This document shows positions 1 to 64,000 of a DNA stretch of 64,000 bases, one piece after another. Made by a program: the position numbers and the translations under genes. The stretch comes from Dehalococcoidia bacterium (GTDB lineage Bacteria; Chloroflexota; Dehalococcoidia; Bin125): positions 310,001-374,000 of the forward strand of contig JAJEJC010000005.1 in the NCBI GenBank assembly GCA_022828105.1, read 5' to 3'. The stretch's first letter is position 1. Each line of letters opens with the position of its first letter. The notes beneath the pieces were generated by a model. It did not search any database. It saw only the letters and a program-made list of their open reading frames with translations, and was not told the origin of the DNA.

Positions 1-435
1 CAGCTTCCGAGCGCCGACCGCGAGGTCCATCGCGCCGCCGACGCTGCCGCCGCCGCGCGACGGGACATACCAGTTGGCCAGATCGCCGCGGGCCGATACT
101 TGCAGCCCGCCCAGCACCGCGGCGTCGATGTGGCCGCCGCGAATCATCGCGAACGAGTCCGCGGTGTCGAAGAAGCTCGCGCCTGCGACGAGAGCGACGG
201 GCTGGCCACCTGCATTGATCAGGTCGGCGTCGAAGTCCGACTCGGAGACGCCGGAGTAACCGAGGATGCCGTTCTCGGCCTGGAACAGGATGTGGTCGGC
301 CGGCTCGACGAACCCGGCGACGAGCGTGGGCAGACCGATGCCGAGATTGACGACCGAACCCGGTTCCAGTTCTCGAGCGACGCGCAGGGCGATCAGTTCG
401 CGGCTGAGTCCGGTCGGCGGATTGTCTGCGGGCAT
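1..435 (-). CDS. scoB: 3-oxoacid CoA-transferase subunit B (partial, C-terminus off the left edge)
   Basis: Beta subunit of a SCOT-type (family I) CoA transferase that moves CoA between succinyl-CoA and a 3-oxoacid through a glutamyl-CoA intermediate. The reverse-strand reading begins ATG at 435 and stays open to base 1. It shows the family motif ENGILG around residue 55, which carries the expected catalytic Glu, followed by INAGG, ADSFAMIRGGH and GDLANW, all typical of subunit B. About 145 of roughly 210-220 residues are present. The start is 2 nt beyond the scoA stop, so the two are co-translated. The reductions FDTADSF and GGAMDL are the usual ScoB landmarks. The exact acyl substrate cannot be read from sequence. 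Confidence 0.9.
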   Translation of the reverse strand, partial: MPADNPPTGLSRELIALRVARELEPGSVVNLGIGLPTLVAGFVEPADHILFQAENGILGYSGVSESDFDADLINAGGQPVALVAGASFFDTADSFAMIRGGHIDAAVLGGLQVSARGDLANWYVPSRGGGSVGGAMDLAVGARKL

Positions 436-437
436 CG

Positions 438-1130
438 TCAGCCTTCCCAGCGGACCGGGATCGGCTCGCACTGCACCAGCCGGTCCACGTAGATGCCCGG
501 CGTGCCCACCTGGTCGGGCGGGATCTCGCCTGGCTCGACGATTTCCTCCACTTCGGCGATGACGAGTTCGGCGGCGGTCGCCATGACGGGGTTGAAGTTG
601 CGACCGGCGAGGCGGTATTGCAGATTGCCCAGCCGATCGGCGCGCCAGGCCTTGAGCAAGGCCACGTCGCCGCGCAGCGGTCGTTCAAGCAGCCACTCCT
701 CGCCGTCGAGCTCCATGGTCTGCTTGCCTTCGGCCATCATCGTGCCCAATCCCGTCCTGGTCAGCACACCGCCGAGTCCGGCGCCTCCGGCGCGCAGCCG
801 TTCGATCAACGTGCCCTGCGGGACCAGCTCCAGCTCGACCTCGCCCGCTCGATACTGAGCCTCGAAGCGCGACGACCGAGTCCCCGAGGCGCGGATCGCG
901 AACGTCGCAATCACTTTGGCAAGCTGGCGATCCTCGCATAGCTCGTCGAGCAGATCGCCGAGTCCGATGTTGTTCGCGACGGCGGTCAGATTGCGCCGCC
1001 CGCTGCGTCGGACCGCGCGGATCAGATTGGACGGCGTCCCGGCGGAGACGAACCCGCCGACGAGGATCGTCGCGCCGTCGGCGATGTCGGCAATCGCGTC
1101 GTCGGGCGTGTCGAAGTACTCAGCGATCAC
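438..1130 (-). CDS. scoA: 3-oxoacid CoA-transferase subunit A
   Basis: Alpha subunit (230 aa, normal length) of the SCOT-type CoA transferase whose beta subunit follows 2 nt downstream. It has the glycine-rich CoA-binding start VGGFVSAGTPSNLI near residue 25 and the TRTGLGT and NFNPVMATAA motifs of the family. The start is GTG at 1130, preceded by AGGA about 9-10 nt upstream. The pair would degrade or activate ketone-body-like or branched 3-oxoacids in the cytoplasm. The gene is divergent from a CaiB/BaiF CoA transferase, so two mechanistically unrelated CoA transferases share a 98-nt intergenic region; this suggests joint control of an acid-degradation pathway (inference). Confidence 0.92.
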   Translation of the reverse strand: MIAEYFDTPDDAIADIADGATILVGGFVSAGTPSNLIRAVRRSGRRNLTAVANNIGLGDLLDELCEDRQLAKVIATFAIRASGTRSSRFEAQYRAGEVELELVPQGTLIERLRAGGAGLGGVLTRTGLGTMMAEGKQTMELDGEEWLLERPLRGDVALLKAWRADRLGNLQYRLAGRNFNPVMATAAELVIAEVEEIVEPGEIPPDQVGTPGIYVDRLVQCEPIPVRWEG

Positions 1131-1148
1131 GTGATGATCCTACGCGCT

Positions 1149-1162
1149 CCTCCCGCGGGAGG
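1149..1162. promoter_or_regulatory. Perfect 14-bp palindrome between divergent CoA-transferase genes
   Basis: CCTCCCGCGGGAGG reads the same on both strands and sits in the 98-nt gap between scoA and the CaiB/BaiF gene, 19 nt from the scoA start. The position suits an operator shared by both divergent genes, but a GC palindrome can also arise by chance in this composition. Confidence 0.3.
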
Positions 1163-1228
1163 CGTGGGGAGCGGAATCGATCAGATATCTTGCTCACATC
1201 TGTTGTCCCCGTCCGAAGGAGTTGGATC

Positions 1229-2452
1229 ATGCCCGCACCGCTTGAGGGAATCCGCGTTGTCGACTTCACCCGCTACCAGAACGGTCCCCATGCAACCGCG
1301 ATGCTGGCCGATATGGGCGCCGACGTGCTCAAGGTGGAGATGCCCGGCAACGGCGACCCGGGACGGCAGCTCGGCGTCGCGCAGGACGGGTTCTGCTCCT
1401 ACTTCGAGGCGCTCAACCGGGGCAAGCGTTCGATGACCCTCGATCTCCGCGCCGAGGGCGCAGTCGAGGTCGTACACAAGCTGATCGCCGACGCCGACGT
1501 ACTGGCCGAGAACTTCCGTCCCGGTTACCTCGACTCGATCGGGCTGGGCTACGACGACCTCAAGGGAATCAACCCGAAACTGATCTACGCGACGAATTCC
1601 GGCTTCGGACCCGAGGGCGAGTGGGCGCGGCGCGGCTCCTTCGATGTGGTGGCGCAAGGCATGTCGGGCGCGATGGTGGCGCTCGGCGGCGGACCGGGCG
1701 AGCGGCCGATTACCGCGCCCTGGGGACTCGCAGACCAGACCGGCTCGCTGCTCTTTGCCTACGGCATCGTGACCGCGCTGTTTGCGCGCGCGCAACACGG
1801 CGTCGGTCAGAAGATCGATGTCTCGCAGCTCGGCGCAATGCTTACCATGCAGGCGCTCTCGTTGCAGGCCTATCTGCACAGCGGATTCCAGCCGGTGCTC
1901 AAGCCGGGCCGCTCCTTCTCGGCCACCTTCAGTTGGTACCAGGCGAGCGACGGCGAGTGGCTGACGCTCGGCATCCTCGATCCCAAGAGTTGGGCCGGCC
2001 TCTGCGCTGCGCTGGAGCGGCCCGACCTGATGGAGGACTCGCGCTCCATGGATCCGTTCGCGCGGCGCGACAACGAGGAATGGCTGCGTTCCGAGCTCGA
2101 GGCCGCGTTCATGACTCGCCCGCGCGACGAGTGGATCTCGCGCATGATCGAGCAGCGCATCCCCTGCGGACCGGTCTACGACTACCAACAGGTCGCCGAG
2201 GACAATCACTTCTGGCTCAACGGCTACCTGCAACAGGTCCCGCACCCACACTTCGACGAGCACAAAGTCGTGGGCATTCCGGTCAGCTTCAGCGAGACCA
2301 AGACCGAGGTGCGCGGCTCGGCGCCCGAGTTGGGTCAGGACACCGAGCTCGAACTGCTCAACCTCGGCTTCGACTGGTCGGACATCGAGCGGATGCACGA
2401 CGCCGGCATCACCGCCGTCAAGCAACAGGGCGCCGCGGCTGCCGGCGACTAG
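1229..2452 (+). CDS. CaiB/BaiF family (class III) CoA transferase
   Basis: 407-aa member of the formyl-CoA/carnitine CoA-transferase family, which moves CoA between carboxylic acids using an aspartyl-CoA intermediate. Family marks visible: an N-terminal LEGIRVVDFTRYQNGP segment, GADVLKVEMPG near residue 36, NRGKRSMTLDL, and ENFRPGYLDSIGLGYDDL, all standard. ATG 1229 is preferred over an upstream in-frame ATG at 1190 because GAAGGAG lies 6-8 nt upstream of 1229. Length is typical (380-420 aa). Such genes are highly expanded in Chloroflexota and actinobacterial acid-degradation loci, and the substrate cannot be assigned. It is divergent from scoAB. Confidence 0.9.
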   Translation: MPAPLEGIRVVDFTRYQNGPHATAMLADMGADVLKVEMPGNGDPGRQLGVAQDGFCSYFEALNRGKRSMTLDLRAEGAVEVVHKLIADADVLAENFRPGYLDSIGLGYDDLKGINPKLIYATNSGFGPEGEWARRGSFDVVAQGMSGAMVALGGGPGERPITAPWGLADQTGSLLFAYGIVTALFARAQHGVGQKIDVSQLGAMLTMQALSLQAYLHSGFQPVLKPGRSFSATFSWYQASDGEWLTLGILDPKSWAGLCAALERPDLMEDSRSMDPFARRDNEEWLRSELEAAFMTRPRDEWISRMIEQRIPCGPVYDYQQVAEDNHFWLNGYLQQVPHPHFDEHKVVGIPVSFSETKTEVRGSAPELGQDTELELLNLGFDWSDIERMHDAGITAVKQQGAAAAGD

Positions 2453-2515
2453 GGTCTGCTCGCAGTACGGTTCCGATGCTCAGATTCACTGCCGTACGCG
2501 TAGCTGCAACAGCGG

Positions 2516-3211
2516 TTAGCCGGCAGCTTCGGCGTAGATCTGGGTTGGCTTGTCGCGATCCTGGGCCTCCGGATTGGTGATCTGGTCGAGGAACAAGACG
2601 ATTTCGTCGGGGGATTTGCCGTTGAGGTGGGGGAAATGCTGGACGGCTTCCTCGACGAGGGCGTCGAGATCGGGTTCGGAGGGCATTTCTTTTCGATTGG
2701 GCTGATCTGCGGCGATCTCCTGCTCCGGACTGGAGATCGTGAGATCGGTGGGATCAGTTTGGGGTGATTTCGGGGTGGTTTGTGCAGCTTCTGCGAGGTT
2801 CTGTGAATCCTCCTCGTAGAGCTCGGGCTGGTCGGGGCGCTGCTCGGCGCGGCGCTGGACTTCCTGGGCGGTGCGGCGGATTTCTCGGGCGAGCGCGTTG
2901 AGCTGGGTTTCCTGGTTGTCGCGGGCGCGGAGGTACTCGACCGAGGTGAGGCGGCTCATCTGTTGGGCGACATCGTCAGACTTGATGGCGAGGGAGAGCC
3001 GGAGCTGGAGCAGGTAGAGGGACTCCAGCAACAAGTCATCGGCGACGGCTGAGGCGATCGAGCCCCAGTGGGACTCGACCAGTTGCAGGTCGGAGCGGAC
3101 GGTGGCTCTGGAGACGTTGAGCTGTTCGGCAATGTCTCTCTGGGACTTGGCGCGCTGGGTGAGGTAATGGACGCGCATGGCGCGGCGTCGGCGCTTGCGT
3201 GTGATGTGCAT
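2516..3211 (-). CDS. Helix-turn-helix protein of unknown role, charged C-terminal tail
   Basis: 231-aa cytoplasmic protein. Residues about 5-50 form a homeodomain-like HTH: a basic RKRRRR stretch, then QRDIAEQLNVSRATVRSDL, a clean recognition-helix pattern as in ParB/terminase small subunit/resolvase-type HTHs. A leucine-rich helical segment follows (LLLESLYLLQLRLSL), then a Glu/Gln/Pro-rich low-complexity region (about 115-180). The start ATG 3211 has AGAAGGGA 8 nt upstream; a 14-codon-longer reading begins at 3253 without a good ribosome site. It is not obviously in an operon. It could be a regulator or a domesticated phage protein; I do not recognise a specific family. Confidence 0.6.
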   Translation of the reverse strand: MHITRKRRRRAMRVHYLTQRAKSQRDIAEQLNVSRATVRSDLQLVESHWGSIASAVADDLLLESLYLLQLRLSLAIKSDDVAQQMSRLTSVEYLRARDNQETQLNALAREIRRTAQEVQRRAEQRPDQPELYEEDSQNLAEAAQTTPKSPQTDPTDLTISSPEQEIAADQPNRKEMPSEPDLDALVEEAVQHFPHLNGKSPDEIVLFLDQITNPEAQDRDKPTQIYAEAAG

Positions 3212-3234
3212 GGTGGCGTTCCCTTCTGAGTCAT

Positions 3235-3270
3235 ACATATGTTCTATCAACAATACAGCAATGTATGTTC
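3235..3270 (-). promoter_or_regulatory. AT-rich leader with repeated GAACATA boxes upstream of the HTH gene
   Basis: The short gap before the HTH gene is conspicuously AT-rich for this genome. On the minus strand GAACATA occurs twice (3264-3270 and 3238-3244), 26 bp apart, and the proximal copy overlaps the palindrome ACATATGT (3235-3242). The arrangement suits promoter plus autoregulatory operators. No confident -35/-10 pair was assigned. Confidence 0.3.
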
Positions 3271-3310
3271 GGTGTTGTGCTGTGGTTTGCGGAGGGAGAC
3301 CCGCTCGGTC

Positions 3311-5533
3311 CTAGCCGTCGAGCAGGTCAGGCAGGGCTGCGGTCCAGACCTGCGACGCCTCTCCAAGCGCCATGTCAATAGGGCCGAGTTGGATACGGTC
3401 GCCACTGACGACGCCGATGCGGATACCGATGTTGCTCAGGTCGGCGCCTGGCCCGGCGCTGACCACTGCGCGTGCGCCGGCTTCGCCGAAGAGTGCGGCG
3501 TCGAGGCGGCCGGTTATCTCAGCATCGACGACCGCTCCGATGTTTCCCACGAATGCCGACTCGCAGATTGCAACGGCGAGGCCGCCGTCGGCGCAGTCGT
3601 GGGCGGACTTGAGCAGGCCGGCTTCGGCTGCGGCGACGAGGGCGTTGACGAGCGCCGCCTCTGCATCGAGGTTGACCTCGATGGGTCCGGCCTCGCGGCC
3701 GTGTATGACCGAGAGGTATTCGCTGCCGCCCAGCGACGCGGAGCTCTGTTCCGGGCCCGATCCGAGCAGCCAGATTTCGTCACCCTCGTCCTGGAAGGCC
3801 ATCGGCACAGATTTGGCGACGTCGGCGATGATGCCCAGCATCCCGATCACCGGCGTCGGCGTGACGGGACCGTCCTCGGACTCGTTGTAGAGGCTGGCGT
3901 TGCCTGAGACGACCGGTGTCTGGAAGGCGCGGCAGGCGTCGGCCATGCCGCGGATTGACTCGCGGAGCTGGAAGTAGATTGCCGCGCGCTCGGGATTGGC
4001 GAAGTTGAGACAGTCGGTCACGGCGACCGGCCGCGCCCCGGTGCAGGCGACGTTGCGCGCCGCCTCGGCGACCGCGCGGGCTGCGCCGGCATACGGGTCG
4101 AGTTCGACCGCCCGGCCGGGCCCGTCGGTGCAGAGCGCCAGCCCCTGCCTCAGTCCGCGAATGCGCAGCACCGCAGCGTCCGAGCCGGGTGTCACGACCG
4201 TGTTCGTGCCGACCATGTGGTCGTACTGGCGGTAGACCCAGCGCTTGGAGGCGATGTTGGGCGACGCCAGCAACCGCAGCAGGATGTCATTCGCGTCGGC
4301 TGGATCCAGGTCGGGCAGCGAGCCCGGATCCCAACCCGCGCGCGCCGCCGCGTCGTGGTCGCGTTCGGCCCGTGGCGTGTACGAGGGAGGGCTGGTCATC
4401 ACCGAAACGGGCGCCGCGGCGACCTCGACCTCGCCGTCGAAGACCCGGGCGATGCCGTCACTGGTGACCTCGCCGATAACTTCGGCGTGCAGGTCCCAGT
4501 GCTCGAACCAGGCCTGGACATCCGCGACGTGCGCCGGCTTGACTGCGGCGATCATCCGCTCCTGCGACTCGGACAGCATGACCTCGTACGGCGTCATGCC
4601 CGACTCTCGGCGCGGCACATGCCGGGTCTGGATGCGAATGCCGGCGTTGGCCCGATCGGCCATCTCGACGGTCGAGGAGGTGATCCCCGCTGCGCCGCAG
4701 TCCTGCAGGCCTTCGAGCCAGTCGCGGTGATCGCGGACGAGCCCGACGCAGGCGTCCATCAACGACTTCTCGAGGAAGGGATTGCCGACCTGGACGGCCG
4801 GCCGCCGCTCCGCCGACGCCTCATCCAGCTCGACCGAGGCGAAGGTCGCGCCGTGCAGGCCGTCGCGACCGGTGTCTGCGCCGACGATCATCAGTTGCGT
4901 GCCGGGCGGTCCGGCCGTAGCAGAAATCAGCGAGCCGTGCGGGGCGATACCCAGACACATCGCGTTGACAAGCGGATTGCCGCTGTAGGACTCGCCGACG
5001 ACCAGTTCTCCGCCGACGGTGGGAATCCCGAGGCAGTTGCCGTAGCCGCCGATACCGGCGACGACACCCGTACACAGCCGTCGATTGCGGCGGTCCTCGA
5101 GCGGGCCGAAGCGCAGGGAATCGAGCAGCGCGATCGGCTGCGCGCCCATCGCGAAGATGTCGCGCACGATGCCGCCCACACCGGTTGCCGCGCCTTCATA
5201 CGGCTCGATCGCCGAGGGGTGGTTGTGGGATTCGATCTTCATCACCGCGACCCAGCCGTCGCCGATGTCGATCGCGCCGGCGTTCTCCTCGCCGAGATTG
5301 GTCAGGATTCGCTCGTCCTCGGTCGGGAAGTGATGGAACAGCGGTCGGGAGTGCTTGTAGCCGCAGTGCTCGCTCCAGAGCGCGCCGATCATGCCCAGCT
5401 CGACGTCGGTCGGCGCGCGCCCCAGCATGTCGCAGGCGCGTTCGTACTCATCGCGGCTGAGGGCGATCTGCGCTAGGACCTCGTCGTCCACGTCGGCAGG
5501 CGGGGCGTCGCCGGGCGGCGGATAGCTGGTCAC
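3311..5533 (-). CDS. purL: Phosphoribosylformylglycinamidine synthase subunit PurL
   Basis: 740-aa small-type PurL, the ATP-dependent synthetase subunit that converts FGAR and ammonia to FGAM in step 4 of purine synthesis. Motifs seen: GALWSEHCGYKHS near residue 50, KIESHNHPSAIEPYEGAATGVGG with the catalytic His region near residue 100, and ADGGLAVAICE in the second half. Length fits the PurSQL type rather than the 1300-aa fused enzyme. It starts at GTG 5533, one base after the purQ stop, so synthesis is coupled to PurQ. Small PurL normally needs PurS; no purS reading frame is visible beside purQ here. Confidence 0.97.
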   Translation of the reverse strand: MTSYPPPGDAPPADVDDEVLAQIALSRDEYERACDMLGRAPTDVELGMIGALWSEHCGYKHSRPLFHHFPTEDERILTNLGEENAGAIDIGDGWVAVMKIESHNHPSAIEPYEGAATGVGGIVRDIFAMGAQPIALLDSLRFGPLEDRRNRRLCTGVVAGIGGYGNCLGIPTVGGELVVGESYSGNPLVNAMCLGIAPHGSLISATAGPPGTQLMIVGADTGRDGLHGATFASVELDEASAERRPAVQVGNPFLEKSLMDACVGLVRDHRDWLEGLQDCGAAGITSSTVEMADRANAGIRIQTRHVPRRESGMTPYEVMLSESQERMIAAVKPAHVADVQAWFEHWDLHAEVIGEVTSDGIARVFDGEVEVAAAPVSVMTSPPSYTPRAERDHDAAARAGWDPGSLPDLDPADANDILLRLLASPNIASKRWVYRQYDHMVGTNTVVTPGSDAAVLRIRGLRQGLALCTDGPGRAVELDPYAGAARAVAEAARNVACTGARPVAVTDCLNFANPERAAIYFQLRESIRGMADACRAFQTPVVSGNASLYNESEDGPVTPTPVIGMLGIIADVAKSVPMAFQDEGDEIWLLGSGPEQSSASLGGSEYLSVIHGREAGPIEVNLDAEAALVNALVAAAEAGLLKSAHDCADGGLAVAICESAFVGNIGAVVDAEITGRLDAALFGEAGARAVVSAGPGADLSNIGIRIGVVSGDRIQLGPIDMALGEASQVWTAALPDLLDG

Positions 5534-5534
5534 G

Positions 5535-6197
5535 TCAGCCCCAGTGCTCGATGATCGACCGCCAGATGTAGTTGCCGTCGGTTCCGCCGAGCAGCGCGTC
5601 GGAGGCGCGCTCGGGGTGCGGCATCATGCCGAGCACGTTGCCTGCCGGATTGACGATCCCGGCGATGTCGCGCAGTGAGCCGTTGGGGTTCTCGCCGTGA
5701 TAGCGGAAGAGGACGCGGCCGGCGTCTTCCAGCTCGTCCAGCACCTGCGGCGGTGCGAAGTATTGCCCCTCACCGTGCGAGATCGGAAGTTGCACGATCT
5801 GGCCGGGCTCGCAGGCGCCGGTGAAGCCGCTGTCGACGCGTTCGACGCTCAGTTGTTGCGGCTGACAGCGAAACTGCATCGACGCGTTGCGTTGCAGGAC
5901 GCCCGGTAACAGACCCGCTTCGCAGAGGATCTGAAAGCCGTTGCAGGAGCCGAAGACGGGCTTGCCGCTTGCGGCGAAGCGCTCCAGCGCGGACATGACC
6001 GGCGAGAAGCGCGCAATCGCTCCGCAGCGCAGGTGATCGCCGTAGGAGAAGCCGCCTGGCAGGATCACACCGTCGTAGTCGTCGAGTGCGGTCTCGCGGT
6101 GCCAGACCCGCTCGGCCGTCTGTCCCAGGTCTTCCAATGCGTAGACGCAGTCCCAATCGCTCCAGGTTCCGGGAAAGACGAGCACGGCAAAGCGCAT
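5535..6197 (-). CDS. purQ: Phosphoribosylformylglycinamidine synthase subunit PurQ (glutaminase)
   Basis: 220-aa class I glutamine amidotransferase that supplies ammonia to PurL. It shows the start VLVFPGTWSDWD, the oxyanion segment ILPGGFSYGDHLRCGA, the nucleophile elbow GSCNGFQ with catalytic Cys near residue 86, and PHPERA with the catalytic His/Glu near the C-terminus. The length is normal. It lies directly upstream of purL in the same operon. About 70 nt of noncoding sequence separate it from pgpH, too short for a normal purS (about 80 codons), so the small partner must be encoded elsewhere. Confidence 0.97.
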   Translation of the reverse strand: MRFAVLVFPGTWSDWDCVYALEDLGQTAERVWHRETALDDYDGVILPGGFSYGDHLRCGAIARFSPVMSALERFAASGKPVFGSCNGFQILCEAGLLPGVLQRNASMQFRCQPQQLSVERVDSGFTGACEPGQIVQLPISHGEGQYFAPPQVLDELEDAGRVLFRYHGENPNGSLRDIAGIVNPAGNVLGMMPHPERASDALLGGTDGNYIWRSIIEHWG

Positions 6198-6265
6198 AAC
6201 GCGAGCGTATCGGCCGGCATCGTTATGGTCAGTCGGACCCGGGGTCTCGCGCGTCCGATCGGCAG

Positions 6266-8413
6266 CTACTGCCTCGGGTTCGGGCGCAGTTCGTCCTCGC
6301 CGGCCGGCGGATAGGCGATGCGCTGGTGATGCACACCGGTCAGCGTCTGCTTGAAGCTGCCCGAGATGACCCGCAACTCATTCAAGGTCAGATCGCAATG
6401 ATCGAGCTGGCGCTCGCGCAGTCGTTCGTCGAAGACGCCGTCAACCAGCAAGCCGATGCGCTCGGCTTCGTGCTCGCCGCTCGCCCGCACGACGGCCTCA
6501 CAACTGTCGGCCAGCATCACGATCGCCGTCTCGCGAGACTGCGGCGGCGGTCCCGGATAGGTGAAGTCGTGCGGGTCGATGCGCGGGTCGGACATCGCCG
6601 CCTTGCGGTAGAAGAAGGCCACCCGTCGCGAGCCGTGGTGCTCAAGGATGAAGTCGCGAATCCGTGGCGGCAGCCGATCGCGGCGAGCCAGATCGTCGCC
6701 GCCGGTCACGTGCGACATGATGATCTGGGCGCTCTCGCGCGGTTCCAGTTCGTCGTGCGGATTCGCGCCTTCCTGGTTCTCGATGAACATCGCCGGACGG
6801 TGCAACTTGCCGATGTCGTGGTAGTAAGCGCCGACCCGCACTAGCAGCGGATCGGCGCCGATCAGCGAGGCTGCGCGTTCGGAGAGCGTGGCGACCAACA
6901 ATGAGTGGTGGAACGTGCCCGGCGCTTCCTCCTGAAGGCGGCGGAGCAGCGGTCGCTGAAGCTGCGCGAGCTCCAGTAGCCGCATCGGCGTCGTGATTCC
7001 GAACAGCGCGCCGAGCAAGGAGAATGCGCCGATCGTGATTACCGAGACCAGCGCCGCTGTGACCAGCGCTGCGAGCGCCAGCCAACCCAGGTCATTGTTC
7101 ACGCGTCCGGGATCGAGCAACCAGAGCGCCGCGCCGGCCAGGAATCCGGCAAGGCCCGCTGCCAATCCCGCCAGCCCGTACTGTGCAAGCGCCTGGGCCC
7201 GCGAGGCGACGATAACACCTCCCAGCGAACTGGCAAGGAAAAAGGCCAGCGGTCGCAACGCCGATGCGCCATTGGGCGCTGCCGCATAGTCGGGCAGGAC
7301 GATTGCGGCGAGACCGGCCAGTACCGAGATCAACACACCCGTCGCCACGCCCAGACCGGTACTGAGCAAGGCGGCCACGAGGACCGGTCCGGCCGCGAGC
7401 GGCAGCATCAGGTCCAGCGACTCGTCGAGGCCGTCCGGAAGCGCGAGTTCGAACCACAGACGCGCGGCAAGGATTGAGAGCAGCACCAGCAGCGCGAGCA
7501 GCAGCAGCCTGCGGTCGCCGGCCGCCTGCACGGGACGCCAGATCATCACGAACACGGAGAACGACGCCGACGCGATGACCGCGACGATGACGATCGCGCC
7601 AAGCGAGGCCAACTCGATCCCATCCGAGCGCGGCGTCAACAGCGCCAGCACCTCTGCAGCCGCCGGATCCACGGTCTGGCCCGCGGCGACGACCAGCTCC
7701 CCCTCGGCGACAGACCTGGACACGCCCGGCGCGGCGTTTGCGGCGCGATCTTGCGCCTCCTGTGTTAGCGACGCCGACTCGATCATGGTTGGCCGGAGGT
7801 AGGCGGCGACCAGGGACGAGATCAGTGACGTCTCGTTCAGCGAGAGGGCCGGGTCCACCCGATCGTGGAGCGTGAGCCGGACAGCATCGAGGTCTGCTTC
7901 AAACAGCTCCTCGCGCAACAGCTCCTCAAGCAGCGCGGGCGACCGTCTGCGGATGCTGTTGAACAGCGCGTCCGAGACGGCGATCAGGAACGCTTCGTCC
8001 CGCTCGGCGATGCGGGAACCGGGCACCGGCGCCGGTTCCTGCGCGTCCTCGGATTCGTCGGCGGCGGCGGTCGACTCATCCTCGGTCACTACGGGGGCGT
8101 TGCGCGCCTCGCGCACCATGGCGACCGCGTCGAGATAGCGGCTGAGGGCCTCGAGTTGGGCAGGGCGCACATCGGGGTTGAACTCGTACTGCGGTTCGAC
8201 CTCAGCGCGCGCCGCCTCCCGCGATTCCGCGGTCAGTGTCTCGCTGACGAAGGTGATTGCCTCATTGGCGACGACGTCCCGCTCCGCGACGGCGCCGGTC
8301 GCCGGAAACTCTTCGGCAGGACGAAATGGAGTGAGCGCGAGCACGATCCCGATGGTCAGCGCGATGCCAAACAGGGCCAGCCGCCACGGGGTGAAATAGC
8401 TGTCTTGGCTCAT
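6266..8413 (-). CDS. pgpH: PgpH/YqfF-type 7TM-HD phosphohydrolase (putative cyclic-di-AMP phosphodiesterase)
   Basis: 715-aa integral membrane protein. Order: one N-terminal membrane helix (about residues 10-30), an extracytoplasmic 7TMR-HDED-like domain (about 40-270), seven membrane helices (about 275-480, very Leu/Ala rich), then a cytoplasmic HD domain with HDIGKLHRP near residue 531 and a downstream HHGSRRVAFFY motif. Known family members (Listeria PgpH) hydrolyse c-di-AMP to pApA. In many bacteria pgpH precedes ybeY; here it instead lies between yqeY and purQ. A charged Glu/Asp insertion (about residues 110-130) in the outer domain is unusual. Activity on c-di-AMP is inferred from family only. 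Confidence 0.88.
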   Translation of the reverse strand: MSQDSYFTPWRLALFGIALTIGIVLALTPFRPAEEFPATGAVAERDVVANEAITFVSETLTAESREAARAEVEPQYEFNPDVRPAQLEALSRYLDAVAMVREARNAPVVTEDESTAAADESEDAQEPAPVPGSRIAERDEAFLIAVSDALFNSIRRRSPALLEELLREELFEADLDAVRLTLHDRVDPALSLNETSLISSLVAAYLRPTMIESASLTQEAQDRAANAAPGVSRSVAEGELVVAAGQTVDPAAAEVLALLTPRSDGIELASLGAIVIVAVIASASFSVFVMIWRPVQAAGDRRLLLLALLVLLSILAARLWFELALPDGLDESLDLMLPLAAGPVLVAALLSTGLGVATGVLISVLAGLAAIVLPDYAAAPNGASALRPLAFFLASSLGGVIVASRAQALAQYGLAGLAAGLAGFLAGAALWLLDPGRVNNDLGWLALAALVTAALVSVITIGAFSLLGALFGITTPMRLLELAQLQRPLLRRLQEEAPGTFHHSLLVATLSERAASLIGADPLLVRVGAYYHDIGKLHRPAMFIENQEGANPHDELEPRESAQIIMSHVTGGDDLARRDRLPPRIRDFILEHHGSRRVAFFYRKAAMSDPRIDPHDFTYPGPPPQSRETAIVMLADSCEAVVRASGEHEAERIGLLVDGVFDERLRERQLDHCDLTLNELRVISGSFKQTLTGVHHQRIAYPPAGEDELRPNPRQ

Positions 8414-8555
8414 CTCGGGTTCATTTGAGCAAGATCATCGCGCTGCGGTTCGGGAACGGGCCCCCGACAACCGCGATCCAAGCATACAGTCCTCGTTACG
8501 TCACCTATCGGTCCGACAAGGGGTGCGCAAGGGGCGCCAATCGTGTGGCCCGGCG

Positions 8556-9008
8556 CTACTCGCCGAGCAGTTCTGCCACCACGGCATTCACGATGGAGCC
8601 GTCGGCCTCGCCGCGCAGTTCGCGCATCAGCATTCCCATTACCTTGCCGCGGTCTCCGGGTCCCGATGCGCCGACGTGCTCGATCACTGCCCGCGCCCTG
8701 GCCTCGATCTCATCCCTCGCAAGTTGGGCCGGCAGGTAGTGCTCGATGATCCCGATCTCCAGTTCCTCCTGCTCGGCCAGATCGTCGCGGCCGCCCTGGC
8801 GAAACTGCTCGATCGACTCTCGCCGTTGCTTGACCTGACGCTGCAGAATCGCCAGGATGTCGGCTTCCGCGAGCTCCTGGCCGCGTTTGTCGATCTCCGC
8901 GTTCTTGATTGCCGCCTCGAGCATGCGAATCGTGTTCCGGCGCAGCACATCTCGCGCCCGCATTGCGTCGCGCAGATCGGACCTGAGCTGGTCTCGAACT
9001 CCCGGCAT
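8556..9008 (-). CDS. yqeY: YqeY/GatB-like domain protein
   Basis: 150-aa protein of the GatB/Yqey family, related to the C-terminal tail of GatB that contacts tRNA during Glu-tRNA-Gln amidation; the cellular role of YqeY is still uncertain. Visible marks: RDQLRSDLRDAMRARD at the start, RRNTIRMLEAAIKNAEID, EIGIIEHYLPAQL, and the C-terminal GKVMGMLMRELRGEADG, all canonical. Usually found behind rpsU; here its upstream neighbours are two tiny rubredoxin-like genes instead. The organism has tRNA-Gln beside gltX (41155), consistent with the transamidation route where GatB-like domains matter. Confidence 0.93.
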   Translation of the reverse strand: MPGVRDQLRSDLRDAMRARDVLRRNTIRMLEAAIKNAEIDKRGQELAEADILAILQRQVKQRRESIEQFRQGGRDDLAEQEELEIGIIEHYLPAQLARDEIEARARAVIEHVGASGPGDRGKVMGMLMRELRGEADGSIVNAVVAELLGE

Positions 9009-9076
9009 AGACGCTCACGCTCTACTTGCGATGCGCATGCGCACCGACACGATTGACCTCGAATGTCGCAGAGGCG

Positions 9077-9220
9077 TTAGTCAGCCGAAGGCAGGACCTT
9101 GGGCTGCATCAGTTCCATCTCGCGCTCGTCGGCCTTGAGGTCGCACTCGCCCGGCTTGATGCAAAGCACCTCGATGCCCGTCTCTTCGTCTCGGTATCGC
9201 TTGCCCAGTTGGACCGCCAT
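9077..9220 (-). CDS. 47-aa degenerate desulforedoxin-like small protein
   Basis: Short open frame with a good ribosome site (GGGGAG about 10 nt before ATG 9220). The protein begins MAVQLGKRY and aligns end to end with its upstream neighbour (MAAAQTGKRY), and both resemble the desulforedoxin/desulfoferrodoxin N-terminal fold (G-x-x-Y, CxxC, then C-G). In this copy the first metal pair is replaced by charged residues (RDEETG in place of FCPSCG) and only C20 and C26 remain, so it is unlikely to bind iron in the usual way. It may be a structural partner of the 40-aa protein. The gene ends 68 nt before yqeY. Confidence 0.6.
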   Translation of the reverse strand: MAVQLGKRYRDEETGIEVLCIKPGECDLKADEREMELMQPKVLPSAD

Positions 9221-9312
9221 CTTCGAATCTCCCCGACTTGTTGGTCTGAATCCCCGGCCGACGAGGCGCGCTCGCGCCAATCGTCGGCCTGCCGCCGAAC
9301 GCAGGCTCGGCG

Positions 9313-9435
9313 TTACTTCTTCTCTTCCAGTGCCGTATCACCGCACTTGAGTTCCGCGTCGCCGCCGCGGGTCACGATGAACTCCGCGCCGCAACTGGGA
9401 CAGAAGTAGCGCTTCCCGGTCTGTGCTGCTGCCAT
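9313..9435 (-). CDS. 40-aa rubredoxin-like / desulforedoxin-like zinc or iron protein
   Basis: Very small gene with a strong ribosome site (GAGGAGAGAA upstream of ATG 9435). The protein contains GKRYFCPSCGAEFIVTRGG and LKCGD, giving C12-x-x-C15 and C31. This matches the desulforedoxin pattern except that the usual CC pair is C-G, leaving three cysteines; a fourth ligand could come from a partner or dimer. A same-direction paralogue that has lost the CxxC lies 92 nt downstream. Function is unknown; a small redox or metal carrier is plausible. Confidence 0.65.
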   Translation of the reverse strand: MAAAQTGKRYFCPSCGAEFIVTRGGDAELKCGDTALEEKK

Positions 9436-9571
9436 TAGGTTCTCTCCTCATTCCCCCTGAACGATCTCAGCGGGGAAACCGTGACGATGTGGCTGGAATG
9501 CGACTCAGCGTAGCAATGACGATCGATTCGTTCAGCGCCGTCCGCCGTGTCGGGCGGCCGGTCTCGGTGAG

Positions 9572-10573
9572 TTATGACGACCCGCTGTGCGCGCCCAACC
9601 AACCGGCCAGGTCGGCTGAGATCTGGCCGCATGTGTCCGCGGTGACCTGGGTCGCGGGCACGGGGATCGGCAAGCCGGCAGCGAATCGCTCCTCTGCGGT
9701 GTCCACGTCGGTGACTGCGGCCTGGTAGTCGCTGACCACCTTGAACCAGGCGCGGTTGATGGCGACTTCCTGTTGCACGCCGGAGGCGGCGTCAAGCTCC
9801 GCCCGCGCGTTGGCGACCGCTGCAGAGTCATCCGACGTCCTCAGCGTCACCACGGCCAGAACGAGCGCGGTGTAGCCCTTCTCGTAGGCGGCCAGGGCGT
9901 CCTGCGCTTCCGGCAGCCCCTCACCCGACTCCTCTGCGGCTGCGACGGCATCGCGCAGGGCCAGGAGCTCGGCATCAGCCGACTCACTTCGCGCTACGGC
10001 GCCTTCGGCCGCTTCAATGTCAGCGAACCAGCCGGAAGCCTCGAGCGTCCGCTTGGCCGCGTCGAGCGCGATATGCAGGTTCTCGATCGTGATCTCGTCC
10101 AGGTGAACTGCATGCTCGACCGCCTTGTCCCAAGCGTTGCCTGCATTGGTGGTGATCAGCGTGACGAGGTTGTCAATCTTGAAGCCGTCGAGCGAACCGC
10201 CCTGATCGATGCTCCAGGGAGGCATCGGCGTGCCGTTTCGGCCGCAGGTGATGGTGTAGCGGAAATCGTTCTGCAGGGTCGCGAGCTGTCCCTGGTTGTC
10301 CGTCAGGAACGCATAGGTGTTGTTCGGCGTGTTCAATGCCGGGCCGACCAGCGAGGCGTCGGACTCGGAGCCGCGTCCGTCGTTGCCGTGGCACTCGCGG
10401 CAGTTGTTGGCGAACGTCCATGACGCCCGTTCGGCATCCTTGGTCAGGATCTCCGAGCGGGCTTCCGTGCGGCGTCCGTTGTCGAACCAGGTGTAGGCGC
10501 CCAACGAGGCGACCGACAGCACCAACAGGATCACCATGGCGAGAATCTGCTTCTCGGTGTTCTGTCCGCTCAT
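9572..10573 (-). CDS. Membrane-anchored c-type cytochrome of the bc-type complex
   Basis: 333-aa protein with one uncleaved-looking N-terminal membrane helix (residues about 9-27), a single haem c site CRECH at 58-62, and a likely axial Met in GTPMPPW near residue 117. The C-terminal half (about 150-320) is Ala/Glu-rich and predicted helical, an unusual extension for a small monohaem cytochrome. It is the last gene of the Rieske/cytochrome b operon, so it probably replaces cytochrome c1 or f as electron acceptor of the complex on the outer face of the membrane (inference from order). Haem attachment would use ResB (27301-29478), encoded further on in the window. Confidence 0.88.
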   Translation of the reverse strand: MSGQNTEKQILAMVILLVLSVASLGAYTWFDNGRRTEARSEILTKDAERASWTFANNCRECHGNDGRGSESDASLVGPALNTPNNTYAFLTDNQGQLATLQNDFRYTITCGRNGTPMPPWSIDQGGSLDGFKIDNLVTLITTNAGNAWDKAVEHAVHLDEITIENLHIALDAAKRTLEASGWFADIEAAEGAVARSESADAELLALRDAVAAAEESGEGLPEAQDALAAYEKGYTALVLAVVTLRTSDDSAAVANARAELDAASGVQQEVAINRAWFKVVSDYQAAVTDVDTAEERFAAGLPIPVPATQVTADTCGQISADLAGWLGAHSGSS

Positions 10574-10633
10574 CGCGTTGCGTCCCCTGCCTGCTCTCTT
10601 GTCCGATGCCCGTGCGAATGAACCGCTGGTCGG

Positions 10634-11362
10634 TTACCCGTAGGGAGTGGTGCGCTGAGGGTTGTCCTCACCGCCCTTTTTGATGCTGCCGGTGTTGACC
10701 GTCAACGAGCCGTCGCTGTTGACGGTGATATCCATCGTGTCCATCGGTCGCGGCGCGGGTCCGAAGACGCGAATGCCGCTCTTGGTATAGGTCGAGCCGT
10801 GGCAAGGGCAGCGGAACCAGCCTGTGACTCCCTCAAAGGGGAATCCGGCGCGCCACGGGATCGTGCAGCCCAGGTGGGGACACTTCCACCACAGGGCCAG
10901 CAGCCCTTCGTCGCCTTCGAGGCCGAATCCTGCGTGGGTTCCCTCGCCGGCGCGCAGGTGAGTGAGGTAGAACTTGCCGATCTGAATCGGCTCAGGATCG
11001 GCTCCCGGTGAGGGGACCGACGCAGCGGCCACCGGGATGCGCCCGCCGAAGCCGGTCACGCCGCGCGGCCAGAAGTTGGAGAGGAATGCGCCCAGACCGC
11101 CGGTCAGACCGAAGGTGAAGAAGCCCCAGAAGGAGACGCGAAGCAACTGGCGGCGCGTGACCTGGCCCTGGCGAGCGCGTCGGCGCTGGGCTCGGGTGAC
11201 CATTGCGCGAGCGCCCTCACCGCCCTGGACGACGCCGGCGCGGCTCTCCGAGCGCAGGTGCGGCGCGCGCTGCGGCCGTGAACCGCCCGACGGCTCGGCG
11301 GCCTGCGGCAGCCGCTGCTGCCTGCCGCCCTCGCCCGTTTGTTGTTCGTTGCCGTTCGCCAC
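10634..11362 (-). CDS. Rieske [2Fe-2S] iron-sulfur subunit of a cytochrome bc-type complex
   Basis: 242-aa quinol oxidase subunit. The two cluster-binding boxes are CPHLGC (about 160-165) and CPCHGS (about 184-189), both complete. A basic, twin-arginine-like segment TRRQLLRVSFWGFFTFGL precedes the single membrane helix (about residues 70-95), suggesting Tat-type insertion. The first 50 residues are Gln/Arg/Gly-rich and look disordered. The start is GTG 11362 because GGAGGAG lies 6-8 nt upstream; an internal ATG at 11206 is an alternative. The start lies 3 nt after the stop of the cyt b C-terminal gene. Confidence 0.93.
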   Translation of the reverse strand: MANGNEQQTGEGGRQQRLPQAAEPSGGSRPQRAPHLRSESRAGVVQGGEGARAMVTRAQRRRARQGQVTRRQLLRVSFWGFFTFGLTGGLGAFLSNFWPRGVTGFGGRIPVAAASVPSPGADPEPIQIGKFYLTHLRAGEGTHAGFGLEGDEGLLALWWKCPHLGCTIPWRAGFPFEGVTGWFRCPCHGSTYTKSGIRVFGPAPRPMDTMDITVNSDGSLTVNTGSIKKGGEDNPQRTTPYG

Positions 11363-11365
11363 CGG

Positions 11366-12265
11366 TTACTCCTCCAGCACGACGATGTCCCAGGGCGGCT
11401 TAAGGTCCTGGCCCTGGCCACGGAAGGCGGTACCGACGATCGTCGTCGTCAGGTAGACGCCGATAAAGGCAGAGAAGATCAGCAGGGCGATGTCGCGGCG
11501 GCTGTGAATCCAACCGAGGCCCTTGCAGAACAGCACGAAGAGCACCGGCAGCCCGACCATCGTCGCCACCGGAATGATCTGTTGGGACAGGAATGATGGG
11601 AAGTTGAGGTTTAACAACCACGGATCGGTCGTGGTGCCGGGGATGCCGAGCGGAATCGCCCGCCAATCCTCGAACATCGTGAACCCGCCGATCGTGAAGC
11701 CTAAGGAGTCCCAGGGTATGCCGGTGTCAAATCCGCGCAGGTTGCGGAACCAGTCCAATCCGCCGGGCCAGGTGAAATCGCTGTTCAGACCCAGACCGCG
11801 AATCACGTTCTCGGTCCAGACGACGTGCAGGGAACCATCCCAGATGATCAACAGGCTCGTGATCAACGTCGCGGCGGTGAAACCGAAGACCGTCAGCCGC
11901 CCGGCGAACTTGGTCCCGAACCAGACGCCCTGACCCTCGGTGTCGCGGTCCCAGTAGGGGATCGCGGCGAGCAGCACGAGGGCGATCGTTGGCACGATGA
12001 CACCGGCCCAGGCCGGCTCCATGTGCAACAACAGCTCCTGCAAGTTGAGGAAGTACCAGGGGGCCTTGGACGGGTTGGGGGTTGTGTCGGGGTCGGCGCG
12101 GTTGAGCAAAGGCGCGTTGACCATCGCCGAGAGCACCATCAACGCGATTGAGAAGATCAGCGCGGAGATGAACTCGATAAAGACCAGGTCCGGCCAGACC
12201 AGGACCTCGGCCTCGCGTTCGCGGCGAGGACGGGTACGGATCGCGGCGGCGGCGCGACTAACCAT
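11366..12265 (-). CDS. Cytochrome b C-terminal subunit (subunit IV-like)
   Basis: 299-aa integral membrane protein equivalent to the C-terminal half of cytochrome b. It has the Qo-site segment [11 protein letters not shown] near residue 70 (the PEWY-loop equivalent reads PWY) and several membrane helices (about 28-50, 85-105, 125-150, 235-260, 265-285). It is longer than cyanobacterial subunit IV (160 aa) because of an added loop and C-terminal helices. It follows the N-terminal half by 16 nt. A split b subunit is typical of b6f and of Firmicutes and Chloroflexota bc complexes. Confidence 0.9.
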
Positions 12266-12281
12266 TCGGACCTTCCCCCCG

Positions 12282-13037
12282 CTACAGCGGCCGCGCGAGG
12301 CCGCCGTCGCGACGGACCCGCCAGAAGTGCACGGCCATGAAGATCGAGATCACCAGCGGCAATCCAATCACGTGCAGTGTGTAGAACCGAATCAGCGCGT
12401 TCGGTCCAACCGAGAAACCACCAAGCAGGAGGAATTTGGATTCGTCGCCCAAGACGGGCGCGGAGCCGACCATCGTCGTACCGACGGTGATCGCCCAGAA
12501 CGCGAGCTGGTCCCAGGGCAGCAGGTAGCCGGTGAAGGAGAGCAGCAGCGTGAGGATGAAGAGCACCACACCCACGACCCAGTTGAATTCGCGCGGCGGC
12601 TTGTAGGCGCCGGTGTAGAAGACGCGCATCATGTGCAGCAGGACCAGGATGATCATCGCGTGGGCCATCCAGCGATGCATGTTGCGCAGCAACTGGCCAA
12701 AACGGACGTTGGCCTCGAGCTCCTGGATGTCTTGATAGGCGCGCTCAATCGACGGCACGTAATAGAACATCAGCAGCACCCCGGTCACGGTCAGGCCGAG
12801 GAACATGAAGAAGGAGAGCCCGCCGAGGCAGTAGGTGTGGGTGATCTTGACGTGGGTGCGATGGATGCGCGTGGGGTGCAGGTGCAGGAAGACGTTCGTC
12901 GCCACGGCGAGCATCTGGTTGCGCGGCGTGTTCGGGTAGCCGGTACGGAAGATCGACTGCCAGACGTAGTTCTTGAAGATCAGATCGTAGATCAGGTCGT
13001 TGAACGATTTGCGCGGCGCGCGTTCCAGGTTGGCCAT
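12282..13037 (-). CDS. Cytochrome b N-terminal subunit (b6-like)
   Basis: 251-aa membrane protein carrying both b haems. Four helices are visible, with His pairs in [10 protein letters not shown] and [14 protein letters not shown] on one helix and HVIGLP and [10 protein letters not shown] on the later one; [14 protein letters not shown] is the invariant Qo-side segment. The C-terminal RVRRDGG is typical of b6-type proteins. It is translationally linked to an upstream 43-aa membrane peptide (stop 6 nt before this ATG) and to the C-terminal half downstream. Confidence 0.95.
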
Positions 13038-13043
13038 GGTCGA

Positions 13044-13175
13044 TTACCGCTCCCACCAGCGACCGAGGATCACCAGTGCGCCGAAGCAGAAGAGCATCGT
13101 CAGCCCGACCAGCGGCAACTCCATGATCTCGGAGCGGAACGGAATCGTCACGAGGGCGGCTGTCAGCAAGTCCAC
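13044..13175 (-). CDS. 43-aa single-span membrane peptide at the head of the bc operon
   Basis: Very short frame from GTG 13175 to TAA 13044, ending 6 nt before the cyt b ATG. It encodes one hydrophobic helix (PLVGLTMLFCFGALVILG, about residues 21-38) followed by a basic/aromatic end RWWER, as in a type with its C-terminus at the cytoplasm. An AGAGGT lies upstream of the GTG. It resembles in size and design the tiny accessory subunits of b6f and bc1 complexes (PetG/PetL/PetN, QCR-type), but no sequence family was recognised. Confidence 0.6.
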   Translation of the reverse strand: MDLLTAALVTIPFRSEIMELPLVGLTMLFCFGALVILGRWWER

Positions 13176-13312
13176 CAGCTACCTCTTCCCACGATTACTC
13201 CGCACGCCCGATGGTGGCGCGCTCAAGAAATGTACGACTGCACCGAATTGTGGTCAAGATCGGAACGGACATCGCGCCCCCTGCTCCCGATGTTCCACCA
13301 TTCGCCGATCCC

Positions 13313-14410
13313 TCATCCAATCTGGCCGTCGTCCGACATTATCGCGACTCGACCTGATATGGACGAGTGCCCTGATTCGATCTCGCCGATCCGCGCCGCA
13401 TCGGGAATCTCAGCCAGGACCGCGGGTGCGTCGGCTGCCGACACCACGACCGCCATCCCCAGACCCATATTGAACACGCGGTACATCTCGTCGCGCGGCA
13501 CGGCTCCGCGCTCGGCAATCAGGCCAAAGATCGGGGGCGACTGCCACTGGCTCGAATCGAGACGCGCCATGAGCCCGTCGGGCAGGACCCGTTCAAGGTT
13601 TCCGGCGATGCCTCCGCCGGTGATGTGGGCGATGCCGTTGACACGGTCAAGCACCGCGCTCAGCGCCGGCCAGTATGACCGGTGCGGGCGCAGCAGCGCC
13701 TCGGCGAGGGTCTCGCCCAGCGTCGGCTCGTCGCGCTCAAGCCGGGCCTGCCGTTGTTCCCACGACCCGTCCTGGGGCCGCAAGCCAAGCACCGAACGCG
13801 CCAGCGAGTAGCCGTTGGTGTGCAGCCCGTTGCTAGGCAGCCCAATCACGACGTCGCCAGGCGCGATCCGTTCGCCGGTCAGCTCGCGTCCCCGCTCCAA
13901 CACTCCAATGATTGTGCCAGCCAGGTCGAAGTGCCCGCTGGGATAGAGATCGGGCATATCCGCCGTCTCGCCGCCCAGCAGCGCGACACCACTCTCCCTG
14001 CAAGCCGCCGCCACGCCGGAGACCACGGCCACCTTGTCGTCTTCGGAGAGTTCGTGCGCCGCCAGGTAGTCGAGGAAGAACAGCGGCGCCGCGCCGGCGC
14101 AGAGGATGTCGTTGATGCAGTGATTGACCAGATCTCGACCCACACCGTCCAGACGGCCGGCCAGGCTGGCAATCATCACCTTGGTCCCGACGCCGTCGGT
14201 CGATGCGGCGAGCACCGGATTCCGGTAACCCGAGAGGTCGAACAGGCCGCTGAAGGCGCCCACGTTGCCCACGAGTTCGGGCCGCGACGCGCTCGATGCC
14301 AGCTCGCGATAGCGGGGAATCAGTCGATCGTTGGCGTCCACATCGACGCCGACGGCTGAGTAGGCCGAAGCGGACGGTTCGGAGGAGCGTGTCGGCTGTT
14401 CCTGCGGCAT
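13313..14410 (-). CDS. purM: Phosphoribosylformylglycinamidine cyclo-ligase (AIR synthetase)
   Basis: 365-aa enzyme closing FGAM to AIR with ATP, step 5 of purine synthesis. Clear PurM motifs: YSAVGVDVDANDRL near the start, VLAASTDGVGTKVMIA, HCINDILCAGAAPLFFLDY, LLGGETADMPDLY, GLPSNGLHTNGYSL, and HITGGGIAGNLERV. The ATG start 14410 lies 4 nt after the purF stop, so purF and purM form one unit. The pair is separated from purLQ by the electron-transfer and small-protein genes. Confidence 0.97.
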   Translation of the reverse strand: MPQEQPTRSSEPSASAYSAVGVDVDANDRLIPRYRELASSASRPELVGNVGAFSGLFDLSGYRNPVLAASTDGVGTKVMIASLAGRLDGVGRDLVNHCINDILCAGAAPLFFLDYLAAHELSEDDKVAVVSGVAAACRESGVALLGGETADMPDLYPSGHFDLAGTIIGVLERGRELTGERIAPGDVVIGLPSNGLHTNGYSLARSVLGLRPQDGSWEQRQARLERDEPTLGETLAEALLRPHRSYWPALSAVLDRVNGIAHITGGGIAGNLERVLPDGLMARLDSSQWQSPPIFGLIAERGAVPRDEMYRVFNMGLGMAVVVSAADAPAVLAEIPDAARIGEIESGHSSISGRVAIMSDDGQIG

Positions 14411-14413
14411 CGC

Positions 14414-16030
14414 TCAGCGACGCTCCGGGGCGAGGGCGACCATCGTTTCGTCGGAGCGCGCGCCTCGACGCGTCCCGTTCCCATTGCCGCTTCCGTTGCC
14501 GCTCCTCGCGCCGTTGCCATTCGTCGACGTCGGCACCGGCGCCGTAACCAGCGCGACGGTCAGCGTGTCCACTTCGAAATCGGTCTGTACCGAGACGGGA
14601 TAGTCTCCCGTGAAGCAGGCCAGGCAGGTCGGCTTGCCCAGGCCAAGCGCGCGCTGCAACCCGTCCAGGCTGAGGTATCCGAGCGAATCCGCGCCCAGGT
14701 GTTGGCGGATCTCCTCGACCGACTGCCGCGCGGCGATCAACTCTTGCCTGGTCGCCATGTCGACGCCGAAGTGACACGGATGCCGAATCGGCGGCGCGGC
14801 GACGCGCATGTGTATCTCCGACGCTCCTGCCTCGCGCAGCAGCTTGACGATCCGCGGCGTCGTGGTTCCGCGCACGATCGTGTCGTCGACCACGACCACG
14901 CGCCGGCCGGCGAGCACCGACGGCATCGGGTTGTACTTCAGGTGCGCGCCCAGTTCGCGCAGGCGTTGATCGGGAGAGATGAAGGTCCGGCCCACATAGC
15001 GGTTCTTGACCAGACCTTCGGAGTAGGGAATGCCCGACTCGGAGGAGTAGCCGATCGCGTGCGCCGTGGCCGAGTCGGGCACGCCGATCACCACGTCTGC
15101 GTCAGCCGGATGCTCGCGCGCCAGTTCGACGCCGAGTTGGCTGCGCGACTGCCAGGCGGCCTGCCCGTCAAGAATCGAATCGGGCCGCGCGAAGTAGATG
15201 TGCTCAAAGACGCAGCCTGCCGGTTGCGCGGGCACGACGGCCTGGAAGGAGCGGAGTCCGCTCTCGTCGATCGTAATCAGCTCGCCGGGTCTGACGTCGC
15301 GCAGGAACTCGGCCCCGAGCTGGTCCAGCGCGCAGGTCTCGGATGCCACCACGTAGCGCCCGCCGACCCGACCGATGCAGAGCGGCCGGACGCCGTAGGG
15401 ATCGCGCGCCGCCATCAGCCGGCCCGGCGTGAGCAGCACCAGCGAGTAGGCGACCTCGATGCGGTGCATCAGCGCCGTAAAGCGGGCCTGCCACAGATCG
15501 TCCTCGTCGACTTCGCCCTCGCCCTGGCGGAGCAGGTACTTGGCCAGCACTTCGGTGTCGGTCGAGGTCTCGAACGCCTCGCCGGCTTCGGTCAGTTCGG
15601 CGCGGACCTGGGCGGCGTTGACGACGTTGCCGTTGTGGCCGATGGCGACGGTCTCGCCGCTCAGCGGATCGTCGAGCAGGATCGGCTGGGCATTGCGGAA
15701 GCGGCTCGCGCCGGTCGTCGAGTAGCGCGTGTGCCCAATCGCGGCGATGCCTTCGAGCTCGGCCGCGCTCTCTTCGTCAAAGACCTGCGCGACCAGCCCC
15801 ATGCCGGTCTTGACGGACAGCCTGCGGCCATCGGTCGTGCAGATCCCGGCGCTCTCCTGGCCGCGATGCTGCAGCGTGTGAATCCCGTAGAAGGTCTCGA
15901 CCGCCACATCGATCTCGGGCGCCCAGATACCAAAGACCCCGCAGGCTTCGCGGGGTCGGTCGTCAATCATGCGCTCGGGTACGTGGCGATGCGGGAATGG
16001 GGAGTCGGCGTTGGCAATCGGCTGTACCAC
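14414..16030 (-). CDS. purF: Amidophosphoribosyltransferase
   Basis: 538-aa first committed enzyme of purine synthesis: an N-terminal Ntn glutamine amidotransferase (CGVFGIWAPE with nucleophile C30 after a propeptide, HTLQHRGQESAG) and a C-terminal PRTase (VVVVDDTIVRGTT, PRPP loop). Start: GTG 16030 has GAGG 9-13 nt upstream; an ATG at 15970 would give a shorter 9-residue propeptide, closer to Bacillus PurF, but lacks a clear ribosome site. The C-terminus has a low-complexity Asn/Gly tail. Cys residues for a 4Fe-4S cluster (CHFGVD, CLACFTG) are present as in the Bacillus type. Confidence 0.96.
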   Translation of the reverse strand: MVQPIANADSPFPHRHVPERMIDDRPREACGVFGIWAPEIDVAVETFYGIHTLQHRGQESAGICTTDGRRLSVKTGMGLVAQVFDEESAAELEGIAAIGHTRYSTTGASRFRNAQPILLDDPLSGETVAIGHNGNVVNAAQVRAELTEAGEAFETSTDTEVLAKYLLRQGEGEVDEDDLWQARFTALMHRIEVAYSLVLLTPGRLMAARDPYGVRPLCIGRVGGRYVVASETCALDQLGAEFLRDVRPGELITIDESGLRSFQAVVPAQPAGCVFEHIYFARPDSILDGQAAWQSRSQLGVELAREHPADADVVIGVPDSATAHAIGYSSESGIPYSEGLVKNRYVGRTFISPDQRLRELGAHLKYNPMPSVLAGRRVVVVDDTIVRGTTTPRIVKLLREAGASEIHMRVAAPPIRHPCHFGVDMATRQELIAARQSVEEIRQHLGADSLGYLSLDGLQRALGLGKPTCLACFTGDYPVSVQTDFEVDTLTVALVTAPVPTSTNGNGARSGNGSGNGNGTRRGARSDETMVALAPERR

Positions 16031-16072
16031 GCGCCCGCCTCGCGCTAGTCGATCACACTGGATGCTCCCACG

Positions 16073-16558
16073 TTACCGCACCCGATCCGTGGATACCAGA
16101 CGCCGATGCTCAACCATCAGGCAGCGGTCTTCGACGGCGCGGAGACCTGCCTCGCGCGCGGCGCGCAGGCCGTCGCGATTGACAATGTCCAGTTGCAGCC
16201 AGACCGTCCGCACTCCCTGCTCGCGAGCGGCAATGGCGTCGGCGATCGGTCCGTCGGTATCGACCGAGCGACGGAAGACGTTGACGGTGTCAATATCGAG
16301 GTCGGGCATGGCCTCCTGCGCCTCGGCGACGGAGGCAAAGACCGGCTCGCCGAGAATCTCACCGCCGGCGGCGACCGGATTGATGGGGACGATTCGGTAC
16401 CCGTGCTGTTGCATGTAGGCGGTCACCCGGTGCGAGGTGCGCTCGGGATTCGGCGACAGGCCGATCACTGCAATGGTCGACATGCCTGTGAGCGCCGCCT
16501 CGACATCGGCGTCGATCTGTTCGTCCCAGGTCGGGTGCGATAGCTGCGGATCGGACAT
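16073..16558 (-). CDS. CoA-binding (YccU-like) protein
   Basis: 161-aa Rossmann-fold CoA_binding protein of the YccU group. Marks: MSTIAVIGLSPNPERTSHRVTAYM near residue 26, then GYRIVPINP, and TVNVFRRS and VWLQLDIVN, all standard. These small stand-alone proteins bind CoA; their cell role is unknown. The ATG at 16558 is used because homologous sequence begins there; the frame is open further upstream but reads arginine-rich shadow sequence of the neighbouring gene. It lies 10 nt after the membrane-protein gene, in the same operon direction. Confidence 0.88.
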   Translation of the reverse strand: MSDPQLSHPTWDEQIDADVEAALTGMSTIAVIGLSPNPERTSHRVTAYMQQHGYRIVPINPVAAGGEILGEPVFASVAEAQEAMPDLDIDTVNVFRRSVDTDGPIADAIAAREQGVRTVWLQLDIVNRDGLRAAREAGLRAVEDRCLMVEHRRLVSTDRVR

Positions 16559-16568
16559 GGCTGCTCCT

Positions 16569-17255
16569 CTACCAGATCGGGCCGCGAATCGGCGCCTCGG
16601 ACAGTGCGGAGAACGCCTCCGCGACTTCAAAGATCTGCTGCAAGCCCTCTTCCTCGTGCTGTCTCGGCGTGGACACGGATCCCAGCACGTGACGGGTACC
16701 ACTCTTCTTGACCAGCACGAGCTGCCACTGCGCGATCTCTTCGGCCGGCACCCGGCCGCCGGCGCGCGCGATCTCACGACCCTCGTCCTCGACCAGGAAC
16801 TCGCGGATCTTCCAGAACGGGATCAGTTCGTTCGTGCCGATGCCGAGTCCGAGGAAGCGTTGCTTCATCGAGACGTTCTGTCCGCGCCGGTCGGCGACGA
16901 TGTTCGCGCCCAGCAGCGCATAGACCAGCGAGATGCCGGACAGCGGCAGCAGCACGACCGCGAACAACAGCAGCACGCCCATCAGCCAGAAGGGGAAGGA
17001 ATCCACCGACGTCCCGAGCAGGACAAGCAGCCCGGCCGTCAAGGCCACGCCGATCAGCGGCACAATCACCGCTGATCGCGGCGGACGAACCTCGATCCGA
17101 TCCGGCGTAATCGTCACCACGCGCCGGTGCAGGAATCGCGTGCGCTGCGCCAGTGGATCGGCGATGGTCTGCGGCCGCTCCAGCGCACGCGCCTCGTCCT
17201 CCGGCGCGTCGTCAATCTCAATCGGGGATGTGGTGCGCGTCGTCTCGGTAGTCAC
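16569..17255 (-). CDS. Two-span membrane protein with PH-like flanks, unknown function
   Basis: 228-aa protein: a hydrophilic N-terminus with a TPDRIEVRPPR strand segment (about 48-58), two adjacent membrane helices (about 63-82 and 88-115), then a cytoplasmic beta-rich part (FLVEDEGREIARAGG, QWQLVLVKKSG) that resembles bacterial PH-like membrane proteins. It starts at GTG 17255. Not assigned to a named family. It is followed within 10 nt by the CoA-binding gene. Confidence 0.6.
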   Translation of the reverse strand: MTTETTRTTSPIEIDDAPEDEARALERPQTIADPLAQRTRFLHRRVVTITPDRIEVRPPRSAVIVPLIGVALTAGLLVLLGTSVDSFPFWLMGVLLLFAVVLLPLSGISLVYALLGANIVADRRGQNVSMKQRFLGLGIGTNELIPFWKIREFLVEDEGREIARAGGRVPAEEIAQWQLVLVKKSGTRHVLGSVSTPRQHEEEGLQQIFEVAEAFSALSEAPIRGPIW

Positions 17256-17315
17256 AGCGTCAGACTAGCAACGGACGGCGTGATCGCGTTGCGGGGTCGG
17301 CGATATGCTCGACGC

Positions 17316-17546
17316 ATGGACCGCACGCGCCTGACCGGCCTGACCCTGATGATCGCCGCCGCCTGCCAGGCGCTCTGGTTTCTGTTCGGCGTTCGCCGGC
17401 GCAGCTACGCGGCCGTCGCCCTTCCGGCCGCTGCCCTCACGCTGACCGCGGCCGTGCTCATCTTCTGGGTCGGCTGGACGACGTTCGAACTCGAGGACGA
17501 CCTCGAAGGCCTCAACTTCCGCTCCGAACCGCTCGACGACGTGTAA
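17316..17546 (+). CDS. 76-aa two-span membrane protein
   Basis: Small frame from ATG 17316 with two hydrophobic helices (about 7-24 and 32-55) joined by a positively charged loop GVRRRSY, and an acidic tail ELEDDLEGLNF. It is divergent from the 228-aa membrane protein (60 nt apart) and convergent with folK (22 nt between stops). No family recognised; the periodic hydrophobic pattern and basic cytoplasmic loop support a real membrane protein. Confidence 0.5.
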   Translation: MDRTRLTGLTLMIAAACQALWFLFGVRRRSYAAVALPAAALTLTAAVLIFWVGWTTFELEDDLEGLNFRSEPLDDV

Positions 17547-17567
17547 GCGCGAGCAACGCGCCGGGAG

Positions 17568-18068
17568 TCATTCGGCCCAGCGCGGTCCCTCGATCCGCCG
17601 CAGATCGCTCTGGTCGACCGTCGTCAGCAGCTCGCCGACCAGCGATCCGTCAGGCAGGGTCAGCCCCGCCGCGAGATCGGCCAACGGCCGCAGCACGAAG
17701 CTGCGCTGCGTCAGGTAGGGATGCGGCACGGTCAGGCGCGGCTCGGCAATCTGCTCGGACCCGTAGAGCAGGATGTCGATGTCGATCGCGCGCGGACCCC
17801 AGCGCTTGCCGCGCACGCGGCCCAGGTCGTGCTCGATCTCCTGGATCGCGTCCAACAGGGCGATCGGAGTCAGCGCCGTCTCTCCGCGCGCGACCGCGTT
17901 GAGGAACGGCGGCTGATCGGTCATGCCCCAGGGATCGGATTGGTAGAGCGACGACACCCGCAGTTCGGCGACGATCTCACGGAGCTGCCGCACGGCGGCG
18001 CGCAGGGCGGCGCGGCGGTCGCCGAGATTTGCGCCCAATCCGAAGAAGACGCGGGCCTCGGGACTCAT
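17568..18068 (-). CDS. folK: 2-amino-4-hydroxy-6-hydroxymethyldihydropteridine pyrophosphokinase
   Basis: 166-aa HPPK that transfers pyrophosphate from ATP to hydroxymethyl-dihydropterin in folate synthesis. Seen: FFGLGANLGDRRAALRAAV at the start, SLYQSDPWGMTDQPPFLNAV, and the signature GKRWGPRAIDIDILLYG near residue 88, then VPHPYLTQRSFVLRPLADL. The ATG at 18068 overlaps the folP stop by 4 nt (ATGA). No aldolase (folB) gene is adjacent. Confidence 0.96.
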   Translation of the reverse strand: MSPEARVFFGLGANLGDRRAALRAAVRQLREIVAELRVSSLYQSDPWGMTDQPPFLNAVARGETALTPIALLDAIQEIEHDLGRVRGKRWGPRAIDIDILLYGSEQIAEPRLTVPHPYLTQRSFVLRPLADLAAGLTLPDGSLVGELLTTVDQSDLRRIEGPRWAE

Positions 18069-18877
18069 GGGCGCCCGCTTCGTACGATGTCGTCGGCCAT
18101 CCGCGCGAGGCGCGACATCGCCGACACGTCGTGCACGCGGACCAGGTCCGCACCGTTGGCGATGGCGATCGCCGTCACCGCCGCCGACCCCTCGAAGCGT
18201 TCGCCCACATCCCAGCCAAACTGCTCGCCGGTCATCCGTTTGCGCGACATGCCGACCAGAATCGGACGACCCGGCGCGCGAAGCTCGGCCAGGCGGCGCA
18301 GTATCTGTGCGTTTTCGTCTCGGCGCCATCCAAATCCAAATCCGGGATCGAGCACAATCCGCTCGTTCGCAACGCCATGACGCGCGCCAATCTCCAACGA
18401 TGCGTTGAACCCTGCGAGGACCGCCTCAACCGGATCGGACACGGCGGGACGATCGCGTTGATTGTGCATTGCGATGACCCATGCGCCGCTCGCGGCGGCC
18501 GCGCAGGCAAGCTGCGAATCGTCGCGCAACCCGTTGATGTCGTTGAGGATCGTCGCACCGGCGTCGAACGCCTCACTGGCGACCGCCGCCTTGCTCGTAT
18601 CGACCGACAGCGGCGTGCCCGGCAGCCTCGACGCGAGCCGCGCCAGCACCGGGATCACGCGGCGGCACTCCTCGTCGGCAGAGACGGCCTCGAATCCGGG
18701 CCTGGTCGATTGACCGCCGACATCGATGATGTCTGCGCCTTCGCGGGCCAACTGCTCGCCGCGGGCAACGGCGGCGTCGGCGTCGAGCAACCCGTCGCCG
18801 GCAAAGGAGTCCGGCGTGACGTTGAGGATGCCGACGATCAGCGTGCGGGAACCCCAGGCAACGTCGTCAAGCTTCAC
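18065..18877 (-). CDS. folP: Dihydropteroate synthase
   Basis: 270-aa TIM-barrel enzyme joining the FolK product to p-aminobenzoate. Motifs: LIVGILNVTPDSFAGDG at the N-terminus, DIIDVGGQSTRPG near residue 50, ILNDINGL near residue 112, DPGFGFG near residue 182 and a C-terminal VRVHDV. Normal length. It overlaps folK by 4 nt and lies 15 nt downstream of the JAMM peptidase gene, so the folate genes may be read from the sulfur-gene direction. Confidence 0.95.
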   Translation of the reverse strand: MKLDDVAWGSRTLIVGILNVTPDSFAGDGLLDADAAVARGEQLAREGADIIDVGGQSTRPGFEAVSADEECRRVIPVLARLASRLPGTPLSVDTSKAAVASEAFDAGATILNDINGLRDDSQLACAAAASGAWVIAMHNQRDRPAVSDPVEAVLAGFNASLEIGARHGVANERIVLDPGFGFGWRRDENAQILRRLAELRAPGRPILVGMSRKRMTGEQFGWDVGERFEGSAAVTAIAIANGADLVRVHDVSAMSRLARMADDIVRSGRP

Positions 18878-18892
18878 AGCAGCCCTGCTTCG

Positions 18893-19396
18893 CTACAGCG
18901 GCGTCTCCCGCACCCTGGGCCGGCCATCGACCTCGGTCATATCGAGTCGCTTCCGCTCAGCCGCCCCATCGCCGACGATCAGATCGATCTCCGTCGGTTT
19001 CACGGTATCCGCAGCGTCGCCGTCGTCGATTCGCCAGGCGCGCACCGAGGGCGGCTCGTCGGCCAGTGAGACCAGCACCCAGTAGGGCCACTCGGCGGCG
19101 CCCTTGTGCAGCTTCGCGATTCGCAGGTCGGTGGGCGACGGCCGTGCTTCCGAGGCCACGTGCGAGTGATAGATCACCAGCCAGTCGCCTTCGTCGATCG
19201 CCCGGTCCATGTGCATCACCTGCTGCGGCGGGATGTTGAACCGCCAGGGCGAAGCCTCGTCGTTGGTCGCCCGCCAGAGCGTCAGCGCGCCGTCCGGCGC
19301 GCGGCCGATGACGCCGCAACACTCGTTCGGCAGATCATCGCGCGCATGCGCGACCATCTCGTCAACCAGCGCTTGCGGCAACTCAAGCACACTCAT
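18893..19396 (-). CDS. JAMM/MPN+ metallopeptidase (Mec-like, M67 family)
   Basis: 167-aa zinc peptidase. Complete JAMM set: E25 in PNECCG, H77-S-H79 in IYHSHV, S87 and D90 in RPSPTD. In Mycobacterium the relative Mec+ hydrolyses the CysO-cysteine adduct to release cysteine, and in quinolobactin synthesis QbsD trims a sulfur carrier tail. Here the same strand carries a sulfur carrier ending GG-AA, its E1, and CysM/CysK, which supports either role. The start overlaps the MT-A70 gene stop by 4 nt. About 40 extra C-terminal residues (after 125) follow the core. Confidence 0.88.
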   Translation of the reverse strand: MSVLELPQALVDEMVAHARDDLPNECCGVIGRAPDGALTLWRATNDEASPWRFNIPPQQVMHMDRAIDEGDWLVIYHSHVASEARPSPTDLRIAKLHKGAAEWPYWVLVSLADEPPSVRAWRIDDGDAADTVKPTEIDLIVGDGAAERKRLDMTEVDGRPRVRETPL

Positions 19397-20016
19397 GATC
19401 CCGCAGCCTCCCGCTGTTCATGCCAGAACGTGCGCTCCGTCTGCTGATGTGCAATCTCGGCGCCCCATGTGTCCCAGCCGTGGATCTCGCTGTCTCGGGA
19501 GAACAGCTCGATCTTGCGCTGGCGGGGGAACATCTCCTCGATCCTACGGCGTACCTCGACTGGTTTGCGTGAGTGGTCGGTTCGCCGTTCGGATACGAGT
19601 TGACGCGCATTGCGCGCGCCGCGAGGGGTTGGAATCCGGCCGCTCTTGAAGACCAGGCAGAGTTCGCACTGCGACATCGTGTAGAAGCCTGGATTGACAC
19701 GTTGTTTGTCCCAGACAAACGCGACGGTTGCCCAGTCGAAGCCCCAGGCCTTGCCCAACTCGATGGCCTGGTCGAGATGCGGAGAGGTCGCCCAGAGGAA
19801 CAAGAGCGAATCCTCCGCCGCAATCGAGGCGATGTCGAGCCCTTTGAGATCCGCGAGTCGGACGGTGGAGTAATGGCGGATCGCACCGCCCGAATCACCG
19901 CTGCCGGGTCCGGCATGTTGCAGCTGACCCTTGTAGTCCCAGGGAGGGTCGGCGTAGATGATCGCATAGCGGTCGTTGGCTTGCGGAGCGGGCAAGCGAG
20001 GAAACTCGACCGGCAT
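19393..20016 (-). CDS. MT-A70 family N6-adenine methyltransferase
   Basis: 207-aa single-domain protein: SAM-dependent adenine methylase with catalytic D23-P-P-W26 (IIYADPPWDYKG) and the WATSPHLDQAIELGKAWGF and SRKPVEVRRRIEEMFP motifs of the group. Usually phage or mobile-element DNA methylases in bacteria; here it sits between two operon genes with no nuclease beside it, so it looks like an orphan, stably kept methylase. ATG 20016 starts 2 nt after the preceding gene ends. The substrate (DNA or RNA) cannot be read from sequence. Confidence 0.9.
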   Translation of the reverse strand: MPVEFPRLPAPQANDRYAIIYADPPWDYKGQLQHAGPGSGDSGGAIRHYSTVRLADLKGLDIASIAAEDSLLFLWATSPHLDQAIELGKAWGFDWATVAFVWDKQRVNPGFYTMSQCELCLVFKSGRIPTPRGARNARQLVSERRTDHSRKPVEVRRRIEEMFPRQRKIELFSRDSEIHGWDTWGAEIAHQQTERTFWHEQREAAGS

Positions 20017-20018
20017 GT

Positions 20019-20396
20019 CTAGCCCTCTGGAACCCACTCGCGCAACTCGCCGTCGTCGTGGCAGGCGCCCGGTTGGAGCGTCATCTGCAAATACGGACGG
20101 CTGGCCGCCGGCGAGACGAGGTGGTCCAACCAGTGGTCGCGTTCCGATTCGGGAATGAGTGAGGCGATGTCGCCGAAGCGCAGGTGGATGACGGTGTCGT
20201 CTTCGACGATGCCGAAGTCGATCGCGGCCTTGCCCGGCTGCAGCAATCGGCCGACGGTGTTGGACCGCAGGATCTTCGCGCCGGCGTCGATGTATCGCGT
20301 CAACACCGTCGCGGAGAAATGCACCGGCAGGGCCGAGGCGTCGCCCGAACTTACCGCTCGGGCGACGGTGCGTTTCCAGACCGCGTCGGTCGGCAC
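20019..20396 (-). CDS. 125-aa conserved-looking protein of unknown function
   Basis: Starts GTG 20396 and ends 2 nt before the MT-A70 start. Hydrophilic, mixed alpha/beta: VHFSATVLTRYIDAG, a repeated hydrophobic pattern and a C-terminal EWVP. No membrane segment, signal peptide or recognisable motif. Codon use matches neighbours. It lies in the run with MT-A70 and JAMM genes and could be the first gene of that sub-operon because the repeat element lies just upstream. Confidence 0.55.
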   Translation of the reverse strand: MPTDAVWKRTVARAVSSGDASALPVHFSATVLTRYIDAGAKILRSNTVGRLLQPGKAAIDFGIVEDDTVIHLRFGDIASLIPESERDHWLDHLVSPAASRPYLQMTLQPGACHDDGELREWVPEG

Positions 20397-20401
20397 GGGA
20401 G

Positions 20402-20490
20402 CCCCCCTCTGCCTTCGGCATCTCCCCCCGCAGAGCGGGGGGAGAAGGAGTAGGTGTCCGGCATCTTCCCCCGCAGAGCGGGGGGAGAGA
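20402..20490. repeat. Palindromic GC-rich repeat, one full and one partial unit
   Basis: Unit 1 (about 20402-20446) begins with six C then TCTGCCTTCGGCATCT and ends in a CCCCCC-GC-xxx-GC-GGGGGG hairpin; unit 2 (about 20458-20490) repeats the GGCATCT + hairpin half. The same element recurs at 22647, 31773 and, reversed, 38059. It contains two nested hairpins (GCCTTCGGC and the C6/G6 arm). Confidence 0.85.
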
Positions 20491-20499
20491 GGAGTGTGG

Positions 20500-21345
20500 C
20501 TAGGCCGTCGGATTGTCGATCGGCACGCCGACGACGGAGCCGTACTCGGTCCAGGAGCCGTCGTAGTTGGACGTGTTGTCGATACCCAGCAGGTAGCGCA
20601 GCGCGAACCAACTGTGCGACGAGCGCTCGCCGATACGGCAGTAGGCGATCACCGGTTGGTCGCCCGTGATGCCCTGTGCCTGGTAAATGTTGTTGAGCTC
20701 GTCGGCGGACTTGAACGTGCCGTCCTCGGCGACGGCGGTCGCCCAGGGAATATTGGATGCGCCGGGCACGTGGCCCTTGCGCTGGGCGGTCTCGGGCAAG
20801 CCCGGCGGGGCCATGATCACGCCGTTGAACTCGTCGGGCGAACGTACATCGACCAACTGACCGCCCGCTTCGACGTGGGCCAGCACGTCGGGCAGCTTGG
20901 CCCGCAGGGTCTCGTCGCGCTCGGCTACGGCGATGCTGCCTGAACCGGCGGCCGGCGCGTCGGTCGTGGTCGCGCGACCCTCGGCCTCCCACTTGACGCG
21001 GCCGCCGTCCATGAGCGCGGTGTTGGTCACGCCATAGAGCTCGAGCATCCACAGGGCGTAGGCGGCGAACCAGTTGTTGTTGTCGCCGAAGAGGACGATC
21101 TGCGAGTCGTCGTTCGCGCCGGCGCTGCGCAGCAGATCGGTGACGACCTCGCGCGAAGCGACGTCGCGCGAGACCTGGTCCTGGAGCTGGGATGTCCAAT
21201 TCCAGGCGATGGCGCCGGGCGGGTGGCCGTCATCGTAGGCCGAGGTGTCGACGTCGACCTCGATCAGGACGACGTTGGGGTTGTCGAGATTGGCCGCGAC
21301 CCAGTCGGTTGAGACAAGCTTCTCAGGGTGTGCGTAGTCGGCCAT
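20500..21345 (-). CDS. Two-domain rhodanese (thiosulfate/3-mercaptopyruvate sulfurtransferase)
   Basis: 281-aa tandem rhodanese. The N-terminal domain (about 10-130) lacks the active-site Cys, and the C-terminal domain has the active loop CRIGERS near residue 236, which fits thiosulfate sulfurtransferase (CRxGxR/S), with DVRSPDEFNG near residue 166. It opens the sulfur block and could donate persulfide sulfur to the E1/carrier pair encoded 1.4 kb upstream in the operon. The gene is followed by the palindromic repeat. Confidence 0.92.
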   Translation of the reverse strand: MADYAHPEKLVSTDWVAANLDNPNVVLIEVDVDTSAYDDGHPPGAIAWNWTSQLQDQVSRDVASREVVTDLLRSAGANDDSQIVLFGDNNNWFAAYALWMLELYGVTNTALMDGGRVKWEAEGRATTTDAPAAGSGSIAVAERDETLRAKLPDVLAHVEAGGQLVDVRSPDEFNGVIMAPPGLPETAQRKGHVPGASNIPWATAVAEDGTFKSADELNNIYQAQGITGDQPVIAYCRIGERSSHSWFALRYLLGIDNTSNYDGSWTEYGSVVGVPIDNPTA

Positions 21346-21375
21346 GTTGGTGTCCTTTCGTTGGACGCTGGCGGA

Positions 21376-22335
21376 TCACCACCAGATTTTGCCTTCGATT
21401 TCTTCGTCGCCGGCGATGTCCTCGTACTCGCGATTCCAGAGGCCGGTTGAGAGGTACTTCCAGCCGCCGTCGGCGAGCAGGACGACGATGTGGCCCGAAT
21501 CGAGCCGCTCGGCGGCTCGCTGCGCGGCGCGGATCGCGGCGCCGCAGGAGATGCCGGCGAAGATGCCCTCTTCCTCGAGCAGCCGCTTGACGACCGCGAA
21601 CGAGGTCCGGGAATCGACCATGATCCGGCCGTCCAGCAGCGATTCGTCGAGCACAGGCGGAATGTAGCCCTCTTCGAGCGAGCGCAAGCCCTGGACCAGG
21701 TCGCCGGGATGCGGCGCGGCAGCGACGATCTTGATGTTGGCGTCACGCTCTTTGAGGAACCGTCCCACGCCGGTCAGCGTGCCGCCCGTGCCGAGTCCGG
21801 CGACGAAGTGCGTGATCTCGGGGCAGTCACGGTAGATCTCCGGGCCTGTCGTCTCGTAGTGCGCGCCGGGATTGGCCGCGTTCTCGTACTGCATCGGCAT
21901 GAAGACGGAGGGATCGGCCTCGTACATCTCCTTGGCCATCCGGACCGCGCCGTTGGAACCGGTCTCGCCCGGCGAGAGCACGACTTCTGCGCCGAAGAAG
22001 GAGAGCAGGTCGCGCCGTTCGACCGATACGGACTCGGGCATCACGCAGCGAACCGGGTGGCCGGTCAGCCTGCCGATCAGCGCGATTGCGAGTCCGGTGT
22101 TGCCCGAGGTCGGTTCGAGGATCGTCTGGCCGGGCTTGAGCGAGCCGTCGGCGTGGGCCGCGTCGATCATCGCCCTGGCGATCCGGTCCTTTACCGAGCC
22201 GGTCGGATTCTGGCCCTCGAGCTTGACCCAGATTGCGACATCCGGGTTGGGCGACATGCGTTGCAAACGCACCAGCGGGGTGTCGCCGATTGTGTCCAGC
22301 AGGGACTGATAGCGGGCTGGGGCGGCCGTGACCAT
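21376..22335 (-). CDS. cysM: PLP-dependent cysteine synthase, CysM-like
   Basis: 319-aa fold-type II PLP enzyme. Substrate and cofactor motifs: IGDTPLVRLQRM, NPTGSVKDRIARAM with the PLP lysine near residue 46, EPTSGNTGLAIAL, and FVAGLGTGGTLTGVGR. The carrier gene stop overlaps this start by one base (TGATG), exactly the cysO-cysM style coupling of Mycobacterium, so it probably uses the thiocarboxylated carrier as sulfur source (inference). The second CysK paralogue (23833) lies 1.5 kb away. No serine acetyltransferase (cysE) is present. Confidence 0.93.
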   Translation of the reverse strand: MVTAAPARYQSLLDTIGDTPLVRLQRMSPNPDVAIWVKLEGQNPTGSVKDRIARAMIDAAHADGSLKPGQTILEPTSGNTGLAIALIGRLTGHPVRCVMPESVSVERRDLLSFFGAEVVLSPGETGSNGAVRMAKEMYEADPSVFMPMQYENAANPGAHYETTGPEIYRDCPEITHFVAGLGTGGTLTGVGRFLKERDANIKIVAAAPHPGDLVQGLRSLEEGYIPPVLDESLLDGRIMVDSRTSFAVVKRLLEEEGIFAGISCGAAIRAAQRAAERLDSGHIVVLLADGGWKYLSTGLWNREYEDIAGDEEIEGKIWW

Positions 22336-22613
22336 CAGGCAGCACCCCCAGCAAGTGCCGGCAGAATCGCCAGCACGTCGCCGTCCGAGAGCGAGGTTTC
22401 CATGCCGTCGAGGAAGCGGATGTCCTCGTCGTTCAGGTAGATGTTGACGAAGCGGCGCAGTTCGCCGTCTTCCATCAGTTGGTTGCCGATGCCGGGGTAG
22501 GAGGACTCCAGCGTGGCCAGCAGTTCGCCGATGTTGGCGGATTCGAGCTGCACCTTCTTCTCGCCGTCGGTGAACTTCTGCAGCATGGAGGGGACTCGGA
22601 CTTCGACAGCCAT
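22335..22613 (-). CDS. ThiS/MoaD-family sulfur carrier with GG-AA tail (CysO-like)
   Basis: 92-aa ubiquitin-fold sulfur carrier: VRVPSMLQKFTDG start, VNIYLNDEDIRFLDG middle, and ALAGG-AA end, so the di-glycine (89-90) that becomes the thiocarboxylate is followed by two extra residues. Activation by E1 requires a free GG terminus, so the AA must be trimmed. ATG 22613 follows GAGAGGA 8 nt upstream; an upstream in-frame start at 22670 is less likely. Neighbours (CysM, JAMM, E1) give a complete CysO-type set. Confidence 0.85.
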   Translation of the reverse strand: MAVEVRVPSMLQKFTDGEKKVQLESANIGELLATLESSYPGIGNQLMEDGELRRFVNIYLNDEDIRFLDGMETSLSDGDVLAILPALAGGAA

Positions 22614-22646
22614 GTGTGGTTTCCTCTCGCTCGTGCGCAGGGGGAA

Positions 22647-22696
22647 GCCCCCTCTGTCCCTCCGGGACATCTCCCCCCGCTTTGCGGGGAGAGAGA
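22647..22696. repeat. Palindromic repeat, degenerate copy
   Basis: Same element as at 20402, with the middle changed (CTCTGTCCCTCCGGGACATCT) and a shortened hairpin arm GCGGGGAGAGA. It lies between the E1 stop and the carrier start, within 2 nt of the TAA of the E1 gene, so it could be read as part of the carrier transcript leader. Confidence 0.8.
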
Positions 22697-22697
22697 G

Positions 22698-23786
22698 TTA
22701 ATTCTCGTGGAACGGTGAGCCGCAGAACTCCTCGTAATCGATCAGCTCGGTGACGGTCGGAGCGTCACCGCACAGGGGGCACTGCGGGTCGCGACGGATC
22801 TTGACGGTGCGGAAGTCCATCGCCAGCGCGTCGTAGAGCAAGAGCCGGTTCTTGAGCGGCTCGCCCTGCTCGAGCAGCACCTTGATCGCCTCGGTCGCCT
22901 GGATTGCGCCAACCGTGCCGGGCAGAACGCCGAGCACACCGGCCTCGGAGCATGACGGCACCATGCCCGGCGGCGGCGGTGAAGGGTAGAGGCAGCGGTA
23001 GCAGCCTTCGCCCGGGAAGAAGGTCGTGACCTGTCCCTCGAACAGGAAGATCGAACCGTCGACCAGGATTTTCTCGGCCAGGAAGGCGGCGTCGTTGACG
23101 AGGTAGCGGGTGGCGAAGTTGTCGGCCCCGTTGATGATCACGTCGTACTCGGGGATGATCTCCATCGCGTTGTCGGAGGTCAACGGCGACGTGTGCGTCA
23201 CCACGTTGATGTTCGGATTCATGTCCAGAATCCGGTCCTTGGCCGAGTCGACCTTGAGCCGCCCGATATCGGAGGTGCCGTGGATGATCTGGCGCTGCAG
23301 GTTGGAGCGATCAACGACGTCGAAGTCGGCGACGCCAATCGTGCCGATCCCCGCGGCGGCCAGGTAGACCAGAACCGGGGAACCCAACCCGCCCGCGCCC
23401 ACGGCGAGGATTTTGCCGTCGATCAGCTTGCGCTGACCGAGCGGACCGACCTGGTCCATGATCAGATGGCGCGAGTAGCGCTCGACCATTTCGGGAGTCA
23501 TCGCGGCGCCGGCACCGCCGGCGAGCGCCGGAATCACGGCCATCTCGTCACCGTCCGCCACCGGCGTCTCCGCGCCCTGCAGCGACGTGATCTCGTGGTT
23601 GTTGACGTAGACGTTGACGTGCTCCAGCAGTTCCTGCTCGCCGTCGAAGACCATTTCCCCGAATCCGGGGAAGCGCTGGTCCAGGTCACGCAGCACGCCG
23701 TTGACGTCGATCCCCTCGGCGTCAACGAACGTGCGATTCCCGGTGATCTTCCGGAACGGCGTCGGAATGTAGACCTTCACGCTCAT
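22698..23786 (-). CDS. E1-like adenylating enzyme fused to an N-terminal sulfur-carrier domain (MoaD-MoeB/ThiF)
   Basis: 362 aa. Residues 1-91 form a second ThiS/MoaD-type carrier, ending ALAGG-AGAAM (GG at 90-91), and residues 97-362 form a MoeB/ThiF/E1 domain with ATP site GAGGLGS (130-136), DVVDRSNLQRQ (157-167), zinc pairs C262-x-x-C265 and C336-x-x-C339, and Cys279 as candidate catalytic residue. The carrier moiety is similar to the free 92-aa carrier (VNVYVNN, PALAGGA). It lacks the rhodanese C-terminal domain of some MoeBR proteins; a separate rhodanese exists at 20500. The start is ATG 23786 with AGAGGACGA upstream. Confidence 0.9.
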   Translation of the reverse strand: MSVKVYIPTPFRKITGNRTFVDAEGIDVNGVLRDLDQRFPGFGEMVFDGEQELLEHVNVYVNNHEITSLQGAETPVADGDEMAVIPALAGGAGAAMTPEMVERYSRHLIMDQVGPLGQRKLIDGKILAVGAGGLGSPVLVYLAAAGIGTIGVADFDVVDRSNLQRQIIHGTSDIGRLKVDSAKDRILDMNPNINVVTHTSPLTSDNAMEIIPEYDVIINGADNFATRYLVNDAAFLAEKILVDGSIFLFEGQVTTFFPGEGCYRCLYPSPPPPGMVPSCSEAGVLGVLPGTVGAIQATEAIKVLLEQGEPLKNRLLLYDALAMDFRTVKIRRDPQCPLCGDAPTVTELIDYEEFCGSPFHEN

Positions 23787-23806
23787 GCTTCGTCCTCTCA
23801 GTCCTC

Positions 23807-23828
23807 CAGACTGTTCAGTCTGTTCAGT
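23807..23828 (-). promoter_or_regulatory. Hairpin with short tandem repeat between cysK and the E1 gene
   Basis: CAGACTG-TT-CAGTCTG (23807-23822) is a perfect 7-bp stem and overlaps a direct CTGTTCAGT repeat (23811-23828). It lies in the 46-nt gap between the cysK stop and the E1 start. It could act in mRNA processing or translation control; no U-run, so not an obvious terminator. Confidence 0.35.
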
Positions 23829-23832
23829 CCTG

Positions 23833-24786
23833 TTAGCTCTCCGAGAGCGGCATGGACAGATACCGCTCGCCGGTGTCACAGATCGTCGTCACGATCCGGC
23901 AGCCGGGGCCGAGTCGTTTGGCGACCTCAATTGATGCGTACACGTTTGCGCCCGAGGAGATGCCGCACAAGATCCCTTCCTCACGGGTCAAGCGGAGCAT
24001 CATCTGCTCCGCGTCCCGATCCGAGACGCCGATCACCTCGTCGTAGATCTCCCGGTTGAGCACACCCGGCACGAACGACGCGCCGATGCCCTGGATCGCG
24101 TGGACCGAGAATCGCCCGCCCTGCAGCACCGGCGAGCGTTGCGGCTCGACGGCCGTGATCCACAGGTTAGATGTGCGCTCGCGCAGTACTTCGCCGACGC
24201 CCGTGATTGTCCCGCCGGTTCCGACGCCGGTGACGAACGCGTGCAATCGTGCACCGTCGGCCATCTCACGGCCTTCCAGACCCGCCCAGATCTCGAGCGC
24301 CGTCGTGCGGCGGTGGACTTCGGGATTGGAGAGGTTCTGAAACTGCTGGGGCATGAAGTAGCCGTCTTCAGCCGCCAATTCCTCGGCAGCAAAGACTGCG
24401 CCGGTCATGCCTTCAATCGCAGGGGTCAACACCACTTCCGCGCCGAACCGTTCCAGCAGGCGCCGCCGCTCGTGCGACATGTCTTCGGGCATCGTCAGGA
24501 TCAGGCGGTAGCCCTTGACCGCCGCCACCAGTGCCAGTCCCACTCCGGTGTTGCCGGACGTCGGCTCGACGATCACATCCCCGCTGCGCAGCGCGCCGCT
24601 GCACTCGGCATCCTCGATCATCGAGCGGGCGATCCGATCCTTGACCGACCCGCCGGGGTTGAGCGACTCCAGCTTGACGACGACTTCCGCGGCGTCGACC
24701 GGCACGACGCGGCGCAGCGTGACCAACGGCGTGCTGCCGATCAGGTCCAGCACGGAATCTGCCAGCGGCGGTCGAGTCAGGCTCAA
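23833..24786 (-). CDS. cysK: Cysteine synthase, CysK-like
   Basis: 317-aa PLP enzyme, second of two O-acyl-serine sulfhydrylases in the cluster. Marks: IGSTPLVTLRRVV, SLNPGGSVKDRIARSM (PLP Lys near residue 45), EPTSGNTGVGLALV near residue 74, and FVTGVGTGGTITGVGE. It starts with TTG 24786, preceded by a weak GAGAAG. Length and motifs are normal. It is the gene nearest the Rrf2 regulator, and could use sulfide from CysH-linked sulfate reduction while the other (CysM-like) works with the carrier. Confidence 0.92.
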   Translation of the reverse strand: MSLTRPPLADSVLDLIGSTPLVTLRRVVPVDAAEVVVKLESLNPGGSVKDRIARSMIEDAECSGALRSGDVIVEPTSGNTGVGLALVAAVKGYRLILTMPEDMSHERRRLLERFGAEVVLTPAIEGMTGAVFAAEELAAEDGYFMPQQFQNLSNPEVHRRTTALEIWAGLEGREMADGARLHAFVTGVGTGGTITGVGEVLRERTSNLWITAVEPQRSPVLQGGRFSVHAIQGIGASFVPGVLNREIYDEVIGVSDRDAEQMMLRLTREEGILCGISSGANVYASIEVAKRLGPGCRIVTTICDTGERYLSMPLSES

Positions 24787-24813
24787 AGTCGGCGTCTTCT
24801 CGTCAGGGTGGGG

Positions 24814-25272
24814 TCAGATCTGGTAGCGCCCGCCGGTAGGAGAACCGAGCAGAGCGGATTCAGCGGCGAGGTCGGCGATCGTGCGATCGGCCAGCACCTC
24901 AAGAATGGCGGCGCGCACGTCGTCCCAGAGGCGGACTTGCGCGGCCGCCCCGGTACAGCGCTCCGCGGCCCGGCCGTTTTGCGCACCGCGCTCCAGGCAG
25001 GCCGCCAGCGTGAGCGGACCCTCGAGCGCCTCAACGACGCGATCCAGCCGAATCTCGTCCGGCGCTTGCGCCAGTTGGTGTCCGCCCTGCGATCCGCGGG
25101 CCGAGGAGATGAACCCGGCCGCGCGCAGCCGTCCCAGCACCTGACCGGCCAGCGATCCCGGTATGCCCTGGCGCTCGGCGATCTCTGCCGAGGGCACCGG
25201 CGCACCGTCGTTGTGCTGGGCAAGGTCGACCAGGGCGCGAATGCCATAGTCACTCGTGGAAGACAGCTTCAT
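24814..25272 (-). CDS. Rrf2 family transcriptional regulator
   Basis: 152-aa winged-helix regulator. It begins MKLSSTSDYGIRALVDLAQ, the standard Rrf2 start, and has the recognition region QGIPGSLAGQVLGRLRAAGFISSARGSQGG. Two cysteines remain in the cluster loop (AACLERG and AERCTGA, 14 residues apart) rather than the three of IscR, so it may bind a [2Fe-2S] cluster or act cluster-free. It is divergent from cysH and reads in the same direction as the cysteine genes, the position of CymR-like or IscR-like sulfur regulators. ATG 25272 is preceded by an in-frame ATG at 25275. Confidence 0.9.
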   Translation of the reverse strand: MKLSSTSDYGIRALVDLAQHNDGAPVPSAEIAERQGIPGSLAGQVLGRLRAAGFISSARGSQGGHQLAQAPDEIRLDRVVEALEGPLTLAACLERGAQNGRAAERCTGAAAQVRLWDDVRAAILEVLADRTIADLAAESALLGSPTGGRYQI

Positions 25273-25327
25273 CATCGGGAGCACGTCCACGCCGTACCGC
25301 CGCCGAGGCGATGCGGATAATCTTGAC

Positions 25328-25345
25328 TGAAATAGTAACATTTCA
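25328..25345. promoter_or_regulatory. AT-rich palindrome, candidate Rrf2 operator between rrf2 and cysH
   Basis: TGAAAT-AGTAAC-ATTTCA (6-bp arms, 6-bp spacer) lies in the 120-nt divergent gap, in the only AT-rich stretch of the region. TTGACT overlaps the left side (25324-25329), which could be a -35 for cysH. The position and shape suit a dimeric regulator; the exact Rrf2 motif for this phylum is unknown to me. Confidence 0.45.
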
Positions 25346-25392
25346 CTTCGGCCGGCCCACCTGCTTGGGCCCCGATCACGCGGAGACCTGGT

Positions 25393-26157
25393 ATGACAAC
25401 GACCGGCACTGCAATCGACGCGACACAGATCGAGGCTGACGCGCGCAGACTGGCCGCGTCGCATCCCGCCGAGATCATCGCCGAGGCGCTCTCGCGATTC
25501 GACTCGCTCACTGTTTCATTCAGCGGCGCGGAGGATGTCGTCCTGATCGACCTCGCGGTTCGGGAGGCGGAAAAGCAAGGCCGCAGCTTCAGCGTATTCA
25601 CGCTCGACACCGGCCGCCTGCATCCGGAGACGCTCGAGTTCATCCAACAGGTCAGCGACCACTACGGAGTCACAATCGAGGCATTCGCGCCGCAGGCCGC
25701 GGCCGTGGAGCGACTCGTCCGTGCCAAGGGACTGTTCAGTTTCCGCAGCGACGGGCACCAGGAGTGCTGCGGCATCCGCAAGGTTGAGCCGCTGGGCCGC
25801 GCGCTCGCTGACGTAGACGCCTACATCACCGGCCAGCGCAAGGACCAGTCGCCGGGCACGCGCGCCGAGATCCCGGTCGTCCAGCTCGATCCGGGATTTG
25901 GTCGACAGGACAATCCGCTGGTCAAGTTCAACCCGCTGGCCAACTGGACGTCAGCCCAGGTCTGGCAGCAGATCATGGCCTACGGCGTGCCGTACAACCC
26001 GCTGCATGACCGGGGCTTCAAGTCGATCGGATGCGCGCCTTGCACTCGCGCCACGCATCCGGGAGAACACGAACGGGCCGGTCGCTGGTGGTGGGAAGAG
26101 GCGACCCAGAAGGAGTGCGGCCTGCACGCCATCAATCTGGCTGAGCCGGCTGAGTGA
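25393..26157 (+). CDS. cysH: Adenosine 5'-phosphosulfate reductase (CysH, [4Fe-4S] type)
   Basis: 254-aa reductase turning activated sulfate (APS/PAPS) into sulfite. It carries the cluster cysteines C125-C126 (ECCGIRK) and C214-x-x-C217 (GCAPCTR), which mark the APS-using, 4Fe-4S form, plus the catalytic C242 in KECGLH, and SFSGAEDVV as the PP-loop. GGAG 8 nt before ATG 25393. It is divergent from the Rrf2 regulator and so is likely under its control. The C-terminus (26 nt) overlaps the convergent thioredoxin-like gene. No sulfate adenylyltransferase or sulfite reductase is in this window. Confidence 0.95.
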   Translation: MTTTGTAIDATQIEADARRLAASHPAEIIAEALSRFDSLTVSFSGAEDVVLIDLAVREAEKQGRSFSVFTLDTGRLHPETLEFIQQVSDHYGVTIEAFAPQAAAVERLVRAKGLFSFRSDGHQECCGIRKVEPLGRALADVDAYITGQRKDQSPGTRAEIPVVQLDPGFGRQDNPLVKFNPLANWTSAQVWQQIMAYGVPYNPLHDRGFKSIGCAPCTRATHPGEHERAGRWWWEEATQKECGLHAINLAEPAE

Positions 26158-26395
26158 GCGCAAGGATCGCATCGACGAGCGCGCCGGCGACGAGCGGCGC
26201 TTCCGCCAGTACCTGACCGTCTGCGGTGGCGACCACCGGCACCGAGTCGCCGTACTCGCCCTCGCGCACCGACCAGTCGAAGCGCATCGCGGCCGACAGC
26301 GAGGCCATCAGTTCGCGTGCTGTCTCGCACGCCGAGCACTCGGACTTGACCCAGAGCACGAGTTCCAGGGCGTCAGCCACGACCGAGCCCTCCAC
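26132..26395 (-). CDS. Glutaredoxin/thioredoxin-like small protein with CSAC motif
   Basis: 87-aa thioredoxin-fold protein with active-site CSAC near residue 19 (SECSACETARELM), the cis-Pro loop DSVPVVAT, and a C-terminal helix. Starts GTG at 26395 (or GTG at 26380), inside the 3' end of lgt (23-nt overlap), and its 3' end overlaps the convergent cysH gene by 26 nt. It is the last gene in the thrC-like/resB/lgt chain. Possible roles: reductant for ResB-linked haem attachment or for APS reductase (inference). Confidence 0.75.
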   Translation of the reverse strand: MEGSVVADALELVLWVKSECSACETARELMASLSAAMRFDWSVREGEYGDSVPVVATADGQVLAEAPLVAGALVDAILALTQPAQPD

Positions 26396-27308
26396 GGCGG
26401 CTGCCGCGATGCGTGTGCCGTTCGAGCGCGGCGCCGGTCGGCACCGGGTCCTGTCGATGGCGACGCAGGTGCAGGGCCATCCAAACTGCAGCGGCGCCGG
26501 TCAGGATGGCCAGCAGTTGCGGTACCGAGAGCGCTCCGGCGAGCGCCGCCTCGTCCGTGCGCAACAGCGACAGCAGGCCGCGCACGGCCGCATACCCGAA
26601 GACGTAGAAGGTGAACCCCCATCCCGCGCCGACTCCCATCCGCCGCAGCAGGAAGAGCCCGCCCAGGATTATGAAGTCCAGGATCGGCTCGTAGCCTCCG
26701 GCGACCGGATGAATCGCGACCGGTTCCTCGCCTTCGAATCCCCTGGAGCCGCGATACCAGTCGTCCACGCCCGGCGCCGTCCAGGGACCGTCCGTCAACG
26801 GATGCGTGTAGCGGAACGCCCAGGGCAGGTCGGAGGCGTTGGCGAAGTGTTCGCCGTTGATCGTGTCGCCGAAGCGCCCCACCGCCTGGCCCAGGATCAT
26901 GCCCGGTGCGGCGACGTCGAGCGCCACCCACTTGGGGAAATCAGGCTTGAAGAAGGTGACGTAGAGGAATCCGCCGAGCACGCCGCCAATCATCGCGCCG
27001 TAGATCGAGATGCCTCCGTCGGTGAGCGCGAAGATGTCGCCTAGCGATCCGATCTGATCGGTGTGTTCGATCACCCAGAGCAAGCGCGCGCCGATGATCC
27101 CGGAAAGCACCGAGACCACCGCAATCGACATTGCGTCGTCTTCGGAGATTCGCGCCCGTCGCGCCAGCCGTACCGAGAGCCAGACGCCCAGCGCGATCCC
27201 GACCGCGGTGAACAGTCCATGCCAGGTCAGCTCGAATCCGCCAGTGTCGATCAACACCGGATTGATGTTGACGTTGATGATTCCGACCAAGTCGACGAAC
27301 TCAGGCAT
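26373..27308 (-). CDS. lgt: Prolipoprotein diacylglyceryl transferase
   Basis: 311-aa multi-span enzyme that adds diacylglyceryl to the lipobox Cys of prolipoproteins. Marks: GLFTAVGIALGVWLSVRLARR, GISIYGAMIGGVLGG with the HGGL-like region, and GRFGDTINGEHFANASDLPWA, the Lgt signature (normally GRxGNFINgE). ATG 27308 has GGGAGG 7 nt upstream and overlaps the resB stop by 8 nt. It complements lspA (38021), giving the lipoprotein pathway. It carries a 25-residue basic tail at the C-terminus. Confidence 0.93.
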   Translation of the reverse strand: MPEFVDLVGIINVNINPVLIDTGGFELTWHGLFTAVGIALGVWLSVRLARRARISEDDAMSIAVVSVLSGIIGARLLWVIEHTDQIGSLGDIFALTDGGISIYGAMIGGVLGGFLYVTFFKPDFPKWVALDVAAPGMILGQAVGRFGDTINGEHFANASDLPWAFRYTHPLTDGPWTAPGVDDWYRGSRGFEGEEPVAIHPVAGGYEPILDFIILGGLFLLRRMGVGAGWGFTFYVFGYAAVRGLLSLLRTDEAALAGALSVPQLLAILTGAAAVWMALHLRRHRQDPVPTGAALERHTHRGSRRGGLGRG

Positions 27309-29478
27309 CGTTCCGCCTCCCGTCATCCCGTTGAGCGTAGTCGCCGCCAAACAGCCCGCGACGGGGCCACGGTCGGAATCGGCGCTTGTTCTGCTCACCG
27401 CTCAGCAACCGCTCGAGCTCCGACGTCATGTCGACGCCGTGGCCGGCCTGTCCGGCGAGTTGGACCCGGTCCGCAGAGACTCGTGCCCAGATCCTCCGCC
27501 GAGGGGCGAAGAACGTGGTCGACATCCCCACGATGCCGAGTCCGATGCCGATCCAGAACGCCGTGCCCCCCGGGTCGCGGCGCACGTTGAGTCCGGTGAA
27601 CTCGCGTGGTCCCGCAAACTGGTAGCGCAGGCCGCCCTGGGCGATCTCCTGTCCTTCGTCCAACTCGATGCGGCCCGCATCGCCACCAAGACCAAGCACG
27701 AGCCGAGACGGGCGACCGACCTGTCCACCGGCTGAGGTGCGGTTCGAGGCTCCAATCGCCAGCTCCACGCCTTCGCCGCCGAGCGCGTTGAACTGACCCG
27801 CCGTGCGAGCCTCGCCGAACCGCTCGAGCGCGACGAGCGCATCGCCGCTTGAACCGGGCAGATCCGAGGCGATCTCAAAGAAGACCGACTCCGCACCGAG
27901 CCAGGTCAGGTCGATCGCGCCAACGCTGCGGGTCTCTCCGACCGCGAGCGTGCCCTGCCTGCTCGTGTCCGGCTCGGCGCCCTCGTAACTCAGCCTGAAG
28001 CCGTTGGACAGTTGTACCGAACCGCCCGTCGGCAGCTCGCCGCGATCCGCCTCGTGCGATGCCGAATAGTAGAAGAATCCCTCCCCGATCTCGCCGTCGC
28101 GGAAGCCGATCCAGAGCGTCTCCGTCTCGCTCAGCAGCAGCGCGGTGAGTCGAGCCGTCCCTTCGGACTGGTCGAGCGACACCACTGCCTCAACCAGCTC
28201 TGCGCCTTCGGACTCCAGTCTGATCCGAGGTCCCAGCGGCGGATCCTGGCCCACGCCCAGCTCCGCAAGCGTCATGCCCGATGGGTCATCCGGCGTCGGC
28301 ATGACCCGGTACCAGAACTCGAACCCGTCGTGGCCCGGCACCATCGTCAGCGCCAGCGAACGGATGCCGTCGAGCGGGATCAGCGTGTAACCGGATATCG
28401 GCGCATTCTCTTGATCGGGATCGAGCGTCTCGTCCGCGACACGGTGTTGCAGCGAGATCACTTCCTCAGACACCGAGATTCCACTGCGCTCGACCCGAAC
28501 GCGAGGACCTACGATTTGTTGGTCCAGGAAATGGGTCTCGGCGTAGAGCAACTGCCCCGATCCGTGATCGAACACGCGAAGCTCGGCGCCGTGCTCCCAG
28601 TAGGCGGCCTGGTGGACCCGATAGCCGGCGGCGTGGACCGGGCCGTTGACTGTCACTTCGCCGCCGCCGACCTCTCGTCCCGCCTCAGCCACTCTGACAA
28701 TGCTGCGGAAGTCGAGCGCCTGGCCGTCGTCGGCGAACTGCGCGACTGCGTCGTCGACGATGATCTGCACCTGCGCCCGGTCGTCGCCCGGCGGGAAGAG
28801 AATGTGCGACTCGCCTTCCGCCACCCAGAACTGGTACTCCTCGCCCGCGAACTTGGTCACCAGCGTCGCGCCGAGCAGCAACAGCAAGGCGAGGTGCGTG
28901 ACGAAGGTCGCCAGTTGCGCCCAGCCGTAGCGGTCGGCGAAGAGCAGCGTCTCGCCATCGTCCGACGCCACTTCCTCTACCCGGTAGCGCGATGCCCGCA
29001 AGCGGCCAATCAACCGCTCCCGCGTCGACTGCGGATCGTCATCGCCGTTGAGCGACGCTGAGGCTCGGTGCCGGGCGCGATCGAAGTAGGCCGCGCCGAC
29101 CCGCTTCGGCGGCCGCCGCACGGTCCGCCAGATCGGCGGCGCGCGGCTGACCGTGCAGATCGAGATCGCCAGGGCGACCAGGGCCACGACCGCGTACCAG
29201 TAGGGCTGCTTGTAGAGGTTGAAGACGCCCCCGTTGGTCTCGTAGAACCAGGGGAACTCGGCCAGCACGTCGGTGAACCATCCCCAGGTCGGCCGCTGCA
29301 GCTCGATGTGTTCTTCAACCTGCTCGGGAATGTCGGCCAACTGCGGCGGCACCTGGGGAATCAGGACACCGACGGCGGAGAACAGCGCCGCCGCCAGGAT
29401 CAGGCCAATCGCCCACTTGACCGACGTCAGCCGACGCCAGATCCACCATGCAGGGTCGGGCCACGTATCGCGCCGCAT
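27301..29478 (-). CDS. resB: ResB-like cytochrome c biogenesis protein
   Basis: 725-aa membrane protein of the ResB/Ccs1 family, which with ResC/CcsA carries haem to apocytochrome c in system II maturation. Three helices near the N-terminus (about 17-38, 88-105, and 180-205) precede a large periplasmic domain (about 210-640), then a last helix (about 648-670). TSVKWAIGLILAAALFSAVG and LYKQPYWYAVVAL are the usual N-terminal pattern (the F-K-x-PxF region is YKQPYWY). The start ATG 29478 lies 5 nt past the upstream stop. ResC is not in the window. It would serve the cytochrome c at 9572. Confidence 0.88.
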   Translation of the reverse strand: MRRDTWPDPAWWIWRRLTSVKWAIGLILAAALFSAVGVLIPQVPPQLADIPEQVEEHIELQRPTWGWFTDVLAEFPWFYETNGGVFNLYKQPYWYAVVALVALAISICTVSRAPPIWRTVRRPPKRVGAAYFDRARHRASASLNGDDDPQSTRERLIGRLRASRYRVEEVASDDGETLLFADRYGWAQLATFVTHLALLLLLGATLVTKFAGEEYQFWVAEGESHILFPPGDDRAQVQIIVDDAVAQFADDGQALDFRSIVRVAEAGREVGGGEVTVNGPVHAAGYRVHQAAYWEHGAELRVFDHGSGQLLYAETHFLDQQIVGPRVRVERSGISVSEEVISLQHRVADETLDPDQENAPISGYTLIPLDGIRSLALTMVPGHDGFEFWYRVMPTPDDPSGMTLAELGVGQDPPLGPRIRLESEGAELVEAVVSLDQSEGTARLTALLLSETETLWIGFRDGEIGEGFFYYSASHEADRGELPTGGSVQLSNGFRLSYEGAEPDTSRQGTLAVGETRSVGAIDLTWLGAESVFFEIASDLPGSSGDALVALERFGEARTAGQFNALGGEGVELAIGASNRTSAGGQVGRPSRLVLGLGGDAGRIELDEGQEIAQGGLRYQFAGPREFTGLNVRRDPGGTAFWIGIGLGIVGMSTTFFAPRRRIWARVSADRVQLAGQAGHGVDMTSELERLLSGEQNKRRFRPWPRRGLFGGDYAQRDDGRRNDA

Positions 29479-29483
29479 GAATC

Positions 29484-30548
29484 TCAGCGTATCGGCGGAC
29501 TCTTCAATCCCGATCCGGTCAGCGGCACGAGCACGCGCTCGTCGTCGGCGAGCATGCCCCGCTCCTGCAATCGGCTCAGCGCGGCCAGCGGCACCGCCGA
29601 TGTGGGTTCGACATACAGCCCGCGCTGCAGGATCGTCCGGCGGGCGGTTTCGATCTCGATTTCCGAGACGACGCCGACGGCACCCTCGCTCTCGCACACC
29701 GCCTCCAGCATCTGCGCCAGTCGGGGCGGTCGCGACACGGCGATTCCGTCGGCGATGGTCGGCTCCGGGTCGCGCGGCTCCTGGTTGCGTGATGCGGCCG
29801 CCAGCGGGCTCACGTTCATCGACTGGATTGCAAAGAGTCGCGGCATCTGCTCGATGCGGTCGAGCTGGATCAGTTCGCGGAAGCCGCGATAGAGGCCGAT
29901 CAGCAGCGATCCGTTGCCGACCGGCAGGACGATCGCGTCGGGCAGGCCGTGCTCGGCGATCTCCTCCGCCGCCGATTTCATTCCCTCGCTGAAGTAGGGA
30001 CTGCGGTTGTGAGAGAGATAGGGAATGCCACGTTCTCGCGCGTACTGCGCGGCGGCGTCCGCGACCGCTTCGCGGTCGCCGTTCACGGCGTGGATGGTCC
30101 CGCCGACGGCGGTGATCTGGTCCTGCTTGACCTGCGGCGCGCCGGCGGGCACGAAGATCTCGGCCGACATCTGCGCGGCGGCGGCATAGGCGGCCAGAGC
30201 CGCGCCGGCGTTGCCCGACGAGTCCTCGACGAACGCCGTCGCGCCGGCGCTCCAGGCGGCCGAGATCAGCGTCGCCGCGCCGCGGTCCTTGAACGAACCG
30301 GTCGGCGACAGGTACTCCAGCTTGAGTTCGAGCCTGAGCCGCCGCGCGTCGGGCCAGTCGAAGCTGATCGTCGGCGTCCCGCCTTGTCCCAGTGGCAGCG
30401 GAGTCAGCGGCAGTCGCAGGCCGCCCTCGGGCAGTCGCGGATAGGCGATCTCGAAGAGCCCGCCGCAGTCGGCGCAGGACAGATCGAGCGATGCGCCGAT
30501 TTCGGTCTCACAATCGAGACAGCGGAGATGGTGCCTGACGACCGGCAT
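29484..30548 (-). CDS. Threonine synthase-like PLP enzyme (short form)
   Basis: 354-aa fold-type II PLP protein. An N-terminal zinc-ribbon (CLDCET and CADCGG, residues about 10-30) is followed by SPTGSFKDRGA with the PLP Lys near residue 87 and VEDSSGNAGAALAAYAA. It differs clearly from the 416-aa thrC at 35242, so it may act on another beta- or gamma-substituted amino acid; many annotated threonine synthase-like genes of this kind are of unknown use. It overlaps the epoxide hydrolase stop by one base (TGATG) and precedes resB by 5 nt. Confidence 0.85.
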   Translation of the reverse strand: MPVVRHHLRCLDCETEIGASLDLSCADCGGLFEIAYPRLPEGGLRLPLTPLPLGQGGTPTISFDWPDARRLRLELKLEYLSPTGSFKDRGAATLISAAWSAGATAFVEDSSGNAGAALAAYAAAAQMSAEIFVPAGAPQVKQDQITAVGGTIHAVNGDREAVADAAAQYARERGIPYLSHNRSPYFSEGMKSAAEEIAEHGLPDAIVLPVGNGSLLIGLYRGFRELIQLDRIEQMPRLFAIQSMNVSPLAAASRNQEPRDPEPTIADGIAVSRPPRLAQMLEAVCESEGAVGVVSEIEIETARRTILQRGLYVEPTSAVPLAALSRLQERGMLADDERVLVPLTGSGLKSPPIR

Positions 30549-31771
30549 CAGGCGAAGAACCGTCGCAGGTCGGCGAGCAGCAGATCGGGTACCTCCATCG
30601 CGGGAAAGTGGCCGCCTTCGGGGAACTCGGCCCAGTGCACGACGTTGCATGCGCGCTCGCACCAGGAGCGGGGCGGCAACGGCGTGCCTCGCGTGAGCTT
30701 GACGAATCCGGTGGGCACGGCGGAGCGCTCTCCGTCTCGCAGGCGGACCCGAGCGCCGACCTCGGCTTCGACCTCCGCCGGCGGCCGCATCGCCTCGTGG
30801 TAGATGCGCATCGCCGAGGATTGCGTACGCGTGAACCAGTAGATCGCGACCGTGGCCAGCAGTTGGTCCTTCGTGAAGCGCCTGTAGAGATCGCCGCCGC
30901 GGGGCATCTTGCCCGCTGCCGAACGGAGACCCTCGCCCTCGCGCAGGATGTCGGCCAGCAGCCACCACTTGTCCACAATCCAGGCCATCAGCCCGACCGG
31001 CGAGTCCTCGAGATGGAACGCCATGGTCTGGAACTTGGTCCCATGAATGCCGCGATGCGCCGCGTCGTCGCGGATGTATGGCTCCTGCTCCTCGGCGAAG
31101 AAGCGGCGCTCCTCGTCGTTCTGCGGTCTCGCGTCGGAGCCACCCGGCGCGAGCGCCGATGCGGTCAGATGGATGCGGGCAATGCGCTCGGGGCGGCGCA
31201 GCGCGAGCTGTCCGCCCACCGCCGCGCCCCAGTCGCCGCCGTGATAGAGGAACTGGTCGTAGCCGAGGTTGGACATGAGCTCGACCCACATATCGGCGAT
31301 GGCGGCGGGGCCGTACCCAATCCTGCTCGGGATGTCGGACCAGCCGTAACCGGGCAGTGAGGGCGCGATGACGTGGAAGGCAGGCGCGCTCGGATCGGAA
31401 GGCTCGGCCAGTTCGTCGATGATCTTGTGGAAGTCGTAGACCGAGGACGGCCAGCCGTGCTGGATCATCAGCGGCCGCGCTCCGGGCCGCGGGCTGCGCC
31501 GGTGAATGAAGTGGATGCCTAACGACTCGCCAGTCCAGGCGGTCAACGAGGTCCTGAACTGAGGAAAGCCGTTGAGCATCGACTCGACGGCGCGCCAGTC
31601 GAACTCGTCGGCCCAGTACGCAGCCAGCTCCTGGGCGAAGCCGAGATCGATGCCGTGGAGCCAGCCCGAGCCGGGAACCTCGGACAGCCAGCGGGTGTCG
31701 CGCAGTCGGAGGCGGAGGTCGTCGATCTCTGTTTGTGGGACCGCGATCTGGAACAGTCTGATCTCAGGCAT
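30548..31771 (-). CDS. Epoxide hydrolase (EHN-domain, alpha/beta fold), copy 1
   Basis: 407-aa alpha/beta-hydrolase with N-terminal EHN domain (about 1-110; PQTEIDDLRLRLRDTRW), oxyanion region IQHGWPSSVYDF, nucleophile D in HGGDWGAAVG near residue 180, and a C-terminal histidine in EGGHFPAME. It opens epoxides to diols, either for detoxification or catabolism. It is divergent in sequence from the two 385-aa copies that follow. It is separated from copy 2 by a palindromic repeat. Confidence 0.92.
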   Translation of the reverse strand: MPEIRLFQIAVPQTEIDDLRLRLRDTRWLSEVPGSGWLHGIDLGFAQELAAYWADEFDWRAVESMLNGFPQFRTSLTAWTGESLGIHFIHRRSPRPGARPLMIQHGWPSSVYDFHKIIDELAEPSDPSAPAFHVIAPSLPGYGWSDIPSRIGYGPAAIADMWVELMSNLGYDQFLYHGGDWGAAVGGQLALRRPERIARIHLTASALAPGGSDARPQNDEERRFFAEEQEPYIRDDAAHRGIHGTKFQTMAFHLEDSPVGLMAWIVDKWWLLADILREGEGLRSAAGKMPRGGDLYRRFTKDQLLATVAIYWFTRTQSSAMRIYHEAMRPPAEVEAEVGARVRLRDGERSAVPTGFVKLTRGTPLPPRSWCERACNVVHWAEFPEGGHFPAMEVPDLLLADLRRFFA

Positions 31772-31772
31772 T

Positions 31773-31821
31773 GCCCCCCTCTGCCTTCGGCATCTCCCCC
31801 CGCTGCGCGGGGGGAGAGGGG
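31773..31821. repeat. Palindromic GC-rich repeat between epoxide hydrolase genes
   Basis: Copy nearly identical to unit 1 at 20402 (CCCCCCTCTGCCTTCGGCA, then TCTCCCCCCGC-TGC-GCGGGGGGAGA). It lies in a 71-nt gap. Confidence 0.85.
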
Positions 31822-31842
31822 AATCGACATCTGGTGAGATCG

Positions 31843-33000
31843 CTAGCGCAGCGGACGGAAGAAGTCGCGGATGTCCTGGACCAGCAGGTCCGGCTCCTCC
31901 AGCGCGGCGAAGTGACCGCCCCGATCATGCACCGACCAGTGCGTGATGTTGTAGGTCTGCTCGCACCAGCTTCGCGGGGCGGTGATGATCTCGCCGGGGA
32001 AGACCGAGACGCCGACAGGCGACTCGACGCGGCCGGGAACGAAGTTCTCGGCCTGGTTCTGGCGCATCTCGTAGTAGTAGCGGGTCGACGAGTTGATCGT
32101 CTGGCCGAACCAGTAGATCGAGATGTTGGTCAGGATCTCGTCCTTGCTGAAGCGCTTCTCGATGTCGCCGTCGCAGTCCGACCAGGAACGCCACTTCTCG
32201 GTGATCCAGGCGGCGAGTCCGGCGGGCGAGTCGGTCAGGCCGTAGGCCAGCGTCTGCGGCTTGGTGCCCTGGATCGCCTGGTAGCCGGTCTCCTGCGCCT
32301 GCCACTGCGCCGACTGGGCGGCGACGGCCTTCTCTTCGTCGCTGTAGTCGTCGGGCGACACATCGGCCGGCGGACGGCCGATCGGCATGTTGACGTGCGA
32401 GCCGATGCAGTTGTCGGGATGCTGATAGGCGACCTGCGAGGTGACAATCGAGCCCCAGTCGCCGCCCTGCGCGCCGTACTGCTCGTAGCCGAGCTGTTCC
32501 ATCAGCGCTCCCCAGAGCAGCGCCGTGCGCTTCTGGCCGAAGCCGCCCGAGGTCGGGATCTGGGAGAAGCCGTAGCCCGGGATCGAGGGTGCGACGACCG
32601 TGAAGGCGTCCGCCGGGTCGCCGCCGTGGGCGGCGGGATCAGTGAGTGGTCCGAGGACCTTGACGACCTCGTAGAACGTGCCCGGCCAGCCGTGGGTGAA
32701 GACCAGCGGGAGCGGATTGGGTCCGTTGCCCTCCTGGTGCACGTAGTGGACCGTGTAATCCTCGACCCCGTCGGCCGATACCTGCGTCGTGAACTGTGGG
32801 ATGCGGTTGAGGTAGGTCTCCTGGACGCGCCAGTCGTAGTCGGTACGCCAGTACTCGCAGAGCTCCTGCATGTAAGCGAGGTTGGAGCCATACTGCCAGC
32901 CGGAGTCTGAGACTTCGGACGGCCAACGAGTCTGCGCCAGACGGCGCTTGAGGTCGCGAATCTCGGTATCGGGCACGTCAATCTTGAATGGCTCGGGCAT
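31843..33000 (-). CDS. Epoxide hydrolase, copy 2
   Basis: 385-aa EHN-type epoxide hydrolase, same family as copy 1 but far closer to copy 3. It shows IPDTEIRDLKRRLAQTRWP-type N-terminus (residue 8 on), HGWPGTFYEVVKVL, nucleophile region QGGDWGSIV near residue 175, RYYYEMR and GGHFAALEEPDLL. The ATG 33000 has AGAGGATC upstream. The tandem of copies 2 and 3 (66 nt apart, same length, conserved segments such as SWSDCDGDIE) indicates recent duplication. Confidence 0.93.
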   Translation of the reverse strand: MPEPFKIDVPDTEIRDLKRRLAQTRWPSEVSDSGWQYGSNLAYMQELCEYWRTDYDWRVQETYLNRIPQFTTQVSADGVEDYTVHYVHQEGNGPNPLPLVFTHGWPGTFYEVVKVLGPLTDPAAHGGDPADAFTVVAPSIPGYGFSQIPTSGGFGQKRTALLWGALMEQLGYEQYGAQGGDWGSIVTSQVAYQHPDNCIGSHVNMPIGRPPADVSPDDYSDEEKAVAAQSAQWQAQETGYQAIQGTKPQTLAYGLTDSPAGLAAWITEKWRSWSDCDGDIEKRFSKDEILTNISIYWFGQTINSSTRYYYEMRQNQAENFVPGRVESPVGVSVFPGEIITAPRSWCEQTYNITHWSVHDRGGHFAALEEPDLLVQDIRDFFRPLR

Positions 33001-33066
33001 GTCGTGATCCTCTCGCTGCGGGCAAGTCTGCGGCTGAATCGATTCGCGCGCAGTATCGCATGAGCC

Positions 33067-34224
33067 TCAGCGCAGCGGGCGGAAGAAGTCGCGGATGTCG
33101 CCGACCAACAACTGCGGCTCCTCCATCGCGGCGAAGTGGCCGCCGCGGTCGTGGACCGACCATTGCTGCACGTTGTACTCGGCCTCGACCCAGTGTCTCG
33201 GCGGGCCGAAGATCTCCTTCGGGAACACCGAGAATCCGGCCGGCGTCTCGAGCCGGCCCGGCAGCGCGTTTGCCGCGTCGCGCTGTCGGCGTTCGTAGCA
33301 GTAACGCGTCGCCGAGTTCATGGTCCTCGTGAACCAGTAGATCGAGATGTTGGTCAGGATTTCGTCCTTGCTGAAGCGCGACTCGATGTCGCCGTCGCAG
33401 TCCGACCAGGAGCGCCACTTCTCGACGATCCAGGCGGCCAAGCCTGAGGGCGAGTCGGTCAGCCCATAGGACAGCGTCTGCGGCCGCGTGCCCTGGATCC
33501 ACTGATAGGCGGCTTCGTTGGCCTGCCAGTCGCGCATCCGAGCGATGATTGCGCGTTCCTCTTCGCTCCAGGCTTCGGGGGGATGATCGGCGGGCGGCTG
33601 GCTATTGGGCATGTTGATCTGCGCACCAATGCAGTGATCAGGGTCCTCATACGCGGTCAGCGCCGAGACCCGGGCGCCGATGTCGCCGCCCTGGGTTCCG
33701 TAGCGTTCGTAGCCCAGCGACTCCATCAGCGCGACCCACATCCGTGCGGCTCGCATGTGCCCGAAGCCGCCCGAGTCGGGAATCTCGGAGAATCCGTAAC
33801 CGGGCAGCGAAGGCGCGATGACCGTGAACGCGTCGGCGGGATCGCCGCCGTGAGCGGCGGGATCCGTCAGCGGACCGATGATCTTCGAGACCTCGGTGAA
33901 CGAACCGGGCCAGCCGTGGGTGAACAGCAGCGGCAGCGGATCGGGGCCCTTGCCCTGCTGCAGGACGAAGTGAACGGTGTAGTCCTCGACTCCGTCGGCC
34001 GAGACGCGGGTCGTGAACTGCGGCATCTGGTTGAGCCGCGCCTGCTGCGCCGGCCAATCGAATTCGTTGAGCCAGTACTCGCACAACTCGCGAATGTAGC
34101 CAAGATTGGACCCGTACTGCCAACCGGAGTCCTCGACCTCGGACGGCCAGCGGGTCTGCACAAGGCGGCGCTTGAGATCGCGGATCTCGGACTCGGGAAT
34201 GTCGATCGCAAACGGTTCAGGCAT
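33067..34224 (-). CDS. Epoxide hydrolase, copy 3
   Basis: 385-aa paralogue of copy 2, aligned end to end with no gaps evident in the motif regions: HGWPGSFTEVSKII, nucleophile segment QGGDIGARV (GGDI instead of GGDW), RYCYERR, GGHFAAMEEPQLL. The nucleophile Asp is kept but the next residue W is I, which may change activity. ATG 34224 was chosen because the homologous start PEPFAIDIPE follows directly; the frame is open upstream into non-homologous sequence. Confidence 0.93.
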   Translation of the reverse strand: MPEPFAIDIPESEIRDLKRRLVQTRWPSEVEDSGWQYGSNLGYIRELCEYWLNEFDWPAQQARLNQMPQFTTRVSADGVEDYTVHFVLQQGKGPDPLPLLFTHGWPGSFTEVSKIIGPLTDPAAHGGDPADAFTVIAPSLPGYGFSEIPDSGGFGHMRAARMWVALMESLGYERYGTQGGDIGARVSALTAYEDPDHCIGAQINMPNSQPPADHPPEAWSEEERAIIARMRDWQANEAAYQWIQGTRPQTLSYGLTDSPSGLAAWIVEKWRSWSDCDGDIESRFSKDEILTNISIYWFTRTMNSATRYCYERRQRDAANALPGRLETPAGFSVFPKEIFGPPRHWVEAEYNVQQWSVHDRGGHFAAMEEPQLLVGDIRDFFRPLR

Positions 34225-34386
34225 GCTCTGTTCCAATCTGCTCGGGGAATCTGTCGCAGACGCGGCTCTCGGGCAGTATCGCGGGAAGGAATCTCGTGGC
34301 GGGCATCGCTGGTGTCGCCCTCGGGGCGAAGAGAGAGTCGTCGGACCCAGGAGGTCCGGCATCGGTGACGAATGGAAGGGTGGGGC

Positions 34387-34947
34387 TCAGGCCTCGAACA
34401 GGGGCCGCACGGAGCAGGTGAAACCGGGCAGGACATCCTGGCCATCGAGTTCGCCGTCCTCGCGATGCTGGGCGACACCACGGTCGGCGTGATGCGATTC
34501 GACGGTTCGATCATCAGGGAAGGCGACCCAGACGAGTCGGACGCCTTGGCGCAGCCACATCTCGGCCTTGTCGTTGAGTTGGTCACGATTGTCGCGGGGC
34601 GACTTCACCTCGACGACCAGCTCTGGAATGACTTCGGCATAGCCTTGAATCCGCTGGTCCAACGGCAATCGCTGGGCGGAGAAGAAGGCTACATCCGGTG
34701 CGCGGACTGTGTCGGGGTCGCGCTCGATCTTGATCCCAGGATCGCCGACAACGACTCGGCCGAGACGCCTGCTCTCAACGAAGGGACCAAGTCTCGTCAC
34801 AAACTTGGCGGCGATCTGCGCGTGGTCGACTCCTGGCGGCATGGATTCGCAGAGTACCCCTCGGATCAGCTCGCCGTAGAACCCATCGCTGGACAATTGA
34901 AGCAGGTCCTCGGCGGTCAGCAGCCTTGGGGGGGTATCGGTGGTCAT
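34387..34947 (-). CDS. Uma2 (DUF820) family putative endonuclease, first copy
   Basis: 186-aa PD-(D/E)XK-like protein of the Uma2 family. It has an early LLQLSSDGFYGELIRGVL, RAPDVAFFSAQRLP near residue 82 and PELVVEVKSPRD near residue 108, with the characteristic E-V-K. Uma2 members are highly expanded in Chloroflexota and Cyanobacteria; their target is unknown. Minus strand, 163 nt after epoxide hydrolase copy 3's start. Another member lies at 36661. Confidence 0.85.
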   Translation of the reverse strand: MTTDTPPRLLTAEDLLQLSSDGFYGELIRGVLCESMPPGVDHAQIAAKFVTRLGPFVESRRLGRVVVGDPGIKIERDPDTVRAPDVAFFSAQRLPLDQRIQGYAEVIPELVVEVKSPRDNRDQLNDKAEMWLRQGVRLVWVAFPDDRTVESHHADRGVAQHREDGELDGQDVLPGFTCSVRPLFEA

Positions 34948-34996
34948 CGACGTCCACTCTCTCGATCGGAGTCAGCGTAGCCGAACGGCGACCCGG

Positions 34997-35239
34997 CTAG
35001 CTCTCGACGACGTCGCCGGCGACCGGGTCGATCCGCACGCCCTTGGCCTCGACCCAGCTGAGCGCGCGGTCGATCTCGTCGTGATCGCCGTCGAGCTCCA
35101 GCACGACCCATCCGAAATCGTGTTCAACGTCGGCCATGCGGATGTTCGTGACCACGTCGAACTCGTGCCCGACGAGGTAGATCACCGGTTCTTTGACGGC
35201 GTCGCCCTCGAAGGTGAATCGGACTCGTCGGGTCGCCAT
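34997..35239 (-). CDS. NIL-domain protein (ACT-like, 80 aa)
   Basis: 80-aa stand-alone NIL domain: TRRVRFTFEGDAVKEPVIYLVG, NIRMADVEHDFGWVVLELDG, and a final GVRIDP. NIL domains are ligand-binding ACT relatives named from methionine-transporter ATPases. ATG 35239, two nt after the thrC stop, in the same operon, so it may sense threonine or methionine for regulation of threonine synthase (inference). Confidence 0.85.
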   Translation of the reverse strand: MATRRVRFTFEGDAVKEPVIYLVGHEFDVVTNIRMADVEHDFGWVVLELDGDHDEIDRALSWVEAKGVRIDPVAGDVVES

Positions 35240-35241
35240 GG

Positions 35242-36492
35242 TTAGCCTCCCACGCCGACGGCTTGCGGCGCCTCGGCGAAGGCGTCTTCGAACGATTGCA
35301 GCGTACCTTCGACCGGGATTGGTTGCGTCACGTGCTCGACTACGGCGTCGGCCGTCTTCAGTCCGCCGCCGGTGATAAACGCGACGGTCGACTCGTCGGG
35401 GTCGAGCTGTTCCGTCTCAATCGCCTGCCGCAGGCCCGCGATCGTGACCCCGCCGGCGGTCTCGGCGAAGACGCCCTCGCACTCGGCCAACATGCGGATG
35501 CCCTCGACCACCTCGGGGTCGGTGACCGCCGTCGAGCCGCCGTCGGTGCGCTTCATCGTCTTCAGCGCGTAGTAGCCGTCGGCGGGATTGCCGATCGCCA
35601 GCGACTTGGCGATCGTGTCGGGCTTGACCGGGCGGATGTTGGTCGTGTCGTTGCGCCAGGCCGTCGTAATCGGCGAGCAACCCTCGGCCTGCGCGCCGAT
35701 CATGCGGATCGGCGTCTCGTCGATCAGGCCGTAGCGCTGGAACTCCTGAAAGCCCTTGTGGATCTTGGTGAACAGCGAACCGGAAGCCATCGGCGCGACC
35801 ACCTGCCGCGGCGCGCGCCAGCCAAGCTGCTCCGCGACCTCGTAGGCCAGCGTCCGTGATCCCTCGGCGTAGTAGGGCCGCACATTGATGTTGACGAAGG
35901 CCCACTGCCGATTGTCGGCCAACTCCGAGCAGAGCCGGTTGACGTCGTCGTAGGAGCCATTGACCGAGACGATGGTCGGGTTGTAGATCGCCGAACCGAG
36001 CACCTTGCCCGCCTCGAGGTCGTGAGGGATGAAGACGATCGCCTCCATACCGGCTCGCGCCGCATGAGCCGAAACCGAGTTGGCCAGATTGCCGGTCGAG
36101 GCGCAGGCGAGCGTCTTGAAACCCATCTGGCGCGCCCGCGAGGCGGCCACCGCAACCACGCGGTCCTTGAACGACCAGGACGGATTGCAGGTGTCGTTCT
36201 TGATCCACAACTCGCGCATGCCCAGCCGCTCGGCGAGCCGGTCGGCCTTGATCAGCGGCGTCCAGCCGACATTGAGGTCGACAATGAAGTCCTCGTCGGC
36301 CGGCAGCAGATCGATGTAGCGCCAGATCGAGCGCGGGCCGGATTCGATTCGCTCGCGGGAGATTTTGGACTGAATGCCGTCGTGGTCGTAGGCGACTTCG
36401 AGCGGTCCAAAGCAGAAATCGCAGACGTGCAGCGGTTCGAGCGGAAACTCGCGACCGCACTCACGACAGGCGAGGCAGGTGGCATAGGTCAT
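35242..36492 (-). CDS. thrC: Threonine synthase
   Basis: 416-aa PLP enzyme converting O-phosphohomoserine to threonine. An N-terminal zinc-ribbon (CRECGREFPLEPLHVCDFCFGP, residues about 9-30) precedes VGWTPLIKADRLAERLG, NPSWSFKDR with PLP Lys near residue 107, CASTGNLANSVSAHAARAG and GASL-type end TGGGLKTADAV. Start ATG 36492 as the zinc motif follows. It ends 2 nt before the NIL gene. Upstream of it there is a short methionine-rich reading frame with two hairpins. Confidence 0.94.
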   Translation of the reverse strand: MTYATCLACRECGREFPLEPLHVCDFCFGPLEVAYDHDGIQSKISRERIESGPRSIWRYIDLLPADEDFIVDLNVGWTPLIKADRLAERLGMRELWIKNDTCNPSWSFKDRVVAVAASRARQMGFKTLACASTGNLANSVSAHAARAGMEAIVFIPHDLEAGKVLGSAIYNPTIVSVNGSYDDVNRLCSELADNRQWAFVNINVRPYYAEGSRTLAYEVAEQLGWRAPRQVVAPMASGSLFTKIHKGFQEFQRYGLIDETPIRMIGAQAEGCSPITTAWRNDTTNIRPVKPDTIAKSLAIGNPADGYYALKTMKRTDGGSTAVTDPEVVEGIRMLAECEGVFAETAGGVTIAGLRQAIETEQLDPDESTVAFITGGGLKTADAVVEHVTQPIPVEGTLQSFEDAFAEAPQAVGVGG

Positions 36493-36547
36493 TGGGTCAG
36501 GGGCTTTCGCTGAGCGCAGGGAGTGTCGGACCGGCCCGTACCCCTCA

Positions 36548-36632
36548 GGCGCACACGCGCCTAACGGGGCAGGGCCCCGGGCATCGCCATGCGGCCCAGC
36601 ATCGTCGCGTCCATGGTCACACGCGTCTTCAT
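36548..36632 (-). promoter_or_regulatory. Possible leader peptide and paired hairpins ahead of thrC
   Basis: A 23-codon frame (ATG 36632, TAG 36561-36563) reads MKTRVTMDATMLGRMAMPG plus four residues; five Met and three Thr in 23 codons. Two GC hairpins, 36566-36578 (GGGGC/GCCCC) and 36548-36561 (GGCGC/GCGCC), flank its stop, 56 nt before thrC. This looks like a transcription-attenuation layout. No ribosome site better than CGGGTG is seen, so this is weak. Confidence 0.3.
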
Positions 36633-36660
36633 CACCCGCAGCGTACAACAGCGAGGCAGA

Positions 36661-37296
36661 TCATTCCCAGACCCGCGACATATCGATGACCAGACCGCTA
36701 CACACATCCTCGCCGGACAGCTCTGCGGGATCGTTGAGTGCTTCGACATCGCCGTTCTCGCGATAGATCCAGACTTTTCGCGCGAACGGATCGATCAGCC
36801 ATCCCAGCCGCACGCCGCCAGCGATCCATTCGACCATCTTCTCCTGCTGTCGCTGAATCGATTGGCGCGGCGATCGCACCTCAATGGCTAGGTCTGGAGT
36901 GATTTCGAATGCTTCGCTCCAAGGACGAGGCACATCCGGCATCCGTGCGGGAGAGACCCACGAACAATCGGGTTTCTTGCGGAAGCCGGTCGGCAGGTCG
37001 TAAGCAGTCGCACTTTCCAGAGACATCCCTCCTCCACCCGCTTCGATCCAGTTCCAGATCTGGTGCGTGATCACAGAGGAGATGTACGAGCCTTCGGTTG
37101 AGACCATGGCGATTCGCAACTCGCTGTCCGGCGTTAGCTCGATCCGAACGTGTCGATTTTCTTCGCGCAGCCACTCCCACCACTGCTCGGTGATCTCAAA
37201 ACCCTCGGGCAACGGAACGAATAGCTGTCCTTCGACCTCTTCAGGAATCGAGGGCGACCAGCCGTAGACGGCCGTCGCTTCACGTACTTCGGTCAT
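36661..37296 (-). CDS. Uma2 (DUF820) family putative endonuclease, second copy
   Basis: 211-aa Uma2-family protein. Longer N-terminal part than the first copy (VPLPEGFEITEQWW), then PDCSWVSPARMP, and PDLAIEVRSPRQS near residue 143 with the E-V-R/K signature (K replaced by R at the conserved third acidic-basic position). It starts ATG 37296. The replaced Lys could weaken catalysis. It lies between the thrC leader and the molybdopterin gene. Confidence 0.82.
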   Translation of the reverse strand: MTEVREATAVYGWSPSIPEEVEGQLFVPLPEGFEITEQWWEWLREENRHVRIELTPDSELRIAMVSTEGSYISSVITHQIWNWIEAGGGGMSLESATAYDLPTGFRKKPDCSWVSPARMPDVPRPWSEAFEITPDLAIEVRSPRQSIQRQQEKMVEWIAGGVRLGWLIDPFARKVWIYRENGDVEALNDPAELSGEDVCSGLVIDMSRVWE

Positions 37297-37313
37297 GGCG
37301 CCTCCGCCCAGTC

Positions 37314-37958
37314 TCAGCCGTAGCGCTCTTCCCGCCAGGGGTCTCCGTGCATGTGGTAGCCGTACATCTCCCAGAAGCCCGGGGCGTCTCGATTCATGAA
37401 CTCCAGGCCGCCGACCCACTTCGCCGACTTCCAGAAGTACAACGAAGGAATCACGCCGCGCACCGGACCGCCGTGCATGGCATCCAGCGGCTTGCCGTCG
37501 TGGGCGATGGCCAGCATGGCGTGGTCGTCGGCACGGAGATCGGCCATCGGCACATTGGCTGTGTACCCGCCGTAGCAGTGGAACATCATGTGCGTCGCTG
37601 AGTCCTTCACGCCCAGCATCTCGAACAGTGTCGAAAGCAGCACGCCCTGCCACGTGTTGTCGTAGCGCGACCAGTGGGTGACGCAATGGATGTCGTTGTG
37701 CTTCTCCGAGACGCCGATCTCCAGGAATTGTTCGTAGGAGAGAATCCGCTCCTGCTCCACCTCGCCCCAGACCTGGAGATTCCAGTCCTTCGTCTCAACC
37801 CGCGGCGTTCCGCCGTAGGTCAAGACCGGCCATTCGCGAATCAGCCGCTGGCCCGGCGGCAGCCGGTCGTGTCCGGTCTCTTTGCGCCGACGCTGCAATT
37901 CGGAAAACGGCGCCCCGGTCAGAATCTCGCTCACAAGCCTGCTCCCCTGAAGCGCCAT
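37314..37958 (-). CDS. Molybdopterin-dependent oxidoreductase, sulfite oxidase fold
   Basis: 214-aa single-domain protein of the oxidoreductase molybdopterin-binding family (YedY/MsrP, sulfite oxidase). Molybdenum-ligand Cys lies in DIHCVTHWSRYDNTWQG near residue 91, and HGGPVRGVIPSLYFWKSAKW is a characteristic segment near residue 162. No Tat or Sec signal is seen, so it would act in the cytoplasm, unlike MsrP. The substrate is unknown. Confidence 0.87.
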   Translation of the reverse strand: MALQGSRLVSEILTGAPFSELQRRRKETGHDRLPPGQRLIREWPVLTYGGTPRVETKDWNLQVWGEVEQERILSYEQFLEIGVSEKHNDIHCVTHWSRYDNTWQGVLLSTLFEMLGVKDSATHMMFHCYGGYTANVPMADLRADDHAMLAIAHDGKPLDAMHGGPVRGVIPSLYFWKSAKWVGGLEFMNRDAPGFWEMYGYHMHGDPWREERYG

Positions 37959-38020
37959 CCTGCAGCGCGCAACCCGTCCAGATTATCCGAATCCCGAGTT
38001 CCCGCGTGTAATCTCGATGT

Positions 38021-38605
38021 ATGGGCGATTCGCTTCCCGATCCTCAGGGATCTTCTTTCCCCTCTCCCCCCGCTGTGCGGGGGGAGGTGCCGCAGGCAGA
38101 GGGGGGCGAGCGCCCGGCGTCGACGTCACCCGTTCGTCGTCGCTCCCACCGACGCTTCATTGCACTGGCCGCCGCAATCGTCCTCTTCGACCAGATCACC
38201 AAGGTCATCCTGCGCGAGACACTGGCCCTCGGCGACCGCGAGTGGCTGGCCGAGTTCTTCGCCTTCTCGCACATCGCCAACGACGGCGGGGCGTTCGGCT
38301 TCTTCGGCGGCCAGAACACGGTGCTCGCCGTCTCGGCCGTCGTCGCCATCGCCGTGGTCGCGATCTACTACTTCTTCCCGCCCATGGACCACTGGCTGGT
38401 TCGCAGCGGGCTGGCGCTGATCCTCGGCGGCGCGGTCGGCAATCTGCTCGACCGCCTCTACCAGGGCCACGTGACCGATTTCATCGATTTCATCCACTTC
38501 CCGGCCTTCAATGTCGCCGACGCCGCGATCAACGTCGGCGTCGCCGCCATCGTGATCGCCCTGTTGTTCGGCGACCTGTTCAAGCGCAATCCCCGATCTC
38601 CATGA
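38021..38605 (+). CDS. lspA: Lipoprotein signal peptidase II with repeat-derived N-terminus
   Basis: 194-aa aspartyl peptidase cleaving lipoprotein signal peptides. Core from about residue 43: RRFIALAAAIVLFDQITK, AFSHIANDGGAFGF, GNLLDRLYQGHVTDFIDF and FNVADAAINVG with the two catalytic Asp. The first 35-40 residues are encoded by a copy of the dispersed palindromic repeat and read as PPAVRGEVPQAEGGERP, absent in normal LspA. ATG 38021 could serve a near-leaderless mRNA (TGTAAT at 38007). A GTG inside the repeat (V23) is an alternative start. It overlaps rluD by 4 nt. Confidence 0.92.
   Translation: MGDSLPDPQGSSFPSPPAVRGEVPQAEGGERPASTSPVRRRSHRRFIALAAAIVLFDQITKVILRETLALGDREWLAEFFAFSHIANDGGAFGFFGGQNTVLAVSAVVAIAVVAIYYFFPPMDHWLVRSGLALILGGAVGNLLDRLYQGHVTDFIDFIHFPAFNVADAAINVGVAAIVIALLFGDLFKRNPRSP
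38059..38106. repeat. Palindromic repeat inside the 5' end of lspA (inverted orientation)
   Basis: The reverse strand reads GCCCCCCTCTGCCTGCGGCA then CCTCCCCCCGC-ACA-GCGGGGGGAGAGGGGA, the same element as 20402 and 31773. It stays in frame with lspA and so adds residues to the N-terminus. Confidence 0.85.
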
Positions 38606-39648
38606 CCGACCACGCGACGCCGGCAATGGAACTGATGGCCGACCGCAACGGCGAACGGCTCGATCAGTTCCTCGCCCGACGGCTCGACGGCGCGTCGCGT
38701 AATCAGGCCCGCCGCCTGATCGACGACGGACTCACGCGCGTCGACGGCAGGTTGGAGCGTCCTGCATTCAAACTCAGCTTTGGCGAGCTCGTCACGGTCC
38801 ACTCTCGGCAAACGGGACCGATCGAAGACCCGGTTGACATTACGCTCCATGTGGTCCACGAGGACGACCATCTCGCTGTCATCGACAAGCCGGCGCAGCT
38901 CACCGTGCATCCTGCTCCCGGAGAGACGCAACCCACGCTGATTGCCGCGATCCTTAAGCGTTGGCCGGAGATCGCCTCGATTGCCGAAGACGATCCCGAG
39001 GCGGATCCGCTCCGACCGGGACTGGTCCACCGTCTCGATCGCGACACCACCGGCCTGTTGATGATCGCCAAGACCGCCGACGCGCTCCGCTCGCTCCGGG
39101 ATCAGCTTCGCGAGCGCCGCGTCGACAAGCGCTATGTCGCCGTGGTCGTCGGCGCGCCCGATCCGCCGGTCGGACTGATTGACGCGCCGATCGGACGGGA
39201 TCCGGGCGATCCGCGGCGCATGACCATTCTCGACCGCGGCCGGCCCTCGCAGACCGGCTACGAGACCGTCGAGCGCTTCGCCGATGCGTCGCTCCTGCAG
39301 TGTCAACTGATCACCGGCCGCACTCACCAGATTCGGGTGCATCTCTCCGCGATTGGCCATCCGATCGCCGGCGACGCGATGTACGGCTTGGCGACACCGC
39401 TGATCGATCGGCAGGCGCTGCACGCGCGCAAGTTGACGTTCGAGCACCCCGCAACCGACGAAACGCTCACGCTGATCGCGGAGCCGCCTGCGGACGTTCG
39501 CCGCCTGCTCAGCCAACTCCGCGAGGGCGAGTTGCTGCTTGGCGACCAGCCCGTCCCCCGGTCTCGCAACGAACCTGCTGATAGCGTGAAACGGCAGGCG
39601 CGTTCGACCCGTCGTCAGCGGCGCCGACGCGGCCAACGAATCCGCTAG
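38602..39648 (+). CDS. rluD: 23S rRNA pseudouridine synthase, RluD/RluC type
   Basis: 348-aa enzyme isomerising uridines in 23S rRNA. N-terminal S4 domain (NGERLDQFLARRL, residues about 13-70), catalytic segment GLVHRLDRDTTGLLMIAKT near residue 136 with the Asp, and ITGRTHQIRVHLSAIGHPIAGD near residue 234. A strongly basic C-terminal tail (RSTRRQRRRRGQRIR) is extra. ATG 38602 overlaps the lspA TGA. The lspA-rluD pair is a common bacterial arrangement. Confidence 0.95.
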   Translation: MTDHATPAMELMADRNGERLDQFLARRLDGASRNQARRLIDDGLTRVDGRLERPAFKLSFGELVTVHSRQTGPIEDPVDITLHVVHEDDHLAVIDKPAQLTVHPAPGETQPTLIAAILKRWPEIASIAEDDPEADPLRPGLVHRLDRDTTGLLMIAKTADALRSLRDQLRERRVDKRYVAVVVGAPDPPVGLIDAPIGRDPGDPRRMTILDRGRPSQTGYETVERFADASLLQCQLITGRTHQIRVHLSAIGHPIAGDAMYGLATPLIDRQALHARKLTFEHPATDETLTLIAEPPADVRRLLSQLREGELLLGDQPVPRSRNEPADSVKRQARSTRRQRRRRGQRIR

Positions 39649-39673
39649 CGCACTTCTCACGGAGAACCCGCCC

Positions 39674-41134
39674 ATGAGTGTCCGCGTCCGCTACGGACCT
39701 TCCCCCACCGGCGAGCCGCATGTCGGCAATATCCGCACCGCCCTCTTCGACTGGCTGCTCGCCCGGCGTTTCGGCGGCCAGTTCATCGTGCGCATCGAGG
39801 ACACCGACCAATCCCGCGCCGTCGAGGGAACCGAGCAACTGATCCTCGACGCCCTGACCTGGCTGGGTCTGGATTGGGACGAGGGCCCCGACGTCGGCGG
39901 ACCGTTCGGCCCGTACCGCCAATCCGAGCGTCTGCCGTTGTATGTCGAGGCGGCCGACCGCTTGATCGCCGAGGGCAAGGCCTACCGCTGCGTCTGTTCG
40001 TCGGAGCGTCTCGACGCACTGCGCAAGTCGCAGCAGCAGGCCAAGCAGCCGCCCGGCTACGACCGCCGCTGTCGGGAACTCGGGCTGCCCGGCGACGAGC
40101 CGCACGTCGTTCGGCTGGCGATGCCGCTCGACGGCGACACCGTTGTCAACGACTACCTGCGCGGCGACGTCTTCTTTCAGAACGCGCTGCTCGACGATCA
40201 CGTCCTGCTCAAGCGCGACGGGTTCCCCACCTACCATCTCGCCTCGGTCGTCGACGACCATCACATGCAGATCACGCACGTGATCCGCGGCGACGAGTGG
40301 CTCTCGTCCGCGCCGCGCCACGTGCAGACCTACGCCGTGCTCGGCTGGGACGAGCCGATCTGGGTCCACCTGCCGATCATCCGCGGTCCCGACAAGGGCA
40401 AGCTGTCCAAGCGCCACGGCGCGACCTCGGTCCGCGAGTACGCCGACAAGGGATTCTTGCCCGAGGCACTGCTCAACTTCCTCGCTCTGCTCGGCTGGTC
40501 CAGGGACGAGACCACGACGATCATGTCGCGCGACGAGATCGTCGAGTCGTTCGACCTCGACGGACTCGGGCTTGCCTCGGCCATGTTCGACATCGAGCGG
40601 CTGAGCGAGATGAACGCGCGCTACATCCGCGATCTCGACCCGGCCGACTTCCTCGCTCGCGGCAAGCCGCACCTGGAGCTTCGCCTGGGACACTCAGTCG
40701 AGAACGATGCCCTGGATCGCCTCCTGACCATCGCGCCGGCGATCCAGGAGCGGGTCAAGCTGATGCCCGAGTTCGCCGACTACACCGACTTCTTCTTCAA
40801 CGACGGCCCGCTCGACTACGCCAACGACGCGCTGATGGGCAAGGCCTACAAGAACAAGCCCTGGATGGCGCTCGAATCCGTCGAGGCCTCGCTCCAGACG
40901 CTGCGCTCGGTTGCGGAATCCGGCTGGACCGCCGAGGCGCTGGAGGCGGCCTTGCGCGACCTGGCGACCGAGCGGGGGGAGAAGCCCGGCGCCCTGTTCA
41001 CGCCGATCCGCGTCGCGGCGACCGGCAAGCGGATTGCGCCGCCGCTCTTTGACACGCTGGAAACACTGGGGCAGGCCAGGACCCTGGAACGGCTCAATGC
41101 GGCCGCCGAGCGGCTGGCCCGACCCGACGACTGA
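39674..41134 (+). CDS. gltX: Glutamyl-tRNA synthetase
   Basis: 486-aa class I synthetase. It shows RYGPSPTGEPHVGNIRTALFDWL with the HIGH-like H-V-G-N (residues about 13-16), EDTDQSR, and the KMSKS equivalent KLSKRHG near residue 245. GGAG 8 nt before ATG. Its 3' end is followed by tRNA-Gln and tRNA-Glu, both potential substrates if the enzyme is non-discriminating. No glutaminyl-tRNA synthetase is seen. Confidence 0.96.
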   Translation: MSVRVRYGPSPTGEPHVGNIRTALFDWLLARRFGGQFIVRIEDTDQSRAVEGTEQLILDALTWLGLDWDEGPDVGGPFGPYRQSERLPLYVEAADRLIAEGKAYRCVCSSERLDALRKSQQQAKQPPGYDRRCRELGLPGDEPHVVRLAMPLDGDTVVNDYLRGDVFFQNALLDDHVLLKRDGFPTYHLASVVDDHHMQITHVIRGDEWLSSAPRHVQTYAVLGWDEPIWVHLPIIRGPDKGKLSKRHGATSVREYADKGFLPEALLNFLALLGWSRDETTTIMSRDEIVESFDLDGLGLASAMFDIERLSEMNARYIRDLDPADFLARGKPHLELRLGHSVENDALDRLLTIAPAIQERVKLMPEFADYTDFFFNDGPLDYANDALMGKAYKNKPWMALESVEASLQTLRSVAESGWTAEALEAALRDLATERGEKPGALFTPIRVAATGKRIAPPLFDTLETLGQARTLERLNAAAERLARPDD

Positions 41135-41154
41135 GGTGATAAGCTGACCCGCGT

Positions 41155-41228
41155 TGGGGATTGGTCTAGTGGTAGGACGACTGACTCTGGATCAGTTAGC
41201 GGGGGTTCGAATCCTCCATCCCCAGCCA
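41155..41228 (+). tRNA. tRNA-Gln (anticodon CTG)
   Basis: Cloverleaf: acceptor TGGGGAT/ATCCCCA, D arm GTCT-AGTGGTA-GGAC, anticodon arm ACTGA-CTCTGGA-TCAGT, T arm with GTTCGAAT, CCA encoded. Starts 21 nt after the gltX stop. Confidence 0.96.
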
Positions 41229-41261
41229 ACATCGAGGCCAGGTCAGGTCGTCAAATCCAGT

Positions 41262-41338
41262 GGGGCATTCGTCTAGCGGCCAAGGACACCGCCCTCTCAA
41301 GGCGGAGATCAGGGGTTCGAATCCCCTATGCCCTACCA
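41262..41338 (+). tRNA. tRNA-Glu (anticodon CTC)
   Basis: Cloverleaf: acceptor GGGGCAT/ATGCCCT (one G-U), anticodon stem CCGCC/GGCGG with loop CTCTCAA, T arm GGGG-TTCGAAT-CCCC, CCA encoded. The last 13 nt are shared with the 3' end of the convergent serine recombinase gene, so the tRNA is the integration site. Confidence 0.96.
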
Positions 41339-42915
41339 AACGGCACTGTACTGCGAACTCCTTCGCCCAATTCCACGTCGGCCACATCCCCGCCTCGGAG
41401 CGGGCTGTCCTGCGGCGTCGGAATCGTGTAGTGAATCACCGCCCGGCCGGGACGGACCACGATTCGCTTAACGAACGAGTGGATGAACGACTTCGCCTCC
41501 GTCACCTCGCTGGTCTGCAGGAACTCGCCCATCTCCTCGGCGAACTTTGCGACCATGTTCGCGCTGTCGAGCAACTCCCGGCGCTCCGTTAGAGCCAAGC
41601 GCGCCTGGTCCGCTGCTTGATCGAGTTGCGCTTGGCGCTCCTGATGCACCCGGAGGCGCGGAAGAATGTCGTTGACCTCCATGTCTGAGCTCTCGACGAT
41701 GTACCAGAGGCGATCCATCTTCCGCCGCACTTCCTCTTTCTCCGCCTCGATCGTCTCCAGGCGCTCACGCTCTTCTCGAGCTACGCCGTCCATCTCTTCG
41801 TCGACCAGCCTGACCAGTTCGCGAATGTTGCTCTCCGTGAGAATGTGAACCCGGATCTGCTCGATGATCAGGCGCTCGAATCGACTGGCATTGAGCCGAG
41901 GCGTCTCACAACTCTTGCTGCCGCCGCTGAGGATCGACTGACAGACGTAGTAGCTGTACTTCCCGCCCTTCGCCTCTGCCGCAGTCAAGGCCTTGCGACA
42001 GAGCTCGCAGCGGACCAGACCGCTCAGCAGGTATCGACTGGCTACTTGGCGCGGGTTGACTCGCGCCGGCGCCCGCGATTGCAATGATTGTCCGACCCTC
42101 TCGAATTCCTCTCGCGACACGATCGCCGGAAACGCCTGCTCAACGCGCACGGGTGGCGCGCCGCTCTTGTCGGTCAGGCCCCAGACCAGCGTGCCCGTGT
42201 ACGACTCATTGATGAGCATCTTGTGGATCGTGGTCTTCAGCCACTTCTTGCCCCGCGGACTGGGAATGCCGTCGGCGTTCAAACCCTTGGCAATCTCCAG
42301 CACACTCTCCCCTGCAAGCGCCATGTCGAAGATTCGGCGCGCCACGGCATCCTTGGGCGGGTCGAGTTCGAGGCGGGGCCTCTTCTTCGCACCGTCCTGG
42401 ACATGGACCCGCCGATATCCGTACGGGACATAGGGGCTGACCCAGAATCCTCGCGAGGCTGCTTCCCGCATCCCGCGCTTGACCTCCTGGGCGAGATTCT
42501 CCGAGTAGAACTCGTCCACACTCTCGATGATCGCCTCCATGAGCTTGCCGGTTGGTGAGTCGTCCGCGTGCTCGGTGATCGAGGTAACGCGGATCCCTCG
42601 CCTCCTGAGCATCGACTTGAAGGCGACGGCGTGTTCCCGCTTGCGCGTGAAGCGGGAGAATTTCCAGACCAGAATCTCCTGGAAAGGAGCGTCATTCTGT
42701 GCCGCTTCGTCCAGCATCTTGCGAAACTGTGGCCGGTCTGCGACTCGGCCGCTCTCAGCTTCGTCGACGTACTCGCGCGCCACGACGTAGCCATTGCGCT
42801 CGGCGTAGTCGCGGAGGGCGCGCAGCTGGGCGGCGACGGAGAGATCGACATCCTGGCGATCCGACGAGACCCGGGCATAGAGTGCTGCGGCTGTCTGAAC
42901 TGATGGTTCGTTCAT
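41326..42915 (-). CDS. Large serine recombinase (integrase)
   Basis: 529-aa site-specific recombinase. N-terminal resolvase domain (catalytic Ser17 in ALYARVSSDRQ, then FQEILVWKFSRFTRKREHA), recombinase domain (GFWVSPYVPYGYRR), zinc-ribbon region (VRCELCRKALTAAEA, KYSYYVCQ, SKSCETPRL), and a coiled-coil (about 380-460). ATG 42915 has AGGGAG upstream. The TAG stop and last four codons lie in the tRNA-Glu 3' end. It would catalyse insertion of the island at this tRNA; control factor unknown. Confidence 0.95.
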   Translation of the reverse strand: MNEPSVQTAAALYARVSSDRQDVDLSVAAQLRALRDYAERNGYVVAREYVDEAESGRVADRPQFRKMLDEAAQNDAPFQEILVWKFSRFTRKREHAVAFKSMLRRRGIRVTSITEHADDSPTGKLMEAIIESVDEFYSENLAQEVKRGMREAASRGFWVSPYVPYGYRRVHVQDGAKKRPRLELDPPKDAVARRIFDMALAGESVLEIAKGLNADGIPSPRGKKWLKTTIHKMLINESYTGTLVWGLTDKSGAPPVRVEQAFPAIVSREEFERVGQSLQSRAPARVNPRQVASRYLLSGLVRCELCRKALTAAEAKGGKYSYYVCQSILSGGSKSCETPRLNASRFERLIIEQIRVHILTESNIRELVRLVDEEMDGVAREERERLETIEAEKEEVRRKMDRLWYIVESSDMEVNDILPRLRVHQERQAQLDQAADQARLALTERRELLDSANMVAKFAEEMGEFLQTSEVTEAKSFIHSFVKRIVVRPGRAVIHYTIPTPQDSPLRGGDVADVELGEGVRSTVPFGRA

Positions 42916-43302
42916 CGGAAGCTCCCTTGTTCGTCGTGGTCTTTCGGCCACTCCGCCAACGCACGGCTTAGCCTGTCCAAGCCGACTAACTTCGTACGAT
43001 TGTGTGTTCGAAACACTATATCGGCTGGCTGACCGGCGAAGCCACTCACGTTTGACGGTTTCCACAGTCGGCGACTGCGCTACTGCGCGCGTTCGCCGCC
43101 GTGGTCGCCAAATTCCTCGGTCAACCGGAACCGCCCCATACGACGCCCCCTACCACCGGGACGTCAAAGCGACGGGTCCCTCGACGGCTCGGTCTCCGCC
43201 CAAGGAACGATTGTGGTCGCTAGCGATGTTGACACCAATCGAGGCGGGTGTGGTTGTTGGCGCGCATGCCCTCGAAGAATCAACAGCATCTAGGATGCCA
43301 GC
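42916..43302. other. Divergent gap between recombinase and helicase-nuclease genes (387 nt)
   Basis: No gene is evident. It should hold promoters for both directions. Short AT-rich spots lie near the recombinase (ACACTATATCGG about 43012) but no confident promoter or palindrome was seen. Reading frames here lack ribosome sites and a coherent codon bias. Confidence 0.4.
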
Positions 43303-46300
43303 GTGGTTGCAGAGCAGAACGTAGGTCGTACTGAGTTGGTTCGTCGCGCCGCCGAACGGTGGCGCAAGGACCTCGTCGACACTTCCGGACGAAATCGTCT
43401 GCGCCGGTTTCGCGATCTCCGAACGGGCACACTCGATCTCACGCCGAGACGCGCCGAGAACCTGGACCGCCGGGCAGTAGATCGGCTGTTGTCAGGCAAG
43501 ACCGTCGCCCTTCATGATTTGTTTCCCGCGCGCCCCGAGGACGAAGAAGATCATGCAGCCTTCGTCGATGCTCGGCGTCGTCTGTTAGCGATTCAGAAGC
43601 GGGCCCTGACCGACGCAGAGGAGAAAGGGATCGAAACCTGTCTCGCGGCGATCGGGCTGGCGACGTGGAAGGTAAACCAGGGCACGCCGCCTATCGCTCC
43701 GGTCGTGCTTCTGCCACTGGAAGCTGAAGCCAGCGGGGCCGCGGCGCGCGACTTCAAGCTGTCCGTATCGGGCGATGCGCACTTGAATCCGGTGCTCACG
43801 CACATCCTGCGCACTGAACACGACATCGCGTCCGAGGAGTTAGAGGCGGAGGTCGCCGAAGACCCGCCGACTGATCTCCAGGGCTTCCGGGACTGGCTGG
43901 ACGGCCTGTCGGAGCCCTGGCATGTGTTGCCCGAGCTCAAGATCGAGCCTCGGGTGGTGATCTCAAACTTCTCCTATTCGACGATGCCGCTCGTGGTCGA
44001 CCTCGAGCAGAACGAAGAGCACTTCGCGAGCCACGACGTGGTGGCCGCCATCGCCGGCGATGTCGAGGCCCGCGAGCATCTCGCCGCCAGAATCTGCGAC
44101 CCCGACCTCGACCAGCCCGACCGCGACCCGCCCGCGGACGAGTTCCTCGTGCTCGACGCTGACTCCAGTCAGCACCGGGCGATCAATCGGGTGCTGGGAG
44201 GAGAGTCTCTCGTCATCCAGGGCCCGCCCGGGACCGGCAAGTCGCAGACCATCGCGAACCTCGTCACGGCCCTGGTGGCTCGGGGCAAGCGCGTCTTGTT
44301 CGTCGCCGAGAAACGGGCGGCGATCGAGGCTGTCACGAAGCGGCTGGAGCAAGTCGGCCTCGGCGAACTGGTCATGGACATGCACGGCGGTGTCACGTCG
44401 CGCCGGGAGTTTGCGCGTACATTGTCGGAGTCGCTCGACCTGGTGTCGCGGATTCCGGAACTCGATTTCTCCGCTACGCACCGTCGACTCGAACTGCGGC
44501 GCGAGGCCCTGATCAAGAACGATGCTGCGGTGCACCAGACCCGGGAACCGTGGATGCTCAGCGTGTTCGAGATGCGCAAGCGCGTCCTGGCGATCCCGGA
44601 TGCGGCGCGAACGCCTCTTCGACTGACGCGTCGGTCGGCAGAGCGCCTTAGTCCTCAGGGCTTCGAACACCTCTCCGGCGAGGTTGAGGAGTGGATTGAC
44701 CTTCACGGGCACGTCCTCAGGGATCTCCATCCGGAGTGGGCGGCAAGTGCGATCGAGACCACCGAGGATGTGTTGGATGCCTCTGATCTGATCCGCGATC
44801 TTCATTCGGACAGACTGCCGGAAGCCTTGGACCTTCTCGGCGCGGCCCTCGGCAACGCAGGTCTGGCGCTTCCGAATGAGATCGGAGAATGGTCGCCCGT
44901 CGTCGATCTCCTCGAGAGAGTGGAGTCCACACTCGGCGCCTGTCGGCCGGACATCTACCAGCTCGACTTCGACGCCACGCAGGAAGCAATGGCTCCCGCC
45001 GAACGGAGTGCAATCTCGCGTCTCTTCGCTCGGCTCTTCAACGGCGAGTATCGCTCGGCTACCAGGGCCGTCCGAAGTCTCTTGCACGATCCAGAGTCCC
45101 TCGAAGACGCCGGCCTTCTCTCGCTCATCGTCGTGGCGAGTGAGCAGGTTGCTGAGTGGAACTCTCGCAGCGTCGATGCCGGCGACCCTCGAGTGCCCAA
45201 CGAGTTGGATGAGGTGAGGTCCGGGCTAGATGCCTTGCTCGATGGCATCCGGAAGCTGGGCAGAGTCATGTCGATGGACGATCTCGAAGAGATTGGACAT
45301 CAGGATCTCGCGGCCTTGCTGCAAAATCTCGTCGGCACTCTCAGCGTGGCGGCCAACCTGCCCCGTATTCGCGAGCTGGAAGCGACATTCGACAAGCGAG
45401 GCATTGAGCGAGTCACCAGGCGCGTCGGGGAGGAGATTCCGCCGGAGCAGGCTGCGGCCGCCGTCGAGCACGCATGGCTGAACAAGGTTCTCGAGGACCT
45501 GGACATTCAGGACAACACGTTGCGGTCGTTCGATGCGGTTCGTTGTTCGCGCCAGCGGCACGAGTTCGCGCAAACGGACCTTGAGCATCTGTCGCAAACA
45601 CCGCTCAGGGTGAAGCGACTGGTCGCTGAGGCGATCATCGAAACGATGGAGCAACATCCCGAGGAGCGCGACCTGGTTCGCAGAGAAGCAGCCAAGAAGC
45701 GGCGTCACCTGAGCGTCCGGCAACTGTTGGCGCGGGCGCCGCACATGCTGTCCGCGCTACGGCCGTGCTGGACGATGTCGCCCATCCTCGTCGCCGAGAT
45801 GATTCCCCACGACCGCAAACTCTTCGATGTCGTGATCTTCGACGAGGCATCCCAGATTCCGCCGGCGGAGGCAATCGGTTGCTTGGCTCGATCGTCTCAA
45901 GTCGTGGTCGCTGGAGACAGCCGACAGCTGCCGCCTACGTCCTTTTTCGGTCGGACTGCCGAAGATGATGACGACGAGGAGGAGGACCTCTCACTGACCC
46001 GGGATATCGAGTCGCTGCTGGACGTCGCTGACGCATTGCTGCGCGACCAGATGCTGCAGTGGCATTACCGCAGCCGCGACGATCGGCTCATTGCCTTCTC
46101 GAACCAGCGCATCTACGGAGGCGCGTTGACGGCGTTCCCGGGCGCGTTAGTGGACAGTCCGATTGAGCATGAACTGATCCCATTCCGGCCGATCAATGGG
46201 GTGAGGGGTACGCGCTCAAATCCCGACGAAACCGAACGGGTCATCGATCTCATTCTGGACCATGCACGCAGCCGGCCTGCCGAGACGCTGGGGGTGATCG

Positions 46301-47352
46301 CCTTTGGGCAGCACCACGCGAACAACGTCGAGGCGACCTTACGGAAGAGACTCGGCGAACTGAACGACGCCTCGCTTGACCAGTTCTTCGCGGAGACCAA
46401 CGAGGAGCGGTTCTTCGTCAAGAACATCGAGCGTGTCCAGGGCGACGAGCGGGACGCGATCATCCTCAGTCTCGGCTACCACAAGGATGCCAACGGCAAC
46501 TTGCCGCTCCGCTTCGGGCCGCTCAATCAAGAAGGAGGCGAACGGCGTCTCAATGTCGCGGTCAGCCGCGCGCGCTCACGGCTGAAGCTGGTCTCGTCGT
46601 TCACCCATCACGACATCGCTCCGGGTCGCACCGAGGCCAAAGGCGTCGAGCTCCTGCGCCAGTACCTCGAGTTCGCCGCCTCAGGCGGTAAGGACCTGGG
46701 GGCGGAGACCAGTCCTATACCCCTGAACCCATTCGAGCTCTCCGTCAAGGAGGGACTGGAGCGGCGAGGGATTCCCGTCGTGGCGCAGTACGGCGTCTCT
46801 GGATACCGCATCGACTTCGCCTGCGCACACCCGGACCAGCCCGGGCGAATGGTGCTGGCAGTTGAGGCCGACGGCGCGAGCTATCACTCTTCGGCGACCG
46901 CCCGTGATCGCGACCGGCTGCGCCAACAGGTCCTAGAAGACAAGGGATGGCGGTTCCATCGGATCTGGTCGACTGAGTGGTTTCGCAATCGCGAAGCTGA
47001 GCTTGACAGAGCGGAACAGGCTTGGCGAGCGGCCGTGGCAGATTCCGCTCTCGACAGAATGAACCCAGCGCCGGAGAAGGTGACTAGTGAACTCGCCAAG
47101 CCGGTCGTCGCCCGCGCGCGCAGAAGGGGTCAGCGGCCTCTCGTCCCTCGAAAGGGTGCGCCGGGATACGCGACCATCGCCGACTACTCTCCCGAGGAGT
47201 TAGTGATGCTGGCTCGTTGGATTCAGTCCGACACGCTGCTGCGGACCGAGGACGATCTCAGACGGGAGATGATGGAAGAGTTAGGGTTCAAGCAGATGGG
47301 AACGCGAATCAAACGGGCGTTGACTCACGCGATCCAGCAGACGCGACGTTGA
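43303..47352 (+). CDS. DUF4011-like/SF1 helicase/Vsr-like nuclease fusion, probable defence protein
   Basis: 1349-aa protein starting at GTG 43303. Order: N-terminal DUF4011-like region (1-200; WRKDLVDTSGRNRL, LGLATWKVNQGTPPIAPVVLLPL type motifs), SF1 helicase with Walker A GPPGTGKSQT (307) and motif II DEASQIPPAE (847), C-terminal helicase (GDERDAIILSLGYH, NVAVSRARSRLKLVSS), then a PD-(D/E)XK nuclease (about 1147-1245) with YRIDFAC, LAVEADGASYHSS and GWRFHRIWSTEWF, as in Vsr/DUF559. A DUF3320-like tail ends it. Similar helicase-Vsr proteins act alone against phages. Confidence 0.88.
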   Translation: MVAEQNVGRTELVRRAAERWRKDLVDTSGRNRLRRFRDLRTGTLDLTPRRAENLDRRAVDRLLSGKTVALHDLFPARPEDEEDHAAFVDARRRLLAIQKRALTDAEEKGIETCLAAIGLATWKVNQGTPPIAPVVLLPLEAEASGAAARDFKLSVSGDAHLNPVLTHILRTEHDIASEELEAEVAEDPPTDLQGFRDWLDGLSEPWHVLPELKIEPRVVISNFSYSTMPLVVDLEQNEEHFASHDVVAAIAGDVEAREHLAARICDPDLDQPDRDPPADEFLVLDADSSQHRAINRVLGGESLVIQGPPGTGKSQTIANLVTALVARGKRVLFVAEKRAAIEAVTKRLEQVGLGELVMDMHGGVTSRREFARTLSESLDLVSRIPELDFSATHRRLELRREALIKNDAAVHQTREPWMLSVFEMRKRVLAIPDAARTPLRLTRRSAERLSPQGFEHLSGEVEEWIDLHGHVLRDLHPEWAASAIETTEDVLDASDLIRDLHSDRLPEALDLLGAALGNAGLALPNEIGEWSPVVDLLERVESTLGACRPDIYQLDFDATQEAMAPAERSAISRLFARLFNGEYRSATRAVRSLLHDPESLEDAGLLSLIVVASEQVAEWNSRSVDAGDPRVPNELDEVRSGLDALLDGIRKLGRVMSMDDLEEIGHQDLAALLQNLVGTLSVAANLPRIRELEATFDKRGIERVTRRVGEEIPPEQAAAAVEHAWLNKVLEDLDIQDNTLRSFDAVRCSRQRHEFAQTDLEHLSQTPLRVKRLVAEAIIETMEQHPEERDLVRREAAKKRRHLSVRQLLARAPHMLSALRPCWTMSPILVAEMIPHDRKLFDVVIFDEASQIPPAEAIGCLARSSQVVVAGDSRQLPPTSFFGRTAEDDDDEEEDLSLTRDIESLLDVADALLRDQMLQWHYRSRDDRLIAFSNQRIYGGALTAFPGALVDSPIEHELIPFRPINGVRGTRSNPDETERVIDLILDHARSRPAETLGVIAFGQHHANNVEATLRKRLGELNDASLDQFFAETNEERFFVKNIERVQGDERDAIILSLGYHKDANGNLPLRFGPLNQEGGERRLNVAVSRARSRLKLVSSFTHHDIAPGRTEAKGVELLRQYLEFAASGGKDLGAETSPIPLNPFELSVKEGLERRGIPVVAQYGVSGYRIDFACAHPDQPGRMVLAVEADGASYHSSATARDRDRLRQQVLEDKGWRFHRIWSTEWFRNREAELDRAEQAWRAAVADSALDRMNPAPEKVTSELAKPVVARARRRGQRPLVPRKGAPGYATIADYSPEELVMLARWIQSDTLLRTEDDLRREMMEELGFKQMGTRIKRALTHAIQQTRR

Positions 47353-47384
47353 TGCCAGGGCTCGAACTAGCGCCTAGTGGCCCG

Positions 47385-47396
47385 CCGGCAAGCCGG
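47385..47396 (+). terminator. Possible stem-loop after the helicase-nuclease gene
   Basis: CCGGC-AA-GCCGG lies 33 nt past the stop, with GC flanks and only AAA after it. The two genes flanking this gap are convergent, which fits a terminator, but no U-run is present. Confidence 0.25.
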
Positions 47397-47603
47397 GAAA
47401 CGTAGATCGATTCGCATCACCTCGCGAGAGCGTTTTGCAACAACTTCCCCACGATTGCGCTCAAAGGCGCTGACAGGGATGGTACGTGGGACAAACGCAG
47501 GACAATCACGCGACATCCCTGTCCGGCGTACGCAGGAAACCCAGCGCAGAACGGCGGTTCTGGGCTGGACGGTTGTCCGGGGAGGGGTGGGGCGGGGCGG
47601 CTC

Positions 47604-49595
47604 CTACAGGAAGCGCTGGGCGCGGGCGGATGGGGAGGTTGGAACATGCCGCTGGACCGTCCGGACAGCGTGCAGGGGCACTCGCTCGGCGGGGTGGGGA
47701 GGCGGCAGGCGCCAGGACGGGCCCAGCACCCCCTCCTTCGTCAGGGTCGGTAGGTTGCTACTGACGAAGGGCGCGTGGGGCAGGACGGCGGCGTGGTCGA
47801 GGAAGATCCGCTCCGCTTCGGCGGTCTCGAACAGGAACAGGATCAGGGGTTCTACCCCTCCATGGTCGCGCCAGGCGTAGTCGGTCTGGAGGTAGCGTCG
47901 GTACCCGCGCAGGCGCTCGGGCACCCGCTTCGGCGTGACGGCCCGGCGCTCGTACTCCAGCAAGCACCAGTCCCAGTCTCCCTGGTAACCCAACTGGAAC
48001 GAGGCGTCGGGGTGGAGGACGTAGGGGTCGCCCTGCCAATACGTGATCTGCGAGCGGTGGGTGGGGAGGAGGTCGAGCAGCTCGTAGTCGGGGTCATGGC
48101 CGACCTCTGCACTGAGCCTGGCGGCGAACTCGGTGATGCCCCACTGGTGCTCGGCCTGCGAGTCGAGAGCGCGCAGGGCGCTGCCGAAGTAGACGCCCTC
48201 GCCCTGCTGCGGGGTCCAGCGGTCGAGCGTCGGACCGACGGCGGCGCGGTCGCGGCGGGCGAGGGCGGTCAGCCCCTCGTCCGTGAGCACGTAACCGTCC
48301 GGCTCGCGTTGCACCAGGAAGCGGCGGCGCAGGGAGCGCAGGACTTGGTTGGCGCGGCGACGGGTGACGCCGCCCATCAGCCCCGCCAGTTGGTCGGGGG
48401 CAGAAAACGGCCAGGCGGCGAGCAGGTCCATCGCCTGCTTGTCAGCCCGCGTCAGTTGTATTGAAAAGGCGGCGTCGAGCTGCTCTGAAGGCTTCGGCAT
48501 CGTCGCCCTGACATCCGAGCGGTAGAGCGTGTCGGGGTCGGGGTGAGGCTCGGGAGGTCCGCTCTTGGAGTACGCGGCGACGCGCCTCGTGATCCAGGTG
48601 AGCATGGTGGGCAACGAGGCGTCGGGTCCGATGGCCGCCGTGTTGGGGAAGCCGTAGCCGCACTGCTGGAACACCGGGCGGCGGGGGCCGCCGGCGATCA
48701 GCTCGGCCGCGCAGGCGACGAACGTGGTCTCGTGCTGATTCGGATCGGCCAGAGCTCTGACGGCGCGGCGAGAGTCCTGCTCGGAGTCGGTCAGCACAAA
48801 TGTGAGCCAGGGCGTTTGACCCCAGCCAAGCCGCTCGATGGTGCGCAGACGGAAGCGCAGGTTGGCGGCGGACAGCATCGCACCCTGGCGCAGCAGGCCG
48901 ACCGAGCGCCCGCCGGAGAGCGTGAGCAGCGCGTCGTAGGGACCCTGGCGGTAGTGGTCGACCCGGACCGGCTGTCGCTCGGGATCGACCTCGGCGACCA
49001 GTGCGGCCACGTGGTAGCACACGGCGACCGAGTCAAGCCGCTCGGCCAGGAGCTTGAACCACTGCTTCGAGACGGGGTAGAGGGGCAGCAGTCCCGGGCT
49101 GTCCAGACCCACCGCCCGGATGCCGGCGGCGGTGGGGAAGTAGCGACGGCGCGGTCGCGGTCCCAGCGCGTCGAGCCGGTGCGGCCGGGAGTCGACCAGA
49201 CCGCGCTGGCTCAGCTTGACCAGCTGGTCGCGCAGGGTCGAGGCCGGCACGCGCCTGAGGTGGGCCAGTTCGCCGATGGTTGTGAGCGGCGCTTCGCAGA
49301 GGTGCAGCAGCGCGTCGTGGAGTTCGTCGCTGAGCGAGTGGGTCGGCGGCGGGCGGCTGCGCGAGACCGGCGCGTCGATTAGCGCTCGCGTCGCCGCCTC
49401 CAGCGCCTCGACGCTGTCGCCCACGCGGTTGAGGACCGCCCGAGGCAGCCTGCGGCCGACCTGAACGCGCTCGAGGAAGCGCCAGAGGGTCTGGCGGGAG
49501 ACGCCGAACCGCTCAGCCGTGCGCCCCTGGCCGTGCTGCCAGGCGTGTTCCTTCAGATAAGTTCGGATCAGATCGATCCGCTCGCCGTCGATCAC
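47604..49595 (-). CDS. Replication-relaxation family protein
   Basis: 663 aa. An N-terminal HTH (QGRTAERFGVSRQTLWRFLERV, about 22-44) is followed by two winged-helix segments (LTTIGELAHLRRVPASTLRDQLVKLSQRG near 105 and FSAPDQLAGLMGGVTRRRANQVLRSLRRR near 400), and a C-terminal domain (LDSQAEHQWGITEFAARL, then WCLLEYERRAV) typical of the Replic_Relax group found in plasmids and integrative elements. It is convergent with the helicase gene. Starts ATG 49595. Probably a mobilisation or replication factor of the island; I see no relaxase or ATPase nearby. Confidence 0.8.
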   Translation of the reverse strand: MIDGERIDLIRTYLKEHAWQHGQGRTAERFGVSRQTLWRFLERVQVGRRLPRAVLNRVGDSVEALEAATRALIDAPVSRSRPPPTHSLSDELHDALLHLCEAPLTTIGELAHLRRVPASTLRDQLVKLSQRGLVDSRPHRLDALGPRPRRRYFPTAAGIRAVGLDSPGLLPLYPVSKQWFKLLAERLDSVAVCYHVAALVAEVDPERQPVRVDHYRQGPYDALLTLSGGRSVGLLRQGAMLSAANLRFRLRTIERLGWGQTPWLTFVLTDSEQDSRRAVRALADPNQHETTFVACAAELIAGGPRRPVFQQCGYGFPNTAAIGPDASLPTMLTWITRRVAAYSKSGPPEPHPDPDTLYRSDVRATMPKPSEQLDAAFSIQLTRADKQAMDLLAAWPFSAPDQLAGLMGGVTRRRANQVLRSLRRRFLVQREPDGYVLTDEGLTALARRDRAAVGPTLDRWTPQQGEGVYFGSALRALDSQAEHQWGITEFAARLSAEVGHDPDYELLDLLPTHRSQITYWQGDPYVLHPDASFQLGYQGDWDWCLLEYERRAVTPKRVPERLRGYRRYLQTDYAWRDHGGVEPLILFLFETAEAERIFLDHAAVLPHAPFVSSNLPTLTKEGVLGPSWRLPPPHPAERVPLHAVRTVQRHVPTSPSARAQRFL

Positions 49596-49717
49596 GGACG
49601 GACTCCGGTATGCGCATGTCGCTGGGTCTACAGATTGAGTGCGAATGCGTGCCGCGGAGCCCGGGTTGGGCCGACACGTCAGGAGCGCTCTCGCGCAGAG
49701 TCAGCCGGATCGAGCCG

Positions 49718-49852
49718 CTAGCGCTTCGGCGGGTTGTTGCCTCGTCCGCCGCCCGAGGGCTTGCCGGTCGTGCTCGGGGCGTTGGGCGGACGGCCACCGC
49801 TGCTCTTGCCGCCCTTACCACCTCTGTCACGCATTCTCAGTGTCTGGGTCAT
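49718..49852 (-). CDS. 44-aa Gly/Pro/Asn-rich basic protein
   Basis: Tiny gene with GAGG upstream of ATG 49852 and TAG at 49718. The protein begins MTQTLRMRDRGGKGGKSSGG, then a low-complexity run (RPPNAPSTTGKPSGGG) and ends NNPPKR. It has no hydrophobic core, so it is disordered or nucleic-acid binding. It is read in the same direction as the replication-relaxation gene 122 nt downstream. A hairpin overlies its ribosome site. Confidence 0.5.
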   Translation of the reverse strand: MTQTLRMRDRGGKGGKSSGGRPPNAPSTTGKPSGGGRGNNPPKR

Positions 49853-49861
49853 GTCGATTGC

Positions 49862-49875
49862 CTCGCTCTAGCGAG
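49862..49875 (-). promoter_or_regulatory. Hairpin over the ribosome site of the 44-aa gene
   Basis: CTCGCT-CT-AGCGAG is a 6-bp inverted repeat; on the mRNA the 3' arm contains GAG of the GAGG ribosome site, so it could limit translation until melted. Also lies in the divergent gap to hsdM. Confidence 0.3.
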
Positions 49876-50010
49876 CCAACGATCCGGCCAAGCTGCTCTG
49901 GCCCTGATGCTCGCTCGAAGTTCAATCATATGTAGACGGCCGAGGAACGCAAAACAGACGATCGAAGGACCGCAAAGGGGGTGCAGAATCTGGCCAACTA
50001 GAATCCTCCC

Positions 50011-51594
50011 ATGCCTAAAGCCAAGACATCCACTCAGACCTCAAACACCACCACCACCGGATACGAACCTCAGCTCTGGGAGATGGCCGATGCGCTGCGC
50101 GGCAGCATGGACGCGGCCGAGTACAAGCACGTCGTCCTCGGCTTGATCTTCCTGAAGTACATCTCCGACGCGTTCGAAGAGCAGTACCAGCGGCTGCAAG
50201 CGGTCGATTTCGCGGACCCCGAGGATCCCGACGAGTACCGCGCCGAGAGCATCTTCTGGGTGCCGCCCGAGGCTCGCTGGGAACACGTCCAACACCAGGC
50301 CCCGCAGCCCACGATCGGCCAACTCGTTGACGACGCGATGTCTGCCATTGAGCGCGACAATCCCTCTCTAAAGGACATCTTGCCGAAGGACTATTCGCGC
50401 CCCGCCCTTGACAAGCAGCGGCTCGGACAATTGATCAACATGATTAGCAACATTCAGGTCGGCGATCAGGAGTCCCGATCCCGCGATGTCCTCGGGCGCG
50501 TCTACGAGTACTTCCTCTCACGCTTCGCCAGCGCGGAGGGCAAGGGCGGCGGCGAGTTCTACACCCCGAACTCGGTCGTCCGACTTCTGGTCGAGATGAT
50601 CGAGCCGTACCGCGGACGCGTCTACGACCCCTGCTGCGGCTCATCTGGGATGTTCGTCCAGTCCGCCGAGTTCGTGAATGCCCATGCGACTGGGAATGGC
50701 AACGGCGGCAGGGCGAAGTCCGATATCTCCATCTACGGCCAGGAGTCGAATCACACGACCTGGCGGCTCGCCAAGATGAACCTTGCCATCCGCGGCATCG
50801 AGGGGCAGATAGCCCACGGTGACAGCTTCCACAACGACCGCCATCCCGACCTCAAGGCTGACTTCATCCTCGCCAATCCGCCCTTCAACATCTCCGACTG
50901 GGGCGGCGAGCGGCTGCGCGACGACCAGCGCTGGCAGTACGGCGTCCCGCCGGCGGGCAACGCCAACTTCGCCTGGGTCCAGCACATGGCCCACCACCTG
51001 GCGCCCAACGGCGTCGCCGGCTTCGTGCTGGCCAACGGCTCCATGTCGTCCAATCAGTCGGGAGAGGGCGAGATCCGCAAAAGGCTGATCGAGGCCGGCC
51101 TGGTCGATTGCATGGTGGCGATGCCGGGCCAGCTCTTCTACTCGACTCAGATTCCCGTCTGCCTCTGGTTCCTGGCCCGCAACCGGCGCAACCGCCCCGA
51201 CGAGCTGCTGTTCATCGACGCCCGCAAGCTCGGGCGCATGACCGACCGCACGCATCGCGAGCTCACTCAAGAGGACATCGCCCGCATTGCCGACACGTAC
51301 CACGCTTGGCGAGACCGCAGCGACGAATACGCGGATGTCCCCGGCTTCTGCAACGCCGCCTCCCTCGAGGATGTCGCCAGGCACGACTTCGTGCTCACGC
51401 CCGGCCGCTATGTCGGCGCCGAACCGCAGCCCGACAACGGCGAGCCGTACGAAGAGAAGATGACCCGCCTCGCTGCGCAGTTGCGTGAACAGCAGGCTGA
51501 GGCGGCCCGCTTGGACGCCGAAATCGAGGCAAACCTGACCGCTTTAGGATTCGGCACTGACAGTGACGTACCTTCGTCTAGCCAATCCGTCTAG
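50011..51594 (+). CDS. hsdM: Type I restriction-modification methylase subunit HsdM
   Basis: 527-aa N6-adenine methylase. N-terminal HsdM_N domain ([21 protein letters not shown], residues about 36-57), then SAM motif [11 protein letters not shown] (about 207) and catalytic [10 protein letters not shown] (about 287). Typical type I length. ATG 50011 directly begins the locus. It is separated from hsdS by a Phd-VapC pair (gap of 13 nt) and from hsdR by 5.3 kb. Confidence 0.96.
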
Positions 51595-51607
51595 ACTGAG
51601 GAGCACT

Positions 51608-51862
51608 ATGACTGACTGGCCCCTACAAGACGCTAAGAACCGTTTCAGCGCCGTGGTCGACGCCGCCCTCGCCGGCGATCCTCAGCGCGTCACCCGCCGC
51701 GGGCAACCCGCCGTCGTCGTGCTCGCCGTAGATGAGTACGAGCGCCTCCGACTGATTGAACAGGCGAACGCACCCTCGCTGGCCGAGCTGCTGCTCGACA
51801 TCCCCCAGGACGGCCAGGAGTTCGAACGACTGACCCTGCCGGTCCGCGAGCCCGACCTCTGA
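51608..51862 (+). CDS. Phd/YefM-type antitoxin
   Basis: 84-aa antitoxin. Begins TDWPLQDAKNRFSAVVDAALAGDPQRVTRRGQPAVVVLAVDEYERLR, the standard Phd/YefM DNA-binding part; the C-terminal half (LLLDIPQDGQEFERL) would wrap the toxin. Starts ATG 51608, 13 nt after hsdM. The stop overlaps the toxin start (TGATG). Likely represses its own promoter and might also affect hsdM-hsdS balance (inference). Confidence 0.9.
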   Translation: MTDWPLQDAKNRFSAVVDAALAGDPQRVTRRGQPAVVVLAVDEYERLRLIEQANAPSLAELLLDIPQDGQEFERLTLPVREPDL

Positions 51863-52287
51863 TGTTCCTGGTCGATACCGACGTACTCTCTGCCTTGCGC
51901 CGCGGCGAACGACATCCCGATGCGGCTCGCTGGCTCGCCGCCCAACGCACCTCCGACCTCTATCTCAGCGTCATCACTATCGGAGAGATTGAACGCGGCA
52001 TCGAGCGGGAACAAGGACGAGACCCTGAGTTCGCTCGCGCGCTCTCGGACTGGCTCGACCGCGTGCTCGCCTGGTACGGCGACCGGATTCTCCCCGTCCA
52101 CCTCCCGAGTGCGCGCCGCTGGGGGCGCCTCTCGGCCGCCCTCGGACACGAAGGCGCCGACCTACTCATCGCCGCCACCGCACTGGAACACGGCCTGACC
52201 GTCGTCACCCGCAACGTCCGCCACTTCCAACCCACCGCCGTACCTGTGTTCAATCCCTTTGTCGACGGCGAGGCGGCCGATGACTGA
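51862..52287 (+). CDS. vapC: VapC/FitB-type PIN-domain toxin
   Basis: 141-aa PIN-domain ribonuclease. Acidic triad seen as D5 ([12 protein letters not shown]), E42 ([10 protein letters not shown]) and D100 ([13 protein letters not shown]), and the final TRNVRHF block. Likely cuts tRNA or other RNA when freed from the antitoxin. It overlaps hsdS by 8 nt, so the toxin and hsdS are translationally coupled. Placement of a toxin between hsdM and hsdS is also seen in other type I loci and ties restriction loss to toxicity. Confidence 0.92.
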
Positions 52288-53545
52288 CAACGGCTGGCGC
52301 GAATACTCGATCGGAGAGATCGCTGAAGTCGTCGGCGGCGGAACGCCCTCCACCAAGGTTCCGGAGAACTTCGACGGTGATATCCCCTGGCTAACCCCGA
52401 AAGACCTCTCCGGTCCACATGACCGCTTCATTGAGCGCGGTGCACGCAATCTATCGCAGCAGGGCCTCGACAGTTCCTCGGCGAGGCTGCTCCCGGCGGG
52501 CTCCGTCCTCCTGTCGACACGGGCGCCGATCGGATATGTCGCTTTGGCCAAGAACCCGATCTCGACCAACCAGGGATTTCGCAGCCTGAAGGTGAAGGAT
52601 GGGTTCTCGGCTGAGTACCTGTACTACTGGCTGACCGCCAACACTGACGAACTGGAACGTCACGCCTCCGGTACCACGTTCCGCGAGTTGTCAGGATCCT
52701 CGCTCAAGGGCGTTCGAATCCATCTCCCACCCCTCGACGAGCAGCGGCGCATTGCCCACATCCTCGGAACCCTCGACGACAAGATCGAACTCAACCGACG
52801 CATGGGCGAGACCCTTGAAGCCATGGCCCAGGCCCTCTTCAAATCCTGGTTCGTCGACTTCGACCCCGTCCGAGCCAAGGCCGAGGGCCGTCCAACCAAC
52901 CTCCCACCGGACCTAGACGCCCTCTTCCCCGCCTCATTCCACGACTCGGAGTTGGGCGAGATTCCTGATGGGTGGGACGTTTTGCGTGCTGGTGAGGCTC
53001 TGACAGTTCTAGGTGGAAGCACGCCGAGCACAAAGGAACCGGCTTACTGGAACGGCAGGCATTGCTTCGCTACACCCAAAGACTTGTCCCTCCTCCAGTC
53101 GCCAGTCCTGACCGAAACAGCTAGGTACATCACAGAGGCCGGCGTAGACAAGATTCGTTCCAGACTGCTCCCTAGGGGCACCGTTCTTCTTTCGTCACGC
53201 GCGCCCATTGGCTATCTGGCCCTGACCGACGTACCTGTTGCGATCAATCAGGGGATCATCGCCATGGTTTGCGATGGATCGGTCGGCGCACCTTACGCGC
53301 TGCATTGGGCAAGAGCCAACATGCCTGCCATCGAAAACAGAGCAGGCGGGACCACGTTCGCCGAAATCAGCAAGTCAGCGTTCCGCGAGATTCCAATTCT
53401 TGCGCCATCCGGACCGGTACACGCTATGTGGCATACGAAAACAGCTCCCGTCCATGAGCAACTAGTCTATCTAGAGAAGCAATCCCGCACCCTCGCCACG
53501 CAACGCAATCTCCTGCTTCCAAATCTGCTACGGGGTGCGCTATGA
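52280..53545 (+). CDS. hsdS: Type I restriction-modification specificity subunit HsdS
   Basis: 421-aa DNA-recognition subunit with two target-recognition domains. TRD1 (about 1-160: [27 protein letters not shown]-like) and TRD2 (about 230-400: [19 protein letters not shown]) each begin with the same [11 protein letters not shown] motif; the central spacer is an alpha-helical region with [18 protein letters not shown]. By eye TRD2 (53000-53540) has lower GC than TRD1, suggesting TRD exchange. It overlaps the next gene by 4 nt. Confidence 0.93.
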
Positions 53546-54546
53546 ACTACAGCCAAGAACGCTGTCCAATCTGGGGAACTCCTTCAGGGTCGCATATACC
53601 TGGGGACGGTGGCGCAACACTCGTTCCTAACTCGTATAGGGCATACGGGTCCTATCGGATCACCTTAGACGCGCTATTTTCGGTGTCGAACCTCGATGAT
53701 CAGGCAAAGGCTCGCCTGACTACTTGGCTGGTAGAGCAACACCTCCATGGCACACACATGCCTCTGATCACCACTGAAAGAGTGGAGATGGCTCGAAGCG
53801 CTTCAAGCCTGTCTGTTGCTAGGCGCGCTGATCGGCTGTTGCAAATGTTGGCCAACAAGTCCACCCATCTGGGCGAAGAGGTGTGGATTCTGGCTATGAG
53901 AGCTGGCGATGATGGGACCGCACTAGGAGAGATTCCCAAGCCTACTCAAAACCTCTGGGAGGCCATGGCGTGGTCTGAGACTGCAGATGCTAGAGAGATT
54001 GATTTTCTCGCCGAGTACCTTCAGTCCAGAGAATGGCTTGTGACGCCTCGTGAGGGCAGTCGCTACATCTTTGTGGTGACGAGCGATGGTTATTCTCACC
54101 TTGAAGCCCAGGCAACGAAGTCCCTTGGAGATCAGGCTTTTGTCGCGATGTGGTTCGACGACGAGACGGACGAAGCGTTCGAGCATGGCATTCGCCTAGC
54201 GATCGAAGAAACGGGATACACAGCCATGCGCATCGACCGTAAGGAACACATAAACAAGATCGACGACGAGATCATCGCCGAGATTCGACGCTCCCGATTT
54301 CTCGTCGCAGACTTCTCGCAAGGAGATGACGGCGCTCGCGGCGGCGTCTACTACGAGGCAGGTTTCGCCAACGGCCTGAACATCCCTGTGATCTACACCT
54401 GTAGAAAGTCCGACATAGATAAGCTCCATTTCGACACCCGCCAGTACAACCACATCGTCTGGGGGTCGCCCGAAGAACTGCGAGAGGCGCTGAGGAATCG
54501 CATCCTCGCAATCATCGGCGAGGGACCCAGCGGCTCGGGAGGCTGA
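53542..54546 (+). CDS. Deoxyribosyltransferase-fold (TIR/SLOG-like) protein of unknown role in an RM locus
   Basis: 334 aa. N-terminal about 190 residues: CPIWGTPSG start, helical middle, no known family. C-terminal domain (about 197-325) resembles the nucleoside 2-deoxyribosyltransferase-like group: [78 protein letters not shown] and [10 protein letters not shown]. This combination appears in many loci next to restriction systems. It could bind or hydrolyse a nucleotide as an effector. GC is lower than flanks. It overlaps hsdS by 4 nt. Confidence 0.75.
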
Positions 54547-54980
54547 AGCGGCCTAGGTTCTCCCGCTGTAGTGGTCTGGCAAAATATCCTCCTGTGACTT
54601 GGGACCAAGTTCAGCATTTCCGATCACAGCTTCCCGATGTAGCCGCGGCTCCAGCGGACGATGAGGCCGCTGACGTAGCTAAGGTCAGGCAGGCAGCGCT
54701 CGAATCCGTTGCTGAGGCTTGACTGCTGGGCGAATAGCTAGCGGGCCACGGCAGGCTTCCAGACTCTCTCCACCGATGCGTCACAGGATTCGGCGGCAAG
54801 TGACACGGAAGCAGGATGCCCCCTCGAAGGATGACGCCGGAGCCCTTGCCACGCATCCTTTCCCGATTGTCGAGGGCACCCTCTTAGCCGTCCATGACAC
54901 ACATCTCTCTGGTCGCCTCAGTGATACACTGGCTGCCAATCTCATGGCACGCAGCTCCGGGAACGGAAACACAGGCCGGC
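54547..54980. other. Gap between deoxyribosyltransferase-like gene and TIR gene (434 nt)
   Basis: Mostly no supported gene. One short frame (GTG 54594 to TGA 54722, 42 aa, acidic and Ala/Val/Gln rich, TWDQVQHFRSQLPDVAAAP) is possible but has only a weak ribosome site. The region may hold a promoter for the TIR gene. Small direct repeats were not found. Confidence 0.35.
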
Positions 54981-55736
54981 ATGCAAGGCGACACCTCGAA
55001 TGGGCTGGAGCAACTGTGGGGCGAAGGTCCGGTACGTGCCTTTCTCAGCCACAATTCAACCTACAAGAGGGAGGTTAGTCAAGTTCAGGCATTCCTGAAG
55101 GGATACGGTATCGCGTCCTTTGTATCTCATGAGGACATTAAACCAATGAGAGAATGGCAAGCGGAGATAATTCGCGCACTGCGTAGCGCAGACGTCCTTA
55201 TCGCCTTCTTGACGGATGACTTCAGGCGCAGCAAGTGGACAGATCAAGAGGTGGGCATCGCCATCGGACGAGAGATACCAGTCATTCCCATTCGTTTGGG
55301 AAGGGACCCGCATGGATTCATGGGGAAGTACCAGGCATTGACAGGATCCTTCACCTCTACTCCCCGACGTAATCCGACTGCTAAGATGGCGCGTGACATC
55401 TTCGATATAGTTCTCAGAGAGGAGAGCATAAGCGACATCGCAAAGGATGCGTATGTCCTAGCCGTCTCGCAAGCCAGCAACTTCGACCGAGCCAACAGTC
55501 TGGCTAAGTTACTGCCGCAGTTCGATAGTCTCACTCCGGAACAAGCGCGAGGATTGATGACTGCATTCAACGAAAACGACCAAGTCTTCAATTCATACGG
55601 CTTTCGCGATGTCCTAATCGATGAGTTGACACGTCTGACCGGATGCGACTTCATGATGCTTACAGACAAAGATGGGGAAGAGCGACTGACTTCCGTTGAC
55701 CTGCTGTTTTCTCCGCTCCTCAAGGCAGGGGGGTGA
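54981..55736 (+). CDS. TIR-domain protein
   Basis: 251-aa protein with an N-terminal TIR domain (about 17-125): VRAFLSHNSTYKREV, LKGYGIASFVSHEDIKP and SKWTDQEVGIAIGREIPVIPI with the candidate catalytic Glu of NADase TIRs. The C-terminal part (about 130-250) is helical and unknown. Start ATG 54981 is uncertain; an in-frame ATG at 54894 would add 29 residues. It overlaps the next gene by 4 nt (GTGA). A TIR that cleaves NAD on infection is a common defence theme, here beside a type I restriction system. Confidence 0.8.
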   Translation: MQGDTSNGLEQLWGEGPVRAFLSHNSTYKREVSQVQAFLKGYGIASFVSHEDIKPMREWQAEIIRALRSADVLIAFLTDDFRRSKWTDQEVGIAIGREIPVIPIRLGRDPHGFMGKYQALTGSFTSTPRRNPTAKMARDIFDIVLREESISDIAKDAYVLAVSQASNFDRANSLAKLLPQFDSLTPEQARGLMTAFNENDQVFNSYGFRDVLIDELTRLTGCDFMMLTDKDGEERLTSVDLLFSPLLKAGG

Positions 55737-56470
55737 TACCGTGGGCCTTCAACAACCTGGGTGCAAGGAAGGCAGAGTGCGTGGCCGCAGCTCGATCAGC
55801 AGCAACCTCTAATCTCTACGAAGGCATCTACGACCTGCCTGAAGCGGCCAGATACCTGAGCGCTTCGTGGCAAGGCCCCCCTTTGTTGTCGGTGAGTTCC
55901 GCGAAGATGATCGGTTGGATTCGGAAGGGGGTGGCCTCTCGAGATCTCATGGATGTCGGCGGAAGAGAGCTGCTAATCGGATTCGAGGACCTGATCTCGA
56001 TGCGCGTAATCGCCGCGTTGCGGGCCGCCAACGTGAGCTGGCACGCCATACGCCAGGCCGAGCATTGGCTGCGCCAGGAAATGGGTTCCGAGCGGCCGTT
56101 CGCGACCGAGACCATCTGGACCGGGCAGCGTCAGGTATTTGTCGAGTGGAAGAAGCAACTCGTCTCGGCCAGCACATCGGGCCGGGCCGCATTCGACTTC
56201 CTCCTGGAGTTCTTGACTCCCGTGCACGGCTTGCTGTTCAGCGAAGAGACCCACATGGCCACGTCCTGGGAGCCAAGCGAAGGGGTCGTGCTGGAGCCGG
56301 CCGTCCAGTTCGGGGCGCCCTGCATCAAGGGCACGAGAATTCCCACGCGCACAATCGCCGGGATGATCGAAGCCGGAGACTCGCCCGAGTACGTGGCGCG
56401 AGCGTTCGATCAGCCCCTCGAATCCATAGAGGAAGCCTGTGAGTGGGAACGACTCCTCCGAGCTGCCTAA
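55733..56470 (+). CDS. MerR-like/DUF433 protein, likely antitoxin of a DUF433/PIN-like pair
   Basis: 245 aa from GTG 55733. The N-terminal part (about 30-115: YDLPEAARYLSAS, MIGWIRKGV, LISMRVIAALRAANVSWHAIRQAE) is MerR/HTH-like; the C-terminal part (about 185-245: PAVQFGAPCIKGTRIPTRTIAGMIEAG) is the DUF433 antitoxin domain. DUF433 proteins pair with PIN-like proteins such as the next gene, which overlaps it by 32 nt. Longer than typical DUF433 (75 aa) because of the HTH part. Confidence 0.83.
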   Translation: MIPWAFNNLGARKAECVAAARSAATSNLYEGIYDLPEAARYLSASWQGPPLLSVSSAKMIGWIRKGVASRDLMDVGGRELLIGFEDLISMRVIAALRAANVSWHAIRQAEHWLRQEMGSERPFATETIWTGQRQVFVEWKKQLVSASTSGRAAFDFLLEFLTPVHGLLFSEETHMATSWEPSEGVVLEPAVQFGAPCIKGTRIPTRTIAGMIEAGDSPEYVARAFDQPLESIEEACEWERLLRAA

Positions 56471-56879
56471 TCCCCAGTTCCTGCTCGACCAATCCTTGGA
56501 CCCCAACGTCGCGAAGGCGCTGGCATTGGTCGGTTACGACATTGTGGATGTGGAAACCGCAATCGACCCATCCGGCGAAATGAGTCGGATTGAAGACCCT
56601 GTGATCATCGAGTGGTGTCGCGTACATGGATCAGTTTGGGTTCACGCCGACGACAGCGCCCGACGACAACACAAAAGGCAGTTGCAGACCAGCGGCATCC
56701 CGACACTCTGTGTCCGCCGACCAGGCGGCCGGATGACCGGACGAGAGCAACTGCGAATCGTTGCGTACGTCATCCCCAAGGTCCTAGACAACTACGAGAA
56801 GGCACCAGGGATACGTCATTACCGCCCCGACGCAACCAATCCGCTCTCCAGACCATCGCTGCGCCCGGTTGAGATTTAG
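56439..56879 (+). CDS. PIN-like toxin of the DUF433 pair
   Basis: 146-aa protein with the PIN-like pattern FLLDQSLDPNVAKALALVGYDIVDVE (acidic start, residues about 14-40) and SVWVHADDS near residue 67 (second acidic patch), similar to DUF5615/VapC45-like toxins paired with DUF433. Start GTG 56439 inside the DUF433 gene; a shorter start cannot be excluded. It lies 9 nt upstream of hsdR. Confidence 0.75.
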   Translation: MSGNDSSELPNPQFLLDQSLDPNVAKALALVGYDIVDVETAIDPSGEMSRIEDPVIIEWCRVHGSVWVHADDSARRQHKRQLQTSGIPTLCVRRPGGRMTGREQLRIVAYVIPKVLDNYEKAPGIRHYRPDATNPLSRPSLRPVEI

Positions 56880-56888
56880 GCTGCGGTC

Positions 56889-59800
56889 ATGACCACCATC
56901 AGCGAGGCAGATGTCGAGGAGATTGCGCTCAAGCATCTCCGCGATCTCGGCTGGGACACCGCCTACGGACCCGACATTGAGCGCGACTACTCGCAGGTCG
57001 TCTTCGAGGACCGACTCCGCACTGCCTTAGTCGACCTCAACCCTGATCTGCCCGATGACGCGTTAGAAAGCGCCTTCCGCAGATTGACCCAGCCCGAAGG
57101 CTCCAGCCTCGAAACGCGAAACCGCGCCCTCCACCGGATGCTCGTCTGGGGAGTCGAGGTCGAGTACCGAGACGGAGATCGCATCCGTGGCGGCCAAGTC
57201 AAGGTCATCGACTTCGACGATCCCGCCGCCAATGACTACCTCGCCGTCAACCAGTTCACGGTCACCGAACGCGACCACAACCATCGACCCGACATCGTCT
57301 TGTTCGTCAATGGCCTCCCTCTTGGCGTGATCGAACTCAAGAACCCGACGGACGAGAACGCCACCATCAAGAGCGCCTGGCAGCAGCTACAGACCTACAA
57401 GGCGCACATCCCTTCGCTCTTCGTGTTCAACGAGCTGCTGATCGTCTCTGACGGGACGGAAGCCCGAGTCGGCTCACTCACCGCCGGCTGGGAGTGGTTC
57501 AAGCCCTGGCGCACGATCACCGGCCAGGATCCCGTTGACGACCACATACCGCAGCTCCAGGTGATGCTAGCCGGCATCTTCCAGCCGGACCGACTGCTCC
57601 CGCTCATCCGAGACTTCATCGTCTTCGAAGACTCCGGCGGTTCGCTCTCAAAGAAGATGGCCGGCTACCACCAGTTCCACGCCGCCAGGATGGCTGTCCA
57701 GGAGACACTCCGCGCCACTGGTCAGCGCGTGCGGGAAGTCCAAGAAGAGACGATCGGCCGCTACGAGACCCGGCCTATGTCGGGAGGCTTGCCGGGCGAC
57801 CAGCGCGTCGGCGTGGTCTGGCACACGCAAGGCTCCGGCAAGAGCTTGACCATGGCGTTCTTCGCCGGCGCCGTCGTGCGCGAACGGGCGATGGAGAATC
57901 CAACTATCGTCGTGCTCACCGACCGCAACGACCTTGACAATCAGCTCTTCGACACGTTCGCCCGATGTCAGGACCTGCTCCGACAGCCGCCACAACAGGC
58001 CGAGACCCGGGCTGACCTCCGCGCCAAGCTCAACGTGCAGTCGGGCGGGGTCGTGTTCACCACCATCCAGAAGTTCCTCCCCGATAACAAGGGCGATCGT
58101 CATCCGCTGCTGTCGGATCGCAGGAACATCGTCGTCATCGCCGACGAGGCGCATCGGAGCCAGTACGACTTCATCGACGGCCTGGCACGTCACCTGCATG
58201 ACGCGCTCCCCAACGCATCGTTCGTCGGGTTCACTGGGACGCCAATCGAGAACCAAGACGCCAACACGAGGGCCGTCTTTGGCGACTACATCAGCATCTA
58301 CGACATCCAGCGCTCGGTCGCCGACGAGGCGACAGTCCCCATCTACTACGAAAGTCGCCTGGCAAAGCTCGCCCTTGATGAAGATGAACGTCCAGACATC
58401 GACCCTGACTTTGAAGAGGCCACTGAAGGGGAAGAGGTCGAGCGCAAGGAACGCCTGAAGACCAAGTGGGCGCAGCTCGAAGCGATCGTTGGGTCTGAGA
58501 AGCGAATCAAGCTCGTCGCCCAAGACATCGTCGATCACTTCGAGCAACGACTCGAGGTCCTCGAAGGCAAGGCGATGATCGTCTGCATGAGTCGGCGCAT
58601 CTGCGTCGATCTCTACAGGGAACTGGTCCAGCTCCGGCCGGACTGGCACGACGACGCCGACGACAAGGGGACGATCAAGGTCGTAATGACCGGCTCCGCC
58701 TCGGATCCGCTCGATTGGCAGCCCCACATCCGTAACAAGCCCCGGCGCGAGGCCCTCGCCAACCGATTCCGTGACGTCAACGATTCGCTCCAGATTGTCC
58801 TGGTCCGCGACATGTGGTTAACGGGCTTCGATGCGCCAAGCTTGCACACGATGTACGTCGACAAGCCGATGCGCGGCCATGGTCTGATGCAGGCCATCGC
58901 GCGCGTCAACCGGGTGTTCCAGGACAAACCGGGCGGCCTCGTGGTCGACTACCTCGGCCTGGCCCACGAGCTCAAGCGGGCGCTCGCCACCTACACCGAG
59001 AGCGGCGGACTCGGCAAGACGACAATCGATCAAGACGAAGCCGTGGCGGTGCTGCAGGAAAAGTACGAGGTCTGTCTCGGTCTCTTCCACGGCTTCGATT
59101 GGTCCCAATGGGTGGACGGCACGCCGTCTGAGCGTCTGGCGCTTCTCCCGCCCGCGCAGGAACACATCCTCAAGCAAGACGACGGCAAGGAGCGTTGTCT
59201 CGACACCGTGAGGGCGCTGACCCAGGCATTCGCACTGGCCGTGCCGCACGAAGAAGCGCTGCGCATTCGCGACGATGTCGCCTTCTTCCAAGCTGTGCGC
59301 GCCTCGCTGGCCAAGCGAACCGTAGGCGAGTCCCGCTCGGAGGAGGAATTGGACCTCGCCGTCCGTCAGATCATCTCTCGCGCTGTGGCTCCCGAGGGCG
59401 TGATCGACATCTTTGAGGCCGCAGGGTTGGATAAGCCCGACATCTCGGTCCTCTCCGAGGAGTTCCTCGCCGAAGTCCAGAGCATGCCGCACCGCAACCT
59501 CGCCGTCGAGTTGCTGCAGAAACTGCTCAAAGGCGAAATCGCCACCAGGCGGCGCCAAAACGTCGTCAAAGCCCGCTCGTTCGCGGAGATGCTGGAGCGG
59601 TCGCTCCTGCGCTACCAGAACCGGGCGATTGAAGCGGCGCAGGTCATCGAGGAACTGATCGAGCTAGCCCGACAGATGCGGGAGGCGAACGCTCGAGGTG
59701 AGGAACTCGGCCTATCGGATGACGAGTTGGCCTTCTACGACGCCCTTGAGGCCAACGACAGCGCGGTCCAAGTCCTCGGTGACGAGACTCTGAGAAAGAT

Positions 59801-59996
59801 CGCTCGCGAGCTAGTCGAGACGGTCCGCTCAAGCACGACGATCGATTGGACACTGCGTGAGGACGTTCGCGCACGGCTCCGCGTACTCGTGCGCCGCATC
59901 CTCCGCAAGCACGGCTACCCGCCGGACAAGCAGGAGCAAGCTACACTGACCGTGCTGGAACAGGCGGCGGCACTTTCGGAGGGCTGGGCAATCTGA
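56889..59996 (+). CDS. hsdR: Type I restriction enzyme translocase-endonuclease subunit HsdR
   Basis: 1035-aa motor-nuclease. N-terminal nuclease with PD-(D/E)XK core HRPDIVLF and GVIELKN (about 132-155), helicase with [11 protein letters not shown] Walker A (about 312), DEAHRSQ (about 419), [11 protein letters not shown], and [20 protein letters not shown]. Completes a functional-looking system with HsdM and HsdS. It is far from hsdM (5.3 kb) because of inserted genes. Confidence 0.96.
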
Positions 59997-60123
59997 AATG
60001 CGAACGTCGTTGCGGAAGCGCTCTTACGCTCTCTAGTAATGCCCTGAGTCGCTAAGTCGACGAACATGGGGATGCTGTGTTGGTCGGTTTGACTCAACCC
60101 GTTGAGGCTGTAGAAGCAATGTC

Positions 60124-61247
60124 ATGGAAATCCGACTGAGCTATCCGACCACGGTGATGGTTCTGAACGAGGAGGTGCGCAAAGTGCGGGAGCGCTGGGC
60201 GCGGCGGCCGATCACGGCGCGGGCCCATGCCTTGCGCCCGCGGATCGTGCTCCGGGCCGCAGCCAGGCAGATGAGTATCGAGATTGCCGCCGCGCCGAGT
60301 TTTGTCAGGCCACGGCCGGCAACTGGTGACGGTGAATCGCCCAACTGCATCTCGATGGACCGAGCGATGAGTCGCGGCCTGGCATATCGCGCACAATCAG
60401 CGACGCGCAGGTGGAGGCGGTGATTGCCAAGGCCCTGGAGGAGTAACCGCCGCGCGCCACGCACTGGCCGACCCGCTCAATGACCGCCGAGATGGGCGTG
60501 TCGCAGTCCGCGGACTCCAATCTCTGGCGCGCCCTCGGCCTCAAGCTGCACCTAGTCGAGCAGTTCCGTGTCTCGCCCGACTCCCAGCTCATCGACAAGG
60601 TGCACGACATGGCCGACCTCTGCCTTAAGCCCGCCCGACGCGGTGATCGTACTCTGCGCTAACGAAGAGGCTCAGTTCCAGACCCTCGATCACACCTCGC
60701 CGATACAGCCGATACAGCCGATGCTGCCCGGCGCTGCCTGCCGCCTGACCCAAGGCTACGTGCGTCACGGCACCTCCAGCTTCTATGCGGCGCTTGATCG
60801 GGTGGCCTCCGCTTGATGCGATGTGGTCTCCGGCCATGTGATCACCAACCTGACCCCGCGAGACCGAGACGACGTGTTCCGCCGCTTCCTCGACCTGTTC
60901 TACGAGAAGGTTCCCGAGGAGCTTGGCGTGCATGCCGTCTTGGACAACGCCCCCACCAACCACACCTCGGAAGTCCGGCGCTGGCTTTGGCTCCCCCCTC
61001 TTCCAGTTTCACTTCACGCCCTTACAGCTCTTGGATGAAACTGGTCGAGCGCTGGTTCGCTGAACTGGCTACCAAGTGGCTCGGATGCAACGCCCACCGC
61101 GACGTGGCTGAACCAATCAGCACCGTCCAACGTTGGGTCACCGACTGGAATGACAACCGGGGGGCCTTCGTCTGACACAAGACCGCCGACCAAATCTTCG
61201 ACTACCTCAACGGACATCTCAACCGCATTCCCGACCGAGAACTCTAG
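60124..61247 (+). pseudogene. Decayed IS630-type transposase
   Basis: Fragments across frames: N-terminal (EIRLSYPTTVMVLNEEVRK...HALRPRIVLRAA), central DE-domain start (DAVIVLCANEEAQFQTLDHTSP, where IS630 has a catalytic DE-K), YVRHGTSSFYAALD, then VLDNAPTNHTSEVRRWLW with the second Asp, and LVERWFAELATKWL with Glu, TKTADQIFDYL end. The first Asp has become Asn and several stops and frameshifts interrupt it, so it is dead. It marks old insertion activity right after hsdR. Confidence 0.85.
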
Positions 61248-61559
61248 AGGAAATGCGGGAACAGTGGAGTTTGGCGGAGTTGCACAGGCGGGGTAGAGTG
61301 GATAGCCTCCACCCAGCGAGCTACTAAAGGAGCACAGCCATGACAGCGCACAACACCCCCCCTCTCATCTGCCCCGGTCGAGACGTGTGCCTCATGCGCG
61401 AGAAATCCCCGCGGTAGAACAGAATTCCGCATCCCCGATAGCGGGGAACGCAGGTAGACCAAATCCGTTTCCGAATGGGCACACAACAAACGCTGTCCAG
61501 TGCGTTCACTGGTCGCGTGATTGCCGCGTGTCTGAATCAAGAGAAGCGAGGCGAGTGCC
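61248..61559. other. Gap before unknown three-gene operon (312 nt)
   Basis: Holds a 25-aa frame (61340-61417) with an excellent AAAGGAG ribosome site; it begins MTAHNTPPLICPGRDVCLM and ends at TAG. It could be a leader peptide or the cut front of a lost gene. A stem TCCCCG-ATAG-CGGGGA lies about 61432-61447, 110 nt before the next start. No tRNA or CRISPR array. Confidence 0.35.
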
Positions 61560-62228
61560 TTGAGTGCCGAAGTGACGATCAAGAGCTACGAGGTTGCCTG
61601 CTCGCCGAGGGTGGTCGGCGACGAGGCGATCAGGATCACTCCCGAAATGTACCACCCTAGAGATCTGGTGCAGGATCCTATCCCAACCCGAGATCCTGAT
61701 GGCGATGTAGACGGGTTCGTCAGCTTGCGCGATCAGCTCCAGTTCACGATTCGCCCGCCGCTGCTGGCCGTGACTGACTACTCTGGCACGCTTCCGGTGC
61801 GCAGTGAAGCGGATCGACTGATCGTCATGTTGGTTGAGCTGTTTTACCAGGCCGGACTGGAGATTCCCTCGTGTGCTTGGGAGGTGGCCGGGTATCTCGA
61901 AGGAGAGGGTGCTTCGTCAATGCTCCAGATTTTCGGTGATCCAAGCCGATCGGCCGCTGCTCTCGGTTACGGCTACGAAGGAGAGACGAGCGAAGTGGAG
62001 CACATCCGTTTCAGGGCCCAGACCGATTGGTGCAACGAAACCAGAACCGAGCTGTGGCTCGATTCCGATTTCCCCAGCCGTGTCCAATTCACGATAGGTG
62101 GTGCCTTTGAGGAATTGGGCACCAGCGCAGATGAAGTCACAAAGAGCGCCAATGGTCTGGCTGCCTTGGTGGATACGGCTACTTACGGAATGATCGGTCT
62201 CTGCCACTCGATTGGTGAGACTCAATGA
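61560..62228 (+). CDS. Unknown protein, first gene of a three-gene operon
   Basis: 222 aa from TTG 61560 with GAGGCGA upstream. Beta-rich hydrophilic protein with a middle acidic segment (RDPDGDVDGFVSL) and SSMLQIFGDPSRSAAALGYG; C-terminal TYGMIGLCHSI. No membrane segment or known motif. Overlaps the second gene by 4 nt. GC is lower than the core genes. Confidence 0.6.
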   Translation: MSAEVTIKSYEVACSPRVVGDEAIRITPEMYHPRDLVQDPIPTRDPDGDVDGFVSLRDQLQFTIRPPLLAVTDYSGTLPVRSEADRLIVMLVELFYQAGLEIPSCAWEVAGYLEGEGASSMLQIFGDPSRSAAALGYGYEGETSEVEHIRFRAQTDWCNETRTELWLDSDFPSRVQFTIGGAFEELGTSADEVTKSANGLAALVDTATYGMIGLCHSIGETQ

Positions 62229-63022
62229 GCGCGACACGCAGCGGTTGGAAGCCGCGACACGAGCAATGGCCTAGTACGGGCCCGGAGTTCACCCGAGGTA
62301 TCGTCTCTGCGCCAGAAGACACGGACCTCGATGCTCTGGCAGAGTACTTCCATCATCATGGCTTGCCGATGTTGGATTTGCACAATCTGCTGGATCGGCT
62401 CCGAGCGCAAACCATCTACAGAAGAACTCTGATCACTGCTGATGATCCGGCTGCAGCAACAGCCGGGTGGCAGGATGCCTACCTTTGGGGCGCCCCAAAA
62501 GCGGCGGAGTCGACCGATTCAGGGTTTGTTTCTGGTAGCCAGCACATACAGGTTCCCAGATTGATGGGCAAAAGGGAGGCTGTCACACCGATCGAGAAAG
62601 GCTCCACGGAACTCGCTGCCAAGAGCAGAGGTGCCGCTACGGATCGGTCTACAACCCTGGAACTCGATCTTGAGCTACTGAATGATGTGGTGAAGCGCAT
62701 CTCTTGGACACCCGAGTGCGACGGTTTGGGACACCCGAAACCCGAGATCGTGATGAAGGCGTTAGGGATAGCCGCTCAAGTCCGCGATGTTGCCGATCCA
62801 CCTCTTGTTGCCACGACCGAGGATGGCTCGATCATCTTGGAATGGCAACTCCCAAATGACTCGTCGGTAGAGATTTACATGGAGAACGATTCGCCATTCC
62901 CCGGCGAGGTGACAGTGGCAAAAGAAGGCGATGACACCGAGTTCACGTTGGAAAACGTGGCGGCTCTGGCTACTCTTCTGCGATCACTCGCGCGCGAGTC
63001 CGTGAGGCACTCGCGCCGCTAA
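62225..63022 (+). CDS. Unknown protein, second gene of a three-gene operon
   Basis: 265 aa from ATG 62225. Segments: YFHHHGLPMLDLHNLLDRLRA (about 41-61), SRGAATDRSTTLELDL, then a C-terminal half with SIILEWQLPNDSSVEIYMEN (about 208-227) and FTLENVAALATLLRSLA. No recognised family. It overlaps the third gene by one base. The His-rich YFHHHG may bind metal. Confidence 0.6.
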   Translation: MSATRSGWKPRHEQWPSTGPEFTRGIVSAPEDTDLDALAEYFHHHGLPMLDLHNLLDRLRAQTIYRRTLITADDPAAATAGWQDAYLWGAPKAAESTDSGFVSGSQHIQVPRLMGKREAVTPIEKGSTELAAKSRGAATDRSTTLELDLELLNDVVKRISWTPECDGLGHPKPEIVMKALGIAAQVRDVADPPLVATTEDGSIILEWQLPNDSSVEIYMENDSPFPGEVTVAKEGDDTEFTLENVAALATLLRSLARESVRHSRR

Positions 63023-63432
63023 TGGCAGTGTTCCCGCGACTTGACGACGATGAACTGGTGTTTCGGTTGATTCGACCGGGGGCCGTCAATCGAAACGGAA
63101 CGCTATCCAGAGCGGTGTTCAGCGACTCGAGTCCGCCATCTGTTTATGTCAAAAGCCTGATGCCGGGCAACGACGGCGAACGCCTCCACATAGGTAAGTT
63201 CAAGCACTACGGGCGAGGGCTGGTGTCAGTAGGCCTCATTAGGAGTGTGAGAAAGCCGGGCGAGATTGACGTTCGGCTGACTGGAGAAGCTGAATCCCCT
63301 CACGAGGCATTTTGCGATGCTCATGCGGAAGTGATGGGTCCCACCAAGAATGCCGCGAAAAGGTTGAAGAATGCACTCGTAGAGCACGGCAAGATCGAGA
63401 AGCTCCCGCCCGAACATCTGTGGGGGACATAG
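63022..63432 (+). CDS. Unknown protein, third gene of a three-gene operon
   Basis: 136-aa basic protein from ATG 63022 (TAATG overlap). It starts MAVFPRLDDDELVFRLIRPG, has SVYVKSLMPGNDGERLHIG and a C-terminal SPHEAFCDAHAEVMG (about 92-106; His and Cys), GPTKNAAKRLKNAL. No recognised family. The three genes are very tightly joined, which suggests one complex or pathway. Confidence 0.6.
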   Translation: MAVFPRLDDDELVFRLIRPGAVNRNGTLSRAVFSDSSPPSVYVKSLMPGNDGERLHIGKFKHYGRGLVSVGLIRSVRKPGEIDVRLTGEAESPHEAFCDAHAEVMGPTKNAAKRLKNALVEHGKIEKLPPEHLWGT

Positions 63433-63517
63433 GCAGCCTGACATCCCGTTGACGGACGGACTCCACCTGCCAACGTTGAACGTCAACAGATTGCGGGGTG
63501 GCGAGCCACACACACGA

Positions 63518-63736
63518 CTCACCGACCAGCAGCTGGCGCAAATCGAACCCTCGCTGCAGACCCACAAGGCTGAAACCTGCCGCACCGGGATCGACAACCA
63601 TAAGACGATCTATGGCATCCCTAGGGTGCAGGGGAACGGCGGCGTCTGGCGCAATCTGCCAACCGAGTTGGTCAAATGCAACGAGGGCTACCGACGCTTC
63701 AACCGATCCTCGAAGGCCGAAGCCTACGAGCGCATC
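63518..63736 (+). pseudogene. Remnant of an IS5-type transposase N-terminus
   Basis: In one frame: LTDQQLAQIEPSLQTHKAE, DNHKTIYGI, GVWRNLPTE and YRRFNRSSKAEAYERI follow the IS5/IS1031 transposase N-terminal pattern (LTDEQWARIEPLLP, W-R-D-L-P). The catalytic DDE part is missing. There is no start codon or ribosome site. Confidence 0.75.
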
Positions 63737-63851
63737 CCGAAATCCACTCAGCAGGCTGCTGAAGCACAATCGTGCGAGACCATGGAGGAGGTTCCGATCC
63801 GATTCTCGAGGGTAGTCTGCGACGAGCGCCGATTCACAGCGGCAAGCGACA

Positions 63852-64000
63852 ATGATGTTGGGAGTGGCGTCGGACGACTTAGTCCAGAAGGACCACCCGC
63901 TCAGGCGGATCAAGCCCCAGGCGGACTCGGCGCTCAGGCGCATGACACTGCAGTTCAACGAGATCCGCGCGGACACGGGACGGCCCTCGATCCCGCGCGA
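63852..64000 (+). CDS. Partial transposase, IS1182/IS5-like, cut by the right edge
   Basis: Frame from ATG 63852 running off the window: MMLGVASDDLVQKDHPLRR, then IKPQADSALRRM and TGRPSIPR, the standard start of an IS1182-type transposase (DHPLRRI, FD, GRPSIPP). It may be intact to the right. Catalytic residues lie outside the window. Confidence 0.65.
   Translation, partial: MMLGVASDDLVQKDHPLRRIKPQADSALRRMTLQFNEIRADTGRPSIPR

Follow-up and report, generated by a model that had tools for sequence, protein, structure and literature searches.

A CysO-type sulfur carrier encoded with a tail after Gly-Gly in a Dehalococcoidia cysteine operon, and its probable trimming by the operon's JAMM peptidase

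The sulfur carrier encoded directly ahead of cysM in this Dehalococcoidia bacterium appears to be made as a CysO-type precursor, with a tail that is the translated spacer of the cysM ribosome-binding site. This tail is probably trimmed after the second glycine by the JAMM peptidase of the same operon, which would also release cysteine; we put the probability of this reading at roughly three in four. JAMM trimming is the best explanation alongside cysteine release, not in place of it. The analysis covers a window of 64,000 nucleotides (the whole stretch of DNA studied), in which the cluster runs on one strand in the order Rrf2 regulator, CysK, carrier-MoeB fusion, carrier, CysM, two-domain rhodanese, a 125-residue ORF, MT-A70 methylase and JAMM (Table 1).

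Table 1. Features of the cysteine operon and its surroundings, in window positions.
Feature	Position	Strand	Remarks
JAMM peptidase (Prok-JAB), candidate trimming and cysteine-releasing enzyme	18893..19396	-	PF14464
Two-domain rhodanese / mercaptopyruvate sulfurtransferase-like protein, candidate sulfur donor	20500..21345	-	PF00581, PRK11493
CysM-type cysteine synthase	21376..22335	-	start codon overlaps carrier stop codon; best PDB match M. tuberculosis CysM (3dki, 3dwg)
CysO-type sulfur carrier	22335..22613	-	92 aa, ending ALAGG-AA; PF02597; CysO-like PDB matches
Carrier stop codon	22335-22337	-	overlaps cysM ATG as TGATG
Two-residue tail Ala-Ala	22338..22343	-	spacer from Shine-Dalgarno to cysM start
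Di-glycine codons GGGGGT, doubling as Shine-Dalgarno of cysM	22344..22349	-	9 nt before cysM ATG
Carrier domain fused N-terminally to MoeB-type E1	22698..23786	-	ThiS and ThiF domains; internal GG at residues 90-91
Gly-Gly codons of the fused carrier, predicted second cleavage site	23514..23519	-	GG conservation
CysK-type cysteine synthase, no Arg220 equivalent	23833..24786	-	TIGR01139
Rrf2-family regulator (CymR/IscR-like)	24814..25464	-	start probably near 25272
APS/PAPS reductase CysH	25393..26157	+	divergent, upstream of cluster

The carrier tail, probably a decoded ribosome-binding spacer

Translated, the carrier gene reads MAVEV...ILPALAGGAA*, and the statement of the first-pass annotation that a sulfur carrier ends here in GG-AA is borne out by this translation, by the match to the ThiS family (PF02597, E 4e-15) and by real alanine codons followed by a stop. 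The family match stops at residue 90, the second glycine, and the precursor, as the gene reads, does not end with its Gly-Gly. The top PDB matches are 4n6e_B, a ThiS/MoaD family protein (E 3e-23), and M. tuberculosis CysO (3dwg_C, E 3e-22; also 3dwm), so that the carrier falls in the ThiS/ubiquitin-like family with CysO closest among solved proteins. Carriers 91-97% identical to it come from MAGs named Chloroflexi, Chloroflexota or Dehalococcoidia, which makes the host a member of Chloroflexota. Residues follow the Gly-Gly in all 14 same-genus orthologues, which are not independent samples, despite 6 of the 11 ThiS-family ORFs of the own genome ending exactly at GG, and the tail is therefore more than chance.

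What is the tail then? The best reading is that the spacer between the cysM ribosome-binding site and its start codon is translated, the tail arising as a side effect of the overlapping genes. The Gly-Gly codons are GGAGGC or GGGGGT/C in 14/14 same-genus genomes where the orthologue was found, and in each of them a GGAGG or GGGGG stands exactly 9 nt ahead of the cysM ATG, with a tail of 1, 2, 9 or 16 residues. The spacer encodes AA, SR, AR, SA, AS, SS, DG, AH or HR in different members of the genus; one genome has a single-alanine tail with the stop shifted (GGAGGC GCA TAG CG ATG) and the spacing still at 9 nt, and the four genomes with a tail of 9 or 16 residues carry a second GGAGG 9 nt before the ATG. 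The 3' end of the 16S rRNA of the own genome carries CACCTCCTT, with the anti-Shine-Dalgarno CCTCC, and among the glycine codons of the window's genes GGA accounts for 13% and GGG for 12%. As a control, the Gly-Gly codons of the fused carrier are Shine-Dalgarno-like in only 2 of those 14 genomes. Outside the genus the codons are mostly GGCGGC, the overlap is gone and the tail is either altered (DR, S, ATVA, KI, long) or absent (L067, L081, L121). The Gly-Gly overlap may also couple the translation of the two genes or control CysM synthesis.

Since the overlapping ribosome-binding site explains the tail, it need not signal regulated activation. That it is nevertheless a switch, with an inactive untrimmed pool activated on demand by JAMM, we consider very unlikely: every orthologue in the genus has a tail, and cleavage of M. 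tuberculosis MoaX is only partial (PMC4326299), but the 9-nt spacing accounts fully for a tail conserved in neither sequence nor length, and outside the genus tails change or vanish. The same lack of conservation led us to reject the tail as a conserved recognition peptide or processing signal. Slimmer still is the chance that the carrier works untrimmed with a harmless tail, small as its two residues are, or that the gene end has been misread. The reading frame, stop and overlap of the carrier are conserved in relatives, and because the glycine that an E1 adenylates has to be the free C-terminus, the carrier must first lose its tail; in M. tuberculosis the thiocarboxylate forms on the terminal glycine (PMC3227635), and the uncut form of MoaX is inactive (PMC4326299).

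A G-rich dispersed intergenic repeat (CCCCGCAAAGCGGGGGGAGA-like), possibly a REP-like element, occurs at about 20400-20500 and 22640-22700, the latter copy lying directly upstream of the carrier start codon, with a similar one near 31780.

The JAMM peptidase and the distribution of extended carriers

The JAMM gene had been described at first as neighbouring the carrier; it does lie on the same strand and in the same operon, but 2.9 kb downstream, with four genes in between (cysM, the rhodanese/MST gene, the 125-residue ORF and the MT-A70 methylase gene), and it is syntenic in relatives. The MT-A70-type adenine methyltransferase occupies about 19393-20022 (-), between the rhodanese and JAMM genes, and the ORF at 20019-20396 (-), between the rhodanese and methylase genes, has no Pfam or NCBIfam match. 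The metal-binding and catalytic motif E...HxHx7Sx2D is intact in the JAMM protein (E25, H77, H79, S87, D90), and these residues together with S78 are invariant in 18 sequences. Its predicted structure (pLDDT 91) adopts the JAMM fold, with P. furiosus JAMM1-SAMP2 (5lda) as the best structural match (Z 17.3, rmsd 1.8 over 125 residues). It is the only non-RadC Prok-JAB match in the own genome; the other three PF14464 matches are RadC proteins.

Among 46 named relatives the presence of a JAB protein gave no contrast, as 43 have one, and we used phylum surveys instead, comparing the carriers of genomes with and without a Prok-JAB (PF14464) peptidase in Chloroflexota and in the phylum of a Desulfuromonadales MAG (L107). 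Carriers running past GG numbered 0/11 in 7 Chloroflexota genomes without Prok-JAB vs 45/70 in 19 genomes with it, and 0/22 in 13 vs 19/69 in 20 genomes of the L107 phylum, where the extensions cluster in a single subtype (PAIAGG). Pooled, this amounts to 0/33 vs 64/139, a correlative co-occurrence in which the genomes without Prok-JAB (carrier-holding genomes only) have fewer carriers, partly of other subtypes, and in which shared ancestry is only partly handled. Fisher P at the level of carriers is 5e-5 for Chloroflexota and 0.005 for the L107 phylum. Counted by genome, an extended carrier is found in 0/7 vs 18/19 (Chloroflexota) and 0/13 vs 14/20 (L107 phylum), with P about 1e-5 to 5e-5 per phylum; label permutation among genomes gives 4e-5 and 5e-5, respectively. 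The extensions comprise short tails, MoaD-MoaE fusions, ThiS-ThiG fusions and carrier-MoeB. The survey covers these two phyla; ThiS-ThiG fusions are also reported in the 2006 operon analysis for many proteobacteria (PMC1779556). Six sequences of the L107 phylum (L247-L249, L251, L252, L259) are CysO/HcyS-like PAIAGG carriers followed by a conserved extension of ~80 residues (VTLTFPPERIQEPVIYNI-like), perhaps a NIL-type domain.

Could another enzyme remove the tail? We think it unlikely that the tail simply results from the cysM ribosome-binding site and is taken off by a different peptidase or a second JAB-like protein, the operon JAMM acting, like Mec+, only on the carrier-cysteine adduct. 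The 9-nt spacing accounts for the tail without any JAMM, and the tail-less orthologues L067 and L081 retain a JAMM nearby, as does L121. A JAB-like domain (HSHPGHGWQGMSKPD) is also encoded elsewhere in the genome, fused to a ThiF/E1 domain in a protein of 526 aa (L022:841-2421 (+), on contig C5, some 94 kb after the window ends), and this rival peptidase could trim the carrier instead; it has no PF14464 match, and PADLOC E1-E2 models match its ThiF part only. Against such a division of labour stand the 0/33 extended carriers in genomes without Prok-JAB and the fact that Mec+ itself, in removing the residue that follows GG in the adduct, breaks a bond of the same chemical kind. Moreover, relatives of JAMM trim such precursors: CsRpn11 takes nine residues off the ubiquitin precursor CsUb exactly after Gly-Gly and CsJAMM cleaves SAMP precursors (PMC6043591), while DRJAMM cleaves MoaD-MoaE and is required for its activation (PMC8832034). 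Trimming by the operon JAMM remains our preferred reading, and the intact motif, the JAMM1-like fold, the restriction of extensions to genomes with Prok-JAB in both surveys and this precedent make it a good candidate.

Probable cysteine release and a second carrier fused to MoeB

The CysM next to the carrier scores 319 bits against M. tuberculosis CysM and 254 against the next distinct solved protein, a lead of about 64 bits. The counterpart of M. tuberculosis Arg220, a residue that binds the phosphate of O-phosphoserine, is Arg218 in the alignment, the predicted O-phosphoserine-binding arginine here; the neighbouring CysK has no equivalent. The C-terminus is EGKIWW, in which EGKIW matches EGQLW of M. 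tuberculosis CysM and which is likewise absent from CysK. Judged by these residues, the adjoining CysM belongs to the O-phosphoserine/CysO type. The M. tuberculosis enzyme couples O-phosphoserine with the thiocarboxylate form of CysO, and the resulting CysO-cysteine is hydrolysed by Mec+ (PMC3227635); operons with a ThiS/MoaD-like protein, an E1, a JAB and a cysteine synthase were described as class 4c/4d by Iyer, Burroughs and Aravind in 2006, with Chloroflexus aurantiacus listed (PMC1779556). With a CysM of this type, that pathway and an operon class known since 2006, a cysteine-releasing JAMM is to be expected. Because, in addition, tail-less orthologues keep their JAMM, the enzyme is likely to have a second role, probably the ancestral one, in releasing cysteine, and trimming would come in addition to it. 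The original suggestion that JAMM activates the carrier rather than, or as well as, releasing cysteine is thus supported in its second form, while 'rather than' is not supported, given the type of CysM and the tail-less orthologues.

The E1 of the operon carries its own carrier domain, which ends PALAGG and is followed by a linker of 4 residues and then by MTPEM. This fusion and its internal GG are kept in 16/16 relatives, down to 61% identity, and across Chloroflexota the linker measures 2-15 residues (L054-L069, L095, L096, L102, L106, L120). The region around the GG (residues 87-109) is predicted to be disordered, with pLDDT below 50, in a low-confidence AlphaFold model (pTM 0.65) that we used for this point alone. 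A separate internal start of the MoeB part with its own Shine-Dalgarno was considered and rejected, the Gly-Gly codons being Shine-Dalgarno-like in so few genomes; since such a signal is generally not found there, we prefer a true fusion. A conserved Gly-Gly within a chain makes sense if the chain is cut there, for which the operon JAMM would be the obvious candidate, and the fusion may be a polyprotein. The explanation of the tail by the overlapping cysM ribosome-binding site and this second, E1-fused carrier, which would need the same cut, were both missed in the first-pass annotation.

This MoeB-type enzyme is the only E1 found in the own genome besides the JAB-ThiF protein, and it has ThiS and ThiF domains only; lacking the C-terminal rhodanese domain of the MoeZ kind, it is not filed as MoeZ. 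The own genome (2.7 Mb) holds eleven ThiS-family ORFs (L009-L016), among them a MoaD-MoaE fusion (L011) and a carrier with the tail ALAPTRPDSPMKWN (L014), and a single MoeB-type E1.

Proposed maturation and relation to known systems

We propose that the carrier is made as a precursor: its Gly-Gly codons provide the ribosome-binding site for cysM, and translation of the necessary spacer adds an unconserved tail. The operon JAMM would cut after the second glycine and remove the tail, as the genome-wide co-occurrence and the literature precedent suggest. The MoeB-type E1, with the separate rhodanese as the likely sulfur donor, would then make the carrier thiocarboxylate, which by analogy with the CysO/CysM/Mec+ pathway of M. 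tuberculosis CysM would join to aminoacrylate formed from O-phosphoserine, and JAMM would finally release cysteine from the carrier. The carrier-MoeB fusion and the MoaD-MoaE fusion encoded elsewhere in the genome are probably cut by this JAMM in the same way.

QbsE/QbsD of Pseudomonas and HcyS/HcyD of Wolinella also combine a carrier bearing one or two residues after GG with a JAMM gene in the operon, and serve thioquinolobactin and homocysteine synthesis, not cysteine. We likened the present carrier to QbsE and HcyS in its working and filed it apart, since the neighbourhood here (cysM, cysK, rhodanese, APS reductase) is a cysteine synthesis cluster and not one for thioquinolobactin or homocysteine. 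Similar in layout is the M. tuberculosis CysO/CysM/Mec+/MoeZ pathway (PMC3227635; 3dwg), with a carrier directly upstream of a CysM bearing the Arg220 equivalent, a JAMM in the operon and a MoeB-type E1. In contrast to that pathway, residues follow GG here, the rhodanese is a separate gene and the E1 has an N-terminal carrier domain of its own in place of a rhodanese domain. The gene content is that of the class 4c/4d operons, although the E1 of class 4c is fused to a rhodanese domain, and their description is not known to connect the JAB with a C-terminal tail (PMC1779556). CsRpn11/CsUb and CsJAMM/CsSAMP share the residues after Gly-Gly, which JAMM there removes exactly after the second glycine (PMC6043591), but these are archaeal modifiers, while here the carrier is bacterial, serves cysteine synthesis and is predicted to be cleaved. 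Deinococcus DRJAMM/MoaD-MoaE (PMC8832034) and M. tuberculosis MoaX (PMC4326299) likewise have an extended or fused carrier that needs a cut after GG to function, as we predict here; the partner there is MoaE, whereas here we have a short tail and a carrier-MoeB fusion.

JAMM trimming of carriers, and JAMM-matured carriers as a kind, are already known. What makes the present case a variant that merits testing are the Gly-Gly codons overlapping the Shine-Dalgarno, the carrier-E1 fusion and the rule linking extension to JAB. A wider idea, for which we see about as much reason to believe as to doubt, is that one JAMM acts as a general maturation protease for the short-tailed CysO, the carrier-MoeB polyprotein and MoaD-MoaE, and that its presence frees carrier genes from having to stop at Gly-Gly, which lets the GG codons double as a ribosome-binding site for the gene that follows. 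The testable rule is that residues beyond Gly-Gly are allowed in sulfur carriers only in the presence of a Prok-JAB peptidase; in any genome it would give a list of predicted substrates for JAMM proteins of unknown role. More generally, a protein motif that overlaps a ribosome-binding site can create a protein dependent on a processing enzyme.
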